From: Rhodohalobacter halophilus
Lineage (GTDB): Bacteria > Bacteroidota > Rhodothermia > Balneolales > Balneolaceae
Assembly: GCF_001715195.1 (NCBI RefSeq)
Contig: NZ_MDWE01000030.1
Span: 1 to 58,878, forward strand
Length of the DNA stretch: 58,878 nucleotides
Reading direction: 5' to 3'
Shown here piece by piece: positions 1-58,878 of the stretch (positions are counted from its first letter, which is position 1; each line of letters begins with the position of its first letter). A program made the position numbers and the translations under genes. The notes under the pieces are model-generated. The model saw nothing but the letters and a program-made list of their open reading frames with translations, made no database searches and was not told where the DNA came from.

Positions 1-1
1 C

Positions 2-871
2 CAGGATATCGGAAACTGGGATGTGAGCAGTGCCGAGGATATGACAAGAATGTTTTGGGGTGCATCTTCCTTCAACCAAAATCTAAGAAATTGGTGTGTT
101 GAGAAAATAGCCTCAGAACCTGATAGGTTTTCATCCGGATCAGATCTTCAAGACGATTACCACCCAGTCTGGGGAACTTGCCCATCAAATGCGTTTTATT
201 TAGCCGAGAATGCAGTCACAGTAAAGTGTACAGAAGCTGGGGTCGGTGATTATGGTTGGGTGAACGGTGTGGAGTATACAAAACGAACCAGCGAGATGAT
301 CACCCCAGAAAATGCATCGACAACTTGTACAAGCGGTATTGTTGATATGAATGCAATGTTTAGGGGTGAGACTGATTTTAATGAAGATATCCGCCATTGG
401 GATGTGAGCAGTGTCACAAGCATGGCACATATGTTCAGTAGAGCCAACAGTTTTAATCAGGATATTGGATCTTGGGATGTTAGTAACGTTACTGAAATGA
501 GAAGTATGTTTCGAGAAATGTCATTTGATCAGGATATCAGCGATTGGGAAGTGGGCAATGTAACAGATATGAGTTGGATGTTCTACTTGTCAGATTCGTT
601 CAATCAAGACATTGGTGATTGGGACGTAAGTAGTGTTGAAAATATGGAGAGTATGTTTTGGAATGCAAACTCATTTAATCAAGATGTTGGCAGATGGGAT
701 GTGAGTGCTGTAACGGATATGACAAGAATGTTTTATGGTGCCAATGTCTTCAATCAGGATTTAACAAATTGGTGCGTAGAAAATATAGACTCTGAACCAA
801 GTGATTTCGCTTCAGGTTCACCACTGCAGGAGTCTTACAAACCAATCTGGGGAACCTGCCCGGGGGAATAA
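2..871 (+). CDS. BspA-family repeat surface protein, 3' part (5' end outside window)
   Basis: The reading frame is open from base 2, so the start lies upstream and this is only the C-terminal part (about 289 residues). It is built of roughly 25-residue BspA/DUF285 units of the form FNQDIGxWDVSxVTxMxxMF. Two cassettes are visible. Each ends in a capping module with the pattern NWCV, then FxSGSxLQ, then WGTCP (bases about 90-190 and 770-868). Between them lies a linker beginning FYLAENAVTVKC, with a short non-repeat stretch before the next repeat run. In Bacteroidota such repeats are usually secreted or surface-exposed and thought to act in adhesion. No C-terminal sorting domain follows: the protein stops six residues after the last cap begins. 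A factor-independent terminator follows. Function beyond surface binding is not known. Confidence 0.85.
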   Translation, partial: QDIGNWDVSSAEDMTRMFWGASSFNQNLRNWCVEKIASEPDRFSSGSDLQDDYHPVWGTCPSNAFYLAENAVTVKCTEAGVGDYGWVNGVEYTKRTSEMITPENASTTCTSGIVDMNAMFRGETDFNEDIRHWDVSSVTSMAHMFSRANSFNQDIGSWDVSNVTEMRSMFREMSFDQDISDWEVGNVTDMSWMFYLSDSFNQDIGDWDVSSVENMESMFWNANSFNQDVGRWDVSAVTDMTRMFYGANVFNQDLTNWCVENIDSEPSDFASGSPLQESYKPIWGTCPGE

Positions 872-920
872 AGAGCAAATTCGTATAATCTTCATAATTT
901 AAACATCAGGAAGGAAACAA

Positions 921-950
921 AACCGCTGTTCGATTGGGCAGCGGTTTTTT
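921..950 (+). terminator. Intrinsic terminator of the BspA-like gene
   Basis: An 8-bp perfect stem (AACCGCTG at 921-928, CAGCGGTT at 939-946) with a 10-nt loop runs into a T tract. It lies 50 bases after the stop and before the converging universal stress gene. Confidence 0.85.
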
Positions 951-961
951 ATACTGTTTAT

Positions 962-1792
962 CTAATCATTCGGAATCATCATCAGCGGCACGGCGGCAAC
1001 CTGAGCCAGAACGCGTGCATTGCTTCGTGTGATCAGCCATTCGATGAATCGTTTTCTGTGGCGTGTGGTTACCAGGATAGTGTGCTGATCCCCGCCAATC
1101 AATCGCGTAATTCCCTCGAAGAATGATTTGTCTTCATAATATTCAATTTCCAGATCAGGATCCTTGAGCTCCTTACTTAACTTCTTCTGAAATTTTTTCC
1201 CCTTCTCTTCGCGGCGCTCTTTTTTCTCCACGATGTGAACAATTCTCAGCTTCACACCCAGCTCAATCGACAGCTTTTTCATCTGTTTTATCGGCTTGAT
1301 GTCTTTCTCGCGCAGTGCGGTTGCAAACACAAGCTGTTTCGGCTGACGATAATCGATCCGTTTGGAGATGGCAAACACCGGAATCGGACTCTCCAGCAGA
1401 ATGTTGTTGGTGATGCTGCCGTAGAGTGCTTTCTTCAGATCGTGCTCTCCGCCAAGTCCAACGATAATCATATCAAATTTACCGGTTTCGGCTGCATTCA
1501 CAAACATGGTGGATGGATTTCCCACTTCCACGGTTCCTTTCATCCGGATGTGTCTGAACTCATCGGTAGAGTGAAGCCCGTCAATCAACTCTGCTAATTT
1601 ATCGGCACTCTCTTTCTTCTTATTTTCAAGCACCTCCTCCACACGGGAGGGAAAATCGTACGGCTGTTCTATTACATGCATGAACAGAATCTGAGCATCG
1701 GTGTAGGATGCTATTTCACAAGCATAGCGTACGGCAATTTCCGACTTACTCGAAAAGTCGGTTGGAACCAGTAAAGATTTTATTTTTGACAT
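962..1792 (-). CDS. Tandem-domain universal stress protein (UspA family)
   Basis: A 276-residue cytoplasmic protein with two Usp (Rossmann-like) domains, about residues 3-145 and 150-275. The first domain carries the ATP-binding signature G-2x-G-9x-G-S (Gly112, Gly115, Gly125-Ser126). The second lacks a complete copy, so only the N-terminal half is predicted to bind nucleotide. Proteins of this type are induced by starvation or stress; their targets are generally unknown. The start is well supported: a full AAGGAGGT ribosome-binding site (bases 1801-1808 on the complement) sits 8 nt upstream of the ATG, which is unusually strong for this window. It is divergently placed from polA, sharing a 98-bp upstream region. 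The family is certain; the role is inferred. Confidence 0.9.
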   Translation of the reverse strand: MSKIKSLLVPTDFSSKSEIAVRYACEIASYTDAQILFMHVIEQPYDFPSRVEEVLENKKKESADKLAELIDGLHSTDEFRHIRMKGTVEVGNPSTMFVNAAETGKFDMIIVGLGGEHDLKKALYGSITNNILLESPIPVFAISKRIDYRQPKQLVFATALREKDIKPIKQMKKLSIELGVKLRIVHIVEKKERREEKGKKFQKKLSKELKDPDLEIEYYEDKSFFEGITRLIGGDQHTILVTTRHRKRFIEWLITRSNARVLAQVAAVPLMMIPND

Positions 1793-1890
1793 GGAATCGT
1801 ACCTCCTTGGAATGATCGGGATCTATATTCTGTGTTGATCATCGTAAATCATATCTTCAGGTAAAAATAGCAAATAAGTAAGCGTAAAAA

Positions 1891-4626
1891 ATGGCGAAAA
1901 AGAAGTTATATCTACTCGATGGAATGGCCCTTGCCTACCGGGCTCATTTTGCATTCATCAACAGCAGGCTCAAAAATTCGGAAGGAATTGCCACAGGACC
2001 CATTCTGGGTTTTGCCAATACGCTGGTGAAATTGCTGGAAGAGGAGGAACCGACTCATATCGCGGTTGCCTGGGACACCCATGCACCAACGTTTCGGCAC
2101 GAGATGGATGAGGAGTATAAGGCAAACCGACCTCCACAGCCGGAGGAGCTGAAGGTGGGAATTCCACTCATCAAAGAGATGATTGACAAGTTTGGAATCG
2201 ACAATATTGAACAGGACGGATACGAAGCTGACGACATTATCGGAACCATCGCTTACAACGCACAGGCCGAACATGTGGATGTCTACCTGGTTACGCCCGA
2301 CAAAGATTTTATGCAGCTCGTGGACGATCACATTACCATGATCAAACCGGATAACAAGAATGGCGGATTTATCGTGATCGATCGAGACGGTGTTCAGGAC
2401 TATTTTGGTGTCGGCCCGGAAAAGGTGATCGATGTACTGGCCATTATTGGGGATACGTCAGACAATATCCCCGGAGTGAAAGGGATCGGTAAGAAGGGAG
2501 CACCCAAGCTGATCAATAAGTACGGTTCGCTGGAGAAAGCGATTGAAGAAGCACCAAACATGAAATCAAAGAGGCATCGTACAGGGTTAACCGAATATGC
2601 CGAACAGGCGATGCACGCCAAGGAGATGGTGAGCATTAAAATTGATGTGCCGGATGTACAGCCTTGGGAAGATCTCGCCTGGGAAGGGCCGGATAAGAAG
2701 GAGCTGGGTCTCTTTTTTAAACGGATGGAGTTTCGAACACTGACAAGAAAGTATCTTGGCGAAGAGCCCGGCGGACAGGGAACTCTTTTTGCTTCAAACG
2801 ATGAGGAGAATGAAAACGGATCACTGAATGAGGATGCTGTTGCATACAACCTGGCAGTTACCGAAGAGGAGATTTTGGCAGTTGTAAAGCAGCTCGAGAA
2901 TGCCGAAGCCCTCTGTTTTGATACCGAAACAGACAGCCCGGATCCGATTTCCGCAAAGTTGGTGGGTATTTCGCTCTGCGCCAAGCCCGAGGTGGCATGG
3001 TATATCCCGGTAAATGTTGAAGATGCCCTCCTTCAGGGTGAGGTGCTGGAACTCTTGAAGCCGCTCTTTGAAAACGCCGATAATCGGAAAATTGCACACA
3101 ACTACAAGTTTGACTACCTGGTTCTGAAGAGAGCCGGGTTTACGATTCGGGGTGAGATTTTCGATACCATGGTTGCCGGATACCTGCTGGATGCCAACCA
3201 GCGGCTGAAGATGGACTCTCTGTCGAAAAAATATCTGAATTATGAACCGGTCTCAATCGAGAGTTTGATAGGTAAAGGGAAGAAGCAGAAGTCGATGGCT
3301 GATATCCCCTATAAAGAGATTTCAAACTATGCGTGTGAAGATGCCGACATCACCTATCGACTCTATGAAAAATTTATCGAAGAGCTGGAAGAAGATGAGC
3401 TGCTGAGTATTGCTAATGAACTGGAGTTCCCCTTGATAGAAGTGCTGGGCGACATGGAGGAGAAAGGCATAAAAATTGATGTTGATATGCTTGAGGCATT
3501 CTCCAAGGATCTGAGTAACGATATCGAAAAAATTGAGAAGGAGATCTTTGAGAAAACAGGAGAGGAGTTTAATCTCAACTCTCCAAAGCAGCTTGGGGAA
3601 GTACTGTTTGAAAAGATGGAGATTCCGGCCGGTAAAAAGACAAAAACAGGGCAGTATTCCACGTCAGAGTCGGTGCTATCGGGTCTGGCCAATGAGTATG
3701 AAGTTCCGGCATTGGTACTGGACTATCGCAGTCTTTCAAAATTGAAATCGACCTATGTGGACGCCCTGCCTAAACTGGTTAACCCGGAGACCGGGCGTAT
3801 TCATACCGATTTTAACCAAACCGTGGCGGCAACAGGGCGCTTGTCATCATCCAATCCCAACTTGCAGAATATTCCGATCCGTACTGCAAGAGGTCGTGAA
3901 ATCCGAAAAGCGTTTGTTCCCGCTGATGGTTTTCAGTTGCTGGCTGCCGACTACTCTCAGGTTGAACTGCGGGTGATTGCCTCCATTTCCGGTGATGAAA
4001 ATATGATTGAGGCGTTCAAGAATGGAGAGGATATTCACGCAAGAACGGCCAAAGAGATTTTCAACCTGGAATCGTTGGAGGAAGTTACTCCAAATCAGCG
4101 CCGTAAAGCGAAAGAGGTGAATTTTGGCATTCCATACGGTGTGAGCGCTTATGGATTAGCCTCGAGGCTGGGAGTCAGCAATTCGGAAGGGAAGGAGATG
4201 ATCGATCAATATTTTGAGAGATTTCCGGGAATTAAAACCTACATCGACGAAACGGTAGAGTTTGCCAAAGAGCACGGATATGTCTCTACACTCATGGGGC
4301 GAAGGCGGTACATACCGGATATCAACTCCAGAAACTGGAACGTCAGAGGGTTTGCGGAGAGAACGGCAATCAATATGCCGATACAAGGAACCGCCGCCGA
4401 TATCATCAAACTGGCGATGATTCAAATCCACGACTATCTGAAAGAGGAAAATGCGCAGTCAAAGATGCTGCTCCAGGTGCATGATGAATTGATCTTTGAG
4501 ATTCATAACGATGAGAAAGAGCAGCTTCCGGAAAAGATCAAATCGTTGATGGAAAATGCCTATAAGCTGCAGGTTCCGCTGGATGTTGAGATGGGCCTCG
4601 CAGACAACTGGCTGGAAGCACATTGA
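1891..4626 (+). CDS. polA: DNA polymerase I
   Basis: A 911-residue family A DNA polymerase for Okazaki fragment processing and repair synthesis. Three domains are seen in order. The 5'-3' flap exonuclease occupies about residues 1-290 (YKANRP, and GDTSDNIPGVKGIG helix-hairpin-helix). The 3'-5' proofreading exonuclease occupies about 320-505 and keeps its metal ligands: DTE in Exo I, HNYKFD in Exo II, YACEDAD in Exo III. The polymerase domain occupies about 530-911, with motif A DYSQVELR, motif B RRKAKEVNFGIPYG and motif C QVHDE. Intact Exo motifs predict active proofreading, unlike the Taq-type enzyme. The length is usual for the family. The ATG has no strong Shine-Dalgarno. The gene stands alone and converges on a lipoprotein gene. 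Confidence 0.98.
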   Translation: MAKKKLYLLDGMALAYRAHFAFINSRLKNSEGIATGPILGFANTLVKLLEEEEPTHIAVAWDTHAPTFRHEMDEEYKANRPPQPEELKVGIPLIKEMIDKFGIDNIEQDGYEADDIIGTIAYNAQAEHVDVYLVTPDKDFMQLVDDHITMIKPDNKNGGFIVIDRDGVQDYFGVGPEKVIDVLAIIGDTSDNIPGVKGIGKKGAPKLINKYGSLEKAIEEAPNMKSKRHRTGLTEYAEQAMHAKEMVSIKIDVPDVQPWEDLAWEGPDKKELGLFFKRMEFRTLTRKYLGEEPGGQGTLFASNDEENENGSLNEDAVAYNLAVTEEEILAVVKQLENAEALCFDTETDSPDPISAKLVGISLCAKPEVAWYIPVNVEDALLQGEVLELLKPLFENADNRKIAHNYKFDYLVLKRAGFTIRGEIFDTMVAGYLLDANQRLKMDSLSKKYLNYEPVSIESLIGKGKKQKSMADIPYKEISNYACEDADITYRLYEKFIEELEEDELLSIANELEFPLIEVLGDMEEKGIKIDVDMLEAFSKDLSNDIEKIEKEIFEKTGEEFNLNSPKQLGEVLFEKMEIPAGKKTKTGQYSTSESVLSGLANEYEVPALVLDYRSLSKLKSTYVDALPKLVNPETGRIHTDFNQTVAATGRLSSSNPNLQNIPIRTARGREIRKAFVPADGFQLLAADYSQVELRVIASISGDENMIEAFKNGEDIHARTAKEIFNLESLEEVTPNQRRKAKEVNFGIPYGVSAYGLASRLGVSNSEGKEMIDQYFERFPGIKTYIDETVEFAKEHGYVSTLMGRRRYIPDINSRNWNVRGFAERTAINMPIQGTAADIIKLAMIQIHDYLKEENAQSKMLLQVHDELIFEIHNDEKEQLPEKIKSLMENAYKLQVPLDVEMGLADNWLEAH

Positions 4627-4728
4627 TCAAATAAATCCCAACAATGATTAAAAATCTATTTCAATGATTCAATCTGGAAGTCTCCCTAGAGAAGGGAAAT
4701 ATTGACGGGGTGAGGAGGAAGAGTTGGT

Positions 4729-5367
4729 TTACCGTCTTGTAATTTCCCGGTTAACCCGAACGATATACCGACCTTCTTCCGTCAGATCAATTCTGTTTTC
4801 GTCAATACCGCGTTCAAGTACCATTTCGTAGAGGGATTGCCACTGGATATACTCTTCATTTGCCGCCTGATTTTCGTTGAGCCGGCCATCCATGTTTGAA
4901 TCACGGAGTTCTGTTTCGGAATCGGTCTCAATGTTAATCGTAACAAATATATTGTAGCTGTTATTATCCTCACCGATTACTGAAACCAATATGTAAATGT
5001 ACTCATCGTCAGCAAATTCAAAGGTTCTGGGGTGTCTTTGTTGCTGATACTTTCCCTGTCTTTCGGCTATCTGTATGCCTGCTTGATAGATTCTGTTGGC
5101 CTCTTCAAGTGAGATGTCACCCCGCATGACTCGGTCCATCTCCCCATCCTGATTATTATCGCGCGCCCAAAAGATAATTTCACGACCGTCTCTCAATACA
5201 AGATCATTCAAGGACTCTCCGTCGGGTGAAATCAGCCCGACAATCTCATAGGTAGTGCCTTCATATTCAAATTCAAATTTAGAACTTTCAGACCGCGGTT
5301 CACTGCTGGCACATCCAACCAAAAGAGTGAGTCCGAATAGGAGGGAGAAGAGTTTTAAATGTGTCAT
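4729..5367 (-). CDS. Putative lipoprotein with EF-hand-like acidic loops
   Basis: Unrecognised 212-residue protein. The N-terminus is a lipoprotein signal (MTHLKLFSLLFGLTLLVGC) with the lipobox LVGC, so the mature protein should be anchored at Cys19. The body holds two acidic, calcium-loop-like segments: DNNQDGEMD near residue 72 and DSNMDGRLNE near residue 157. These resemble EF-hand or dockerin loops and suggest calcium binding, but the complete helix-loop-helix is not obvious. It lies downstream of the DUF6588-type gene but is separated from it by a strong terminator, so it probably has its own promoter. No enzyme motif is seen. Confidence 0.75.
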   Translation of the reverse strand: MTHLKLFSLLFGLTLLVGCASSEPRSESSKFEFEYEGTTYEIVGLISPDGESLNDLVLRDGREIIFWARDNNQDGEMDRVMRGDISLEEANRIYQAGIQIAERQGKYQQQRHPRTFEFADDEYIYILVSVIGEDNNSYNIFVTINIETDSETELRDSNMDGRLNENQAANEEYIQWQSLYEMVLERGIDENRIDLTEEGRYIVRVNREITRR

Positions 5368-5426
5368 AACGAGTGCAATTAATTTAGGTCATATAGCTAT
5401 AACGTATTATTGATACATTTTATATA

Positions 5427-5463
5427 ACAAAAAAGCACAATTCAGTTGCCCGAATTGTGCTTT
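5427..5463 (-). terminator. Intrinsic terminator of the outer-membrane DUF6588-type gene
   Basis: A perfect 12-bp stem (5432-5443 with 5452-5463, sequence AAAGCACAATTC) with an 8-nt loop. On the minus strand it is followed by a run of six T residues. It lies 21 bases past the stop of the gene ending at 5485. Confidence 0.9.
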
Positions 5464-5484
5464 GAGAGGAGACCTCATAAATCA

Positions 5485-6612
5485 TTATCTAAAACTCAAT
5501 CCCACACCAAGGTTTGCTACCGGATAGTTTGACAGCGTATAGGATCCTGAAATAGTGAAAATGGCTAATCGCAATCGGAAACCTGCCATTGCGTGAACGC
5601 TGTTTGAACCGCTGAATGACAGATCGACCGGCTCATCGATACGCTCAATAATTTTTTCACGAGTCTCCTCGCTTGAACTGGTTGGGTTATAGTCCGGGTT
5701 GAAACTTGTTACCGGGTATGATCCGGGAGAAATGAGGGTCATCTCTGAGGTTTGAAATCCAACTCCGCCATATACTGAAATAATTGGCAGATTCTTTCCG
5801 ACAAGCAGATTTCCTGTAAAACCTGTTGCCTCTAATTCTATGGCCTGTCCGTCCCAAAGTGCCGGGTTCCCGGCGTATGGGTTGTAAATATCGCTTCCTT
5901 CTTCCGGGAGTACTTCAAAACCGTAATCGGACGTAAGTTTTGTATAGCCAAGCTGAACGGAAAGGTCAACCGGCAGAACAGAGCCACCCGGCAGCCATTG
6001 GTTCAATCCATGTTTAATACCGACACCAAACATGTTTACGTTGATGTCTTCAACCGAAACGGTTGGCATGTAACGCAGTGAGATGTCTGTATCTTTCACA
6101 ATTCCAACGGTAGCCTGAATCATGGGAGCCGGAACATATGGATAACCGGTTCCTTCCGGCATGGTGAAACGAGTAATTTCCTGACGCAGCCCGGTGAGAG
6201 GGTTTGTACCAAAAACGCCCATTTCCGGCCCGGGGACATCTTCACCGAAAGCGGTTTGAGCTTCAGCCGGTCCGCCAACACGTTCCAGGTTTTGGAAATC
6301 GATCTCATCTACGTTGAAACTTCGGTCTCCGGTCGGGACGATTGCAACCCCTGCACTCACACGAAGGTCAAAGCCGAGTGTTCTGTAGGGTCTTGCCGAA
6401 TTGACCCAGCCTGAATTGAGGTCGGCACCGAATCCGTTTGCAAATGGTTTGAGATACTCCTGGAGTAACAAATTTGCATCGGCAGCACCGGCTCTTAAAA
6501 TTTCGCCGGAGTCATCAAACTGCGCAGAAGCGTTTTGTACACCTGCTAATGAGATCAGCAGTAGAGAACTAACAATAAGGGTGATTTTTTTTAACTGTAG
6601 CACGTTTTTCAT
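5485..6612 (-). CDS. Outer-membrane protein, DUF6588-like
   Basis: A 375-residue protein with a type I signal peptide (cleavage expected after the SAQ/ASAQ site near residue 31). A conserved N-terminal segment follows: ANLLLQEYLKPFANGFG, then LNSGWVNSARPY. I recognise this as the DUF6588 family of Bacteroidota-type bacteria, from memory. The remainder alternates aromatic and polar residues in the manner of beta strands. The end, NYPVANLGVGLSFR, finishes in a terminal aromatic (Phe-Arg) like many outer-membrane barrels. The function of the family is not established. The gene is monocistronic, with a strong terminator after it and a 195-bp upstream gap. Confidence 0.75.
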   Translation of the reverse strand: MKNVLQLKKITLIVSSLLLISLAGVQNASAQFDDSGEILRAGAADANLLLQEYLKPFANGFGADLNSGWVNSARPYRTLGFDLRVSAGVAIVPTGDRSFNVDEIDFQNLERVGGPAEAQTAFGEDVPGPEMGVFGTNPLTGLRQEITRFTMPEGTGYPYVPAPMIQATVGIVKDTDISLRYMPTVSVEDINVNMFGVGIKHGLNQWLPGGSVLPVDLSVQLGYTKLTSDYGFEVLPEEGSDIYNPYAGNPALWDGQAIELEATGFTGNLLVGKNLPIISVYGGVGFQTSEMTLISPGSYPVTSFNPDYNPTSSSEETREKIIERIDEPVDLSFSGSNSVHAMAGFRLRLAIFTISGSYTLSNYPVANLGVGLSFR

Positions 6613-6807
6613 AAATGATATTTATTGGTTTGCACGTTCAGAGAAGTTTGTAAATAAATGCGAAAGATCAAACTTATGATCGTAATTGTAAGCAGAAATG
6701 CACAATTGTTTCATTTTGGTCAATTTTCCTGTTCAGTATCGCTTAAAATGAGTATCAAACCACGGATTTGTTACAAACTATTAACCGTATTCCACGAAGT
6801 GAGTTAA

Positions 6808-7716
6808 CTACCGTTCCAGCGATTCCAGGATGTTGAGGTAGGAGTTATATCGGCTGGCTGCAATTTCCCCCTTTTCAAAGGCTTCTACAACTCCACATTT
6901 TGGCTCGTGATAGTGCGTACAGTTGTAAAATTTGCAGTGTTGGCGGGGTTCAATCATCTCCGGAAAGTATAGGGAGAGTTCCATTTTATCGATATCTACC
7001 AGCCCAAATTCCCGGATTCCCGGCGTGTCAACCACATAACCGCCACCACTCAACGGAATGAGCTGAGCAAAAGTAGTGGTATGTTTTCCTTTTTGAGAGT
7101 AGGAGGAGATCTCACCCACCCGAAGTTGTAAGTCCGGCTCAATCTGATTGAGGAGAGAGGTTTTTCCAACACCTGACGGCCCGATGAACACAGATGTTTT
7201 TCCGGTAATTTTTGATTTCAGATCGTCAATATCGCCGTTTTCCGCAGAGGTTATGGCTGTTTCATATCCTAAGGATTGGTAGAGCTCCGACAACTCTTGT
7301 ACATGTGCTCTCCCGCCCGATTTGGCCAGATCCATTTTGTTGAAAATCACTCCGCCCGGAACTTCATACGCCTCGCAGGTAACCAAAAACCGGTCGATAA
7401 ATCCCGTATTCAATTTTGGCTGTTTCACTGATTGTACAACCCAGGCCCGGTCTACGTTTGAAACCAAAATTTGCTCTCCCCGTCGTCCATGCGTGGCCTG
7501 ACGTGGGATATAGTTTTCTCGTTCGTGGATCTTTTGAATCGAGCCGGTTCCGTCATTGCCGATCTCAATATCAACATAATCGCCAACAGCAACGGGATTC
7601 GTCACCTCTTTTTTGTCAAGACGGAATTTACCCGGGAGACGGCTGTCGATGATTTCTCCATCACAACTGACTTTGTACCATTTACCGGTTGATTGTATGA
7701 TTCGCCCTTTTTTCAT
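6808..7716 (-). CDS. rsgA: Ribosome small subunit-dependent GTPase RsgA
   Basis: A 302-residue circularly permuted GTPase that checks late maturation of the 30S subunit. An N-terminal OB-fold (about 1-70) is followed by GTPase motifs in permuted order: G4 NKMD (126-129), then the P-loop GPSGVGKTS (179-187), then G3 DTPG (230-233). The C-terminal zinc site is complete (Cys261, Cys266, His268, Cys274). Length and order match the family. The gene is flanked by intergenic gaps on both sides and appears to be transcribed alone; the lon terminator lies in the gap upstream of it. Confidence 0.97.
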   Translation of the reverse strand: MKKGRIIQSTGKWYKVSCDGEIIDSRLPGKFRLDKKEVTNPVAVGDYVDIEIGNDGTGSIQKIHERENYIPRQATHGRRGEQILVSNVDRAWVVQSVKQPKLNTGFIDRFLVTCEAYEVPGGVIFNKMDLAKSGGRAHVQELSELYQSLGYETAITSAENGDIDDLKSKITGKTSVFIGPSGVGKTSLLNQIEPDLQLRVGEISSYSQKGKHTTTFAQLIPLSGGGYVVDTPGIREFGLVDIDKMELSLYFPEMIEPRQHCKFYNCTHYHEPKCGVVEAFEKGEIAASRYNSYLNILESLER

Positions 7717-7883
7717 GATTGCAGAAAATACACGCTTTCCCTCTATAAATCGAAAAAACTTAAAATTATCTTCGGTTGATTAATGTAGAATTATCGAAGT
7801 AGTTTCTCATTATTTGATGAATCCGAAACATATTCAGCGAAACGTTGCGAGGGAAAGAACTCTACATAGGGATGAAATTTTTC

Positions 7884-7921
7884 AATAAAAAAAGCCGAAC
7901 AGATACAATCTGTCCGGCTTT
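7884..7921 (-). terminator. Intrinsic terminator of lon
   Basis: A 14-bp stem with one mismatch (7891-7904 with 7908-7921) and a 3-nt loop, followed on the minus strand by seven T residues. It is 34 bases past the lon stop codon. Confidence 0.92.
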
Positions 7922-7954
7922 GAATCAATTTGATGATTTTGAATCGGAGAAACG

Positions 7955-10495
7955 TTAATCGATAACGGTTACTTCCTTGGTTGAATCGTTTTTGGAGTTA
8001 CTGCCCGCTACTTGATTTTTGTGCGATTCAGGAACTTTGAAGAACTCATTGGGATCTGTAACGGCTTCTTTCTCAAGGATCAAGTCCAAGATCGGTTCCA
8101 TCCGTTCAAGATATTCCACCTTAAGATTCCCGATTACATCTTCCTCAATTTCGGCAACATCCTTCTCATTCTTTTTCGGCAAGAATACTTTTTCAATACC
8201 GGCGCGTTTGGCTGCCAGTACTTTCTCTTTGATTCCGCCAACCGGCAATACCAATCCGCGGAGAGTAATTTCTCCGGTCATCGCCAGTGTTCCTTTCACT
8301 TTGCGCTGTGTGAAGATGGATGCTACGGCGCTAAGCAGTGCAACCCCGGCAGAGGGCCCGTCTTTTGGAACGGCACCCTGTGGTACGTGAATGTGGAGGT
8401 CCCAATATTTGAAGGCCTCTTCAGGAATATTGAGCTCTTCGTACCGGGCACGCAGATAGCTGATGGCCAGCATGGCCGACTCTTTCATTACATCTCCCAA
8501 CTGGCCGGTGATATGAAGCTTTCCGGATCCTCTGGATACACTCGCCTCAATGAAGAGGATGTCACCTCCGTAGGGGGTCCAGGCCAAACCGGTTGCCACA
8601 CCGGGCACGGTTGTCCGTTCAGCTACATCGGAGAAGAACTTGCGCTTGCCGAGTATATCCTGAATGTCGTTCACACCAACACTCATTTTCTCGATGTCTC
8701 CGCTGGCAATTTGTGCGGCAACATTACGGCAAACGGCTCCGATCTGTCGCTCCAATCCACGCACACCCGATTCGCGGGTGTACTCGTCGATGATTTTTTC
8801 AATCGCCTTGTTGGATATTTTAAACTGTTTTTTACTGAGTCCGTTCTCCTCAATCTGTTTTGGAATCAGATATTTTTTGGCGATCTCAATCTTCTCCTCC
8901 TGCGTGTACCCGCTAATGTTGATGATCTCCATTCTGTCTCGCAGTGGTGCAGGAATCGTATCCAGCGAGTTGGCCGTCGCGATAAACATCACTTTCGACA
9001 GGTCATACTCCAACTCCAGGTAGTTGTCCATAAACGAATCATTCTGTTCCGGATCGAGCACTTCGAGCAGGGCAGAGGTTGGGTCACCGCGGAAATCGGA
9101 GCCCACCTTGTCTATCTCATCCAGCATCATCACAGGGTTTCCTTTTCCGGCTTTTTTCATCGATCGAAGAATACGTCCGGGAAGTGCACCGATGTAGGTA
9201 CGTCGGTGTCCGCGAATTTCTGCCTCGTCGTGAATACCGCCCAAACTGAACCGCTCAAACTCACGGTTCAATGCTCGAGCAATGGATTTACCGAGCGAGG
9301 TTTTACCCACTCCGGGAGGTCCGTAAAAGCAGAGGATTGGTGCCTTCATATCTTTTTTGAGCTTCAGCACGGCCAGGTATTCAACGATACGCTTCTTCAC
9401 TTTTTCCAGGCCGTAGTGATCTTCATCCAGAATTTTACGCGCTCGCTTCAGATCTAATTTATCGTCTGAGAACTCTCCCCACGGCAGATCCAGAATCCAC
9501 TCTATGTAGCTGTGAATAATGCCATAGTTTGGCGAGGAGTTGGGGGTCATTTCCAGCCGCTGAAGCTCTTTTTCAACGGTCTCTTTGGCGTCGTCACTTA
9601 ACCCTTTTTTATTTGCCAAGCGTTTTTTCAGCTTTTCGATATCCTGCTGTTCACTATCTTCGCCTAACGCCTCCTGGATCGCTTTCATCTGCTGGCGGAG
9701 ATAAAAATCGCGCTGCTGATCGTCGATATCTGTCTTAACTTTTGAGCGAATCTCCTCACTCAGATTCAAAACCTGAAGCTCTTTGTTCAGATACTCCATC
9801 ACTTTTTCAAGCCGCTCAGAGAATTTTTTAATCTCCAGAATTCCTTGTTTATCCGCTATGGAAACCTGAAGGTTTGAAGAGATAAAGTTCAGCAGAAATG
9901 CCGGACTCGAAATGTTATTAATGGCAATGGATGCCTCAGATGGAATATTCGGGGAGAGGTTTACAATTTTGCTGGCCGTCTCCTTGATCGACCGCATGGA
10001 TGCGTCCAGTTCCACACCGCTGATATCCATTTCCTGATGGACCGATTTTACATCTGCCCGGAAAAACGGATCTTTTTGCGTGAATTCCTCAATTTCGATT
10101 ACGCTTCTGCCCTGAATGACAACACTTTTGCTGCCGTCCGGCATTTTAATCAGCTTCAAAATCTGTGCTACCGTCCCATACTTGTACATGTCGGACGGTT
10201 CGGGGTCTTCAACCGATTCATCCTTTTGAGTGACCACACCGATGGTTTTGTCACTCTCGTAAGCCTCTTTCACCAAGGCCAATGACCGGTCGCGCCCCAC
10301 GGTAATCGGTACAACCACGCCCGGAAATAGAACTGTGTTTTTTAATGGCAGGATGGGAAGATTGTCAGGTACTTCAGATTCCGTCAGTTTCTTCTCCTCC
10401 TCCTCGCTCATCAGTGGGATGGCCTGTTCAAAATCATCAAAGTTCTCACCCTGATCATCAAATGCCGTCTGTATTTTAAACCGTTGATCAAACAT
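7955..10495 (-). CDS. lon: ATP-dependent protease Lon
   Basis: An 846-residue LonA-type protease that degrades misfolded and regulatory proteins in the cytoplasm. An N-terminal substrate-recognition domain begins near residue 45 (LPILPLKNTVLFPG). The AAA+ module has Walker A GPPGVGKTS and Walker B MMLDEIDKV. The C-terminal peptidase domain has the Ser-Lys dyad: Ser715 in KDGPSAG and Lys758 in GGIKEK. The C-terminus carries a low-complexity tail of about 30 residues after the catalytic domain, typical of lineage-specific extensions. The gene has its own terminator. The upstream gap contains a 6-bp inverted repeat (10631-10647). A long open frame on the opposite strand is a mirror of this gene. 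Confidence 0.98.
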   Translation of the reverse strand: MFDQRFKIQTAFDDQGENFDDFEQAIPLMSEEEEKKLTESEVPDNLPILPLKNTVLFPGVVVPITVGRDRSLALVKEAYESDKTIGVVTQKDESVEDPEPSDMYKYGTVAQILKLIKMPDGSKSVVIQGRSVIEIEEFTQKDPFFRADVKSVHQEMDISGVELDASMRSIKETASKIVNLSPNIPSEASIAINNISSPAFLLNFISSNLQVSIADKQGILEIKKFSERLEKVMEYLNKELQVLNLSEEIRSKVKTDIDDQQRDFYLRQQMKAIQEALGEDSEQQDIEKLKKRLANKKGLSDDAKETVEKELQRLEMTPNSSPNYGIIHSYIEWILDLPWGEFSDDKLDLKRARKILDEDHYGLEKVKKRIVEYLAVLKLKKDMKAPILCFYGPPGVGKTSLGKSIARALNREFERFSLGGIHDEAEIRGHRRTYIGALPGRILRSMKKAGKGNPVMMLDEIDKVGSDFRGDPTSALLEVLDPEQNDSFMDNYLELEYDLSKVMFIATANSLDTIPAPLRDRMEIINISGYTQEEKIEIAKKYLIPKQIEENGLSKKQFKISNKAIEKIIDEYTRESGVRGLERQIGAVCRNVAAQIASGDIEKMSVGVNDIQDILGKRKFFSDVAERTTVPGVATGLAWTPYGGDILFIEASVSRGSGKLHITGQLGDVMKESAMLAISYLRARYEELNIPEEAFKYWDLHIHVPQGAVPKDGPSAGVALLSAVASIFTQRKVKGTLAMTGEITLRGLVLPVGGIKEKVLAAKRAGIEKVFLPKKNEKDVAEIEEDVIGNLKVEYLERMEPILDLILEKEAVTDPNEFFKVPESHKNQVAGSNSKNDSTKEVTVID

Positions 10496-10630
10496 TGTAG
10501 TAAGTTGGGTTAAATAAAATTTTTGCTGTTTTTCTTTGAGTCGGGCAAAATCAAAGCCAAATATTGTGATGCTACCATAACGTCAGTTCTTCCAATTCTG
10601 TTCTGCCAATTTGAGTGGAGTATCTCAATT

Positions 10631-10647
10631 ACTGACAGTTGGTCAGT
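10631..10647. repeat. Short perfect inverted repeat upstream of lon
   Basis: ACTGAC (10631-10636), a 5-nt spacer, then GTCAGT (10642-10647). It lies 136 bases upstream of the lon start and 42 bases after the stop of the preceding gene. There is no T tract, so it is not a convincing terminator. It could be a regulator site or chance. Confidence 0.35.
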
Positions 10648-10688
10648 TTATAAAAGTAAACAGAAGGTTCAGTTGATTCGATTTGAAT

Positions 10689-12212
10689 TTACGGCAAGTT
10701 GATTTTAATGCCGGCAAGCGAAGCTCCTACCACTTCATTGGTTGGTCCAATGGTGCTGCTTTTTACGGTTAAAGCTGTGTGGATTTCAAAGAATCGATGC
10801 TCAAATCCAATCCCCAGGCTATAAAATCCGGGAAGGTGCGGAGCAATCCTTGTACCTAATCGAATGGGTAAAAATGGCAATGGCTTTAATTCTGTGCCAA
10901 GGTTAACAACCGGAGCTTTTGAGGCAAACTCATGATTTACAATTGGAAATTTTACGTCACCCATCAGTTTAATTCGGTTGATTTGAAACAGAGCACCCGC
11001 CTGAATAGATGTGGGCAGCATTGTGTAGAATGAGTCGCTTGAATAATCCGATGCCATAGTGAACGGAGAATCTTCCTGATCGTCCAGAAAAAACAAATGT
11101 TCGAAGGGAGCCCCTGAAAAACTGCGATCAGTAAGAGGAGGTAGGTTATCCGGCAGTTCCTGCTGTTCTTCGGTCGTAATCTCTTCAGGCTGATCGAACT
11201 GATAGATGGCGCCGAGATCTGTGATGGAGAGGCTTAAACGCAACGATTGCTCTGTTGGTGCAGTGTCTCTCTGAACGGTGGATAGGTCTCCGCCAAACGT
11301 TATCAAATAGGTAATTCCGGCATCCAGGCCAAAGCCAAGACCGGCCGGTTTCATTAAATCCGAAAATGACGCATCAACAAAGTGCACCGGTTCACTCTGG
11401 AATAAGCTGGGTGTATTTCCGGTAAAAGTTCCCGTCGACTGCCGGCTGTACTGATAATTGCGTTCCCACTGACCGATTTCATCATTTAAATCATAGGTGT
11501 TCTCGTATTTCGAGTCTAAGGAGGAGCCCGCAATCACAATTTTTGGGGCAATTCCGATGATGAACTCCGAAAGTTGAGGGGAGAGGCCGTTCAGGAAATC
11601 GAATGATTCGGCATAACCGAATGAAATTTCGTGCAGCGACTGAAACTGATGCCGAAACGATCGATCCACAATTTGGCGGTCACCGGGGTCAACCGGTTCC
11701 TCCGAAAAATAGCCGCGCCCAAGCTCATACTTGCTGAGTACTCTGGAACGGAGCGCTGCAGCATACGATCTGTTTTCTCCTTTCCATTTTAAACCAAACC
11801 AGTAGGCATCCGTCATCGACTGAAATGCAGCGACTCTCCGGTTACCGGGAAAATTTCTTCTGAGAATGGTATTTCGGTCAGCTTCATTTAAAAAGTGAGA
11901 GTCATCGACGGATTTGTAGGGCAAAAAGGTGGAGTAAATCTGATCTGCTCTGACTGAAAAATCCGTTTCGGGTAGCAAATACTCACTGTAAACGCTGCCC
12001 TGAAATGCAGAAATTTGAAGGTAGTAGGTCTCTTCCTGAATGTGAAGGTTGGCAGGATTTACAAACAGGGTTTCAAAGCCTGTTAAATAAGCAGTACCTC
12101 CACCGCCCAACGCCATATTTTCGGCGTTGATTGCAAACTGTGCCATCGAAACAGCAGCGGTAAAGAGTGAAAAAACCACCGCAAAGGCAGTGGAACGTAT
12201 TACCGATAACAA
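10689..12212 (-). CDS. Outer-membrane barrel protein, DUF5723/PorV-like
   Basis: A 507-residue protein with a Sec signal peptide (cleavage near SMAQ, residue 25). The conserved start of the mature chain is ENMALGGGGTAYLTGFETLFVNPANL. This segment is typical of FadL/PorV-like and DUF5723 barrels in Bacteroidota-type bacteria. The rest alternates in beta-strand fashion and ends in a barrel-like tail (GIKINLP). It follows the pcrA-like helicase gene by only 14 bases on the same strand and is probably cotranscribed with it, although the two products have no obvious joint role. The ligand or partner is unknown. Family membership is from memory of the N-terminal pattern. Confidence 0.7.
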   Translation of the reverse strand: MLSVIRSTAFAVVFSLFTAAVSMAQFAINAENMALGGGGTAYLTGFETLFVNPANLHIQEETYYLQISAFQGSVYSEYLLPETDFSVRADQIYSTFLPYKSVDDSHFLNEADRNTILRRNFPGNRRVAAFQSMTDAYWFGLKWKGENRSYAAALRSRVLSKYELGRGYFSEEPVDPGDRQIVDRSFRHQFQSLHEISFGYAESFDFLNGLSPQLSEFIIGIAPKIVIAGSSLDSKYENTYDLNDEIGQWERNYQYSRQSTGTFTGNTPSLFQSEPVHFVDASFSDLMKPAGLGFGLDAGITYLITFGGDLSTVQRDTAPTEQSLRLSLSITDLGAIYQFDQPEEITTEEQQELPDNLPPLTDRSFSGAPFEHLFFLDDQEDSPFTMASDYSSDSFYTMLPTSIQAGALFQINRIKLMGDVKFPIVNHEFASKAPVVNLGTELKPLPFLPIRLGTRIAPHLPGFYSLGIGFEHRFFEIHTALTVKSSTIGPTNEVVGASLAGIKINLP

Positions 12213-12226
12213 TTGAGAACCTATGA

Positions 12227-14521
12227 TTAACTGAGAATTTTTAACTTCGCGGCCCGAAGCATGAGTGTTTTTTGTCCGCGTGACTTGAAAAATACAACAA
12301 CTCTGGAATCTTTACCCGATCCGGATCTCTGGACAATTTTCCCGGGCCCAAATTTAGGGTGAATCACCTGCGCTCCAACCCGAAACGGATCATCATCGTA
12401 CTCATATTCATACGTTGATGAGGTTGAAGATGGTTTTTTGGATTGAATGGGCGATTTCCAATCGTGTTCATACTCAACAGTTGTGGAGTTTCCGGAGGAA
12501 GATCCCGACGAATCATCAAAATGGTTACTCTTTTGCTGGATGGTTGCTCCGGTTTCGGATCGAACCACTCCGGAATCCACTTCGTCCAGAAAGCGTGATC
12601 TGGCTTGTCGTTGCTCTTCACCAAATTTGTAGCGCAGCTTGCTGAAACTGAAAAACAGATGTTTTTCAGCCCGGGTAATGGCCACATAAAACAGTCGTCG
12701 TTCCTCTTCAATATTGGCTTCTTCACCTTCTCGAGGCCCCATGGGGAAGAGGTTTTCTTCCAGGCCTACAATAAAAATCACCGGAAACTCAAGTCCTTTT
12801 GAGGCGTGAACGGTCATCAGTGTAACGGCCGGCTTATCCTCATCATATTTATCTGAGTCGGTAATCAGGTTGATCTCCTGCAGAAAGTTGGAGAGTTTCG
12901 GATTCTTATTGTTTTGCTGATAGTAGGCTATGGCATTCTGAAGTTCCAGCACGTTATCGCGACGAGTGAGTGCCTGTGCACTGCCGTCTTCCACAAGGGC
13001 TTTCAGATATCCGCTCTTTTCGAGCATTTTCTTGGTTACATCCAGTATGGGAGTGCCGGTTTCGAGTAACTCCTTCAGGTTTTCAATCATCTGTACAAAA
13101 TCGGCAATACGCGCTTTTGCCGGTTTGTAAAGATCGGCCGAATCTGCATGGTGAAGAATTTTCCAGACGCTCTGCCCGCTGTTTCGTGCCTTTTTCAGCA
13201 GTTCATTCAGAGTTTTGTTACCAATTCCGCGGCTGGGCTCATTGATAATTCTGAGCAGCGCCTGTTCATCTTCGGGATTGACAAGCAAGGTTAAATAAGC
13301 CAGTACATCCTTGATCTCCTTCCGTTGATAAAACGAGAGTCCGCCCACAAGCTGGTAGGCGATATTTCGGCGGCGCAATGCCTCCTCAAAAATTCTACTT
13401 TGGTAGTTGGTTCGGTAGAGAATCGCAAAATTGTTGTTCTGGTAACCGTGGCGAAGTTTTAAATCGTGGATGTAATTAACCACACGGTTGGCTTCATCGC
13501 GTTCGTCAAAATTTTCGAGCAGGGTGACGGTATCCCCATCTTCGTTATCGGTCCAAAGGGTTTTGTCGAGCTGCTTTTCGTTTCGCTTGATGATGGAATC
13601 GGCGCACTGAAGGATGAACTTGGTGGACCTGTAGTTCTGCTCAAGCGGTACCTCAATTGCGTCATCGTAGTCATTTTTAAAGTTGAGGATGTTGCTGATA
13701 TCGGCTCCCCGGAAAGAGTAGATACTCTGTGCATCATCACCCACTACGCAGATATTTTGATACTTATCCGCCAGCATTCGGGTTACTTTATACTGTGCGT
13801 GGTTCGTATCCTGATACTCATCAATCATGATGTATTTGAAGCGGTCCTGATATTTCTCCAGCACATCGGGATGCTCCTCAAACAGCTCAATCGGCTTGAT
13901 CAGAAGATCATCAAAATCCATTGCATTTGCTTGCCTGAGTCGCTCATCATAAATCGTAAAAACCCGCGCGGTGATGTCGTCCAGTGTGCTCTGTACAAAT
14001 CGCTGTTGATATTGGTCAGGTGTAATCAGCTGATTCTTGGCTTCACTGATTTTGTACTGAATGGTGCGCGGCCGTATCTCGCGAGGGTCAAAGTTCAGCT
14101 CTTTTAAAATCAGCTTGATGGCGTTTTCGGAATCGGTTGTGTCATAAATGGAGTAGGAACTGTTGTAGCCGATTCTATCCGCTTCGAATCGCAATATTTT
14201 CGAGAAGATCGAGTGAAACGTTCCCATCCAGAGACCGGTTGCCTTCTCACCGATCAACCCCTGAATCCGCTCCTGCATCTCCCGGGCAGCCTTGTTGGTA
14301 AACGTCAGCGCCAGAATATTTTGAGGCAACGCGTGCTGTTTTTGAAGAAGATGTGCAATTCGATAGGTGAGTACCCGGGTTTTTCCACTTCCGGCTCCGG
14401 CAATGATCAACAGAGGACCGTTCACATGCGCCGCCGCCTTTCGCTGCTGTTCATTGAGTTGATTTAAAAAGTTGGTTGATTTGGGAGTGTTGGAGTCGGG
14501 CTGAAGGGTAAACTGCTTCAT
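12227..14521 (-). CDS. pcrA: UvrD/PcrA-type superfamily 1 DNA helicase
   Basis: A 764-residue 3'-5' DNA helicase for repair and for clearing replication and transcription conflicts. All SF1 motifs are present: Walker A GAGSGKTR near residue 43, motif Ia TFTNKAAREM, motif II DEYQDTN, motif III GDDAQSIYSFRGA, motif IV QNYRS, motif V TVHASKGLEF and motif VI RRLFYVAITRA. The C-terminal segment (IHPKFGPGKIVQ to the end) is the Tudor-like fold that in PcrA/UvrD contacts RNA polymerase. A Ser/Thr-rich linker of about 60 residues precedes it. Length and the C-terminal fold favour PcrA/UvrD over Rep. The barrel protein gene follows closely. Confidence 0.95.
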   Translation of the reverse strand: MKQFTLQPDSNTPKSTNFLNQLNEQQRKAAAHVNGPLLIIAGAGSGKTRVLTYRIAHLLQKQHALPQNILALTFTNKAAREMQERIQGLIGEKATGLWMGTFHSIFSKILRFEADRIGYNSSYSIYDTTDSENAIKLILKELNFDPREIRPRTIQYKISEAKNQLITPDQYQQRFVQSTLDDITARVFTIYDERLRQANAMDFDDLLIKPIELFEEHPDVLEKYQDRFKYIMIDEYQDTNHAQYKVTRMLADKYQNICVVGDDAQSIYSFRGADISNILNFKNDYDDAIEVPLEQNYRSTKFILQCADSIIKRNEKQLDKTLWTDNEDGDTVTLLENFDERDEANRVVNYIHDLKLRHGYQNNNFAILYRTNYQSRIFEEALRRRNIAYQLVGGLSFYQRKEIKDVLAYLTLLVNPEDEQALLRIINEPSRGIGNKTLNELLKKARNSGQSVWKILHHADSADLYKPAKARIADFVQMIENLKELLETGTPILDVTKKMLEKSGYLKALVEDGSAQALTRRDNVLELQNAIAYYQQNNKNPKLSNFLQEINLITDSDKYDEDKPAVTLMTVHASKGLEFPVIFIVGLEENLFPMGPREGEEANIEEERRLFYVAITRAEKHLFFSFSKLRYKFGEEQRQARSRFLDEVDSGVVRSETGATIQQKSNHFDDSSGSSSGNSTTVEYEHDWKSPIQSKKPSSTSSTYEYEYDDDPFRVGAQVIHPKFGPGKIVQRSGSGKDSRVVVFFKSRGQKTLMLRAAKLKILS

Positions 14522-14614
14522 TAAAAATATCTGTCGGGTTTCAATCTCTTCGAATCTGTAAAACTACAAATAATTGAGGAAGAGATTGGGAAAAAATTGG
14601 CTAAAATTATTCGG

Positions 14615-15916
14615 TCAAAGTATAAAGAGTAACTGCAGATCCATCACATTGTTGCCCGTCGGTCCTGTCTTGATGTGTCCCCCAACTTTTTCAAAAAAAT
14701 GATAGCTATCATTGTTCATTAGATAGCTATTCAGGTCTGCATTCATAGACTTCGCTACCCGTTTCGTGTTCTGATTCACCACCGCACCGGCTGCGTCTGT
14801 AGGTCCGTCCACGCCGTCGGTTCCCCCGCTCAGAAAGATTAAATCTCTGTCACAGTCACTCAGTTTATCTGCCATTCGTAGTGCCAACTCCTGATTTCTT
14901 CCTCCTTTACCCGTGCCACTGACTTGCACCGTGCACTCACCGTAAAAAATGAGTGCAACAGGAGCCGTGTCCGGTAATAAACTCTCGGCTTTGGTGATGA
15001 TATGCTGCACAAACCGATCAATCGGACCCGCCCAGGGAGTGTCGTCAACAATCACCTCAAAACCTCGTTTCTGAATGATGGCTGCGGCAACCTCAGCGGC
15101 TTCCTTAGCAGATATAAGTGTATAGGTTCGGTGATGATCGATCTCTTTACTCTTAAAAATTTCATCCGAATGTCTTTGCAGATGACTTATGACACTATCG
15201 GGAAGATCTTTTTTGAGGTTGTATCTGTCCAGAATGTTGAAAACCTCACGGTAGGAAAATGATTGTGCTGTTGTGGGGCCGCTGCCGATATTTTCAGGAT
15301 TGTTGTCAGGCACATCAGAGATGATCAGATCGATTAAGATTGTGTGATGCAAGTGCTCCAAAAACCTTCCCGCTTTAACGGCAGAAACAGATTTTCGAAC
15401 CAGATTGATTTCGTTAATCGAGGCACCTGACTTTAGTAGCTGTTCAACCATGATGGCATAATCATCAACAGAAATCCCATCGGCCGGTTTGCAAAAAAGG
15501 GAGGAGGTTCCGCCGGAAATCAGGTTAAAAAGCGTTGCACCCTTTGGAATTGAGCGGACAAACCGGATTAATTGTTCGGCAGCATCGACGGAGGATTGAT
15601 CAGGGATTGGATGAGAGGAGTGTAAAATGTGGATCTTATCATCCGCAATTCCGGATTTTTCAGGGGAAATAATCATACCTGAGGTCAATTTTTCATCTAA
15701 AATGGATGAGAGTGCTTCTGCCATTGGCACGGATGCCTTCCCCATGCCGATCAGATAGATGCCGTTTGAACGGTTCAAATCTACTGTATCGTCATTGATA
15801 ATCAAGGAGTTGGAAGCCCGGTTGAATTTAATTTTCGAGGGAATACACTCACACGGGTGGATTTTTCTTAAGCAATCTTTGAACAGTTCTACTGCATCGG
15901 ATTGAGAAAAATACAT
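14615..15916 (-). CDS. Glycerate 2-kinase (GckA/MOFRL type)
   Basis: A 433-residue type II glycerate kinase (DUF4147 N-terminal plus MOFRL C-terminal domain). It phosphorylates glycerate, usually to 2-phosphoglycerate, linking glyoxylate/serine breakdown to glycolysis. Typical motifs are LIGMGKASVPMA, LISGGTSSLF with the glycine-rich nucleotide/substrate loop, GKGGRNQELALRMA and LSGGTDGVDGPTDAAGA. I place the start at the ATG (15916) rather than the GTG five codons upstream, because AAGG lies 6 nt before the ATG. It lies upstream of pcrA with a 93-bp gap on the same strand. The regiospecificity (2- versus 3-phosphoglycerate) follows the family, not direct evidence. Confidence 0.9.
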   Translation of the reverse strand: MYFSQSDAVELFKDCLRKIHPCECIPSKIKFNRASNSLIINDDTVDLNRSNGIYLIGMGKASVPMAEALSSILDEKLTSGMIISPEKSGIADDKIHILHSSHPIPDQSSVDAAEQLIRFVRSIPKGATLFNLISGGTSSLFCKPADGISVDDYAIMVEQLLKSGASINEINLVRKSVSAVKAGRFLEHLHHTILIDLIISDVPDNNPENIGSGPTTAQSFSYREVFNILDRYNLKKDLPDSVISHLQRHSDEIFKSKEIDHHRTYTLISAKEAAEVAAAIIQKRGFEVIVDDTPWAGPIDRFVQHIITKAESLLPDTAPVALIFYGECTVQVSGTGKGGRNQELALRMADKLSDCDRDLIFLSGGTDGVDGPTDAAGAVVNQNTKRVAKSMNADLNSYLMNNDSYHFFEKVGGHIKTGPTGNNVMDLQLLFIL

Positions 15917-16150
15917 ACGTGACCTTAGCACTTTTTAGTTAAATGTAAATTATTGAAAAATAAACTCTCTCTGTAACTCATGGAGTAGCAGACATTTAAA
16001 GACTGCACACACAGTACTGACAAAATCTAATGTAACATTAATTTTAGATATTAAAATTTTCTAATATTATTACTATGTAGTTCAATCCACCCGCAGGATT
16101 GAGCTCCTCAATCCAAAAGTAATGATTCGTTGTTTAAAATCAGGGTAGAC

Positions 16151-16732
16151 ATGAATGTTAAAGCAAAACGAAGAGTAGATTATTCAGCACTTGTTGATTT
16201 CATTCAGCAGGAGAATGTCAGAAAAACCAATGAGTTGGTAAAAGAGATGATCCCTAAGCTGGTGGAATACCTTCGGGTAACGGTAGCCGCAACCGAAGAT
16301 GTGGCCAGGGAGTGTGTTCAGCAGGCGTTTCTTAACGTCTATGAGAGAATTGTAGAGGATAAACTGAATGATCCAAAATCCCTGCTCTCCTACATGATGA
16401 TGACGGCAAGGAATGAATTTTTTAATCAGTACCGGAAAAACGGAAGACTGGTTAATAATGAATATGTAACTTCGTCTGTTTCAGAACCGGCGGAGCAGGT
16501 AGATCGATTAATTGATCGTGAGAGAATGGAGTTACTGTTTGAATGCATAGAAGAGCTGGATGATGATTCGCAGATGTTTATTCTCTACTTCATCAATCAC
16601 CCCGATGCAACGACCAAAGAGGCCAGCGGTTATTTTGAATTGTCGGAATCGAATGTGCGGACAAAAAAGTATCGAATTACTCACCAGCTCCATGCATTAT
16701 TTAAAATGAAAATGGCTGAACAGGGAAGGTAG
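16151..16732 (+). CDS. ECF-type RNA polymerase sigma factor
   Basis: About 193 residues. It has a sigma-70 region 2 (about residues 40-100, including ECVQQAFLNVYERI and ARNEFFNQYRKNGR) and a region 4 helix-turn-helix (about 140-185, TKEASGYFELSESNVRTKKYRITHQL). There is no region 1.1 or 3, so it fits the ECF group. A TTG seven codons upstream is possible, but the ATG at 16151 has AGGG close before it and is preferred. No anti-sigma gene is adjacent: upstream is glycerate kinase on the other strand, downstream polyprenyl synthetase. Its signal and regulon are unknown. The divergent 234-bp region upstream should hold its promoter. Confidence 0.85.
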   Translation: MNVKAKRRVDYSALVDFIQQENVRKTNELVKEMIPKLVEYLRVTVAATEDVARECVQQAFLNVYERIVEDKLNDPKSLLSYMMMTARNEFFNQYRKNGRLVNNEYVTSSVSEPAEQVDRLIDRERMELLFECIEELDDDSQMFILYFINHPDATTKEASGYFELSESNVRTKKYRITHQLHALFKMKMAEQGR

Positions 16733-16819
16733 ATCTGCAAAATAGGTTGAAAACGTTAAATTTTGAGTTGTGCATTTTGTATATTTTGCACCTTAATAAA
16801 ACGGACCTAATCAGACCCA

Positions 16820-17791
16820 TTGGATTTTCTACAATCGTACGCTGCATTTTTTGAAGAGAAACTGCAGAACCTGAACTTTCCTGAAAAACCGGAAACACTC
16901 TACGAGCCACAGAGATATATTCTCCGAAACGGGGGGAAAAGAATTCGACCTGCTCTTACGCTGATCAGCTGCGGCTTATGCGGTTCCGATACGGAACGAG
17001 CAATGCCGGCCGCCCTGGCCGTTGAACTGCTCCATAATTTTACCCTGATACATGACGATATAATGGACCAGGCCGACAGCCGACGCGGTGAGCCTTCTAT
17101 TCACAAAAAATGGGATATTGCAACGGCAATTTTAGCCGGAGACAGTATGTTTACCTACTCTATGCTGCAGCTGCAAAACCTACCCGGTGAAATTGATCAT
17201 AAAAGAGTGAGTTATATTTTTCTCAACTCTGTGAATACTGTTTGTGAGGGACAGGCGCTGGATATGGAATTTGAAAACCGCTCGGATGTTACGGTTGGGG
17301 AGTATCATCAGATGATTGGTGGAAAAACCGGTGCCCTCATAAGTGCTGCGATGCAGATGGGGGGCTTATGCGGCGGTGCCTCAGAGGAACAGCTTCACAA
17401 ACTCTCTGTTATCGGAGAATCTCTTGGTCTTGCATTTCAGATTCAGGATGACTGGCTCGATGTGGTTGCCGATCCGGAAGCTTTTGGAAAAAGGAAAGCC
17501 GGTGATATTTACGAAGGGAAGAAAACATTTTTGATGCTGACCGCGTTAGAACGGTGCACCAGAGATGAACGGGAAATGGTTTTGGGATGGATGAAAGCCA
17601 AGCCGCTTAGCAGTAATCAGGTGGATGAGGTGATCAGTCTGTTTGAAACCTACGGTGTGATAACCGACACCCGCAATCACTTTTTGAACGCCTACAGCCG
17701 TGCAGAAAAAGAGCTTGAACAATTTGGGGAATCCAACTTTAAACAAGATCTTCAACAGTTGATTAAATTTTTGAAAAATCGTGAAAGTTAA
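16820..17791 (+). CDS. Trans-polyprenyl diphosphate synthase
   Basis: A 323-residue all-helical isoprenyl diphosphate synthase that condenses IPP with allylic diphosphates. The product probably feeds quinone side chains or general isoprenoid supply. The first aspartate-rich motif is DDIMD (residues about 79-83), followed by the Arg pair of SRRGEPS. The second motif is DDWLD. The N-terminal QRYILRNGGKRIRP loop and the GQALDMEFE and GGKTGALI segments are also typical. The start is a TTG: the conserved N-terminal helix begins immediately after it, and no upstream ATG exists in frame. Chain length (geranylgeranyl versus longer) cannot be read reliably. The next gene starts 4 bases after the stop. 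Confidence 0.92.
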   Translation: MDFLQSYAAFFEEKLQNLNFPEKPETLYEPQRYILRNGGKRIRPALTLISCGLCGSDTERAMPAALAVELLHNFTLIHDDIMDQADSRRGEPSIHKKWDIATAILAGDSMFTYSMLQLQNLPGEIDHKRVSYIFLNSVNTVCEGQALDMEFENRSDVTVGEYHQMIGGKTGALISAAMQMGGLCGGASEEQLHKLSVIGESLGLAFQIQDDWLDVVADPEAFGKRKAGDIYEGKKTFLMLTALERCTRDEREMVLGWMKAKPLSSNQVDEVISLFETYGVITDTRNHFLNAYSRAEKELEQFGESNFKQDLQQLIKFLKNRES

Positions 17792-17795
17792 CTTC

Positions 17796-18611
17796 ATGCG
17801 TACACTCCTTTTACTTACTACAGCCGCACTATTATTTGCATCTTGCCGAAGCAATGAACTTATTCGCCCGGGCGACTCTCTTGAAGTTGCCTACGAAAAG
17901 GCGTTGAACCAGTTTGAGCAGGAAAACTACAGCGAGGCAGCCCGAGCTTTTGAAACGGTAATTTCCATTGGCCGGGGAACCGATATCGGGCAGAACGCAC
18001 AATATTACCTGGCAGAGAGCTATTTTAATAACAGACGCTATCTTCTTGCAGCTTCCGAGTATGAACGATATGCACAATTTCATCCAAATTCCGAACGAAG
18101 AGAGGAGGCTGATTTCAAACGGGCTCTCAGCTTCTATCACCTGAGTCCGCGTTATCGTCTCGATCAAACCTACACTCATCGGGCTATTGAAAATTTCCGT
18201 CTCTTCCTGGCTCGGTTTCCAAACTCCGAGTACTCTGATGAAGCCGGAGAGTACATCTCAGAACTGAGAGGTAAGCTTGCAAGGAAAGCCTATAATGCCG
18301 GAGAGTTTTATAAGCGAACGAATCAATTCCGTGCTGCAGCCGTCTATTTTGATGTGGTGATTGACAACTACCCGGAAACACAATGGGCTGAACGGTCGCT
18401 TGTTGACCAGATGGAATCTTATATACTCTATGCAGAAAACAGTGTGCCGGATCGACAGGCAGAGCGTTTTGAAATGGCGTTGGAATCATATGAAACCTAT
18501 TTGCAGCTCTTTCCCCGTGGCGAAAACCGAAGCCGTATCGAAAACCTCTACGACAGAGCCCAAAGTGGCTTGCGTGAAGCTACCGGAAGTGACCCTGTTG
18601 CTCAAAACTAA
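17796..18611 (+). CDS. bamD: BamD-type outer-membrane assembly lipoprotein
   Basis: About 271 residues. The signal MRTLLLLTTAALLFASC has the lipobox LFASC, so the start at ATG 17796 is better than the GTG at 17781, which overlaps the previous stop. The mature chain is made of five TPR-like units (for example YEKALNQFEQENYSEAARAFETV and YYLAESYFNNRRYLLAASEYERY), as in BamD/ComL. BamD links with BamA to fold outer-membrane barrels. The TPR and lipobox are visible; the BamD identity follows from architecture and length. Position after polyprenyl synthase (4-bp spacing) and before nadD suggests one transcript from the sigma-factor side. Confidence 0.88.
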   Translation: MRTLLLLTTAALLFASCRSNELIRPGDSLEVAYEKALNQFEQENYSEAARAFETVISIGRGTDIGQNAQYYLAESYFNNRRYLLAASEYERYAQFHPNSERREEADFKRALSFYHLSPRYRLDQTYTHRAIENFRLFLARFPNSEYSDEAGEYISELRGKLARKAYNAGEFYKRTNQFRAAAVYFDVVIDNYPETQWAERSLVDQMESYILYAENSVPDRQAERFEMALESYETYLQLFPRGENRSRIENLYDRAQSGLREATGSDPVAQN

Positions 18612-18623
18612 TTAGAACCTGTT

Positions 18624-19208
18624 GTGAAGCGGATTGGACTTTTCGGGGGATCTTTTGATCCGGTTCACAACGGACATGTAGAGGCTGTCAAATCTTTTTT
18701 AAACAGCGGTTTTATCGATGAAGTATGGATTCTTTTAACACCGGACCCACCTCATAAATCCGGTCAGGTACTCAACCGGTTCGAGCATCGACTGGAGATG
18801 CTCAAACTCGCATTTCGTTCACTCAATCGAGTAAAGATCAGTCAGATTGAGACGGAACTGCCTAAGCCCTCCTACACGCTTCGGACGATTGAACACTTGA
18901 AAAACAGATACCCTGATCATCTGTTTTATCTCTGCCTTGGAGAGGATAGCCTTCAAACTTTTCATCAATGGTATAAGTATCGCGAAATAATCGGTGAATG
19001 TTCATTGATAGTTGTGGACCGGCCGGGTGCAGATCATTCCGAAGTGGCTCCCGAAATTCTGGAAGAAACAATCTTTGTGGAACATCAACCCCAAGATATA
19101 TCATCTACGGAAATTAGAAGTAAACCCGGCAGCAGAGTAAAAAGAAAACTACCTGCTGACGTTCAAGCATACATCCAAAAGAATAACCTCTATATCGAAT
19201 TAAAATGA
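18624..19208 (+). CDS. nadD: Nicotinate-nucleotide adenylyltransferase NadD
   Basis: A 194-residue enzyme making nicotinate adenine dinucleotide from NaMN and ATP, the penultimate step of NAD synthesis. It has the nucleotidyltransferase signature GGSFDPVHNGH (residues 8-18) and the C-terminal SSTEIRSK (ISSTxIR) motif. The start is GTG, 12 bases after the bamD stop; the signature begins eight residues in, so no other start fits. It overlaps the next gene by four bases (ATGA), implying translational coupling. Confidence 0.95.
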   Translation: MKRIGLFGGSFDPVHNGHVEAVKSFLNSGFIDEVWILLTPDPPHKSGQVLNRFEHRLEMLKLAFRSLNRVKISQIETELPKPSYTLRTIEHLKNRYPDHLFYLCLGEDSLQTFHQWYKYREIIGECSLIVVDRPGADHSEVAPEILEETIFVEHQPQDISSTEIRSKPGSRVKRKLPADVQAYIQKNNLYIELK

Positions 19209-20206
19209 AACGGAAAGATTTTCTGAGAACGGCCGGATTGGGTATGGCCGGAATTTCCATGTTTACTGCTTCAGGCAAGGAGAAATATGACTCGTTGGTT
19301 AAACCCCGCAAATTGAAGGAAGGTGATCGTGTAGCGCTGACTGCACCGGCGGGTATTGTTTACGAAGATTCTGAATTTGACCGCATGAAACAGGAGTTGG
19401 AAACGTTTGGGTTTGAGGTTGTATTTGGAGAGTATGTAAAAGAGCGGTTTGGCTATCTTTCCGGAACCGATCGTCAGCGGGCAAATGACCTGAACCGATT
19501 TTTTGCAGATCCTGAAATTGATGGAATTATTGCTGTACGAGGAGGGTGGGGCTGTGCCCGGATTCTGCCATATCTCGACTTTGAAATGATTAAAAAGAAT
19601 CCAAAAGTCTATTGTGGGTTCAGCGATAATACCACGCTCCACATGGCCTTACTGCATCGCTCAAATTTGATCTCTTTTCACGGGCCGAACGGCACTTCGG
19701 ACTGGACGGATCTGACCAAAAACAGTTTCAGAAGCGTATTGATGGATGGGGAAAGGAGTGAATTTCACTCAGAAAGTGATGTTGAACTGATCTTTCCGGG
19801 AATTGTGGAAGGTAGGTTGCTCGGCGGGAATCTTTCCATTCTTACAACCACACTGGGTACCGATTTTCAGCCGAATACGGACGGTGCGGTACTGTTTGTT
19901 GAAGACATCGGTGAGCCAGTTTATAAAATTGATCGCATGATCGTTCATCTAAAACAGGCCGGTATACTGGATAATATTTCAGGGTTTATATTCGGTGGCT
20001 GTACAAACTGTCCGGATCCCTCAAATTCGCACTTTACCTTGAAGGAAGTCCTGCAGCAGCATATTCGCTCACTTGGTGTTCCCGCTGTGATGGGAATGGA
20101 TATCAGTCATGATCCTGATAACTTTACAATTCCGCAGGGAGTTATGGCCCGCTTCGATGCCGATCAGAAATACTTGAAACTCCTTGAGTCAGCTGTTGTT
20201 GACTAG
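19205..20206 (+). CDS. S66-family LD-carboxypeptidase (LdcA/MccF-like), exported
   Basis: A 333-residue serine peptidase of family S66. These enzymes remove the terminal D-Ala from tetrapeptide muropeptides in murein recycling, or self-immunity peptides in MccF-type members. The Ser-Glu-His triad is visible: Ser in GFSDNTT (about residue 140), Glu in FVEDIGEPVYKIDRM, and His in ISHDPDNFTIPQG. Unlike the cytoplasmic E. coli LdcA it starts with MKRKDFLRTAGLGMAGISMF, a Tat-like leader (KRKDFLR, not a perfect RR), so a periplasmic location is likely. It is translationally coupled to nadD by a 4-base overlap. Confidence 0.88.
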   Translation: MKRKDFLRTAGLGMAGISMFTASGKEKYDSLVKPRKLKEGDRVALTAPAGIVYEDSEFDRMKQELETFGFEVVFGEYVKERFGYLSGTDRQRANDLNRFFADPEIDGIIAVRGGWGCARILPYLDFEMIKKNPKVYCGFSDNTTLHMALLHRSNLISFHGPNGTSDWTDLTKNSFRSVLMDGERSEFHSESDVELIFPGIVEGRLLGGNLSILTTTLGTDFQPNTDGAVLFVEDIGEPVYKIDRMIVHLKQAGILDNISGFIFGGCTNCPDPSNSHFTLKEVLQQHIRSLGVPAVMGMDISHDPDNFTIPQGVMARFDADQKYLKLLESAVVD

Positions 20207-20222
20207 TTTGCCCGTCAAAACT

Positions 20223-20364
20223 CGACTGACGACTTTACAGTTGATCAGGCTATGAGTCCAAAACTATCAGTCGTCCGACGAATGCTCACTTTAGATTCTG
20301 CTTCTACAAGCCGAGGTATGTGTTGCGCACGCTCGATTCTACCTGAGATACTCGACAGTCGAGT
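20223..20364. repeat. Cluster of short inverted repeats in a convergent gap
   Basis: CGACTGACGACT (20223-20234) pairs with TCAGTCGTC (20267-20275). Further on, ACTCGAC-A-GTCGAGT (20350-20364) is a near-continuous palindrome. The stretch separates the LD-carboxypeptidase stop from the converging E1 dehydrogenase stop. No clear T tract is seen, so a bidirectional terminator is possible but not proven. Confidence 0.4.
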
Positions 20365-20371
20365 GAGTAGT

Positions 20372-22357
20372 TTAAAAGTTCAGAAGCTTCTCAAGTTGTT
20401 CACGCAATCTGTGGTTAGCCAAATACCCCTTTTCAAGCTCTTTGCTGAAGGGGATAGGCATGTGCAGGGAGGAGCATCTCATGACCGGTGCATCGAGCAG
20501 TTCAAATCCGCGCTCTGTGATGCCGGCTGAAAGTTCACTCATCGGGCCCAGAATTTCCGGATTTTCCTGCAAAAGAAGCACGCGCCCCGTCTTCTCAATG
20601 GAGCCAATAACTGTTTCCCAATCTATGGGAGCCAGCGAGCGAAGGTCCACAATTTCAATCTTCACACCATTATTTTCATACTCATCGGCAATCTCTTGAG
20701 CCCAATGTACGCCCATCCCGAAAGTTACAATCGTGGCATCCTTTCCTTCCCGCACAATGGAAGCCTTCTCCAGATCGGTGAAGGTGCAGTGATCGGGTGT
20801 GACCTCTTTAATACTACGATAGAGTTTTTTGTGCTCAAAGAATAGAACCGGATTGTTATCATAAAGAGCCGTGTATAGCATATTTTGTGCATCCTGCACA
20901 TTGGACGGAACAAGAACCCGAACGCCGGGAAGCTGCATGAACCAGTTTTCGGGGCATTGAGAGTGGAAGGGTCCGGCACCAACTCCTCCACCGTGGGGCG
21001 CCCGGATCGTCACGTTCAGATCGGGCATCCAGCGGTAGCGGCCTTTGGAGAGATTATTCACAATCTGGTTATACCCGCAGGAGATAAAATCGGCGAACTG
21101 CATCTCCACAACCGGTTTAAACCCCTCAACGGCCAGCCCGATCGCTGCACCGATTGCACCCGACTCTATGATGGGTGTATTTCGGATACGATCTTTTCCA
21201 AACAGCTTCACAAATCCTTCCGAAGCCTTGAATACCCCGCCATATTCGGCGATGTCCTGTCCCATCATCACAAAGGAGTCATCTTCAGTAAAAGCCTGCT
21301 TTTGAGCCAGGTGAATGGAATCAATAATTCGTTTTTCTGACGATTCATGTTTTTGGCCATTGCTTGAAGCTTGAGGCTGAGATTTTAATCCGGCACGATT
21401 CAGCTCCTCTTGCTCATCAAATTGTGGATCATCGGCATTAAGTGCACGATCGAGATCTTCCGTAAAAGAACCCTGAATCTCTTCGCGAATGGACTTCATC
21501 TTCTTTTCTGTAAGAATCTCTTCACTTAACAGCCACTCTTCATACCTTTTGATGGGATCTTTTTCAGCCCACTGTTCAAACAGCTCATCGGGCACATAGA
21601 ACGTACCGGAGGCCTCTTCGTGACCACGCATGCGGAAAGTTTTCGCTTCAATCAGCACCGGTTTGCCGGACAGAGCAAGTTTTCGAGCTTTTGTAACCGC
21701 TTCCTGAACATTAAAAAAGTCATTCCCGTCAATAATCATGCTCTCCATACCGTACCCAACGGCCCGATCCGCGATATGTTCGCAGGCAAACTGCTCAGAG
21801 GAAGGAGTGGAGAGGCCGTATCCGTTGTTTTCAATCATAAAGATTGCCGGGAGTTTCCATACGGCAGCGAGGTTCAGTGCCTCATGAAAATCCCCTTCAC
21901 TAGTTGCTCCATCACCGCAAAAACTGAAAGCAACCTGATCCTTCCCGCGAAGTTTTGCAGCCAGAGCAATACCGTCTGCAACCGGCATGGTAGCCGCCAG
22001 GTGAGAGATCATTCCGAAGATTCGATGTTCGGTGGTACCGAAGTGAAACGAGCGGTCTCGTCCCCCGGTGAAACCATCTCGCTTTCCAAATAGTTGTGTA
22101 AAGAGGGTATAGAGCGGAACACCCCGAGTCGTGAAAACTCCGAGGTTGCGGTGCATAGGTAGAATGTAATCTTCTTTTTTGAGACTAAGGGTTGAGCCAA
22201 CGGAAATTGCTTCCTGTCCCATTCCGGAGAACCATTTGCTGATTTTGTTCTGACGAAGAAGCGTGAGCATGCGCTCTTCAATCATACGGGGAAGCAGCAG
22301 ATCCTTATAGTTTTGAACCGCTTTTTTTTGATTAATTTTTTTTGCGGGGGCTATCAT
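20372..22357 (-). CDS. Fused alpha/beta E1 subunit of a branched-chain 2-oxoacid (or pyruvate/acetoin-type) dehydrogenase
   Basis: About 661 residues. Residues 10-320 are a complete E1-alpha with the thiamine diphosphate/Mg motif GDGATSEG (148-155) running to IENNGYGLST. A hinge of about 20 polar residues follows. Residues 342-661 are a complete E1-beta (GQDIAEYGGVFKASEG, the PHGGGVGAGPFHSQ loop and the transketolase C-terminal fold). E1 decarboxylates a 2-oxoacid and transfers the acyl group to lipoyl-E2. Such single-chain fusions are usually annotated as 2-oxoisovalerate dehydrogenase; the substrate cannot be decided here. The upstream ATG at 22471 would add 38 residues with no homology, so I start at 22357. 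No E2 or E3 gene is in the window. Confidence 0.9.
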   Translation of the reverse strand: MIAPAKKINQKKAVQNYKDLLLPRMIEERMLTLLRQNKISKWFSGMGQEAISVGSTLSLKKEDYILPMHRNLGVFTTRGVPLYTLFTQLFGKRDGFTGGRDRSFHFGTTEHRIFGMISHLAATMPVADGIALAAKLRGKDQVAFSFCGDGATSEGDFHEALNLAAVWKLPAIFMIENNGYGLSTPSSEQFACEHIADRAVGYGMESMIIDGNDFFNVQEAVTKARKLALSGKPVLIEAKTFRMRGHEEASGTFYVPDELFEQWAEKDPIKRYEEWLLSEEILTEKKMKSIREEIQGSFTEDLDRALNADDPQFDEQEELNRAGLKSQPQASSNGQKHESSEKRIIDSIHLAQKQAFTEDDSFVMMGQDIAEYGGVFKASEGFVKLFGKDRIRNTPIIESGAIGAAIGLAVEGFKPVVEMQFADFISCGYNQIVNNLSKGRYRWMPDLNVTIRAPHGGGVGAGPFHSQCPENWFMQLPGVRVLVPSNVQDAQNMLYTALYDNNPVLFFEHKKLYRSIKEVTPDHCTFTDLEKASIVREGKDATIVTFGMGVHWAQEIADEYENNGVKIEIVDLRSLAPIDWETVIGSIEKTGRVLLLQENPEILGPMSELSAGITERGFELLDAPVMRCSSLHMPIPFSKELEKGYLANHRLREQLEKLLNF

Positions 22358-22517
22358 TAATAAGAATTTTATGTGTAATTTATTTGTTTGCTGATGGTTA
22401 AATATTGAACCTGAAAGAATAAAAAACCACTGACCCTTATGGACAGGAAAAAACGACACTTTGTCAAACACTATTTATCTGAAACATAGCTTTTAACAAT
22501 TTAAAATACACGGTGAA

Positions 22518-22922
22518 ATGGAAGCACTTGGAAGACAAATTCTGGTTGAGTTTTACGATTGCGACGAATCAAAAATAAACGACGTCTCTTACATAGAAAA
22601 CTCCCTTATACAGGCTACAAAAGCATCAAAAGCGACAATCATCTCCCATAATTTTCACAAGTTCAGTCCATACGGCGTTAGCGGTGTAGTTGTTATAGCT
22701 GAATCGCACGTGGCAATTCATACCTGGCCTGAATATAACTATGCGGCCGTCGATATCTTTACCTGCGGTGATACCATTGATCCATGGGTGATTCAAGAGC
22801 ATCTGAAAGAGTATTTCGAGTCGAAAAATGTATCCAGTATGGAGATGAAGAGAGGGATGTTCAGAATGCCTGAAGGGCAGAAACTGCTATTCAAGCCGGA
22901 TCAAAATCTGCAGCCGAATTAA
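22518..22922 (+). CDS. speD: S-adenosylmethionine decarboxylase proenzyme
   Basis: A 134-residue single-chain bacterial-type (class 1B) SAM decarboxylase. It makes decarboxylated SAM, the aminopropyl donor for spermidine. The self-cleavage site is Glu62-Ser63 in AESH, giving the pyruvoyl cofactor on the new alpha chain. His68 and Cys83 (FTCGD) are the processing/catalytic residues at the positions known for the family. It begins the polyamine group and is divergent from the E1 dehydrogenase with 160 bp between starts. Confidence 0.96.
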   Translation: MEALGRQILVEFYDCDESKINDVSYIENSLIQATKASKATIISHNFHKFSPYGVSGVVVIAESHVAIHTWPEYNYAAVDIFTCGDTIDPWVIQEHLKEYFESKNVSSMEMKRGMFRMPEGQKLLFKPDQNLQPN

Positions 22923-23105
22923 GCAGATGATTCACTTACAGTGGGGTGAAAGACAGAGTTCAATACTCTGAGAGTGTCGTTTTGCCCGGTAACCAATTCT
23001 GTCTTGAACGATTCGGATGCTGCGATCGAGTCTGATGTGTTGCTTCTATTTTAAATGTTTTTAAGTATAACAATATCAAAATTTTAACTATTTACTTTTA
23101 ATATT

Positions 23106-23582
23106 ATGATGGTAAAAACTCCAAATATTTACACCCTTGTAAAAGGTGCCAGTGAAGGCCGGACCCGTTTGAATGCGTTTGATAATGCGTTGTTGAACGC
23201 GGGTGTGGGTGATACCAACCTGATGCGAATGAGCAGTATTTTACCACCGGCCGCCGAGCAGGTGAACGTCAATGAAATTACCCTGCCCAAAGGCGGTTTA
23301 ATACCGCTTGCTTACGCTACGATCGACAGCACAACACCGGGACAGTTGATCTCAGCGGCTATTGCTGTGGGTATTCCGGAAGATGACCGTGAGCCGGGTG
23401 TGATTATGGAGTTTGAAGATCACGCTCCACTGACAAACGTTGAAGAGATTGTACGCCAGATGGTTGTGGATGGTTTTGAATACCGGAATCGTAAACTCAA
23501 AGAGATTAAATCACTTGGAATTGAACACAAAGTTGAGCGATGCGGGTCGGTTTTTGCCGCTGCAGTTCTTTGGTATAAGTAG
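23106..23582 (+). CDS. pdaD: Pyruvoyl-dependent arginine decarboxylase
   Basis: A 158-residue archaeal/chlamydial-type arginine decarboxylase that converts arginine to agmatine. Self-cleavage is expected between Ser43 and Ser44 in RMSSILPP, leaving a pyruvoyl group on the alpha chain. Other family marks are the N-terminal VKGASEG, TNLMR and the C-terminal GSVFAAAVLWY. Its location between speD and speE on the same strand fits polyamine synthesis starting from arginine. No agmatinase or N-carbamoylputrescine gene lies in the window. Two ATGs in tandem at 23106 and 23109 leave the exact start open by one codon. Confidence 0.93.
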   Translation: MMVKTPNIYTLVKGASEGRTRLNAFDNALLNAGVGDTNLMRMSSILPPAAEQVNVNEITLPKGGLIPLAYATIDSTTPGQLISAAIAVGIPEDDREPGVIMEFEDHAPLTNVEEIVRQMVVDGFEYRNRKLKEIKSLGIEHKVERCGSVFAAAVLWYK

Positions 23583-23587
23583 AAATT

Positions 23588-23719
23588 AGTCTTGAGATGT
23601 GAGTCTTGAGAATTAAGTAGTAGGTAGTAAGAATTTAAACTGTGATACCTGTTTCCCCGCTTTAAATATATTTCCTGCTTAAGCCTGCAATTTGAAACCT
23701 GCAACCTGAAACTTGATAA
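23588..23719. repeat. Low-complexity direct repeats between pdaD and speE
   Basis: AGTCTTGAGA occurs at 23588-23597 and again at 23602-23611 (14-base period), followed by GTAGTAGGTAGTA (23617-23629). Nearer speE lies a pyrimidine/purine reiteration: CCTGCAA, GAAACCTGCAACCTGAAAC (23684-23712). No hairpin or promoter motif is convincing. It resembles slippage-derived intergenic repeats. Confidence 0.6.
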
Positions 23720-23720
23720 A

Positions 23721-24569
23721 ATGCCTTTACAATACAACGAGTACTACAATGAGCAGACGGGGCTGACAATCGGCCTTAAGAAGCTCTTATTTGCAAAACA
23801 ATCAGATTATCAGCTGGTGGAGGTCTATGAGACCGATACCTGGGGCAATCTGATGACCATCGACGGAATGGTGATGCTGAGTGAGCGGGACGAGTTCGTC
23901 TATCACGAGATGATTTCCCATGTAGCGATGTTTACCCATCCAAATCCCAAAAGAGTGCTGATCATCGGCGGCGGGGATGGCGGTACAGCGCGCGAGGTGT
24001 TGAAGCACAGATCCGTAGAGCATGTAGACATGGTAGAGATCGACCAAACGGTAGTTGAGGCCTCAAAACTCCATTTTCCCGGTGTAGGCGATTTTGAGAA
24101 TCCGAAACTGAATGTTCTCTATGAAGACGGCATCGCATTCGTGAAAAATGTAAAGGATCCATACGACGTAATTATTATTGATGGGTCGGATCCGGTGGGT
24201 CCGGCAGAAGGGCTGTTTGAAAAAGATTTCTATCAATTCTGTCTGGATGCTCTGACAGATGACGGAGTGCTGACCGCTCAGACCGAGAGCCCCTGGGTGG
24301 AGTCGTACTACCCAAGTATGAGAAAAGTGTTCACCGCACTGGATGAACTTTTCGACGTTTCCAAGATGTACCTCAGTTTCATTCCGCTCTACCCGGCGGG
24401 CATGTGGTCGATGGCTTGCGCCACCAAAGGGGAGGACCCGCTGAGCTCTGAAGTGACGAAAAGAATCCGATCCAATCCGGAGCTATTAAAGTCGCTCAGC
24501 TACTACAACGAAGAGGTTCACGTTGGTGCGTTTGCACTGCCCAATTTTGTGAAGAAAATTGTAGAGTAA
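23721..24569 (+). CDS. speE: Spermidine synthase (polyamine aminopropyltransferase)
   Basis: A 282-residue SpeE-type aminopropyltransferase. It has the N-terminal beta domain with the Q-S-x-YQ segment, the Rossmann glycine motif GGGDGGTAREVL (about residues 80-91) for decarboxylated SAM, and the gatekeeper/catalytic segment DGSDPVGPAEGLF. It transfers an aminopropyl group to putrescine or, in some lineages with an arginine decarboxylase and no ornithine decarboxylase, to agmatine. The acceptor cannot be read from motifs here. It is the last gene of the polyamine group and is followed by a terminator. Confidence 0.94.
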   Translation: MPLQYNEYYNEQTGLTIGLKKLLFAKQSDYQLVEVYETDTWGNLMTIDGMVMLSERDEFVYHEMISHVAMFTHPNPKRVLIIGGGDGGTAREVLKHRSVEHVDMVEIDQTVVEASKLHFPGVGDFENPKLNVLYEDGIAFVKNVKDPYDVIIIDGSDPVGPAEGLFEKDFYQFCLDALTDDGVLTAQTESPWVESYYPSMRKVFTALDELFDVSKMYLSFIPLYPAGMWSMACATKGEDPLSSEVTKRIRSNPELLKSLSYYNEEVHVGAFALPNFVKKIVE

Positions 24570-24911
24570 ACAGTGAAGTCAGTTACTGTTTTTACGGTAT
24601 AGTTACTCATAAAATTTTCCCAAAATCAAAGGGGAGTCGGCATCGGCCGGTTCCCCTTTTTTCTTGTAGAAAATGGTCAGCAAATAATGGGGGTTTGGCT
24701 TTAAATATTCATCATAAAGAGCGGGAATATTACAAAAATCCTGAAAGCCTAAATTATTTAGGTAACGAACCCGGATGAATGCAACCAAGCCCGGTTTAAT
24801 AGAAATCCCATTCGCAGATCAGGTTGTGTAAAAATTATAGATGAATAGTTCTAATATTATGCAGTTCAACCTAATAATAGAATTATTGTAGAAAAAATAT
24901 AATAGCGCATC
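24570..24911. other. 342-bp intergenic region between speE and the DUF445 gene
   Basis: It holds the speE terminator (24628-24664) and a small palindrome CCTAAAT-T-ATTTAGG (24748-24762). It then becomes very AT-rich toward 24911, with short dispersed repeats such as TTCTAATATTAT and ATAATAG. The genes on either side converge. I see no credible coding sequence or RNA gene. Confidence 0.6.
24628..24664 (+). terminator. Terminator after speE, possibly bidirectional
   Basis: An 11-14-bp stem with two wobble/mismatch pairs (left arm about 24628-24641, right arm 24646-24660, loop ATCG) runs into TTTTTT. Because the left arm begins AAA, weak function on the minus strand (for the gene ending at 24912) is possible. 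Confidence 0.8.
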
Positions 24912-26024
24912 CTACTGATACAATACCCGGTCTGTCAGAACGACAGTGACTCCAAATAGGGTTAAAAAAGTTAGGCTAAGCACCGGTTCCCATATCACAA
25001 AGCCCCCAATGAGCCCTAAAACAGCTCCTAAATACTGAATAATTTTGAGCTGTTCATTGGTTGCATTTTTGATCATCTGTTCAAGCCGCTGTTCATCATA
25101 ATTCCTCAAATTTTCTTGCACAAATTTCTGAATATCGAGCCGGTTGACCAGCTTGTAGATCAGATCGGTAATGATCCGATCGAGCTCTTCAGAAACTTCA
25201 TCCAAACGCTCCGGAAGTTCATCGAAAAATTCATCCACAAATCCGAAGTTTCTCTCTACCGTTATGGGCAGATCCACAACCGATTCTTCAATTAAACGTT
25301 GAAGTGTTTGGCCTTTCAAAAGAGTGTAGGTTTTGAGGGCTGTTCGCTCAATCGGCTTCTCTTTCAGGCCGGCTTCAATCTCTTTGGAGAGGTAGAAACT
25401 GACCCGCTCCCTGAACGAATCATCATGAACCACAGAGTGAACATAATCCACTATCCACTCTTTAAAATCCTCTCGGAATGTCTCTTTACCAACGGAGCTT
25501 ACCAGGCTGTTCTGGATCTGCTCTCTATAGGTTTGAATGATCTTCGACTCCTCAATTTTTAATTTGATGAGCTTTGGGTTGATCAAGTCTTCAGCAACCG
25601 CTGTAGAAAGCCTCCAGGCGATACGATCCTTCTGTGCAGGAATCAAGCCTTGGCCAAGCAGCGGTCTTCGATTTAGCGGTCGAAAGAGCATGGTGATAGC
25701 AATCCAATTGGTCAGAAACCCGATCATACCGCTCACGCTAATAATTCGCAGCAGGCCATTTAGCGGAAAAACATATCCAAACAGGCTGAATTGTAGATTT
25801 GGGAAGTCCCAGAAGAAAGAGAAGATAAAAAGGAGGATGAGCAGGTAAGGAATAGGCTTGAGGAACAGCAGAAGCTTCAGGGATGAGCTCTTCTTAGGCG
25901 GTTCTGATCCCGGATGTTGAACAGAATCCGGCAGCTCAATGGTCAAATGGCGTGAGAGGATTGATTTTAGATCTTTTCCTTTTCTATCCTCATCAGGCTG
26001 AATATTCTTACTGATTTCGTTCAT
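24912..26024 (-). CDS. DUF445-family membrane protein
   Basis: A 370-residue inner-membrane protein. After a polar N-terminus of about 50 residues come a hydrophobic pair (about 50-72 and 78-110) and the family signature GFLTNWIAITMLFRPLNRRPLLGQGLIPAQK. A long charged helical region (about 140-320) follows, then two C-terminal membrane segments (about 328-366). The family (YheB/YjiN-like) has no established function. It is the last of four minus-strand genes with tight spacing (40 bp after the topoisomerase-like gene) and is probably expressed with ybeY. Confidence 0.88.
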   Translation of the reverse strand: MNEISKNIQPDEDRKGKDLKSILSRHLTIELPDSVQHPGSEPPKKSSSLKLLLFLKPIPYLLILLFIFSFFWDFPNLQFSLFGYVFPLNGLLRIISVSGMIGFLTNWIAITMLFRPLNRRPLLGQGLIPAQKDRIAWRLSTAVAEDLINPKLIKLKIEESKIIQTYREQIQNSLVSSVGKETFREDFKEWIVDYVHSVVHDDSFRERVSFYLSKEIEAGLKEKPIERTALKTYTLLKGQTLQRLIEESVVDLPITVERNFGFVDEFFDELPERLDEVSEELDRIITDLIYKLVNRLDIQKFVQENLRNYDEQRLEQMIKNATNEQLKIIQYLGAVLGLIGGFVIWEPVLSLTFLTLFGVTVVLTDRVLYQ

Positions 26025-26064
26025 GGATGATTAATTATTCGTGGGAGACGTCTGCATAGTCCTT

Positions 26065-27429
26065 TCACGAGAGAGCCTCACGGATAGTTTCAGCAGTTGC
26101 GCTGCCATTAGCAGACAAGCTGTTCAATCTACCGATATCCTTCGCAAATGAGGAGCCGTCGTTCAGATAAGGGGTCAGATACTTGCCGGGCTTCACCGTA
26201 GTATTTTCTATTTCGATGTAGTTCTCAGCTTGCCAGCGATCCATCTTTTTGCCGAATGAGGAGGGTGACTGGACCTGCAGTTGATGGAGAAGAGCCCCTG
26301 TTTCAGAGATGGTTCTGACCGGCATCAACTCCGTTGAGGGGGCTACGGAGTCCTCAACAGGAAGGTAAAAATTGGTATCGGGATGAAAAGGAGTTCGGTA
26401 GGCGTTGTACTTCTCTTTAGGTACCGAGATGGCTTTGATCGTGTGGCGGTAGATCAGCGCATACAGATCCCTCAGTGTGCTCAGAAGCTCTCCGGATACG
26501 GATTCCGGTGTGTGGGGCAGGTTGAGCGGGTAGATGCTCTCATGGGCGACCTCACTTCCGGCAATATTCCGGATGAACATCGGTTTGAATTCATGATCTT
26601 TCTGAACTCTGTAAAACTGCTTTTGAAGTTCACCCCAGGTTTCGCTGAAGTAGGAGTTGGCAGCGGTGCGCGGGTAGCTGATAAGGGATTCATCACTCAG
26701 TTCGAGGGTGTGTGTAAACAACTGCTGGAGTGATTCTTGTGCATTAGCCAGCGAACTAAAAAGTTGCTGCTCAATGGCTTTTTCTAACAGATCAAACGTA
26801 GAAAGGGGAGAGACGGAGTGATATTCCGATTCATCAACCAAGTCCTTTAGCGGTATCCATTCATCGGGATTACAGCGAATGGGCTGGCTTGAGATCCAGC
26901 GCCGTTCGGATTGGTCCTTGAAATTTCGAAATGGGAAATGGCTGGAAAAAACGGAAGCCAGTGCGGCGATCTGCATCGATGGCCGCCGGCCGCCCAATTT
27001 CCATTGATGGCGAATAAGAGATCGATTTTTTAACCTCAGTTCCAGATGATCCGGCTGTATGACTTCCGCCTTACTGATGAGCCTCTCAATTCCTCTTCGT
27101 CCCAAATGTTGAATGTAGGATCGTTTAACAGAGGGATCTTTCAGAAACTTGAAAACTGACCATGCGATGAAATCACCCGATGGATCAGAGTCTGTAGCGA
27201 TGATGACATTTCCGGCCCAGCTTGCCTGTTGTTTCAACTCTTTGCGGAATCCGAGTTGGTCGGGATCTGCAATCGCTTTTAACTGATGTTTGCCGGGGTC
27301 ATAAACCGGTTTCCAGGCGTAACCGCTGGTAGACATTACATAGACTGAGGAGGGGGCATACCGCTGAATGATTCGGGCAATAACCGGGGATTCAACAATC
27401 AGGAGGGTATAGGTTGCCGAGGCATTCAC
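26065..27429 (-). CDS. Compact, divergent type IA topoisomerase-like protein
   Basis: 454 residues, about half the length of TopA. An N-terminal Toprim domain (IVESPVIARI at 11-20, ATDSDPSGDFIAW at 78-90) is followed by a shortened type IA core. The core has the GRVQS-like segment GGRRPS (146-151), the strand/helix region PLSTFDLLEKAIEQQL (208-223), the catalytic-tyrosine motif SYPRT (Tyr252, Arg254) and a degenerate HEAIRP-like HESIYP (His296). Compared with E. coli TopA, Glu9, Asp111, Asp113, Tyr319, Arg321 and His365 have counterparts, but Lys13 is Ile17 and Glu115 is Ser84. There are no C-terminal zinc ribbons. It overlaps ybeY by four bases. Relaxing activity is uncertain; it may be a paralogue with a narrower or non-catalytic role. 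Confidence 0.8.
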   Translation of the reverse strand: MNASATYTLLIVESPVIARIIQRYAPSSVYVMSTSGYAWKPVYDPGKHQLKAIADPDQLGFRKELKQQASWAGNVIIATDSDPSGDFIAWSVFKFLKDPSVKRSYIQHLGRRGIERLISKAEVIQPDHLELRLKNRSLIRHQWKLGGRRPSMQIAALASVFSSHFPFRNFKDQSERRWISSQPIRCNPDEWIPLKDLVDESEYHSVSPLSTFDLLEKAIEQQLFSSLANAQESLQQLFTHTLELSDESLISYPRTAANSYFSETWGELQKQFYRVQKDHEFKPMFIRNIAGSEVAHESIYPLNLPHTPESVSGELLSTLRDLYALIYRHTIKAISVPKEKYNAYRTPFHPDTNFYLPVEDSVAPSTELMPVRTISETGALLHQLQVQSPSSFGKKMDRWQAENYIEIENTTVKPGKYLTPYLNDGSSFAKDIGRLNSLSANGSATAETIREALS

Positions 27430-27899
27430 GATGAGTTTTTCAAAGCTTCCAGGTATTGATCCTCAAGATCCGTCATAAGCTGTTTCTCTTTTGGTGTTTG
27501 ATCATCGTGGCCCGCCAGGTGTATCAATCCGTGCACAAAGACTCGCAAAAATTCGGTTTTCATGTTATCATCAAACTCTGCACTCTGTTCTGCAATACGG
27601 GGAGCACAGCAGTAAAGGGTTCCTTCAATGGCTTGAGAATCGTTCTCATCATGGCGGAATGTGATGATATCGGTAATATAATCGCGGTCGAGGAATTCGT
27701 GGTTAATTTTAACGATCTCCTCTTCGTCAACGTAAACCAATTCGATCTCTTTATAGCGAACATCCTCGCTCTTTTCAACAATCGTAATCAGTTTTAGTAG
27801 CTCGCTCTCCTCAACCGGTACACTCTCTCCGGACTCATTATTGATAATCAATTGATCATTCGGCTCGGTCGGGATGTCAGGAAAGTTCGTCATCGTCAA
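27426..27899 (-). CDS. ybeY: Endoribonuclease YbeY (rRNA maturation)
   Basis: A 157-residue UPF0054 metalloprotein that acts in 16S rRNA 3'-end processing and ribosome quality control. The zinc-binding motif is VHGLIHLAGHDD (H-x3-H-x5-H variant: His residues of VHG, IHL and GHD), followed by the family's KEKQLM helix. The central RDYITDIITF corresponds to the usual KPTDVLSF. The segment that is normally LGDIVIC is changed to EGTLYCC, a modest divergence. It overlaps the upstream 155-aa gene by 23 bases and the downstream topoisomerase-like gene by four, so translation of all three is probably coupled. Confidence 0.92.
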   Translation of the reverse strand: MTMTNFPDIPTEPNDQLIINNESGESVPVEESELLKLITIVEKSEDVRYKEIELVYVDEEEIVKINHEFLDRDYITDIITFRHDENDSQAIEGTLYCCAPRIAEQSAEFDDNMKTEFLRVFVHGLIHLAGHDDQTPKEKQLMTDLEDQYLEALKNSS

Positions 27900-28344
27900 A
27901 AGAGAAATTATCCAGATCGGCAGTATCCGTCAGAGACATGGCTACACCACACATCATCAGATCTTCAGGCAGTTTGGTGAAATCACCCTTCAAGACGGCC
28001 TCATTCACATTGGCATACATACTGCAGCCTGCACTCTCTTCCACAATCAGTCCGGTAGTGTTGATACCGTTTTTTCCGAAAAATGTAACCTGCTTCAGAA
28101 TATCGCTGGCAATGAAAGCGGTACAGTTATGAAGTTGTAGAAATGTGCTCCCCGAGTAAACAGAAACCATATTCATGCGCTCGTCATCCACTTCAAGGCC
28201 TAAGTGAATTTCCAGAGCCAGTCTGTTTCCTGCTTCTGAGTTTACAACCTCAAACCTGAAAACATCATCACCCAGAGGTTTGGGTTCAGCATTCAGGATT
28301 TCTCCGATGGTTGTGATGTTCTCTTTGGTAAATTCGTGAATCAT
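27877..28344 (-). CDS. Uncharacterised 155-aa protein at the head of the ybeY operon
   Basis: I do not recognise a family. It is a soluble, acidic protein without a signal peptide or membrane span. Predicted alternating strands (FRFEVVNSEAGNRLALEIHLGLEV, MVSVYSGSTFLQLHNC) and a conserved-looking segment FIASDILKQVTFFGKNG suggest a small alpha/beta fold. The C-terminus is very acidic (DDDELS). The coding sequence overlaps ybeY by 23 bases, strongly suggesting coupling and a role tied to RNA or protein quality control, but that is inference from context only. Confidence 0.75.
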   Translation of the reverse strand: MIHEFTKENITTIGEILNAEPKPLGDDVFRFEVVNSEAGNRLALEIHLGLEVDDERMNMVSVYSGSTFLQLHNCTAFIASDILKQVTFFGKNGINTTGLIVEESAGCSMYANVNEAVLKGDFTKLPEDLMMCGVAMSLTDTADLDNFSFDDDELS

Positions 28345-28419
28345 AGCTTTTTATCTGACGTTAAACTTCTTCAATATACAATTCCGAAGTTTAAGATTAA
28401 ATAACCGGTTTGATCCGGG

Positions 28420-31400
28420 CTAAACTCCAAGCCCGAACCTCTCAATTTGCTCCCTGCTCTCCTCAATCGATTCAGGCAGTGGCAGCCGGCCTTCCGTCAT
28501 TCCATTCACTTCAATGGTTAACGTTTCGGCTTTTTCAATCTCGCCGGTTTCGTAGAAAATATTTTGAATGATGGTTAAACGACTGACTGTAAAGCTTACG
28601 TCGTCGATCACATTGTCTCGCTGGCGGGAGAGTCGTTGACGTTCGCGATTCAGGCTTTGAGCTTTTCCAGTATTGGCCTGAGCCCGTGCCCGACGGATCT
28701 CTTCATCCAGATTTTGCATCCTGATTTCTGCCCGATCCAGTGCCCGCATATCGTAGCGAAGCTCGTGCATCAACTGTTCGCGAATGAAATCGGACAGATT
28801 GTTTGCACGCTCATTCTCTTCCACCCGCATGTAACGGAAGGCATAGAGAGCGGCAATGGTCCAATCGTTCTCAATTTCTCTGAACGGGATCATATCTTCG
28901 CCATATTTGAGCCAGTACGCAGCCTGTTCTCTCTCACCGCGCTCCATGTAAGCATCGGCAAGCTGAGTGAAACCGTAGCGGTAGTTACCAAGCATACGTC
29001 GCACGTTCTGGTCGAAATAGACCGTCGGAGAGTTCCAGTTGTTGAACTGAAATGACTCAAGCCTTGAGGCGTGCACGTCGGGATCCACATGACCAAACGG
29101 GCCAACATTTCGGCGGATGGGCACCACACGGAAGGCCTTTCCTTCAAACTGGAAATAGGGCTCCATATTTAAAAGACCCGATCGGGAAACTGTATTGGCA
29201 AAATAGACCGGTCTTAGCCATTGATTCTGCTGTAGAATTTCGAGTATCATCCGATCCTGAGTTTGCAGGTAGTACCTCATGTTCCCCTGGTTATCCCTTC
29301 CTGCAGGTCGTCCCTCGAGGTAGAATCGAACTTCATCATCCAGAACTGCAACCGGTTCCGAAAATGGGGTGGCCATTCTTACCTGGTTGAATAGGAGTTC
29401 AGTCGCGGCAATGTTTGTAGATGCGGTTTGAACAACTGCCTCCGGATTCTGCTCAATCATATTTTCGTCCGCATCAAAAACAGAGGAGAGGAGTTCCTTA
29501 TCAACCGGTATAACGATATCCCCGGGATTGTGCAGTTCAAGCTGACCGGTCATTTGCTGAATTTCCTCGTCACTCAAACTGATCGGCAGCGGGAGTGACT
29601 CGTGAGTGGTGCGATCGCGCAGCTGCTTTATGTACCAATCGGTATTCAGCAAACTCAGGTTCACAACCCGAACATCTGTCCGGATACCCTCAACCTCCTG
29701 AAGGTACCAGAGCGGGAACGTGTCATTATCGCCATTAGTAAAGAGTATGGCATTCCGTTCCACAGAATTTAGCAGGTTATAGGCGTAATCGCGCGGTACG
29801 TACATATCGCTTCGGTCATGACTCTCCCAGTTTTGGTAGAGCATCCAGAGCGGAACAGCCGCAAAGGTAACGGCTAAAACTCCATATGAGACCGCTTTAT
29901 TGTTTCCGACAAACTGCTTGATGAGCTCCATAATTCCGGTCAGCCCGATGCCAACCCAAATTGCATACGCAAAGAAGGAGCCCACATAGGCGTAGTCCCG
30001 TTCGCGCGGTTCGGCCGGCGTCTGGTTCAGATAGAAGATGATGGCAAGGCCTGTTAGTAAAAATAGAGCAGTAACTGAGAGCGCACGCCTCCAGTCGTTC
30101 TTGAAGTGATAAAGCAAACCAAAAAGCCCGAACAGAAACGGCAGATAGAAATAGGGTGTGTTGGCGGGATTGTTTTTATGTCGGGTATCTGAAAACCCGG
30201 AATACCAGCCTGTGTCTTGAATATCGGCTTCCCGCCCGATGAAATTCCAGTTCAGGTAGCGCAGATACATATGATTTACCTGATACTGCCAGAAATAGGA
30301 CCAGTCTGAATCAAAGTTTGCATAATACTCCATGTGGTGCGGCTGAGAGGAGTGCCGTCGCGGAAACAGTTTCTCAGCAGTACGGTCGATATTTCCGGTA
30401 CGGTTATCGTACGTATTGCCCTTCAAAAGTGGAGATGTTCCATACTGATCACGGCTCAGGTAGTTCACAAAGGCGGCAACCTCTGAGGGATCATTCTGAT
30501 CGATTGGCGGTTCGGCATCAGACCGGATCATAATCAGCGCGTAACTTGAATAGCCGATCAAAATCATCGCGTAACCCAGCAGAATCATGTTTGCAACACG
30601 CATTCCCTTTTTCTGTGTGTAGTAGATGCCAAAAGTAACGATAGCTACAATCAGTATAATAAAGGTTAGCGGACCGATGAGCCCGTAGGTCATACTTCCA
30701 ATTCTGCCGGCAATGTTCGGAATATGAATAATGGTGACCGGGTAAATGGCCAGAAAACCTGCAACGGAAACTCCCATCATGGCTAAAAAGGAGAGCGGTG
30801 AGAATTGATACTTTTTAAAATAGAATATGAGGGCTACAAAGAAAAGCGCCAGCAGGTTGAGAAGGTGAACCCCAATTCCGATGCCAAAAATATAGGCGAT
30901 GAGCAGCAGCCAGCGCTCAGAGTAGGGTTGATCATGCTGTGCTGACCATCGAAGTGCCATCCACACAACCAATGCAGTTAGAAACATGGATGAGGCGTAC
31001 ATCTCGGCCTCTACGGCATTAAACCACTGAGTGTGAGTAACGGTAAATGTAAATGCGGCAAAGAGTGCACCGCCGTAAGTTCCAAACTGATCCATCAAGT
31101 CCATCTGATCGGCTGAACCCCGCCACTCTTCGATAAGGCGGACGACGATCAGGTAGAGCAGCATAATGGTAAATGCCGAGGCCGTGACGCTGATCATGTT
31201 GATGCTGAGCGCCACATACTCTGCCGGCATAAACATCGAAACAAATCTCCCCACGATTGCGAAGAAAGGAGAGCCCGGCGGGTGAGCAATCTGAAGCGTG
31301 TGAGAGATGGCGATATATTCAGCCGGATCCCAGAATGATATGGTTGGTGCAACTGATAGCGAATAGATGATAAAGGCGTATAAAAAACTGATGAAGGCAA

Positions 31401-31449
31401 AAAACCGGTTTCTGGTTCGATGCTCAGCAAAAATTGATGATAAATCCAT
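28420..31449 (-). CDS. DUF2723 multi-pass membrane protein (GT-C/O-mannosyltransferase-like)
   Basis: 1009 residues. The N-terminal half is strongly hydrophobic, with about a dozen membrane segments. Near residue 40 is the motif SFWDPAEYIAIS followed by IAHPPGSPFFAI, which is the Asp-Glu and HPPG signature of DUF2723 and related GT-C lipid-linked sugar transferases. The C-terminal third is soluble, with helical TPR-like segments and a charged coiled region (RAEIRMQNLDEEIRRAR) ending in amphipathic helices. In Bacteroidota-type bacteria DUF2723 proteins are implicated in protein O-glycosylation or surface glycan assembly. The substrate is unknown. The gene is separated from the ybeY operon by 75 bp. 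Confidence 0.88.
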   Translation of the reverse strand: MDLSSIFAEHRTRNRFFAFISFLYAFIIYSLSVAPTISFWDPAEYIAISHTLQIAHPPGSPFFAIVGRFVSMFMPAEYVALSINMISVTASAFTIMLLYLIVVRLIEEWRGSADQMDLMDQFGTYGGALFAAFTFTVTHTQWFNAVEAEMYASSMFLTALVVWMALRWSAQHDQPYSERWLLLIAYIFGIGIGVHLLNLLALFFVALIFYFKKYQFSPLSFLAMMGVSVAGFLAIYPVTIIHIPNIAGRIGSMTYGLIGPLTFIILIVAIVTFGIYYTQKKGMRVANMILLGYAMILIGYSSYALIMIRSDAEPPIDQNDPSEVAAFVNYLSRDQYGTSPLLKGNTYDNRTGNIDRTAEKLFPRRHSSQPHHMEYYANFDSDWSYFWQYQVNHMYLRYLNWNFIGREADIQDTGWYSGFSDTRHKNNPANTPYFYLPFLFGLFGLLYHFKNDWRRALSVTALFLLTGLAIIFYLNQTPAEPRERDYAYVGSFFAYAIWVGIGLTGIMELIKQFVGNNKAVSYGVLAVTFAAVPLWMLYQNWESHDRSDMYVPRDYAYNLLNSVERNAILFTNGDNDTFPLWYLQEVEGIRTDVRVVNLSLLNTDWYIKQLRDRTTHESLPLPISLSDEEIQQMTGQLELHNPGDIVIPVDKELLSSVFDADENMIEQNPEAVVQTASTNIAATELLFNQVRMATPFSEPVAVLDDEVRFYLEGRPAGRDNQGNMRYYLQTQDRMILEILQQNQWLRPVYFANTVSRSGLLNMEPYFQFEGKAFRVVPIRRNVGPFGHVDPDVHASRLESFQFNNWNSPTVYFDQNVRRMLGNYRYGFTQLADAYMERGEREQAAYWLKYGEDMIPFREIENDWTIAALYAFRYMRVEENERANNLSDFIREQLMHELRYDMRALDRAEIRMQNLDEEIRRARAQANTGKAQSLNRERQRLSRQRDNVIDDVSFTVSRLTIIQNIFYETGEIEKAETLTIEVNGMTEGRLPLPESIEESREQIERFGLGV

Positions 31450-31715
31450 GTGTAAGTTTACAATTACGGGTTATTGCTGTCAGTTGTTTAACATAAATAA
31501 ACTGAGGTTTTACAGAACGGAGTACTGAACTTCTTGTTGCGTCACAAATCAGATCCGCGAAAGTCAAAAATATACCGAATCACAGTCTGAATGCACAATC
31601 AAAAAGGGTTTCAGATAAACTTGTTCGGGTTCATTCTAAAATGGCTCTTGCCATAGAGTTCAAAAATGGTTATCAACAGTCGTGTAAAATAGATTGATAA
31701 ATAAAATCTCGCAGA

Positions 31716-33212
31716 ATGGCTGACAAAGGTGCCGGTAAAGAACGGTTTACCACCAAATGGGGGCTCATTTTAAGTGTATTGGGAATTGCAGTTGGAACAG
31801 GAAATATCTGGAGGTTTCCCAGAATTGCGGCAGAAAATGGAGGAGAGGCCGGTGCCGGTGCATTTTTGATTGCATGGGTTACGTTTCTGCTCATTTGGTC
31901 TGTTCCGCTGATTATTGCCGAATATGGCATAGGTCGAAACGGACGTAAAGGTGTCATTGGCTCCTACATAAAGATGGCCGGGGAGAAATTTGCATGGATG
32001 GGCGCCTTTGTCGGTTTTGTGGCTACCGCCATTATGTTTTACTACAGTGTGGTTGCCGGGTGGTCGCTCTACTACTTTGTTGAGTCTATCATAGCCCCGC
32101 TTCCGCAAAATGTTGAGCAGGCGAGCATGGTTTGGGAAGGATTTCAATCGTCAGCGATGCCATCCATTTTTCATGCAATCATGATCATACTGGGAGGCCT
32201 CGTGATTCTGAAAGGCGTGAAGAGCATTGAACGGATGAATAAAATTCTGATTCCCTCACTTCTGCTCGTGCTTGTGGTCTCCCTTTTTCGTGCACTTACT
32301 CTGGAGGGGAGCGGAGCCGGAGTTTCCTACCTGTTCACCCCGGATTGGGCAACACTGAAAGAGCCACGACTTTGGCTGGAGGCCCTCACCCAGAATGCCT
32401 GGGATACAGGGGCCGCCTGGGGATTAATCCTCACTTATGGCGCCTATATGCGCACTCGGGACGATATAACAATCAGTGCATTTCAGACCGGTATTGGAAA
32501 TAACCTTGTCTCATTGATGGCTGCGGTAATCATCTTTTCAACGGTGTTTGGAACACTGGGTGCCGATATGAGTGACGGGGAAGTGCTTTCCATAATGCGC
32601 GATTCAGGCCCGGCTTCCACGGGACTTACCTTCATGTGGATGCCACAACTGTTTGATGTGATGGCAGGCGGTAAGATTTTCGCCATTCTGTTCTTTCTGG
32701 GGCTTACATTTGCGGCTTTCAGCTCGCTGATCTCTATGATTGAGCTGGCTACGAAGGTGTTTATTGATATGGGCGTTACACGTACCAAGGCAACTGTTGC
32801 GGTATGTACTGCCGGATTTTTATTCGGGCTGCCGTCTGCAATCTCATTGGATTTCTTCGCCAATCAGGACTTTGTATGGGGTGTAGGTCTGCTGGCTTCC
32901 GGCGGGTTGATCTCCTTTGCGGTGGTTAAGTTTGGCGCTGACCGATTCCGAACCACGCTGGTAAATAACGAACACAGTCGTTTTCAGCTTGGTAAGTGGT
33001 GGACCTTTATCATCAAATATGTGATTCCGGTGGAGGTGATTAGTCTGCTTACATGGTGGATCTATCTGAGTGCCACAAGCTTTGCACCGGATACCTGGTA
33101 TAATCCGCTCGACCCGTTTTCTGTGGCAACCGTATTTGTACAGTTTGCCATTGCTATTGGGCTGTTCAAGTTCTATAACCGGAAAATTGCAGAGAAAACG
33201 ATATTGAATTGA
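31716..33212 (+). CDS. Sodium:neurotransmitter symporter (NSS/SNF) family transporter
   Basis: A 498-residue inner-membrane secondary transporter with about 11-12 membrane helices. The unwound TM1 signature is GIAVGTGNIWRFPRIAAENGG; TM6 and TM8 segments (for example TYGAYMRTRDD, FSSLISMIELATK) follow as in LeuT/MhsT-type sodium-driven amino-acid uptake. The substrate is not readable. The gene is divergent from the DUF2723 gene across a 266-bp region. A second NSS gene lies at 53556-54908 with a different sequence, so these are not a recent duplication. Confidence 0.93.
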   Translation: MADKGAGKERFTTKWGLILSVLGIAVGTGNIWRFPRIAAENGGEAGAGAFLIAWVTFLLIWSVPLIIAEYGIGRNGRKGVIGSYIKMAGEKFAWMGAFVGFVATAIMFYYSVVAGWSLYYFVESIIAPLPQNVEQASMVWEGFQSSAMPSIFHAIMIILGGLVILKGVKSIERMNKILIPSLLLVLVVSLFRALTLEGSGAGVSYLFTPDWATLKEPRLWLEALTQNAWDTGAAWGLILTYGAYMRTRDDITISAFQTGIGNNLVSLMAAVIIFSTVFGTLGADMSDGEVLSIMRDSGPASTGLTFMWMPQLFDVMAGGKIFAILFFLGLTFAAFSSLISMIELATKVFIDMGVTRTKATVAVCTAGFLFGLPSAISLDFFANQDFVWGVGLLASGGLISFAVVKFGADRFRTTLVNNEHSRFQLGKWWTFIIKYVIPVEVISLLTWWIYLSATSFAPDTWYNPLDPFSVATVFVQFAIAIGLFKFYNRKIAEKTILN

Positions 33213-33218
33213 TCGAGT

Positions 33219-33258
33219 CCCGATATGGATATCTACCCGGTCCATTAGAGAGATCGGG
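33219..33258 (+). terminator. Weak nested hairpin after the symporter gene
   Basis: CCCGAT (33219-33224) pairs with ATCGGG (33253-33258), with an inner stem ATGGA/TCCAT. It lacks a T tract. It sits between convergent genes, so a terminator role is plausible but unproven. Confidence 0.35.
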
Positions 33259-33286
33259 TGAAGATGCATTTCGTAAAGTGAAATAT

Positions 33287-33853
33287 CTACTTTTTTCTAT
33301 CCAGTTTTTGATCGATGCTCTTCAGGGTTTTGTGAATTTCCTGAAGAATAGGGGCGAGGTTCTCGCTTGCGTTATCGGGGCTTGTGGATGCCTTACTGTA
33401 TGAGCTTCGGTCCGTGATCTCATCACGCTGCTCCAGTACCCGCTCTCTGAATTGACGTGCGTTCACAATCCCTGTCAACGACATATCAGACATACCCTGA
33501 GCGCTTTGACCGGCTGTTTCAATCATCAGTTTACTCAACCCCATCCACCTCAAAACCGGTCCCTCGTGAAATGTGAGGTCCTGTATTTTATCTAAAGGAA
33601 TAGTGCGTTCGGTTTGAAACCAGATCCCTTTTTTAAAATGGAGAGCCCGGGTCGTCAACTCACAAAACAAGTTATCAAAGTACCGGTTGATGTAGAGTTT
33701 ACCCAGTAGAAGCCAAAAGGGGAGAACAACAATCCCGACAATAGAGAAGAACAGAGCCACAGCCGTTCCATAGTAAACGTATTTCTTTAGAATTGGGTCA
33801 AATTCTGCTTTTTGAAGCGTGGTCGCTTTTCTTGAAGTCCCCGTAGTTGACAT
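33287..33853 (-). CDS. Bacterial PH-domain (bPH2) membrane protein
   Basis: 188 residues. A polar N-terminus is followed by two adjoining hydrophobic segments (about residues 30-58), then a bPH2/YdbT-type domain: ITTRALHFKKGIW-like segment, TIPLDKIQDLTF, and GLSKLMIETAG. A charged tail with a coiled-coil-like end follows (QEIHKTLKSIDQKLDRKK). YdbS/YdbT-type proteins are membrane-associated and of unclear role, in some bacteria tied to stress or antimicrobial peptide resistance. It converges on the symporter gene and has a 117-bp gap upstream. Confidence 0.82.
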   Translation of the reverse strand: MSTTGTSRKATTLQKAEFDPILKKYVYYGTAVALFFSIVGIVVLPFWLLLGKLYINRYFDNLFCELTTRALHFKKGIWFQTERTIPLDKIQDLTFHEGPVLRWMGLSKLMIETAGQSAQGMSDMSLTGIVNARQFRERVLEQRDEITDRSSYSKASTSPDNASENLAPILQEIHKTLKSIDQKLDRKK

Positions 33854-33970
33854 AATTGATTGGCTTGTAAATTAGTATGAGCTTAGGAATGAATAAGGAA
33901 TAGCTCAAAAATTTATTTTCACTGCCAATATACGGGAAAGAAATTTATTGGTTACATTCAGCCAGAAGGT

Positions 33971-34540
33971 TCAACTCTCATCATTATCCTTGGGCAGGAA
34001 ATGTAGTGCGGCCGAGTTCATACAATATCGCAATCCGGTCGGTTCCGGACCGTCGTCAAAAACGTGACCGAGGTGTGATTCACACCGGCTGCAGATAATT
34101 TCAGTTCGTGTCATAAACATGCTGTTGTCTTCTCTCTCCTCAACGGCAGCCTCGTCAATGGGTGCCCAGTAGCTTGGCCAGCCGCTGCGGCTGTTGTACT
34201 TCGTCTCCGAGCTGTAGAGAGGCTGTCCACATCCTTTACAAACATACACCCCTTCATCATATAAGCTGTTATACTCATTCACCCATGGCATTTCGGTACC
34301 TTTATTTCGAAGTACACGATATTCGGATGAACTCAGCAGCTCTTTCCACTCCTCTTCGCTGCGGGTAATCCTTTCATTATTTGATGTGTCGGACATAGCA
34401 ATCGTATATGTGAGATGTTCAATATGGCTGTGGAGTCCGGCAGTCACCTGTATTGGGGGCGTCTCGGATTGTCCCTCTGATGTACAGGAAACAGAAACCG
34501 AAATTAAAATCAGAATCAAGAATATTTTTTGCAATTTCAT
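33971..34540 (-). CDS. msrB: Peptide-methionine (R)-S-oxide reductase MsrB, lipoprotein form
   Basis: About 189 residues. It repairs R-methionine sulfoxide in oxidised proteins. The zinc site is CKGCG and CSRCESHLGH. The catalytic cysteine is in LRYCMNSAAL, and the substrate loop is SGWPSYWAP. The N-terminus is a lipoprotein leader (MKLQKIFLILILISVSVSC, lipobox SVSC), so the enzyme should be anchored in the envelope rather than cytosolic. I use the ATG at 34540; an ATG five codons upstream (34555) is also possible. A 40-residue linker separates the lipid anchor from the catalytic domain. Confidence 0.93.
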   Translation of the reverse strand: MKLQKIFLILILISVSVSCTSEGQSETPPIQVTAGLHSHIEHLTYTIAMSDTSNNERITRSEEEWKELLSSSEYRVLRNKGTEMPWVNEYNSLYDEGVYVCKGCGQPLYSSETKYNSRSGWPSYWAPIDEAAVEEREDNSMFMTRTEIICSRCESHLGHVFDDGPEPTGLRYCMNSAALHFLPKDNDES

Positions 34541-34603
34541 GATTTCGTAACGCATGAAAACCCGGAATCGTTCTTAATGATAGGCACGAATTCGAATCTT
34601 CCG

Positions 34604-35782
34604 TTAACTGACAGACTCTGCAAAACTTTCTACCTCAGACAGACGTCTCTTGAAATCTATGGACGCTTTGGTGTAGCCGCCCCCGGTTCCATCAATAAAG
34701 TGGATGTGTTTCCCCTGGTACTCCTTTACGTAGCACGTAGTAACCGTTGAGGTTGTTTCATAGAGGCCATATACCAGTTTCCCAGCTCTGAAGTACTCCT
34801 CGAGAAACTCTTTGAGCTCTTCTTTCATTTTGCGATTTCCAGTAATAATCATTTTCAAACTCTGGCTGAATTTTCTATAGTCAGAATTTTTAACAAAATC
34901 GGGTTTATAATCTCCCCAATCTGTTTTATTGGTTGCTACTCCGCGGTTCATAAAAACTTTACCGGTAAGCTGCAGAATCAGAAGGTTGGTGAAATAGAAA
35001 AAACGACTCAGTCATTTTGTGTCACTTCGTAGGTTTGTTTCTGAAAGCAGGTGACTCAATCTAAAACTCAGTTTCATATCTCTTTGCTGAACCGGTTTGG
35101 CAGGTTCGCCATCAAATATTTGATAAATGCGGTTAAGTACATCATCATAGATCTGTAACCGCCCGTTTAATGAAGGTTCAACTACATCGATTATAAGAGA
35201 GATAGCAATTTCATCAGCGGGAAATGGATTCCATCGGCACTCAAGTCCGGAAAGGTCCACACGGTGGTTGTATTTTCCGTTTACCGGACTCTGTTCTGAT
35301 CGCTCTTTTACCCACTCTTCGGCAACCAAAACCCCATCTCCCATAAATGCGGCCTGATTAACCAGGTCGGACGTTTGAAATTTTGCAACCAAAATTTGAT
35401 AACCATTTTCGTATAGTTCAGAAACGGGTACAATTCCAGCCACAAGGTTCAGATTAAATCTGTCTGCAGCCAGATTTCTACACCCCTGAACAATTTTCTC
35501 GGCCTCCTCCATGAACTTCATTGGAAATGCAATGACAGAGCCATCTCCGCCAAATGAGAATGGTAGTTCAGTTTCGTTGAATCGATTGGCAATGGCAGCA
35601 ATAATCGTCGCCCCCACAAGGTTCACATCCCGGAAACGTCCCTCTTTGATTTGATTGGTTGAATCCCGTACATCTGATACGGCCAGGCACCAATCTTCAG
35701 GGAGTGCTGTGTAGAGCTCCTTTTTAGCAAGGTGCCGGAAATTTTGAGTGCCTTTAAGGGTTTTATAAAAATGAATACTCAT
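34604..35782 (-). pseudogene. DUF3095-family gene interrupted by one in-frame TGA
   Basis: Two open segments, 35012-35782 (256 residues) and 34604-34951 (115 residues), lie in the same reading frame, with a single TGA codon at 35012-35014 between them. The 20 codons after TGA are also open (starting LSRFFYFTNLLILQ). The first part has DUF3095 marks: SDVRDSTNQIKEGRFRDVN, SFGGDGSVIAFP and LSGLECRWNPFP. The second has the family's C-terminal NSDYRKF, LVYGLYETTSTVTTC and HIHFIDGTGGGY. Read through, it would be 392 residues, the normal length. DUF3095 resembles adenylate/guanylate cyclase-like folds but has no proven role. The simplest view is a recent nonsense mutation or a sequencing error; programmed readthrough cannot be excluded. 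Confidence 0.85.
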
Positions 35783-35828
35783 GCAATTGGGGAGTCAGCG
35801 CTCAGGCGTTTTCAAAAGAGTGCGGAAC

Positions 35829-36443
35829 TTACAAAAGAAAGTTCACAAAAAGCATAATGGAGTCAATTCCGGGATTTTCAGGAGCAATAAATGCGTTTGA
35901 CATGTGAGAAAGTTTCCATCCAACCTGGAAAGAGTTATTACTGTCGGTTGTAAATTGATATCCCGCTCCCAATCCAAGCATAAAATTTAGACGAGCACCG
36001 TTAATGTTCGGAAATTGACTGTTCGTAACGATGAAGCCTGCAGAGCTGGTTACAAAAGGGTGGTTCAGGTTTTGGTTGAGAGGCATATTTGCTATCAGGG
36101 GTAGAAAACCAAAACCATAAAGCGTGTTTCTTTCACCGCCGTTTCCATCGAGCGGATAATTTACAATACCGCTTACAATCAGTTCTGAACCGAGTTGAGT
36201 TCGAAATGAGAGCAGGTCGAGTTCAGTATAGCTGTAACCGACCTTTAGAAACAGCTGCTGACTGTTTTTAACCTTTCCCCAGGCTCTGAATGAGTACGGT
36301 GCGAAAGATCCTGAAATGGTAAATGACGGGTTAAAGGAGGAGGTTTCGGTGAGGTCGGGTTGTTGAGCTGCCCCTTTGGAAAATGGCAACAGCAGTATTA
36401 GTGCAACGACCGGTAACGTCCGGAATTTGAATAGAAGCTCCAT
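35829..36443 (-). CDS. PagL-like acyloxyacyl hydrolase (lipid A 3-O-deacylase family)
   Basis: A 204-residue outer-membrane barrel with a Sec signal (cleavage near GAAQ, residue 27). The C-terminal signature WKLSHMSNAFIAPENPGIDSIMLFVNFLL contains the His-x-Ser pair (SHMSNA) and the NPG turn typical of PagL-type enzymes, which remove the 3-O acyl chain of lipid A. Length is slightly above PagL (about 150 mature residues) and the remaining strands fit an eight-stranded barrel. The family assignment rests mainly on the C-terminal motif. The 107-aa membrane gene upstream ends 11 bases before it, so they may be cotranscribed. Confidence 0.72.
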   Translation of the reverse strand: MELLFKFRTLPVVALILLLPFSKGAAQQPDLTETSSFNPSFTISGSFAPYSFRAWGKVKNSQQLFLKVGYSYTELDLLSFRTQLGSELIVSGIVNYPLDGNGGERNTLYGFGFLPLIANMPLNQNLNHPFVTSSAGFIVTNSQFPNINGARLNFMLGLGAGYQFTTDSNNSFQVGWKLSHMSNAFIAPENPGIDSIMLFVNFLL

Positions 36444-36454
36444 AGGCCGGACAA

Positions 36455-36778
36455 TTATGATTGCTGTTTATGAACGTAGGCCGCAACTCCCCAGATATAG
36501 ACCCATCCGGCAGCGGTAATGTAAAACGCTCCAACTCCAAGAAATAGAACATTCAACAGATAGAGAAGATGGTAAATCCATACCGGTACTTCAGATACCT
36601 GTTTTTTAGTGATAGCCCTGAAATTTCCACTGAAAAGGGTGAACGTACGCGCCAGAACCATCAAACCTGTGTAGATAAAAATTACGTAGGTTAAGGCGGG
36701 TGTTGATTCAAAAAAAACAACAAGTGCAATGACGAGTGTTGTAATTAGGTCAACGATGATGTTTTTGATCCACTGCAT
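36455..36778 (-). CDS. Small membrane protein of unknown function
   Basis: 107 residues with about four hydrophobic segments (roughly 6-24, 29-47, 66-86 and 88-103) and short polar loops. No family is recognised. It lies directly upstream of the PagL-like gene (11-bp gap) and downstream of cspA after its terminator, so it probably has its own start signal in the 63-bp gap. Confidence 0.65.
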   Translation of the reverse strand: MQWIKNIIVDLITTLVIALVVFFESTPALTYVIFIYTGLMVLARTFTLFSGNFRAITKKQVSEVPVWIYHLLYLLNVLFLGVGAFYITAAGWVYIWGVAAYVHKQQS

Positions 36779-36801
36779 TGCATTACTTCAGATAGGAGAG
36801 A

Positions 36802-36833
36802 TGAAAAGAAAAGGCACCTGAGTTGGTGCCTTT
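36802..36833 (-). terminator. Intrinsic terminator of cspA
   Basis: A perfect 9-bp stem AAAGGCACC (36810-36818) with GGTGCCTTT (36825-36833), 6-nt loop, followed on the minus strand by TTCTTTTC. It is 8 bases past the cspA stop. Confidence 0.85.
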
Positions 36834-36841
36834 CAACATAT

Positions 36842-37054
36842 TTAAGCGATTTCAATTACCTCTTTTGCCTGGAGCCCTTTATCTCCTTCGGCAATGGTAA
36901 ATTCAACTTTTTGACCTTCGGTTAATTTCTTAAATCCGTCTGACTGTATCTCTGAATAGTGTACAAATACGTCCTCACCACCTTCTCTTGTGATAAACCC
37001 GTACCCTTTGCCATTATGAAACCATTTAACAGTTCCAACTTCACGATTTTCCAT
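36842..37054 (-). CDS. Cold-shock domain protein
   Basis: A 70-residue single cold-shock (OB-fold) domain that binds single-stranded RNA/DNA and melts secondary structure. RNP1 is KGYGFITR and RNP2 is VFVHYS; the N-terminal [11 protein letters not shown] is typical. Length matches CspA. The upstream gap of 124 bp is long for this window and includes an imperfect inverted repeat (GCTAAAATAG with CTATTTAGC, about 37130-37155), which may be structure in a long leader or the end of the upstream gene. GGGA lies 15-20 nt before the ATG. Confidence 0.95.
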
Positions 37055-37178
37055 AATAGAATCCCAACTTTGTTCCCATTGTAAATTAATTCAGCTCTTA
37101 ATCTTGGGAGAGTAAGAACCGGTTCGTGTGCTAAAATAGTTTGTTAGAACCTATTTAGCAATAATGATTGTAAAAGTG

Positions 37179-37811
37179 TTAATCAAGCAGTTCCAGGGAT
37201 TCTACAAGTACGTATTGTGAATTGTCGAGCTTGGCAGAGTTGCCTTGTCTTGATGAAGTCCATAGTACAGAGGATTGATCGTGTACATCAACAATATAGC
37301 CGTTAATTGAAACGATGTGCCCCTCTTTAACCCTCTTCAGTTTATCAGCGATCTCATCATTTGCCGGTATTGCATGCATGTAGAGAAGCTTACTTCGGAT
37401 TTCGCTAAAGGTCAGGGGAGGGCGGATAACATCGACTTTAAAGTCACGCCGACTGATAGGGGTTTTTACCTGACTGAGTATTCGTTCATCGGATAGATCC
37501 CCCCAGCCCAGAACGACATCGACCGGTGCCAAGTCAGATTTTTCATCAAACCAGTAGCGCTTGTTGGCAATGACGCGGGACGTGGTTTTTATCCGGAATT
37601 TGGGCTCCAGCGTGTAGTGCTTCACGTAGTGTTCCGTTAAACGAAATCCTCGTTCCACCTGCGGTGCATCCGGAGCCGTAATTCCAACTCCGTGTTTAAT
37701 CGGTTTCTGATCCCATAGGTAGTAAGAGACGGCAAGTACAATAATAAGAAATAGATGTTTCAGCATTGTTTTAAAATTGTATTTCATCTTCTTGTGATCA
37801 AGAGATTCCAA
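37179..37811 (-). CDS. Conserved hypothetical protein with one N-terminal membrane segment
   Basis: 210 residues. An N-terminal hydrophobic helix (about residues 16-34) is followed by a periplasmic-looking domain. The segments VVLGWGDLSDERIL, IRSKLLYMHAIPAND and KEGHIVSINGYIVDV resemble an uncharacterised family I have seen in proteobacteria (GWGPMSD-type). No enzyme motif is evident. The ATG at the ninth residue (MKYNFK) is an alternative start. It lies between cspA and the TonB receptor with gaps on both sides and seems to be transcribed alone. Confidence 0.7.
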   Translation of the reverse strand: MESLDHKKMKYNFKTMLKHLFLIIVLAVSYYLWDQKPIKHGVGITAPDAPQVERGFRLTEHYVKHYTLEPKFRIKTTSRVIANKRYWFDEKSDLAPVDVVLGWGDLSDERILSQVKTPISRRDFKVDVIRPPLTFSEIRSKLLYMHAIPANDEIADKLKRVKEGHIVSINGYIVDVHDQSSVLWTSSRQGNSAKLDNSQYVLVESLELLD

Positions 37812-38112
37812 AGGCTGTTTTGTTACAAGAAAAGTAGTATGGGATCTTAAATCTTACAATGAACATTATAATTTACTATATGAATAGACCGATTTTATGA
37901 CAGATCTAATTCTATGGGTATAAACTGGTTAATGCGGATGCATTTAAGCTTATTTTACCGTTTGGCAGATAATCAGCTTTGATAAAATATTATTGACTTA
38001 AAATCGGTCGATCAAACGAACACTGGAATTGGGGTTCTTCCGTTTCAGCTTGATAAGAAGTGATTCAATGCAGCAATGAGTGTTAAATAGGGTGGAAGAG
38101 TGGCTCTCTGTT
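37812..38112. other. 301-bp intergenic region upstream of the hypothetical gene
   Basis: AT-rich stretch between two minus-strand genes. It contains an 11-bp perfect inverted repeat spaced by about 100 bases (see repeat at 37887-38009). It should include the promoter of the 210-aa gene and the end of the TonB receptor transcript. I see no RNA gene or credible short coding sequence. Confidence 0.6.
37887..38009. repeat. Possible small inverted-repeat element
   Basis: GACCGATTTTA at 37887-37897 and its exact reverse complement TAAAATCGGTC at 37999-38009 bound a 123-bp AT-rich segment. No clear target-site duplication flanks it. It could be a MITE-like remnant, a pair of regulator sites or coincidence. 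Confidence 0.4.
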
Positions 38113-40149
38113 TTAATTGAAATTGAGCTGCAGACCGGCGTGGAAATTCCTATCCGGCCCCGGTTCAAAGTATCTGCCTCCAAACGCATTAATTCCTACA
38201 GAGCTGTTATGGCGGGTGTTGAGCAAATTACGAATGGCTATAAATGGTTGAATTGTGACTCCGTTAAACAATTGATCCAGATTTGCTGACCACCGAAAGT
38301 TTAAGAGGCCGTACGCATCGTTTTTTGTACTGTTTTCATTGTCCGTGTAGTAGCTTCCAATCCGTTCGGCATCGATGCTGAAGCTCTGTTTTCCCGGGGT
38401 GAATGTCAGAATTGAGCCAATTCTGACAGGAGCTACACCCGGAAGTTCATTACCGTCAAACTCTTCATTGTTGAAGGTTGCATTCAGAATGGTCAGCATT
38501 CCATCAATTTGCAAACTGGGAGTAATTTGGAAACCTGCGGTTGTTTCAAGTCCATAATGGCGTGTGTTGCCCTCATTTCTGAAGAATGTAGGGCCATCGC
38601 TTTCAAGCTGAAACGGAAGGAGGAGATCTCTCACTTGCATGGCAAAAACTGTAAAATCGTAGCTGAAACGGCTGTTTTGACCTTGAATACCGGTTTCCAG
38701 GCTAATGGATCGTTCCGGATCAACGTTTTGGTTAAACCCGTTTCCGCCTTCCGGACGGTTGACAAGCTCTGTGGTGGTCGGAGATTCGAAACTGGTTGAG
38801 AAATTCATAAACCAACGGGCTTGATCAAAACGGTAGGAGAGGCCTGCACTCGGGTTTAATGAGAAAAACGTTCTCGATCCCTCCTGATCAGCACCAATTT
38901 CATCGTCTGTAGTAAAGTGGAGCCAGTCAGTTCTCAATCCTGCACTTGCAGTTAGTTTTTCATTCAATGGAACGGCAATTCTGGCAAAAAGAGCTCCGTT
39001 TGTAACAACTTCTTGCTGGCGTACATCAACCTCGGTGCCGGGATTACCGTTTACATTATTGGTCTCCAGACGATCGTCCTGCTGAAATTTAAACTCACCT
39101 CCCACATTTAAATCATAGGGAAGGGTTGTGAATTCGTAGGTTGATCTTACCCCACCAGCCAAACGTTCGAGGCTGATAAAACCAAATGGAAGCGGGTTCT
39201 CCAGGTCGCGATAGGTAAAGTGGGAGGTGATATCCCAGACTCCCCTCATCTGCTCCTGAACGAATGATGCGGAGATCATTCCCTGATCGAAATTCTTTCC
39301 GGCTGAATTTGCCACAAAGTTTGGAGTAGCCGCGGTGGGATCCGATTCTGCATCTTCTGCGGTGAGTGCCCCGGGATGTTGTGCTTTGGGCATGGAGGTG
39401 AAGGCAGAGCGCACAATCAGGCGACTCCTTATTCCAAGCGGTTTTTCGACATTTAGTCCCACCCGATAGAGCCGTGCCGCACTATGGTCGCGAAAACCAT
39501 CCGTTTCAAAGTAGGAGCCATAACCATAAACGGCGGCATCACCAACTTTGGTGTTTAACCTCAGTTCCTGTTTTATCGTACTGTATGATCCGCCATAACC
39601 GCGATATTGAACGGTAGGAGAGTCTGTACGGGGTCTGGTTGAAACGTGAAGAACACCACCGCTTGAATTCCCCCAGAACGTAGCGGAAGGACCCCGCAAA
39701 AGTTCTACACGATGAACCATCGCCGGATCAATCATATTCATGATGGTTTGTCCGTCGGCAACCGTCAGCGGCATATCATCTAAAATTACCTGCACACCGC
39801 GAACTCCAAACTGGGATCGCCAGCCGAGACCGCGGATCGTCATCCTTTCTCCCAATGCATAATTTTCGCGGTTGCTGATGAAAACACCGGGCAGTGCGAA
39901 TGTAAGTTCATCCATGGTAGCGGCCGGACGGGAAGCGATGTCGTGTGGATTTCGTAACCTGTAGCTCACAGAAAGGGGCGCGCGGTCTATCGTGATGGAT
40001 GAGTAGGTGGACTCCACAACAATTTCATCCAGATCAACCTGCAGGGAATCGGGAACATCCTGGCGGGCCTGAACCGAACTGATATTTACTGTGAAGAAAA
40101 AGATCAGTAACAAAATGGAAGAGATACCGTATCGATAATTGGTTTTCAT
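38113..40149 (-). CDS. TonB-dependent outer-membrane receptor
   Basis: 678 residues. A Sec signal (cleavage near VQAR, residue 29) is followed by a TonB-box-like segment LDEIVVEST, then a plug domain (about 55-170, with MTIRGLGWRSQFGVRGVQVILDDMPL and VHRVELLRGPSATFWGNSSGGVL). A 22-strand-type barrel follows, ending in Asn-Phe-Asn (GLQLNFN). It imports a scarce ligand such as a siderophore or vitamin using TonB energy. There is no carboxypeptidase-like N-terminal domain, no SusD partner and no riboswitch upstream, so the ligand is unknown. It is divergent from the DUF2752 gene across 56 bp. Confidence 0.95.
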   Translation of the reverse strand: MKTNYRYGISSILLLIFFFTVNISSVQARQDVPDSLQVDLDEIVVESTYSSITIDRAPLSVSYRLRNPHDIASRPAATMDELTFALPGVFISNRENYALGERMTIRGLGWRSQFGVRGVQVILDDMPLTVADGQTIMNMIDPAMVHRVELLRGPSATFWGNSSGGVLHVSTRPRTDSPTVQYRGYGGSYSTIKQELRLNTKVGDAAVYGYGSYFETDGFRDHSAARLYRVGLNVEKPLGIRSRLIVRSAFTSMPKAQHPGALTAEDAESDPTAATPNFVANSAGKNFDQGMISASFVQEQMRGVWDITSHFTYRDLENPLPFGFISLERLAGGVRSTYEFTTLPYDLNVGGEFKFQQDDRLETNNVNGNPGTEVDVRQQEVVTNGALFARIAVPLNEKLTASAGLRTDWLHFTTDDEIGADQEGSRTFFSLNPSAGLSYRFDQARWFMNFSTSFESPTTTELVNRPEGGNGFNQNVDPERSISLETGIQGQNSRFSYDFTVFAMQVRDLLLPFQLESDGPTFFRNEGNTRHYGLETTAGFQITPSLQIDGMLTILNATFNNEEFDGNELPGVAPVRIGSILTFTPGKQSFSIDAERIGSYYTDNENSTKNDAYGLLNFRWSANLDQLFNGVTIQPFIAIRNLLNTRHNSSVGINAFGGRYFEPGPDRNFHAGLQLNFN

Positions 40150-40205
40150 AAAATCTTTTAAATATGTAAGCTTCCTTCGTTTGCAGAAGATTCAGTCAGA
40201 TAAGC

Positions 40206-40523
40206 ATGAAAATACGAAGATCGTTCAAAAATCTTTTTAATAAACACTTTGAGTGGGTGGCACTGTCTGCGGGTTTACTGCTTATGGCCATGCTGGATCC
40301 CACTTCTGGGTCTCAAACAATTTGTCCGGTGGAACGGTTCGGTTTTGAATATTGCCCCGGGGAAGGACTCGGACGTTCCATTTCATTGGCTTTCAGAGGT
40401 GAGTTTTTAGCCTCGCTTGCTATGCATCCGGCCGGAATTGCCGCTATTTTAATATTATTGGGTCGAATCGTAACCATTTTAAAAAATCATATCATCACAA
40501 AACAAAACGGGAAACTGTCATGA
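40206..40523 (+). CDS. DUF2752-family small membrane protein
   Basis: 105 residues with two hydrophobic segments. The DUF2752 pattern is partly kept: TICPVERFGFEYCPGEGLGRSI followed by GEFLASLAMHPAGIAA (the usual form is CP-x-x-x-x-G-x-x-CPGCG, then HP). The second cysteine pair is altered here to CPGEG, so a metal or disulfide role is doubtful. It overlaps the next gene by four bases (ATGA) and starts a tight plus-strand series. Confidence 0.78.
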   Translation: MKIRRSFKNLFNKHFEWVALSAGLLLMAMLDPTSGSQTICPVERFGFEYCPGEGLGRSISLAFRGEFLASLAMHPAGIAAILILLGRIVTILKNHIITKQNGKLS

Positions 40524-40864
40524 AAGTATTTGAATATTTACCTGAGCTCGAAGGCGATGAATTGCACTACATAAACCGGCTGCTGGAGGATATTCCGGAA
40601 GATAAAATTGATACCTTTGTCAGGATTTATGATGCTCGCAGAAAAGATCCGATGCTGATGTTGATCCTCGCGCTGATCGGTTTCTTCGGGGTTGCGGGAA
40701 TCCACCGGTTTTTTATCGGCCATATTGGAATGGGAATTCTCTACTTTCTGACGGCAGGTCTCTGTTTTATCGGTACAATTGTTGATATGATTAACTACAA
40801 AAACTTTGCGTTTGAGTACAATCGAGGAGTTGCCCAGGAAATCAGGTCGGAGCTGAACTTATGA
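40520..40864 (+). CDS. TM2-domain protein
   Basis: 114 residues. A cytoplasmic-looking N-terminal helix region (about 1-45) is followed by the TM2 module: two short membrane helices with FFGVAGIHRFFIGHIGMGILYFLTAG between them and FIGTIVDMINY at the end. TM2 proteins are widespread and mostly uncharacterised. It overlaps both neighbours by four bases (ATGA at 40520, ATGATG at 40861), so the first three genes of this cluster are translationally coupled. Confidence 0.88.
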   Translation: MKVFEYLPELEGDELHYINRLLEDIPEDKIDTFVRIYDARRKDPMLMLILALIGFFGVAGIHRFFIGHIGMGILYFLTAGLCFIGTIVDMINYKNFAFEYNRGVAQEIRSELNL

Positions 40865-41409
40865 TGCCGTCAAGGGAAGAGTCGAGGAAGTTACTGAAGG
40901 AGTATATTGAATCAGAAAGTTTGCGCCACCATTCGGAAATGGTAGCAATGGCGATGGAGGTTTACGCAAAATCACTGAGTAAAACGGAGGATGAACAGCT
41001 TAATTGGTGGAGTGCGGGATTGCTGCATGATCTGGATTGGGAGAAATTTCCTGAAGAGCATCCCCAAAAAGCCGTAGAGGATATTTTACCCAATAACGGA
41101 TATTCAAAAGAGATAATAGAGGCGGTAGAAGCGCATGCTCCGGATCGCACCGGGAGAGAGCCGCAATCTGAAATGGAGCGGTATCTTTTTGCTTGTGATG
41201 AACTCTCCGGTTTTATGAATGCCGTTTCGTTGATGAGGCCCAATGGATTTTCTGATATGAAAGTGAAATCGGTTCGTAAAAAGCTCAAGGATAAACGATT
41301 TGCTGAAAATGTTCCCAGAGAAGATATCAGAAAAGGAGCCGAACTTATTCACAAAGAGCTGTCTGATCACATACAGTTTTTGATCGGCGTGTTTAAAAAT
41401 TTGCCGTAG
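40861..41409 (+). CDS. HD-domain phosphohydrolase
   Basis: 182 residues with an HD fold: an early His (LRHHSEM, 23-24), the metal-binding LLHDLDW (His56-Asp57), and the later His/Asp positions in EAHAPDR and ACDELSG. HD proteins hydrolyse nucleotides or other phosphoesters; this short form resembles HDIG/YqeK-like cytosolic enzymes, but the substrate is unknown. The ATG overlaps the TM2 stop codon. It is soluble, with no signal peptide. Confidence 0.85.
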   Translation: MMPSREESRKLLKEYIESESLRHHSEMVAMAMEVYAKSLSKTEDEQLNWWSAGLLHDLDWEKFPEEHPQKAVEDILPNNGYSKEIIEAVEAHAPDRTGREPQSEMERYLFACDELSGFMNAVSLMRPNGFSDMKVKSVRKKLKDKRFAENVPREDIRKGAELIHKELSDHIQFLIGVFKNLP

Positions 41410-41447
41410 CCGAAACTGTTTGCAAAACTGTCCGTAAAGTTGGGCAG

Positions 41448-42464
41448 GTGTACACAGTTAATCCAATATCTATGATCAGACTGCTTACAAATCAAACCGT
41501 CCGGTGGTTCATCCCGGTTCTTATCATTTTTGGAGTGTTTTCAAACACTGCTGCTCAAACTTCACTTAGCGTTCTGGCTACAGACATTATTTCGTCCGCT
41601 GACCAGCCGGATCCTTATCGATCTGAGTTTTACAGGGTTGACCGGCACCCTAATGTTACGATTAACACAATTTCCGGTGATATTGAAGTGGTTGAAAATT
41701 CAGGGCTGGGTGGGGTGCAGGTCGATTTATACGTCAAAAGAGAGTTCTCGCTTTGGTCGGGCACGCGGAACCTGGATAACTATCGGATCATCATGCAGAA
41801 ACAGGGTAATTCTATTATTGCATCCGTTGAGGATCGAAGGTCGGGACGGGAGCTGCGATCCTCAGCCGGTGTTCAATTTACTTTTTTGGTTCAGGTTCCG
41901 TCTGAGGCCTCTCTGAATTTGCGAAGTATACATGGTGATATTTCGGCTCGCGGTGTGGAGGGGAAGCATTTTATACAAAATCATGCGGGGGATCTGAAGA
42001 TTGAAAATATGACCGGCGAAATACGAGCTGTATCCACCGCCGGAGATATCTATCTGAACCAACTGAACGGTAATATCTTTGCAAAAACCGTGAGTGGAGA
42101 CGTGGAAGCCAACCGGAACAGCGGGGAGGTTCGTCTCAGAACAACTACCGGTAATATTACAACAAGTGCACTTTCGGGTACACTGGTTGCGGGGACAACA
42201 AGCGGCGATATTGTGTCTGACTTTAAAGAGGTCTCAGTTGGTGTATACCTCGAAACAACCACAGGTGATATTGATCTGAGTCTGCCCGGGATGGCCGGTT
42301 ACTCCATTACCGCAAGTGGAATGAGCCTGAATTTTGATGAACTGACCGGCGATAATATTTCCAAAAATATCAGTTTTATGAACGCTTCGGTTGAGGTGAG
42401 AGAGGGGGAGATTCCTGTGAATCTCAAATCTGTTTCCGGTTCGGTTCGTGTTCGGGAAAATTAA
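41448..42464 (+). CDS. DUF4097-family beta-repeat exported protein
   Basis: 338 residues from the GTG at 41448, or 330 from the ATG at 41472. The GTG is directly preceded by GGGCAG; either start gives a Sec signal ending near NTAAQ. The mature part is a right-handed beta-helix-like series of short repeats of the form (S/T)-x-x-G-D-I or x-G-N-I (for example ISGDIEV, IHGDISA, TAGDIYL, VSGDVEA, TTGNITT, TSGDIVS, TTGDIDL), matching DUF4097 putative adhesins. In other bacteria these sit near membrane stress regulators. It is followed one base later by the phosphatase gene. Confidence 0.85.
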   Translation: MYTVNPISMIRLLTNQTVRWFIPVLIIFGVFSNTAAQTSLSVLATDIISSADQPDPYRSEFYRVDRHPNVTINTISGDIEVVENSGLGGVQVDLYVKREFSLWSGTRNLDNYRIIMQKQGNSIIASVEDRRSGRELRSSAGVQFTFLVQVPSEASLNLRSIHGDISARGVEGKHFIQNHAGDLKIENMTGEIRAVSTAGDIYLNQLNGNIFAKTVSGDVEANRNSGEVRLRTTTGNITTSALSGTLVAGTTSGDIVSDFKEVSVGVYLETTTGDIDLSLPGMAGYSITASGMSLNFDELTGDNISKNISFMNASVEVREGEIPVNLKSVSGSVRVREN

Positions 42465-44555
42465 TTGTTTACCAGGGTGATTGAACAGCTTCAAATAAAA
42501 ATGACATTATTACTCCTCTTGCTGGTCTGTCCGTTCATGACGAAGGCACAGGAGAGCTTTTTTCAATTTGAAGAGGAGTCTGTAGAGCTGATATCGGCCG
42601 AAAATATGTCGGACCGAGAACGAATTCTATATATCAGCGATCGCTGGAAATTTTCTCCGGGAGATGACACACGCTGGGCCGAACCCGATTTTGATGACAC
42701 TGCCTGGGAATCAATCAGTACAAACCTGACAACCTCTGATCTCTCTTTTGTGGAATGGGAGGGAATTGGCTGGTTCAGAAAACAGCTTCAGGTCAGCAGT
42801 GAACTGGTCGGAAAACCTCTTGCGCTGGTGGTAGATCGGCATTTGGGAGCATCTGAGGTCTATCTGAATGGGAAGAAAGTGTATGAACTCGGCCGCTTTT
42901 CAACCAACCCCGAAAGGGTGGAGGCATATAGTGGAAATGAGCTGCCGGTGGTGGTTTTTCCAAATGAGGAGATTCAGACCTTGGCCGTCCGTTTTATCAA
43001 CCCAAATAATATTGAATCGGAGCGGATGTTCGGCTACAACGGGTTTCGTTTTCTGCTGGCCGACTGGAAAGCACACCAGACAAATGTACTCTCATTCATT
43101 TCGGAATGGACCGGCACAAGTATGTTTTTTGCCGGAGTGTTGCTCACCTTTGCTCTTATTCACTTTCTTCTGTTTCTATTCTATCCGGCTGAAAAAAGGA
43201 ATTTATACTTTTCACTTTTCGCAGGGGGACTTCTTTTCATTACCTATTTTCTCTACCGGCTTGAGCTGGTTCATTATACGTTTGAATCGATCTTTTTTCT
43301 GAAATTTGCGCTCTTCTTTGAGATCATTGTTTTGGTTTTTGCCGTTAAACTGATGCATGCGATCGACCAAAATCAGAAATCACTCTATTCCAATTCAATT
43401 CTGGTAGTGGGTATCGCCTCGGCAGCGTATGTCTATTTTCAACCTGCTTCATCCGTTTGGTTTCGAGAAATAATGATACTGCTTCTGGTCATTGAGTTGA
43501 TTCGAACACTTCTGGTCATGTTCAGAAAACGGCGTGAGGGGGCATGGATTATCGGTGCGGGGATGATGTTTTTTGTGCTCGGACTGATTGTCAGTATTCT
43601 CATCAACTTTCAACTGATGAGCGGTAATGTAAAAATGGTGAACCTGGCCGGGTCAGGTCTGCTTATTCTATCGATGTCCATATTTCTCTCTAGGGAGTTC
43701 GCTGCAACTCAAAACAGTTTAAAACAGAAACTGTCAGAAGTGCAGGAGCTGTCGAAACGTGCCCTGGAGCAAGAGCGGATCAGCAAAGAGCGTGAGATTG
43801 AAAAACGGCTTCTAAAAGCAGAAAATGAGCGGAAATCTGCGGAACTTGAGGAGGCCCGTGCGCTGCAGCTCTCCATGCTCCCCCAAAAAATGCCGTTGCT
43901 ACTCGGCTACGATCTGGCTGTTTATATGGATACGGCAACAGAAGTTGGAGGTGATTACTACGACTACAGTGTAGAGCAGGATGGGGCACTTGTGCTGGCC
44001 GTGGGAGATGCTACCGGACACGGTTTAAAGGCGGGAATTATGGTTGCTGCTGCCAAGAGCTACTTCCACACGCTGGTACATGAAGTGGATTTGATCACCA
44101 TGCTCTCAAGGATTTCCTCCGGTTTGAAGAACCTCAATATGCGGCTGATGTATATGGGTTTTATTTTAATGAAGTGTAAAAACCGAAAGATTGAGCTTAC
44201 TATTGCCGGCATGCCACCGGTTCTTCACTATTCCAAAAAGAAAAACCGTGTGGAACGGATTGTGCTGAAGGGGCTTCCTCTGGGCGGATCTGCCAACTAT
44301 CCATATAAGAAAAAGTCGCTGGAGCTTGAAGAAGGCGATATTTTACTATTAATGAGCGATGGTTTGATTGAACTGTTCAATCCCGACAGAGAGATTTTAG
44401 GAATGAAACGGGTTGAAGAGATTTTGCAAAACTCCGCCGATTATAGCTCTTCCGACATTATCCAGCAGCTTAATCAACTGGCTGAGACCTGGTCGGCAGG
44501 TCTCGACGCGCATGATGACATCACGCTGATGGTTCTTAAAATTCCGGAAAACTGA
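42465..44555 (+). CDS. 7TM-type sensor with C-terminal SpoIIE (PP2C) phosphatase domain
   Basis: Up to 696 residues. N-terminal signal, then a jelly-roll galactose-binding-like domain (about 55-190, DDTAWE, WFRKQL, GASEVYLNGKKV) exposed to the periplasm. About seven membrane helices follow (200-415), then a coiled coil (about 420-470) and a SpoIIE/RsbU phosphatase domain (about 475-694). The metal-binding motifs are EVGGDYYDY, GDATGHGLKAG, MSDGLIELFN and HDDITLMV. Such proteins sense an envelope signal and dephosphorylate anti-anti-sigma factors. The start is unsure: TTG at 42465, GTG at 42477 or ATG at 42501. No STAS or anti-sigma kinase gene lies in the window, so the partner is elsewhere. 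Confidence 0.88.
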   Translation: MFTRVIEQLQIKMTLLLLLLVCPFMTKAQESFFQFEEESVELISAENMSDRERILYISDRWKFSPGDDTRWAEPDFDDTAWESISTNLTTSDLSFVEWEGIGWFRKQLQVSSELVGKPLALVVDRHLGASEVYLNGKKVYELGRFSTNPERVEAYSGNELPVVVFPNEEIQTLAVRFINPNNIESERMFGYNGFRFLLADWKAHQTNVLSFISEWTGTSMFFAGVLLTFALIHFLLFLFYPAEKRNLYFSLFAGGLLFITYFLYRLELVHYTFESIFFLKFALFFEIIVLVFAVKLMHAIDQNQKSLYSNSILVVGIASAAYVYFQPASSVWFREIMILLLVIELIRTLLVMFRKRREGAWIIGAGMMFFVLGLIVSILINFQLMSGNVKMVNLAGSGLLILSMSIFLSREFAATQNSLKQKLSEVQELSKRALEQERISKEREIEKRLLKAENERKSAELEEARALQLSMLPQKMPLLLGYDLAVYMDTATEVGGDYYDYSVEQDGALVLAVGDATGHGLKAGIMVAAAKSYFHTLVHEVDLITMLSRISSGLKNLNMRLMYMGFILMKCKNRKIELTIAGMPPVLHYSKKKNRVERIVLKGLPLGGSANYPYKKKSLELEEGDILLLMSDGLIELFNPDREILGMKRVEEILQNSADYSSSDIIQQLNQLAETWSAGLDAHDDITLMVLKIPEN

Positions 44556-44587
44556 AACTTTCACGAAAGTTAATCGTAGTTGCTGAT

Positions 44588-45973
44588 ATGAAAAACATAA
44601 TGCTTCTCATATTGTCCCTTTTCATTCTCTTTCCCGCAATAGGATTTGCACAACAATCGGACGACGATCCATTCAAGCGTGATCCGATTTTTAATAAATC
44701 ACTTGAAGAGCTGTTTGGTACTCAACGTACAGTTGAACTGGAGGGAGAGGAGAGAGATTCATTACGTGATGCAGATCGTGCCGTGAGGCGATTGTCTTAC
44801 TCAGGATTTGATTTGGGGGGCGATTTTGAAGCAGGACCATACTACAGCAACGAACTGTACAGCCAATATCCTAACCTGCCGATGATTCACTTTAACAGGG
44901 TGAATGGGCTTTTTCTGGGAATCCGGAAGGAGAGAATGCAATGGCACAGATACGGAAGTTTCTTGAACATTGAACAGATCAATCCACATGGATTTATCGG
45001 GTATGGCACAGCTTCAAAAGAGTGGGAATATGCCTTAGGTGTTGAGAAACTGATTGGTGAGAATAAACGGCTGATGATTGGCGGAGAGTTTCACAAAGCC
45101 ACTTCAACGGAAGATTATACCCGCAGCGGATTGATAGAAAACTCGTTAACATCGTTCTTCGCCTCCTACGATTTCCACGACTACTTCCAGATGGAGGGGT
45201 TGGGGCTATACGCGGCCTACCGCACAGATCGCTGGTTTGAAGCTGCATTCTCATACAATCGGGATACATTTCGCTCTGTTGAGCGCAACACTACCTGGTC
45301 TCTTTTTGGAAAGTCGAGCCCCTATAGACTCAACCCGCCGATCGACGCCTTTGCCGATGAAATTGATCTGGACCGATATAGCTTCTCGTTTGCATTTAAC
45401 CCGAGAAACGTACTATTGGCAAACAAATTCACATTTGCGGCTAAAATTGGTGCGGAACTGGGCTATGATACATCTGAACCTAATGTGTATGATTACAACA
45501 AGTATTGGTCGGAGCTGAAAATGTTCTACAATTTTGAACCGGGATCAATTTTACGCTGGAGATTGAAAACGGGTGGGATAACCGGAAATACGCCCGATTT
45601 TAAACAGTTTTACCTGGGTGGAATCGGAACATTGAGAGGGTCACCCTATAAGTTTTTTGCAGGAAATCAGATGCTTCTCAGTAATCTTGAGGTACAGTTT
45701 GGCAGAGCACCGTCTCGATCAGATGTGTGGATGAGAGACTACAACATCCACATATTGCTGTTCCTGGATTCAGGCTGGGCAAGATCCATCCCCGGTATGC
45801 TTGACACATCAGAGGGACTCATGTCCGGTTTTACTGAGTTTAAGTTTTCAGACCTTCAACACGATGTAGGCTTCGGTTTGGGAACCGGGGCATTCAGAGC
45901 AGAAATCGCCTGGCCGCTCAAAGAGTTTGATGGTCAGCCTGCGTTCTGGATCCGTTTCAACCCAACCTTTTAA
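44588..45973 (+). CDS. Omp85-superfamily (BamA/TamA/patatin-like) outer-membrane barrel
   Basis: 461 residues with a Sec signal (cleavage near GFAQ, residue 22), a short N-terminal region of about 45 residues without POTRA repeats, and a C-terminal barrel. The Omp85 signature is FYLGGIGTLRGSPYKFFAGNQMLLSNLEVQFG (LRG of the lid loop), and the last residues WIRFNPTF end in Phe. Lack of POTRA domains makes a general BamA role unlikely. It follows the phosphatase gene by 32 bp. A 7-bp inverted repeat at the stop codon may end the transcript. Confidence 0.85.
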   Translation: MKNIMLLILSLFILFPAIGFAQQSDDDPFKRDPIFNKSLEELFGTQRTVELEGEERDSLRDADRAVRRLSYSGFDLGGDFEAGPYYSNELYSQYPNLPMIHFNRVNGLFLGIRKERMQWHRYGSFLNIEQINPHGFIGYGTASKEWEYALGVEKLIGENKRLMIGGEFHKATSTEDYTRSGLIENSLTSFFASYDFHDYFQMEGLGLYAAYRTDRWFEAAFSYNRDTFRSVERNTTWSLFGKSSPYRLNPPIDAFADEIDLDRYSFSFAFNPRNVLLANKFTFAAKIGAELGYDTSEPNVYDYNKYWSELKMFYNFEPGSILRWRLKTGGITGNTPDFKQFYLGGIGTLRGSPYKFFAGNQMLLSNLEVQFGRAPSRSDVWMRDYNIHILLFLDSGWARSIPGMLDTSEGLMSGFTEFKFSDLQHDVGFGLGTGAFRAEIAWPLKEFDGQPAFWIRFNPTF

Positions 45974-45980
45974 AGGTTTT
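45964..45980 (+). terminator. Possible terminator overlapping the Omp85 stop codon
   Basis: AACCTTT (45964-45970) and AAAGGTT (45972-45978) form a perfect 7-bp inverted repeat with one central base, followed by TT. The stem and T tract are short, so the call is weak. Confidence 0.35.
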
Positions 45981-46061
45981 ATAAGTGTATTCGCTGTGAC
46001 GGTGAGCAAGCCCAATTCCCAAAGGTTCATTCAATAACTCCATTCTTTACCGAATAAACTG

Positions 46062-46069
46062 TATATTTG
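46062..46069 (+). promoter_or_regulatory. Bacteroidota-type -7 promoter element before mltG
   Basis: TATATTTG matches the Bacteroidota -7 consensus TAnnTTTG exactly and lies 40 bases before the mltG start. A good -33 TTTG partner is not seen at the usual distance. Confidence 0.4.
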
Positions 46070-46108
46070 TCTCGTTTTAAAAAAGCGAATACTCACAACT
46101 GTTGTTGA

Positions 46109-47176
46109 ATGAACCCCTTTTCGAAAAAAGAACTTTTTACGCTCACACTTCTTTTTCTGATCGTAATGATACTTACGGCCGGCTCGAGAAACTACAGGCT
46201 CTACAGTACAACCGCGATCCAATCAGGTCAGCCTGTTCAAATTTTTCTGCACGACAGAACCGGTCTGGATGAAATTGTTGAAATAATGGATGGCCTGGAT
46301 GTAGATGTTGATCTTGATGAATTACGCTGGGCAGGCAGGGTTTTAGGGTGGAGAAACTTTAGAACCGGTCTTTATGAACTAAATGGTCAATATTCTTATG
46401 AAGAGTTTCTTTCAAAAATGGCGAGAGGAATACAGGATCCCGCAAAGGTGACGGTACTTTCTGGTAGTGATACGGGGCGTTTTGCACTCCGGATGAGTGC
46501 CCAGCTTAAAGCCGACAGCGATGCTTTTCTTGAGGTATTGACCGACAGCTCCGATTTGGCTCTGGAACTTGGTTTGAGCGGTGAAGAGCTCCTATCCAGG
46601 ATGCTGCCGAATACGTATGAAATTTACTGGACCTCGACTCCCGAGCGTGCTGTTCGAAGAATTTACAATGAGTTCACCCGGATTGTTGAAGGTAGATATC
46701 AAAGAGACATTGAGCAGAACAGCTACTCCTTGGATGAAATTATAACTCTGGCTTCGATTGTAGAAATGGAGGCTAAAGTGGCAGATGAGAAACCGAGAAT
46801 TGCCGGTCTCTATTTAAATCGATTAAACCGAAATATGCTCCTTCAGGCAGACCCAACGGTTATCTATGCGATTGGGGAGAGAAGAAGACTTCTGTTTGAG
46901 GACTATCGCGTGGATCATCCCTACAATACCTATATACATGCAGGCCTCCCGCCCGGACCTATTACCAATCCGGATGAGGCATCTATTCGTGCCGTACTGA
47001 ATCCGGAAGAGCACGATTATCTGTTTATGGTTGCGGCACCTGACGGTTCCCATAGGTTTACACGTACATTTGAAGAGCATCGACAGGCCAGTGAAGAGTG
47101 GCGAAGATGGATCCGGGAGCAGTATCGCCTACGGGATGAAAGAGAGCGAATGGAAGCAGAAAGCAGCCAAAACTGA
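46109..47176 (+). CDS. mltG: Endolytic murein transglycosylase MltG
   Basis: A 355-residue inner-membrane-anchored enzyme that cuts nascent glycan strands and so sets their length. A membrane anchor (about residues 9-25) is followed by a LysM-like region and the YceG catalytic domain: LASIVEMEA with catalytic Glu219, LYLNRL, MLLQADPTVIYAIG, YNTYIHAGLPPGPITNP and FVAAPDGSH-like FMVAAPDGSHRFTRTFEEH. Length and motifs match the family. Usual neighbours (ruvX, tmk) are absent here. It converges on the LpoA-like gene. Confidence 0.96.
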   Translation: MNPFSKKELFTLTLLFLIVMILTAGSRNYRLYSTTAIQSGQPVQIFLHDRTGLDEIVEIMDGLDVDVDLDELRWAGRVLGWRNFRTGLYELNGQYSYEEFLSKMARGIQDPAKVTVLSGSDTGRFALRMSAQLKADSDAFLEVLTDSSDLALELGLSGEELLSRMLPNTYEIYWTSTPERAVRRIYNEFTRIVEGRYQRDIEQNSYSLDEIITLASIVEMEAKVADEKPRIAGLYLNRLNRNMLLQADPTVIYAIGERRRLLFEDYRVDHPYNTYIHAGLPPGPITNPDEASIRAVLNPEEHDYLFMVAAPDGSHRFTRTFEEHRQASEEWRRWIREQYRLRDERERMEAESSQN

Positions 47177-47273
47177 TCGGGCTGCCTGATTGAGATACAG
47201 AGATCCTTTCCTTTTGAATTTTATCTAATCTTAGCGGTCAAAGTCACACAAGAATTACCAATTTGTTGAAACC

Positions 47274-48995
47274 CTATCTTGATTGGCTAAGTCTCTCTTC
47301 TGCCGCCGGAGTAAGCGGATGGATTCCAAGCAGCTGATTGATTCGTTTTCCGTCAAACAAGATTCTCATACCCAGACCGTCAAATGTATCCTTATTACGC
47401 ATCACCCGTGTAAGGTAGCTTGGGTTACCGGCTGTTTCTAGGCTTTCAAACAGGAATGTTGCCGTATCGTATCCCACTCTTGCAAAGTGATCGGGTTCTG
47501 TATTAAACCGGGTTTCAAAATCCTCTTCAAAATAGGCAAATTTGGATGAGTCAGCGGATACATCAGACGACTGTGTTCGATAAATTTCGTAGGTTCGCTG
47601 CTGATATGCAGAGAGGTTATCTGAACTCCACTCCTCTGATCCGAGTATAATCGGACGAGCTCTCATCGCTTCCAGGTCGTTCATGAAAAGATTGGTTAGC
47701 GTAGAAGCTGCCTGACCGGTAAAGGGAGCATAAATTGCCTGAGAAGGTGTATATCCAAGAGAGTCGGCCAAGGCCTTGTCTGGAGTGAAAACCTTGGTAT
47801 AATCGCTTAAATCGTACCCCTGTGAAGCAAAGTCGTCTTCAAAGTAGTAGGAGATGTGTGCTCCGAGTCTCTCGGCCTCCTTTCTGAAGGCAAGCGCGGA
47901 ATCTCTTCCAAATGCGTCTTTTTCAGTAATAACGGCAAGAGTGTCCAGTCCAAGTTCCTGTACGGCAAAACGCGCCATGTTAATTCCGTGAACGGCAAAC
48001 GTTGGATTGAGCTGGAAGGTGTAGTTGTAATCCAGGTTCAGTTCATCGGAGTTCGCCAAAGGTGCCAGCATCGGGATCTGGTACTCTTCTGATAGCTGAG
48101 CCATTCGCCGGGCGGGTTCTGAAAAGAGCGGACCGATTACGGCATCGGCTTTTTCGGCCCAAGCCAGTTCTGTAATGGCAGCTGCGGTAGAGTCCGTATT
48201 TTCGTGAGAGTCTTTGAAAATCAGTCTGACTTTTTTGTCGGAGTGGCTGCTGTTAAACTCATCTGCAGCGAGCATCATCCCGAAGTAAAGATTTCGTGGA
48301 ATGGTGAAGTCAGGATCGTTCTCCTCAAATGTAGGCAGTACAACACCCACATGGTACACGGTGCCTTCCGGTGCACTTGGATAGCTGAATGAACTCGATA
48401 GTTGATTCTGATTGTTTTGCAGAGCTTCACGCAGGTCATCGTGGTAGGTGGTATCTGCTTCCAGCCGGAACAGCTCTTTTTCAAGCGATTGATACAGAAC
48501 CGGATCGAGCTGGCGTCGTGAATTCAGAACAATATCAAGGCGAATGGCCGGTGATTCTGCTTTCTGAAGCGCTTCAAAACGCTCGCTGATATCGAGATAC
48601 CGGATGATTTGGCTGTAGAGTCGTCGGGCATCCACCTGAATACCGGTTCGGTTCTGGCTCTCAATCAGTCGGTAGAGCGTGTTCAGGCTCCCGCTGTAAT
48701 CTTTGGTTCGGAATTTCACAACTGCCCGGGAATACTGTGCTTCCTGAGCGATGGACCGGTTGGTACTCTGCTCGGCCCGTTCGAAAAAATGGGATGCTTT
48801 CGGGTAGCTTCCCAGTGCCAAGTAGCTCTTTCCCGTAAAAAGGATAGCTTCATCGCTATCTAACTCCTGAAAAATTACCAGTGCTTCCTCATACTGCTCA
48901 CTTTCATACAGTTCAACTCCTTCCTGAAAGGTCTGGGCAAACAGTACATTGCATTGAAATAAAAGTATGGGGAGAAGCAGAAGAATCTTTTTCAT
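47274..48995 (-). CDS. TPR plus periplasmic-binding-fold protein, LpoA-like architecture
   Basis: 573 residues with a Sec signal (cleavage near LFAQ, residue 21). Residues about 22-190 are TPR-like helices (for example GVELYESEQYEEALVIFQEL, SYLALGSYPKASHFFERAEQ). Residues about 212-570 are a type 1 periplasmic-binding (LivJ-like) domain: VGVVLPTF, ADAVIGPLFSEPARRMAQLSEEYQIPMLAP, LAVITEKDAFGRDSALAFRKEAERLGA. This is the domain order of E. coli LpoA, the outer-membrane activator of PBP1A, though it lacks a clean lipobox (the Cys15 context is LFQC). A substrate-binding or sensor role is also possible. It converges on mltG. Confidence 0.8.
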   Translation of the reverse strand: MKKILLLLPILLFQCNVLFAQTFQEGVELYESEQYEEALVIFQELDSDEAILFTGKSYLALGSYPKASHFFERAEQSTNRSIAQEAQYSRAVVKFRTKDYSGSLNTLYRLIESQNRTGIQVDARRLYSQIIRYLDISERFEALQKAESPAIRLDIVLNSRRQLDPVLYQSLEKELFRLEADTTYHDDLREALQNNQNQLSSSFSYPSAPEGTVYHVGVVLPTFEENDPDFTIPRNLYFGMMLAADEFNSSHSDKKVRLIFKDSHENTDSTAAAITELAWAEKADAVIGPLFSEPARRMAQLSEEYQIPMLAPLANSDELNLDYNYTFQLNPTFAVHGINMARFAVQELGLDTLAVITEKDAFGRDSALAFRKEAERLGAHISYYFEDDFASQGYDLSDYTKVFTPDKALADSLGYTPSQAIYAPFTGQAASTLTNLFMNDLEAMRARPIILGSEEWSSDNLSAYQQRTYEIYRTQSSDVSADSSKFAYFEEDFETRFNTEPDHFARVGYDTATFLFESLETAGNPSYLTRVMRNKDTFDGLGMRILFDGKRINQLLGIHPLTPAAEERLSQSR

Positions 48996-49062
48996 GACGA
49001 ATTTGATGACAGATGAACGTTAACCTATTCAATAAAGCGGAAATGGGCGTAAATGTTCCTTT

Positions 49063-50619
49063 TTATTCCCACTCAATCGTTGCCGGAGGCTTGGAGCTTA
49101 TATCATACACAACCCGGTTTACACCCCTGACTTCATTAATGATTCGGTTGCTGACTTCAGCTAAAAATTCGTAGGGAAGATGAGCCCAGTCGGCTGTCAT
49201 ACCATCCACGCTGGTAACGGCGCGCAAGGCTACGGTGTATTCGTACGTTCGCTCATCACCCATTACGCCTACAGACTGAACCGGAAGCAGAACGGCAAGA
49301 GCTTGCCACACGTCATCGTAGAGGTCATGATCGCGTAAGGATTGAATAAAAATATCATCCGCTTCCCTGAGCAGACTCAGCTTCTCGCGGTTAATCTCGC
49401 CTAGAACCCGTATTCCCATACCGGGGCCGGGAAAAGGGTGCCGTCCGATAAAGTTTTCAGGAATACCAAGCTCCCTGCCAACATTTCGAACTTCATCTTT
49501 GAAAAGCTCTCGAACCGGTTCAATCAGGTCCAGATTCATCTTTTCAGGGAGTCCGCCCACGTTGTGGTGCGATTTGATGGTTGCAGAAGGCCCTTTAAAT
49601 GAAACGCTTTCAATCACATCGGGATAGAGGGTACCCTGGGCTAGAAACTTATACTCTGTTTCGTTCTCAATTGCTTTATCAAAGACTTCAATAAAGGTGT
49701 TTCCGATGATTTTCCGTTTCTCTTCCGGGTCAGAAATCCCTTCAAGTTTATCGAGAAACAGATCGGAGGCGTCTATACCTTTAACCGGTAAATGCAGGTG
49801 CTCTTTATAGGTTTGAAGAACTTTTTGATACTCATCTTTTCTGAGAAGCCCGTTATCCACAAAAATGCAGAGCAGCTGATCGCCGATCGCCTTGTGTATC
49901 AAGGTGGCTACAACGGTTGAATCCACTCCACCTGAGAGCCCACAAATCACTTTGTTGTCACCTACCTGTTTGCGAATGGCCTCAATTTCCGTTTCTATAA
50001 ATGAGGCTGCAGTCCAGTCACCGCTGCATGCACAAATCTCCTTGACGAAATTTTCCAGAATTTTGGCACCGTCTTCGGTGTGAACCACCTCCGGGTGGAA
50101 CTGTACTCCGTAAATCGGTTTCTCTGCATGTTTAACCGCAGCAACGGGTGCATTTTGGGTGTGTGCAATGATCTCGTAAGGTGAGGGGAGGTTTCTGATG
50201 TGATCTCCATGACTCATCCAGACGGTAGACCCGTCATCAATGCCTTTAAATAGATCGGAGTGATCATTGATTAAGAGTTCGGCACGGCCAAATTCCCGCT
50301 TATCGGCTTTTTCCACACTGTCCGGAGAAATGGAATGAGCCAAAGATTGCAATCCGTAGCAGATTCCAAGTACCGGTACATTAAAGTCGAAGTAGTTGAG
50401 GTTCAGAACAGGAGCATCCTCATCATAAACACTTTTGGGTCCTCCCGAGAGGATGATTCCTTTGGGAGGATGGTTCTCAAAATCTTTTTTGGGGGCGTTA
50501 TAAGGATGAATTTCACAGTAAACGTTCTGTTCGCGCAGTCGTCGCGCAATCAGTTGGGTGTACTGAGATCCAAAATCGAGGATGAGAATCCACTCATCAT
50601 GATGAGTATGCATTATCAA
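49063..50619 (-). CDS. guaA: GMP synthase (glutamine-hydrolysing)
   Basis: A 518-residue enzyme that aminates XMP to GMP. The N-terminal class I glutaminase has the nucleophile Cys87 in GICYGLQSL and the HPEV His/Glu pair. The ATP pyrophosphatase domain has the P-loop GLSGGVDST. The C-terminal dimerisation domain holds HPFPGPG and the conserved ending PPATIEWE. The start is ambiguous by two codons (50619 or 50613). It is the last gene of the efp-accB-accC-gcvH-guaA series, 18 bases after gcvH. Confidence 0.97.
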
Positions 50620-50637
50620 ATAAGGTGTAGAAATTTA

Positions 50638-51018
50638 TTAGTCAATCAGTTCTTTGTAATCTTCGGCAGAGAGAAGGTCATCCAGCTCAGATGGATCACT
50701 TAATTTTATCTTAACCATCCAGCCGTCTCCATAAGGATCATTATTCACCATTTCCGGATCATCTTCAAGGTCTTCATTCACCTCTGTAATTTCTCCTGAA
50801 ACAGGGGAGAAGAGTTCAGAGACGGTTTTTACAGCTTCCACAGTACCGAGAACGTCATCCTGATCGAACTCAGATCCTTCTGGTTCCAGTTCAACAAAGA
50901 CAATATCTCCAAGTTCGCCTTGTGCAAAATCGGTAATTCCGATTGTTACAGTACCGTCTCCGTTATCTTTTACCCACTCATGTTCTTTTGTGTATTTAAG
51001 ATCGTCTGGGATGTTCAT
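50638..51018 (-). CDS. gcvH: Glycine cleavage system H protein
   Basis: 126 residues. A lipoyl-carrier beta-barrel with the modified lysine at Lys64 in EAVKTVSELFSPVSG. GcvH shuttles the aminomethyl group in glycine cleavage and, in some bacteria, serves as a relay for lipoate attachment to other enzymes. The gene shares one base with the accC stop (TAATG), so translation is coupled to the acetyl-CoA carboxylase genes. The other gcv genes are not in the window. Confidence 0.96.
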   Translation of the reverse strand: MNIPDDLKYTKEHEWVKDNGDGTVTIGITDFAQGELGDIVFVELEPEGSEFDQDDVLGTVEAVKTVSELFSPVSGEITEVNEDLEDDPEMVNNDPYGDGWMVKIKLSDPSELDDLLSAEDYKELID

Positions 51019-52382
51019 TAGTGTCCTGAATTATTTTGTTCCGGTTTGAATTTGAAGTGCTTCTCCAGGTATTGTGTATTAAAATTACCTGACTGGAAAT
51101 TAGGATCGTCCATTAGCTGAAGATGATACGGAATGGTTGTTTTAACACCTTCCACAACAAACTCCTGAAGTGCACGCTTCATACGCTTAATAGCTTCCAT
51201 CCGGGTGGGTGCGCTCACAATCAGTTTGGCAATCATCGAGTCGTAATGAGGTGGAATTTTATATCCCGCATAAGCATGAGTATCCACGCGTACGCTGTGA
51301 CCGCCCGGAATGTTGAAAGAGGTGATTTCTCCCGCTGTCGGCCGGAAATTGTGCTCCGGATCTTCCGCGTTTATTCGGCATTCGATAGCATGACCGCGCA
51401 TCTTCAGCGGTTTCATCTCAATTTTTTGTCCGGCTGCAACCTTAATTTGCTCCTCTACCAGGTCGCACCAGGTAATCTCTTCGGTAACGGGATGTTCCAC
51501 CTGAATTCGGGTGTTCATCTCCATAAAGTAAAAGTTGAGATCTTTGTCAACAATAAACTCAACCGTTCCAGCACCTTCGTAGTTGATCGCCTTTCCGGCA
51601 TTAACCGCAGCTTCGCCCATTTTTTCACGAACTTCCGGAGTCATCACAGGAGAGGGGGCCTCTTCCAGAATCTTCTGGTGGCGACGCTGAAGTGAACATT
51701 CACGTTCGCCGAGATGTCTCACATTGCCATGCTGATCGCCCAAAATTTGAATTTCAATATGGCGAGGGTTTTCAACAAACTTTTCGATATAGACGGCCGG
51801 GTTGCTGAAAGCGGATTCCGCTTCATTCCGGCAGGTTTTGAAAGCATTCTCAAAATTTTCCGCATCGTGCACAACACGCATTCCGCGTCCGCCACCGCCG
51901 GCGCTCGCTTTTATGATAACCGGAAAGCCGATGTCTGTGGCAATCTTTTTCCCTTCATCAACAGAAGTTACCACACCCTCTGAACCGGGAACCACCGGTA
52001 CATTATTGGCCATCATGGTTGCTTTAGCCGTGGCTTTATCTCCCATTTTGGCGATCATCTCGGGAGAAGGACCGATAAATTTCAGATCGTGTTCTTCACA
52101 AATCCTGCTGAATTCTGCATTTTCCGCAAGAAAACCGTAGCCGGGATGAATCGCTTCGGCATTGGTAATTTCTGCGGCTGCAAGAATACTTGGAATTTTC
52201 AGGTAGCTGTCGCGGCCGGCCGGCGGACCGATACATACGGCCTCATCGGCAAACTTTACGTGTAGGCTATTCTCATCCGCAGTGGAATAAATTGCAACGG
52301 TCTTGATATCCATCTCCTTACAGGTACGGATAATACGAAGTGCAATTTCGCCGCGGTTGGCAATTAAAACTTTATTAAACAT
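51018..52382 (-). CDS. accC: Biotin carboxylase subunit of acetyl-CoA carboxylase
   Basis: 454 residues. ATP-grasp enzyme that carboxylates biotin on AccB, the first step of fatty-acid synthesis. It shows the N-terminal [15 protein letters not shown], the glycine-rich ATP loop [12 protein letters not shown], the catalytic [14 protein letters not shown] and [13 protein letters not shown]. Length is normal for a stand-alone AccC. It starts 11 bases after the accB stop and overlaps gcvH by one base. Confidence 0.97.
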
Positions 52383-52393
52383 AAACTGTTTTC

Positions 52394-52876
52394 TTAAGCT
52401 TTTTTGATAATGAAGAGTGGCTGGTCGTATTCAACCGGTTGCGCGTTGTCGACAAGAATTTTTTGTACAGTACCCGAAAATTCTGCTTCAATCTCGTTCA
52501 TTATTTTCATGGCTTCCACGATGCAGAGAGTATCGCCTTTCTGAACGGTATCACCCACTTTTACAAACGCATCGGAGTCGGGTGAGGGAGCCTCGTAAAA
52601 AGTACCAACGATAGGAGACTTAACGGTTTCGCCCTCAGGCTGAGACTCTTCTTTTGGGGCGGAAGCTAACTCGGCAGGTGCCTGAGCTGCTTGCGGTGCA
52701 GGTTGAGCAGGAGCCTGCTGTGCCGGCATTTGAAACTGCATCGGTGCCGCCTGTGGTGCAGGAGTATCAGACTGTTTCTTTACCTTTAGTTTAAAATCTC
52801 CTTCTTCAATAGAAACTTCGTTGAGTTCGGTTTCTGAGATCAGGTCAAGCAGGTTTTTAACGAGTTTTAAGTCCAT
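52394..52876 (-). CDS. accB: Biotin carboxyl carrier protein of acetyl-CoA carboxylase
   Basis: 160 residues. A short N-terminal helix domain, then an Ala/Pro/Gln-rich flexible linker (about 38-75), then the biotinyl domain with the acceptor Lys124 in VEAMKIMNE. It carries CO2 from AccC to the carboxyltransferase. It starts 8 bases after the efp stop. The carboxyltransferase genes accA and accD are elsewhere. Confidence 0.97.
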
Positions 52877-52884
52877 AATAAAGT

Positions 52885-53460
52885 TTATTTAGATTTTGCT
52901 CTTTCAAGGTATTCTCCGGTTCGGGTATCAACGCGGATCACTTCTCCTTCGTTGATAAATAAGGGAACTTGTACAACCGCGCCTCCCGAGATTGTGGCCG
53001 GCTTGCTGCCGCCCTGTGCGGTATCGCCCCTTACGCCAGGATCGGTCTGTACAACTTCAGCTTCTATCTGATCCGGCGGCTCAGCAAATAGAATCTGGTC
53101 GTTATCTACATCGATGGAGAGTGTACAGATTAACCCATCTGAAAAAAATTCGGGATTTTCTACCCGTTTGCGCTCCAATGGAACCTGTTCATAAGTCTCC
53201 TGATGCATGAAGAAAAACATATTTCCGTCAGTATATAGAAACTGATAGGGGTGCTTTTCAACCCGGATAGACTCTACAGACTCTCCGGAACGGAATGTTT
53301 TTTCGATATTCTTTTCGTTCTCAACACCCTTCAGTTTTGTACGGACAAAAGCCCCGCCTTTTCCGGGTTTTACGTGTTGATAATCGACAATTGTATAGAT
53401 CTCTCCATCCAGTAAAATGTTCATTCCCGGACGGAAGTCAGATGTACTTACTTTTCCCAT
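52885..53460 (-). CDS. efp: Translation elongation factor P
   Basis: 191 residues with three OB-like domains. EF-P rescues ribosomes stalled at polyproline. The modification-site residue is Lys34 in KPGKGGAF, as in E. coli, so an EpmA/EpmB-type or another lysine modification is predicted rather than Arg32 rhamnosylation. The C-terminal [13 protein letters not shown] is typical. It heads the operon efp-accB-accC-gcvH-guaA; adjacency of efp with accB/accC is common across bacteria. Confidence 0.97.
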
Positions 53461-53555
53461 ACTTAAAATTAGTTCATATTAAGGCTTCAAAAATACAGCA
53501 GCTTCCACTCGATAACAACCTCGAGCCGCAAAGAAATTCAAAAATGGTTTTACAA

Positions 53556-54908
53556 TTAACCCATCAGGGTTTGAGCCAGGATTATGATGATGATTATTGG
53601 GCAGATAAATTTTATAAAGATGGACCAGATGGTTGTAAACCAAGAGTCTCGCACATCCTTAAAGCCCTGTTTAATTTCATCGATGGCGCTTCGGGTTTTC
53701 CAGAAATAGCCAATGAAAATACAGATTAACAATCCGCCCAGCGGAAGTCCGATCACACTAAAAATGAAATCGATCGAATCGATAAGTGCCGTGTTGAAGG
53801 AGATAATTAGAGAAATTATCAAAACAAAAAGGCCTACATAGAGGGCGGCTTTCTTTCTTCGAACACCATACTCGTCAATAATATACGAGGTTGGAACCTC
53901 AAGCAGAGAAATTGTGGAAGTTAGGGCTGCCAAACTGAGAAGGAAGAAGAAGGAGACTCCGAGTGCCAGACCAACCAGCCCTCCCATCTGAACAAACAGT
54001 TCCGGTAATATCTGGAAAATTAGTGCCGGCCCTGCAAGAAACTCACCGGCTTCATTGTAAATTTCTACTCCCTGAGCTTGAGCCAGAAAGATAGTAGGCA
54101 TAATCAGAAGGCCGGCAAGAAAGGCAATTCCCACATCGGCTAATGTTACGTAGCTGGCCGCTTCTACAAGGTTTTCTTTTTTGCTCAAATAAGAACCGTA
54201 CGTAATCAGAGCTCCCATACCGAGAGAGAGTGAGAAGAACGCCTGTCCCATGGCAGCCAATACCAATTCTCCTGTGATCAATGAGAAATCAGGCTTCAGG
54301 TACACTTCAAGGCCTTCGGAGGCACCGGGCTGGAACATCACATAAACAGCCATCACCACAAGAATAACGATCAACAGCGGCATCATCAGTTTTGTGGCGC
54401 GTTCAATCCCTTCACTTACACCACCGCGGATGATAGCGATAGTCAGCCCCATAAAGAGCAGTGCAAATGCTGCATTCACAAATCCGTTATCAAAATCAGC
54501 TAATACATTTGCAGCTCCCTCTAAACCTGTGAATGTGAAAATTTCGACAAATACGTGGCTGAATGTCCATCCCGCAATGACAGTATAGAAACTCAAAATC
54601 ATCACACCACAAAGTACACCCCAAAAACCTACCAAAGGAAAGAATTTATTGGAACTGAGTGCTTTAAACGCACCCACGGGATTTTTCTGCGTACTTCGTC
54701 CGATGGAGAGTTCGGCGATCATAACCGGCAAGCCGATCAATACAACACAAATGATGTAGATAAACAGAAAAGCGGCTCCTCCGTTGGATGCTGCTTCTGT
54801 GGGAAAACGCCAGATATTTCCAAGCCCTACTGCAGAGCCGGCAGCGGCCAGGATAAATCCAAATTTCGAATTCCAGGTTCCTCGGTTATTGGTAGGTGTA
54901 GTAGCCAA
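53556..54908 (-). CDS. Sodium:neurotransmitter symporter (NSS/SNF) family transporter, second copy
   Basis: 450 residues, close to the length of the bacterial NSS transporter MhsT, with about 11 membrane helices. The TM1 signature is AAAGSAVGLGNIWRFPTEAASNGGAAF. Later segments include TYGSYLSKKENL and LTSTISLLEVPTSYIIDEYGV. It couples sodium entry to amino-acid-type substrate uptake; the substrate is not readable. It is 48 residues shorter than the copy at 31716 and has a different C-terminus. It lies 50 bp after the GH13 gene on the same strand. Confidence 0.93.
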   Translation of the reverse strand: MATTPTNNRGTWNSKFGFILAAAGSAVGLGNIWRFPTEAASNGGAAFLFIYIICVVLIGLPVMIAELSIGRSTQKNPVGAFKALSSNKFFPLVGFWGVLCGVMILSFYTVIAGWTFSHVFVEIFTFTGLEGAANVLADFDNGFVNAAFALLFMGLTIAIIRGGVSEGIERATKLMMPLLIVILVVMAVYVMFQPGASEGLEVYLKPDFSLITGELVLAAMGQAFFSLSLGMGALITYGSYLSKKENLVEAASYVTLADVGIAFLAGLLIMPTIFLAQAQGVEIYNEAGEFLAGPALIFQILPELFVQMGGLVGLALGVSFFFLLSLAALTSTISLLEVPTSYIIDEYGVRRKKAALYVGLFVLIISLIISFNTALIDSIDFIFSVIGLPLGGLLICIFIGYFWKTRSAIDEIKQGFKDVRDSWFTTIWSIFIKFICPIIIIIILAQTLMG

Positions 54909-54958
54909 AGTTAGGTTGATTTAGGTTATTGGAGACGCACTAAAATATCCGCTCGCGG

Positions 54959-56944
54959 CTAATGTCGCAACTTTCTCAGCAACATTCCGCAACAAGGGGC
55001 AATATTAACTGAATGCTGTACAATATCGAAGGATTGAGCAGAGGCAATATTTTCGTCTGCAATCACTTCCCAGGTGCCTGAAGGCAACTTACAGTGTGCA
55101 GTTTCATCCGCCATTCCGTTCAATAGCACATAATAGTCATTAAAATCTCCGCTGTCATTTCCGCTGATGTAAAAAGTGATTACCAGAGGATTTCCGTAGT
55201 GCTCGAAGCTGATTTCGTGCGGGCTGCACATTCTGAGAGCGGGAGACTGTTTCCGGATTTCGATCAGTCCGCGATAGTATTCGAACAGTGATCGATTCAA
55301 TTCAATGTCATTAAAATTGATCCAGTTGGTTTCGTTGTCTTTTTGATAGCTGTTGTGGTCGAGTCTGCCCACCTCATCATCGGGGCAGGGAGTTTTTGCA
55401 ATTATTTTGGCACGTGCAAATTCCTGGCCGGTATGGATCATCGTCATTCCCTGGGCGGTAAACAGAGACAGAGCAGCGAGCTTTGCCAGTTTCAGCTCCT
55501 CCTCGTCCAGCCTCACAACCTCTTCTCGGTTTTGGATAACTTGATCTTTCAATTCGGGGTTCAATCCGATACGGATAAAATCTGCAAGCGTATAGCCATC
55601 ATGACTTTCCAGGTAATTTACGCTATGGGCTGACGTGTTGTAGAGCCCGCCTTCTCCGTGATTCAGCGTGCCTTTAAAAACATTTTCAAGGCGTTCGCGC
55701 CGGGTTTCGTGCTGCCAGTCAGAAAAAATAAAGCCTTTGTCGTGAATCGGATCCGACCCCTTGATGCTGTTGCGGATACGGTCGTTCCATGATGCCCAGT
55801 CGTGATCTGAAAAGTGATGAGGAGAGTAATAACCTCCCCACGGTTCAGCAATCAAAACGGCATTCGGATACTTTTCATGTACGGCAGTACGGATGGCATC
55901 CCACGACTTCCGGTCCAGAAGTGCGGCCAGATCAAACCGGAAACCATCAATATGGTACTCTTCCATCCAATAGAGAATGGAATCGACAATAAGCTGTCGT
56001 GCAACGGGGTTTTCCGAACGAAACTCATTCCCGGTCCCACTCCGGTTCAGTAAATGTCCCTTCTCGTCAGATCGTAAATATTGATCGGGGCAGAGGTGGG
56101 TGAGCGGGTTGAGATCAAAAAGGGAGGTGTGGTTAAAAACAACATCCATCAAAACGGTGATATTCTCTTTATGAAGCGCCTTTACCATCTCCTTAAATTC
56201 CGTAATTGCGGCGGTTGTTTTGCCGGAGTAGCGGTTTGAGTAGTCCGATGCGAACGAAGATTCCGGGGCAAAAAAGTAGGAAGTCATGTATCCCCAGTAA
56301 TTGGCGGAATAGGGATTCCATGTGTTTGTAAACCCTTCAGGGGTGGTCTGTTCGAATGGCGGTTCACACTGCGGGAATTTGTGCAGAGGCAGAAATTCCA
56401 CACAGTTTACTCCAAGGCGCTTCAGGTGGTTGATACCGCCTGTTTGATTGCGGTCGATAAATTTTTGATAAAATCCTTGCCCGGAAGACTTTGAAGAGGG
56501 ATGCGCGGTTAAATCTTTCAGGTGTGCTTCGTAAATGATCAGATCGCGGGGATCATCCGGGAAACAGTGCGCATCATTCTCCCAGTCAAACTCATCCCGG
56601 AAAATGTAGGATCGGGCATCCTGCCTGTAAGAGTTATGTGCGGTAACGTGCTTACTATAAGGATCGGCAAAAAGTTCATCCGTATATGGCCCGGCCGGTT
56701 TTAACTCTTCGTCATTAAATTTGGCTTTGTAACCGTACCATCGTCCGGCTTGATCACCCTGAATCGCTACGTGCCAGTATCCCTGTGCATCAATTTGCAT
56801 CGAATGTTCAACTCCATTTTCCGATTCAAAATCATCGAAAAGAATACAGTTCATCTCTGAAGCGTTGGGGCAGTAGATGCAAAAATGGGTGGCGCTTTCA
56901 GTAAAGGTAACGCCCGGTTTGATCTCTAAGTTGTTAATTTTCAT
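54959..56944 (-). CDS. GH13 glycogen-debranching/pullulanase-like glycosidase
   Basis: About 661 residues. An N-terminal carbohydrate-binding-type beta domain (about 1-115) is followed by the GH13 barrel: region I VVFNHT, region II GFRFDLAALLD (nucleophile Asp), region III LIAEPWGG (acid/base Glu), region IV YLESHDGYTL (His-Asp). The HDGYTL form and length fit isoamylase/type I pullulanase enzymes that split alpha-1,6 branches. There is no signal peptide, so it should be cytoplasmic and act on glycogen. I start at the ATG at 56944, four bases after the metG stop, rather than an upstream codon that overlaps metG. Confidence 0.88.
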   Translation of the reverse strand: MKINNLEIKPGVTFTESATHFCIYCPNASEMNCILFDDFESENGVEHSMQIDAQGYWHVAIQGDQAGRWYGYKAKFNDEELKPAGPYTDELFADPYSKHVTAHNSYRQDARSYIFRDEFDWENDAHCFPDDPRDLIIYEAHLKDLTAHPSSKSSGQGFYQKFIDRNQTGGINHLKRLGVNCVEFLPLHKFPQCEPPFEQTTPEGFTNTWNPYSANYWGYMTSYFFAPESSFASDYSNRYSGKTTAAITEFKEMVKALHKENITVLMDVVFNHTSLFDLNPLTHLCPDQYLRSDEKGHLLNRSGTGNEFRSENPVARQLIVDSILYWMEEYHIDGFRFDLAALLDRKSWDAIRTAVHEKYPNAVLIAEPWGGYYSPHHFSDHDWASWNDRIRNSIKGSDPIHDKGFIFSDWQHETRRERLENVFKGTLNHGEGGLYNTSAHSVNYLESHDGYTLADFIRIGLNPELKDQVIQNREEVVRLDEEELKLAKLAALSLFTAQGMTMIHTGQEFARAKIIAKTPCPDDEVGRLDHNSYQKDNETNWINFNDIELNRSLFEYYRGLIEIRKQSPALRMCSPHEISFEHYGNPLVITFYISGNDSGDFNDYYVLLNGMADETAHCKLPSGTWEVIADENIASAQSFDIVQHSVNIAPCCGMLLRKLRH

Positions 56945-56948
56945 ATAA

Positions 56949-58877
56949 TTACATGACCGGACTACCGGGTTCTGCATCGGTTTCTACGAAGTGGAGTTGA
57001 CCTTCAGTGTCTTCACCCATCAGGATCATACCGTTACTCTCAACGCCCATCATTTTTTTGGGTGCGAGATTGGCAACGACTACAACTGAACGGCCAATGA
57101 TTTCTTCTGCCTTAAAAAATTCAGCGACTCCTGAGAGAATGGTTCGCTTCTCAAATCCGAGATCCACGGTGATGTTAAGCAGTTTTTTCGATTTTTTGAT
57201 CTTTTTGGCATCCAAAATTTTACCGGCTCTGAAATCAAGTTTCACAAAGTCATTAAAGGTGGCCGTATCTTTAAGTGGCTCATAATCCTTACCACTTGTT
57301 CCGGCAGATTCTGCCGCCCGTTTTTCCAGAATTTCAATCTGTTCCTGAACGGCTTCATCTTCAATTTTTTCGAAGAGAATCTCCCCCTGCTCAATAATCT
57401 GTCCTTCGGGAATGAGATTTGATGTAACATCATCCCATTGAAGTGTATTTGGAACGCCAAGCTGATCTCGAAGCTGGGCCATTTTTGCCGGCAGTACAGG
57501 ATGAAACAGAATGGACAGCGCAGCGGAGATTTGCACGCAAACGTTCAGTGTGTTGCCGCACGCTTCAGGATTCTCTTTCCGGGTTTTCCACGGTTCAGTT
57601 TCCGTAAAGTAGCGATTTCCGATCCGGGCCAGATTCATCGTTTCTGCAATCGCTTCCCGGAACTTAAACGAGTTGTACGCCTCTTCAATCTTCTGTTTCT
57701 GGTTTTCGATCTCTTTAAGCGTATTCAGATCCAACTCAGAAGGGTTGGACAGTTCCGGAACGGTACCGTTAAAAAATCTCTCGGTAAAGCTGAGCGTTCT
57801 GAAAACAAAATTTCCAAGAATGTCGGCCAGTTCGCTGTTTATCCGACTCTGAAAATCTTTCCATGAAAAATCGGAATCTTTCGCTTCCGGCAGGGTTGTG
57901 CCCAATACGTACCGAAGAAGATCGGCCTCAAAATAGTCGAGATACTCCTCCAACCAGACAGCCCAACCTTTGGACGTGGAAAGCTTTCGGCCTTCAAGAT
58001 TCAGAAATTCGTTTGCCGGAACATTTTCGGGAAGAACAAACTCGCCATGCTGCATCAGCATAGCCGGAAACATGATGCAATGAAATACGATGTTATCTTT
58101 TCCGATAAAGTGAATCAGAGAAGTTTCTTCATCTTGCCAGTAGGTTTTCCATAAATCCGGATCACCTTTTTCATCGGCCCACTCTTTGGTAGCCGAAATA
58201 TAGCCGATGGGTGCATCAAACCAGACATAGAGCACTTTTCCTTCGCCTTCGGGCAGCGGAACCGGTACGCCCCAGGTGAGGTCGCGTGTTACGGCTCGAT
58301 CGCCAAGTCCGCCATCGAGCCAGCTTTTACACTGTCCCACAACATTCGGTTTCCAGTTTTCACGGGAGTCGATCCATTTTTCAAGTTTTTCCTGGAAATC
58401 TCCAAGCGGAATGAACCAGTGTTCGGTCGATTTTACAACCGGTTTATTGCCTGTTAATGCACTGACCGGATCAATCAGGTCTGTGGGAGAGAGAGATGAA
58501 CCGCACTTCTCACACTGATCACCGTACGCTTCCGGGTAGCTACATTTGGGACAGGTTCCCTTCACATAACGATCGGGCAAAAACATGTTGGCGTCTTCAT
58601 CATAAAACTGCTCCTGGCTCTTCTTCTTAAATACACCCTGATCATACAGTTTTAAAAAGAAATCCTGAGAGGTCTTTTTGTGGGTTTCGGAACTTGTTCG
58701 TCCGTAGTAATCAAAATCGATACCAAATCTGTCGAAAACGGCTTTATTTCTTTCGTGATACCGATCTACAATTTCCTGTGGGGTAACACCTTCTTTTTCG
58801 GCAGCAATGGTAATGGGGACTCCATGCTCATCGGAACCGCAGATATGGATGATATCTTCTCCTTTCAATCGCTGAAA
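56949..58877 (-). CDS. metG: Methionyl-tRNA synthetase, 5' end outside window
   Basis: About 642 residues seen; the frame is open to the window edge (FQRLKGEDIIH), so about 40 N-terminal residues with the HIGH motif are missing. It charges tRNA-Met. It has the zinc knuckle CPKCSYPEAYGDQCEKCG, the KMSKS equivalent in RKLSTSKGWAVW (Ser-Thr-Ser-Lys form), an anticodon-binding helical domain, and a C-terminal Trbp111/EMAP-like tRNA-binding OB fold (DFVKLDFRAGKIL to NLAPKKMMGVESNGM). The GH13 gene follows after 4 bases, so they are probably cotranscribed. Confidence 0.96.
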   Translation of the reverse strand, partial: FQRLKGEDIIHICGSDEHGVPITIAAEKEGVTPQEIVDRYHERNKAVFDRFGIDFDYYGRTSSETHKKTSQDFFLKLYDQGVFKKKSQEQFYDEDANMFLPDRYVKGTCPKCSYPEAYGDQCEKCGSSLSPTDLIDPVSALTGNKPVVKSTEHWFIPLGDFQEKLEKWIDSRENWKPNVVGQCKSWLDGGLGDRAVTRDLTWGVPVPLPEGEGKVLYVWFDAPIGYISATKEWADEKGDPDLWKTYWQDEETSLIHFIGKDNIVFHCIMFPAMLMQHGEFVLPENVPANEFLNLEGRKLSTSKGWAVWLEEYLDYFEADLLRYVLGTTLPEAKDSDFSWKDFQSRINSELADILGNFVFRTLSFTERFFNGTVPELSNPSELDLNTLKEIENQKQKIEEAYNSFKFREAIAETMNLARIGNRYFTETEPWKTRKENPEACGNTLNVCVQISAALSILFHPVLPAKMAQLRDQLGVPNTLQWDDVTSNLIPEGQIIEQGEILFEKIEDEAVQEQIEILEKRAAESAGTSGKDYEPLKDTATFNDFVKLDFRAGKILDAKKIKKSKKLLNITVDLGFEKRTILSGVAEFFKAEEIIGRSVVVVANLAPKKMMGVESNGMILMGEDTEGQLHFVETDAEPGSPVM

Positions 58878-58878
58878 G

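Follow-up and report, generated by a model that had tools for sequence, protein, structure and literature searches.

We analysed the gene of a half-size type IA topoisomerase-like protein (sTopo), encoded next to ybeY in Rhodohalobacter halophilus, in the window, i.e. the whole 58,878-nucleotide stretch of contig NZ_MDWE01000030.1, and in related genomes. The features of the locus are collected in Table 1. The reading frame of sTopo is uninterrupted, and its junction with ybeY reads GTGA, which is the 4-base overlap (27426–27429) described in an earlier note made from the sequence of this DNA. The neighbouring protein P155 was without a Pfam or NCBIfam match; it is present upstream of ybeY across the order and is the slowest evolving among the four operon genes compared. 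PADLOC returned no match, and Rfam none within the window.

Table 1. Features of the sTopo locus (positions in the window; residue numbers are those of sTopo, with E. coli TopA equivalents where named; counts refer to 41 aligned members)
Feature	Position	Strand	Remarks
sTopo, half-size type IA topoisomerase-like protein	26065..27429	(-)	454 aa, GTG start, 42 carriers in the order
Toprim domain, residues 8-103	27121..27408	(-)	Pfam PF01751, 34.5 bits
ESPVI, residues 13-17	27379..27393	(-)	Glu9 kept 41/41; Ile at Lys13, Lys in 0/41
DSDPSG, residues 80-85	27175..27192	(-)	DxD kept; Arg114 to Pro, Glu115 to Ser
ISYPRT, residues 250-255	26665..26682	(-)	catalytic Tyr252 and Arg254, 41/41
His296, equivalent of His365	26542..26544	(-)	41/41
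SPSSFG, residues 388-393, remnant of the TopA GRPSTYA segment	26251..26268	(-)	
ybeY	27426..27899	(-)	PF02130 and TIGR00043; 4-bp overlap with sTopo
P155, 155-aa protein, conserved neighbour upstream of ybeY	27877..28344	(-)	
DUF445 membrane-protein gene, conserved neighbour directly downstream of sTopo	24912..26024	(-)	PF04286

In single-sequence searches the Pfam model Topoisom_bac scored 37.7 bits, above its cut-off of 35.1, in a partial match over positions 123–253 of a 411-position profile, and some family members score under this cut-off. The NCBIfam model topA_bact (TIGR01051) matched all 37 sTopo members scanned, with a score for sTopo itself of 50 bits that lies below the curated cut-off of 456.4. 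Profile–profile alignment of 41 sTopo relatives with nine TopA sequences spanned residues 1–565 of E. coli TopA (EcTopA) with a probability of 99.9 and an E value of 3.8e-36. In this register I17 corresponds to Lys13, Y37 to His33, D80 and D82 to Asp111 and Asp113, P83 to Arg114, S84 to Glu115, Y252 and R254 to Tyr319 and Arg321, and H296 to His365; the earlier placing of Ser84 at Glu115 and of Ile17 at Lys13 is thereby borne out. The note had also judged the core to be about 100 residues short and the zinc-ribbon tail to be missing, in agreement with a core that is some 110 residues shorter than the corresponding part of EcTopA and with the absence of Pfam matches to the zinc ribbon, Topo_C_ZnRpt or Topo_C_Rpt. 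The protein ends soon after an RPSxxG-like segment, and neither Pfam nor the profile alignment recognised C-terminal T-strand-binding repeats past SPSSFG. An AlphaFold2 model built from two sequences only had a pLDDT of 34.6.

Overall, sTopo has the hallmarks of the superfamily, namely the Toprim Glu with DxD, a catalytic Tyr with Arg two positions on, and the relay His. It shares with bacterial TopA (E. coli TopA, TIGR01051) profile homology over the four-domain core, six core residues, the Ser after the Toprim Glu and the RPSxxG-like segment, but it is 454 rather than 865 aa long and lacks Lys13, His33, Arg114, Glu115, the DxDREGE and SAGRVQS motifs and the C-terminal domains with their Topo_C repeats, so that, with its score below the TIGR01051 cut-off, it falls outside the bacterial TopA equivalog. 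Where TopA has Met after the catalytic Tyr, sTopo has Pro (40 of 41 members), a feature described for topoisomerase III (TopB) and not for bacterial topoisomerase I (PMC10969213). Unlike TopB, however, sTopo has no Lys directly after the Toprim Glu, this position being Ser14 in all 41 members, and TopB profiles score much more weakly than those of TopA. As Lys13 is also missing, sTopo is without both known active-site lysines.

Residues were counted in an alignment of 41 sTopo members, which share 24–73% identity with the window protein. The equivalents of Glu9, Ser10, Asp111, Asp113, Gly116, Tyr319, Arg321 and His365 are invariant (41/41), and the family has gained new invariants at W39, P41 and R62. 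The Lys13 position holds I, L, M, V or T and the His33 position Y or F; Arg114 is replaced by P (38 members) or A (3), and Glu115 by S (37) or A (4). SAGRVQS, intact in the chromosomal TopA sequences, is missing. These losses are common to all aligned members, which agrees with the earlier view that more than simple truncation has taken place. All six core catalytic residues lie within the 17 invariant columns of 454, an outcome with a chance of about 1e-9. sTopo has thus lost auxiliary residues, and the six that mechanistic papers regard as the core of the active site (equivalent to Glu9, Asp111, Asp113, Tyr319, Arg321 and His365) are intact.

In characterised enzymes the metal site consists of the Toprim Glu and two Asp, the Arg contacts the scissile phosphate and the His takes part in a proposed proton relay (PMC7587558, PMC6101483); Glu115 is not listed among the metal ligands in either paper. 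EcTopA Lys13, which differs from the lysine used by topoisomerase III, has been reported as required for cleavage, yet it was distant from the scissile phosphate in the EcTopA structures then available (PMC6101483). The note had correctly seen the SYPRT motif and the Toprim Asp pair as kept (Y252, R254, D80 and D82, each 41/41). Its further statement, of changes in the key residues for metal binding and transesterification, needs to be divided: Lys13 and Glu115 are indeed lost, but Glu115 is no described ligand, and no member departs from the metal-binding Glu and DxD, the catalytic Tyr, its Arg or the relay His. Residue 86 was considered as a replacement third acid and rejected, since it is D or E in 33 of the 41 members and another residue in eight.

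The R. halophilus genome encodes a full-length TopA on another contig (contig 25; 848 aa counted from the Met; motifs DEDREGE and TYMRTDS), and sTopo is therefore not the main enzyme but a divergent paralogue, as the note had proposed. Since this TopA exists and the homologues of sTopo do not restore Lys13 or Glu115, the ground on which the note would have given up that proposal falls away. A sequencing artefact, or a role as the main TopA, was likewise rejected in view of the full-length TopA and the 42 carriers. No topB was found in this genome, where the topB model matches only the TopA of contig 25.

Among 128 genomes from the order, which is probably the salt-loving Balneolales, 42 carry sTopo. 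They comprise 26 of the 28 genomes of the window genus, five genomes in three other genera of the same family, nine in family f2 and two in family f5; the two genomes of the window genus without sTopo are 57% and 64% complete. Most carriers also show a full-length or partial TopA, and where a carrier has a single Topoisom_bac match, either TopA is absent from an incomplete assembly or sTopo lies beyond the reach of the model. Profile searches found no further members in the class (244 genomes) or in a 394-genome sample of the phylum, with complete members scoring about 387–645 bits and the best ordinary TopA 91. Relatives were absent from viral contigs searched with the alignment and from phage records searched with the window protein, and the plasmid search returned only distant short forms and TopA. 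As far as sampled, sTopo is confined to one order. We found no description of such a half-size form in the open literature searched, which covers part of publications.

Nearly all members have full-length open frames. Among the three closest genomes dN/dS was about 0.09 for sTopo, a rough ratio because dS is close to saturation and was computable for one sTopo pair, and about 0.013–0.015 for TopA. Codon differences in sTopo fall mostly at third positions (0.50–0.60, against 0.18–0.22 at first and second positions), and, genome for genome, dN is higher for sTopo than for TopA by a factor of 3.5 to 8. sTopo is thus under purifying selection but fast-evolving. A decaying relic without function would fit the fast divergence and the absence of sTopo from many sister genera; it is nevertheless barely credible, given that a dN/dS of this order indicates that the gene is maintained, that the frames are full-length and that the catalytic residues are invariant.

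Wherever the contig allows a check, carriers have the gene order P155 – ybeY – [smg] – sTopo – DUF445. The optional gene smg (DUF494; matches of 4e-12 and 6.8e-10 in two members) sits between ybeY and sTopo in family f2 and in genus g36 of family f5, while smg is present and sTopo absent in families f3 and f4 and in the other f5 genera. Non-carriers of family f1 have ybeY followed by DUF445; a supposed sTopo remnant in one non-carrier (G069), in a gap of about 500 bp, was rejected because the tblastn matches, from a very small search space, had E ≥ 0.003. One f1 genome bin (G073) does have smg; since it contains two unlike ybeY loci, the first accompanied by smg and the second by sTopo, it is probably contaminated.

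The arrangement bears on the suggestion, made in the earlier note, that sTopo acts on RNA together with YbeY. RNA can be a substrate of type IA enzymes (PMC7587558, PMC10969213) and the ybeY–sTopo overlap is tight in the window genome's own family, but in f2 and g36 smg separates the pair, non-carriers keep ybeY and DUF445 in the same operon without sTopo, and proximity within an operon says little about function. We consider such a partnership very unlikely, and the suggestion found no support; the conserved neighbour pattern points to smg–topA and not to ybeY.

Within the class, smg is limited to this order (33 of 244 genomes), and in the phylum sample it was found in 93 of 394 genomes. Its gain by transfer from Proteobacteria, an idea that followed the class search, was dropped as smg occurs in many other families of the phylum. 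In 18 of 18 genomes of other families, chosen since their coordinates placed smg and topA on one contig, a full-length topA comes immediately after smg, on the same strand and closely spaced. A few genomes (G364, G459, G479, G511 and G520) have the two genes on different contigs, and the linkage is therefore common but not universal. Neisseria has the order dprA–smg–topA (PMC5817196), and E. coli has smf–smg–yrdD, with yrdD annotated as a putative topoisomerase. The smg–topA pair was found in this phylum although smg had been placed only in Beta- and Gammaproteobacteria in 2017 (PMC5817196).

Trees divided the TopA proteins of the phylum into two groups: all 18 smg-linked TopAs fell into the first, the housekeeping TopA of the order into the second. 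A genome of the same class (G163) has open frames of 699 and 894 aa for two different TopAs, which suggests that both lineages can coexist in one genome. sTopo forms one clade (support 100/99 to 100/100). A profile of the smg-linked lineage outscored that of the housekeeping lineage in 39 of 41 members (means of 45 and 31 bits), and hhalign gave 214.5 against 183.3, the two profiles having been built from sets of unequal diversity. Placement of sTopo by tree was abandoned owing to long branches and to the AU test, which rejected its union with neither lineage (p-AU 0.308 and 0.326). Because smg is followed by full-length topA in all 18 other-family genomes, we propose that sTopo is probably a shrunken descendant of smg-linked TopA; with neither tree placement rejected, this descent rests mainly on gene position. 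Like those TopAs, sTopo lies directly downstream of smg in f2 and in g36; unlike them (open frames of 734–819 aa in which all TopA motifs are expected), it sits on a long branch outside their group.

A different origin was raised by a search with the window protein, which led to a 544-aa Bosea plasmid protein and from there to a set of plasmid topoisomerases of 516–545 aa, several of them accompanied by MPF_I-type transfer genes. sTopo is thus not the only type IA protein of about half the usual size. The short proteobacterial plasmid forms (e.g. WP_069052547.1, WP_224754149.1 and WP_011345644.1) make up a clade separate from sTopo, but they share SYPR with it and are likewise too short for the C-terminal repeats; they score nearly as well against it as the smg lineage does (mean 43 bits), and a tree split sets them together with sTopo against the long forms (98/92). 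Capture of such a gene into the chromosome, which would be compatible with either an active enzyme or a pseudoenzyme, is nonetheless unlikely: Lys13 and Glu115 are still present in the plasmid forms, as is GRV or GRI in most of them, long branches make their join to sTopo unreliable, and sTopo occupies the slot behind smg, where topA is found in other families of the phylum.

For the function of sTopo, we favour, as an evenly balanced proposition, a minimised, fast-evolving paralogue from smg-linked TopA that may keep weak, non-processive cleavage and rejoining of single strands. The unlinked full-length TopA would do the housekeeping, sTopo most likely being the descendant of the smg-linked enzyme. 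Tyr252 would attack a single strand, the tyrosyl-transfer chemistry being probably kept; Arg254 and a metal bound by Glu13, Asp80 and Asp82 would stabilise the scissile phosphate, and His296 would relay a proton. An enzyme that has lost Lys13, its SAGRVQS grip and the T-strand-binding domains at the C-terminus would be expected to show weak, non-processive cutting and rejoining of single-stranded nucleic acid instead of supercoil relaxation. We infer this retained catalysis from residue invariance only. A remodelled type IA enzyme, shifted away from supercoil relaxation to the breaking and rejoining of ssDNA or RNA without either lysine (for example a nicking-closing enzyme specific for one of the two) and linked to smg, appears quite unlikely.

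Counting against retained cleavage is Lys13, required in EcTopA (PMC6101483) and absent in every sTopo member. This also speaks for a pseudo-topoisomerase, i.e. an ssDNA- or RNA-binding accessory protein with the TopA-core fold that would bind single-stranded nucleic acid without cleaving it because Lys13, Arg114, Glu115 and the GRVQS grip are gone. The family-wide loss of these residues and of His33, together with the rapid divergence of sTopo, makes such a protein possible, although we regard it as doubtful: a protein that only binds would have no need of the Tyr, Arg, His, Glu and two Asp, yet all 41 members keep them.

If active, as the favoured reading has it, sTopo would represent a naturally minimised type IA enzyme, working without the active-site lysines of TopA and topoisomerase III, without Glu115 and without the whole T-strand-binding tail, and it would reveal what is dispensable in the active site and the gate. 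It would equally provide a natural test case for why cleavage by EcTopA needs a lysine remote from the scissile phosphate. The smg–topA linkage in other families of the phylum offers a comparative handle on the function of smg. In Dolichospermum phage Dfl-JY45, a topoisomerase homologue at 1507–3488 is annotated as two overlapping hypothetical ORFs, reflecting either a split gene or a frameshift.
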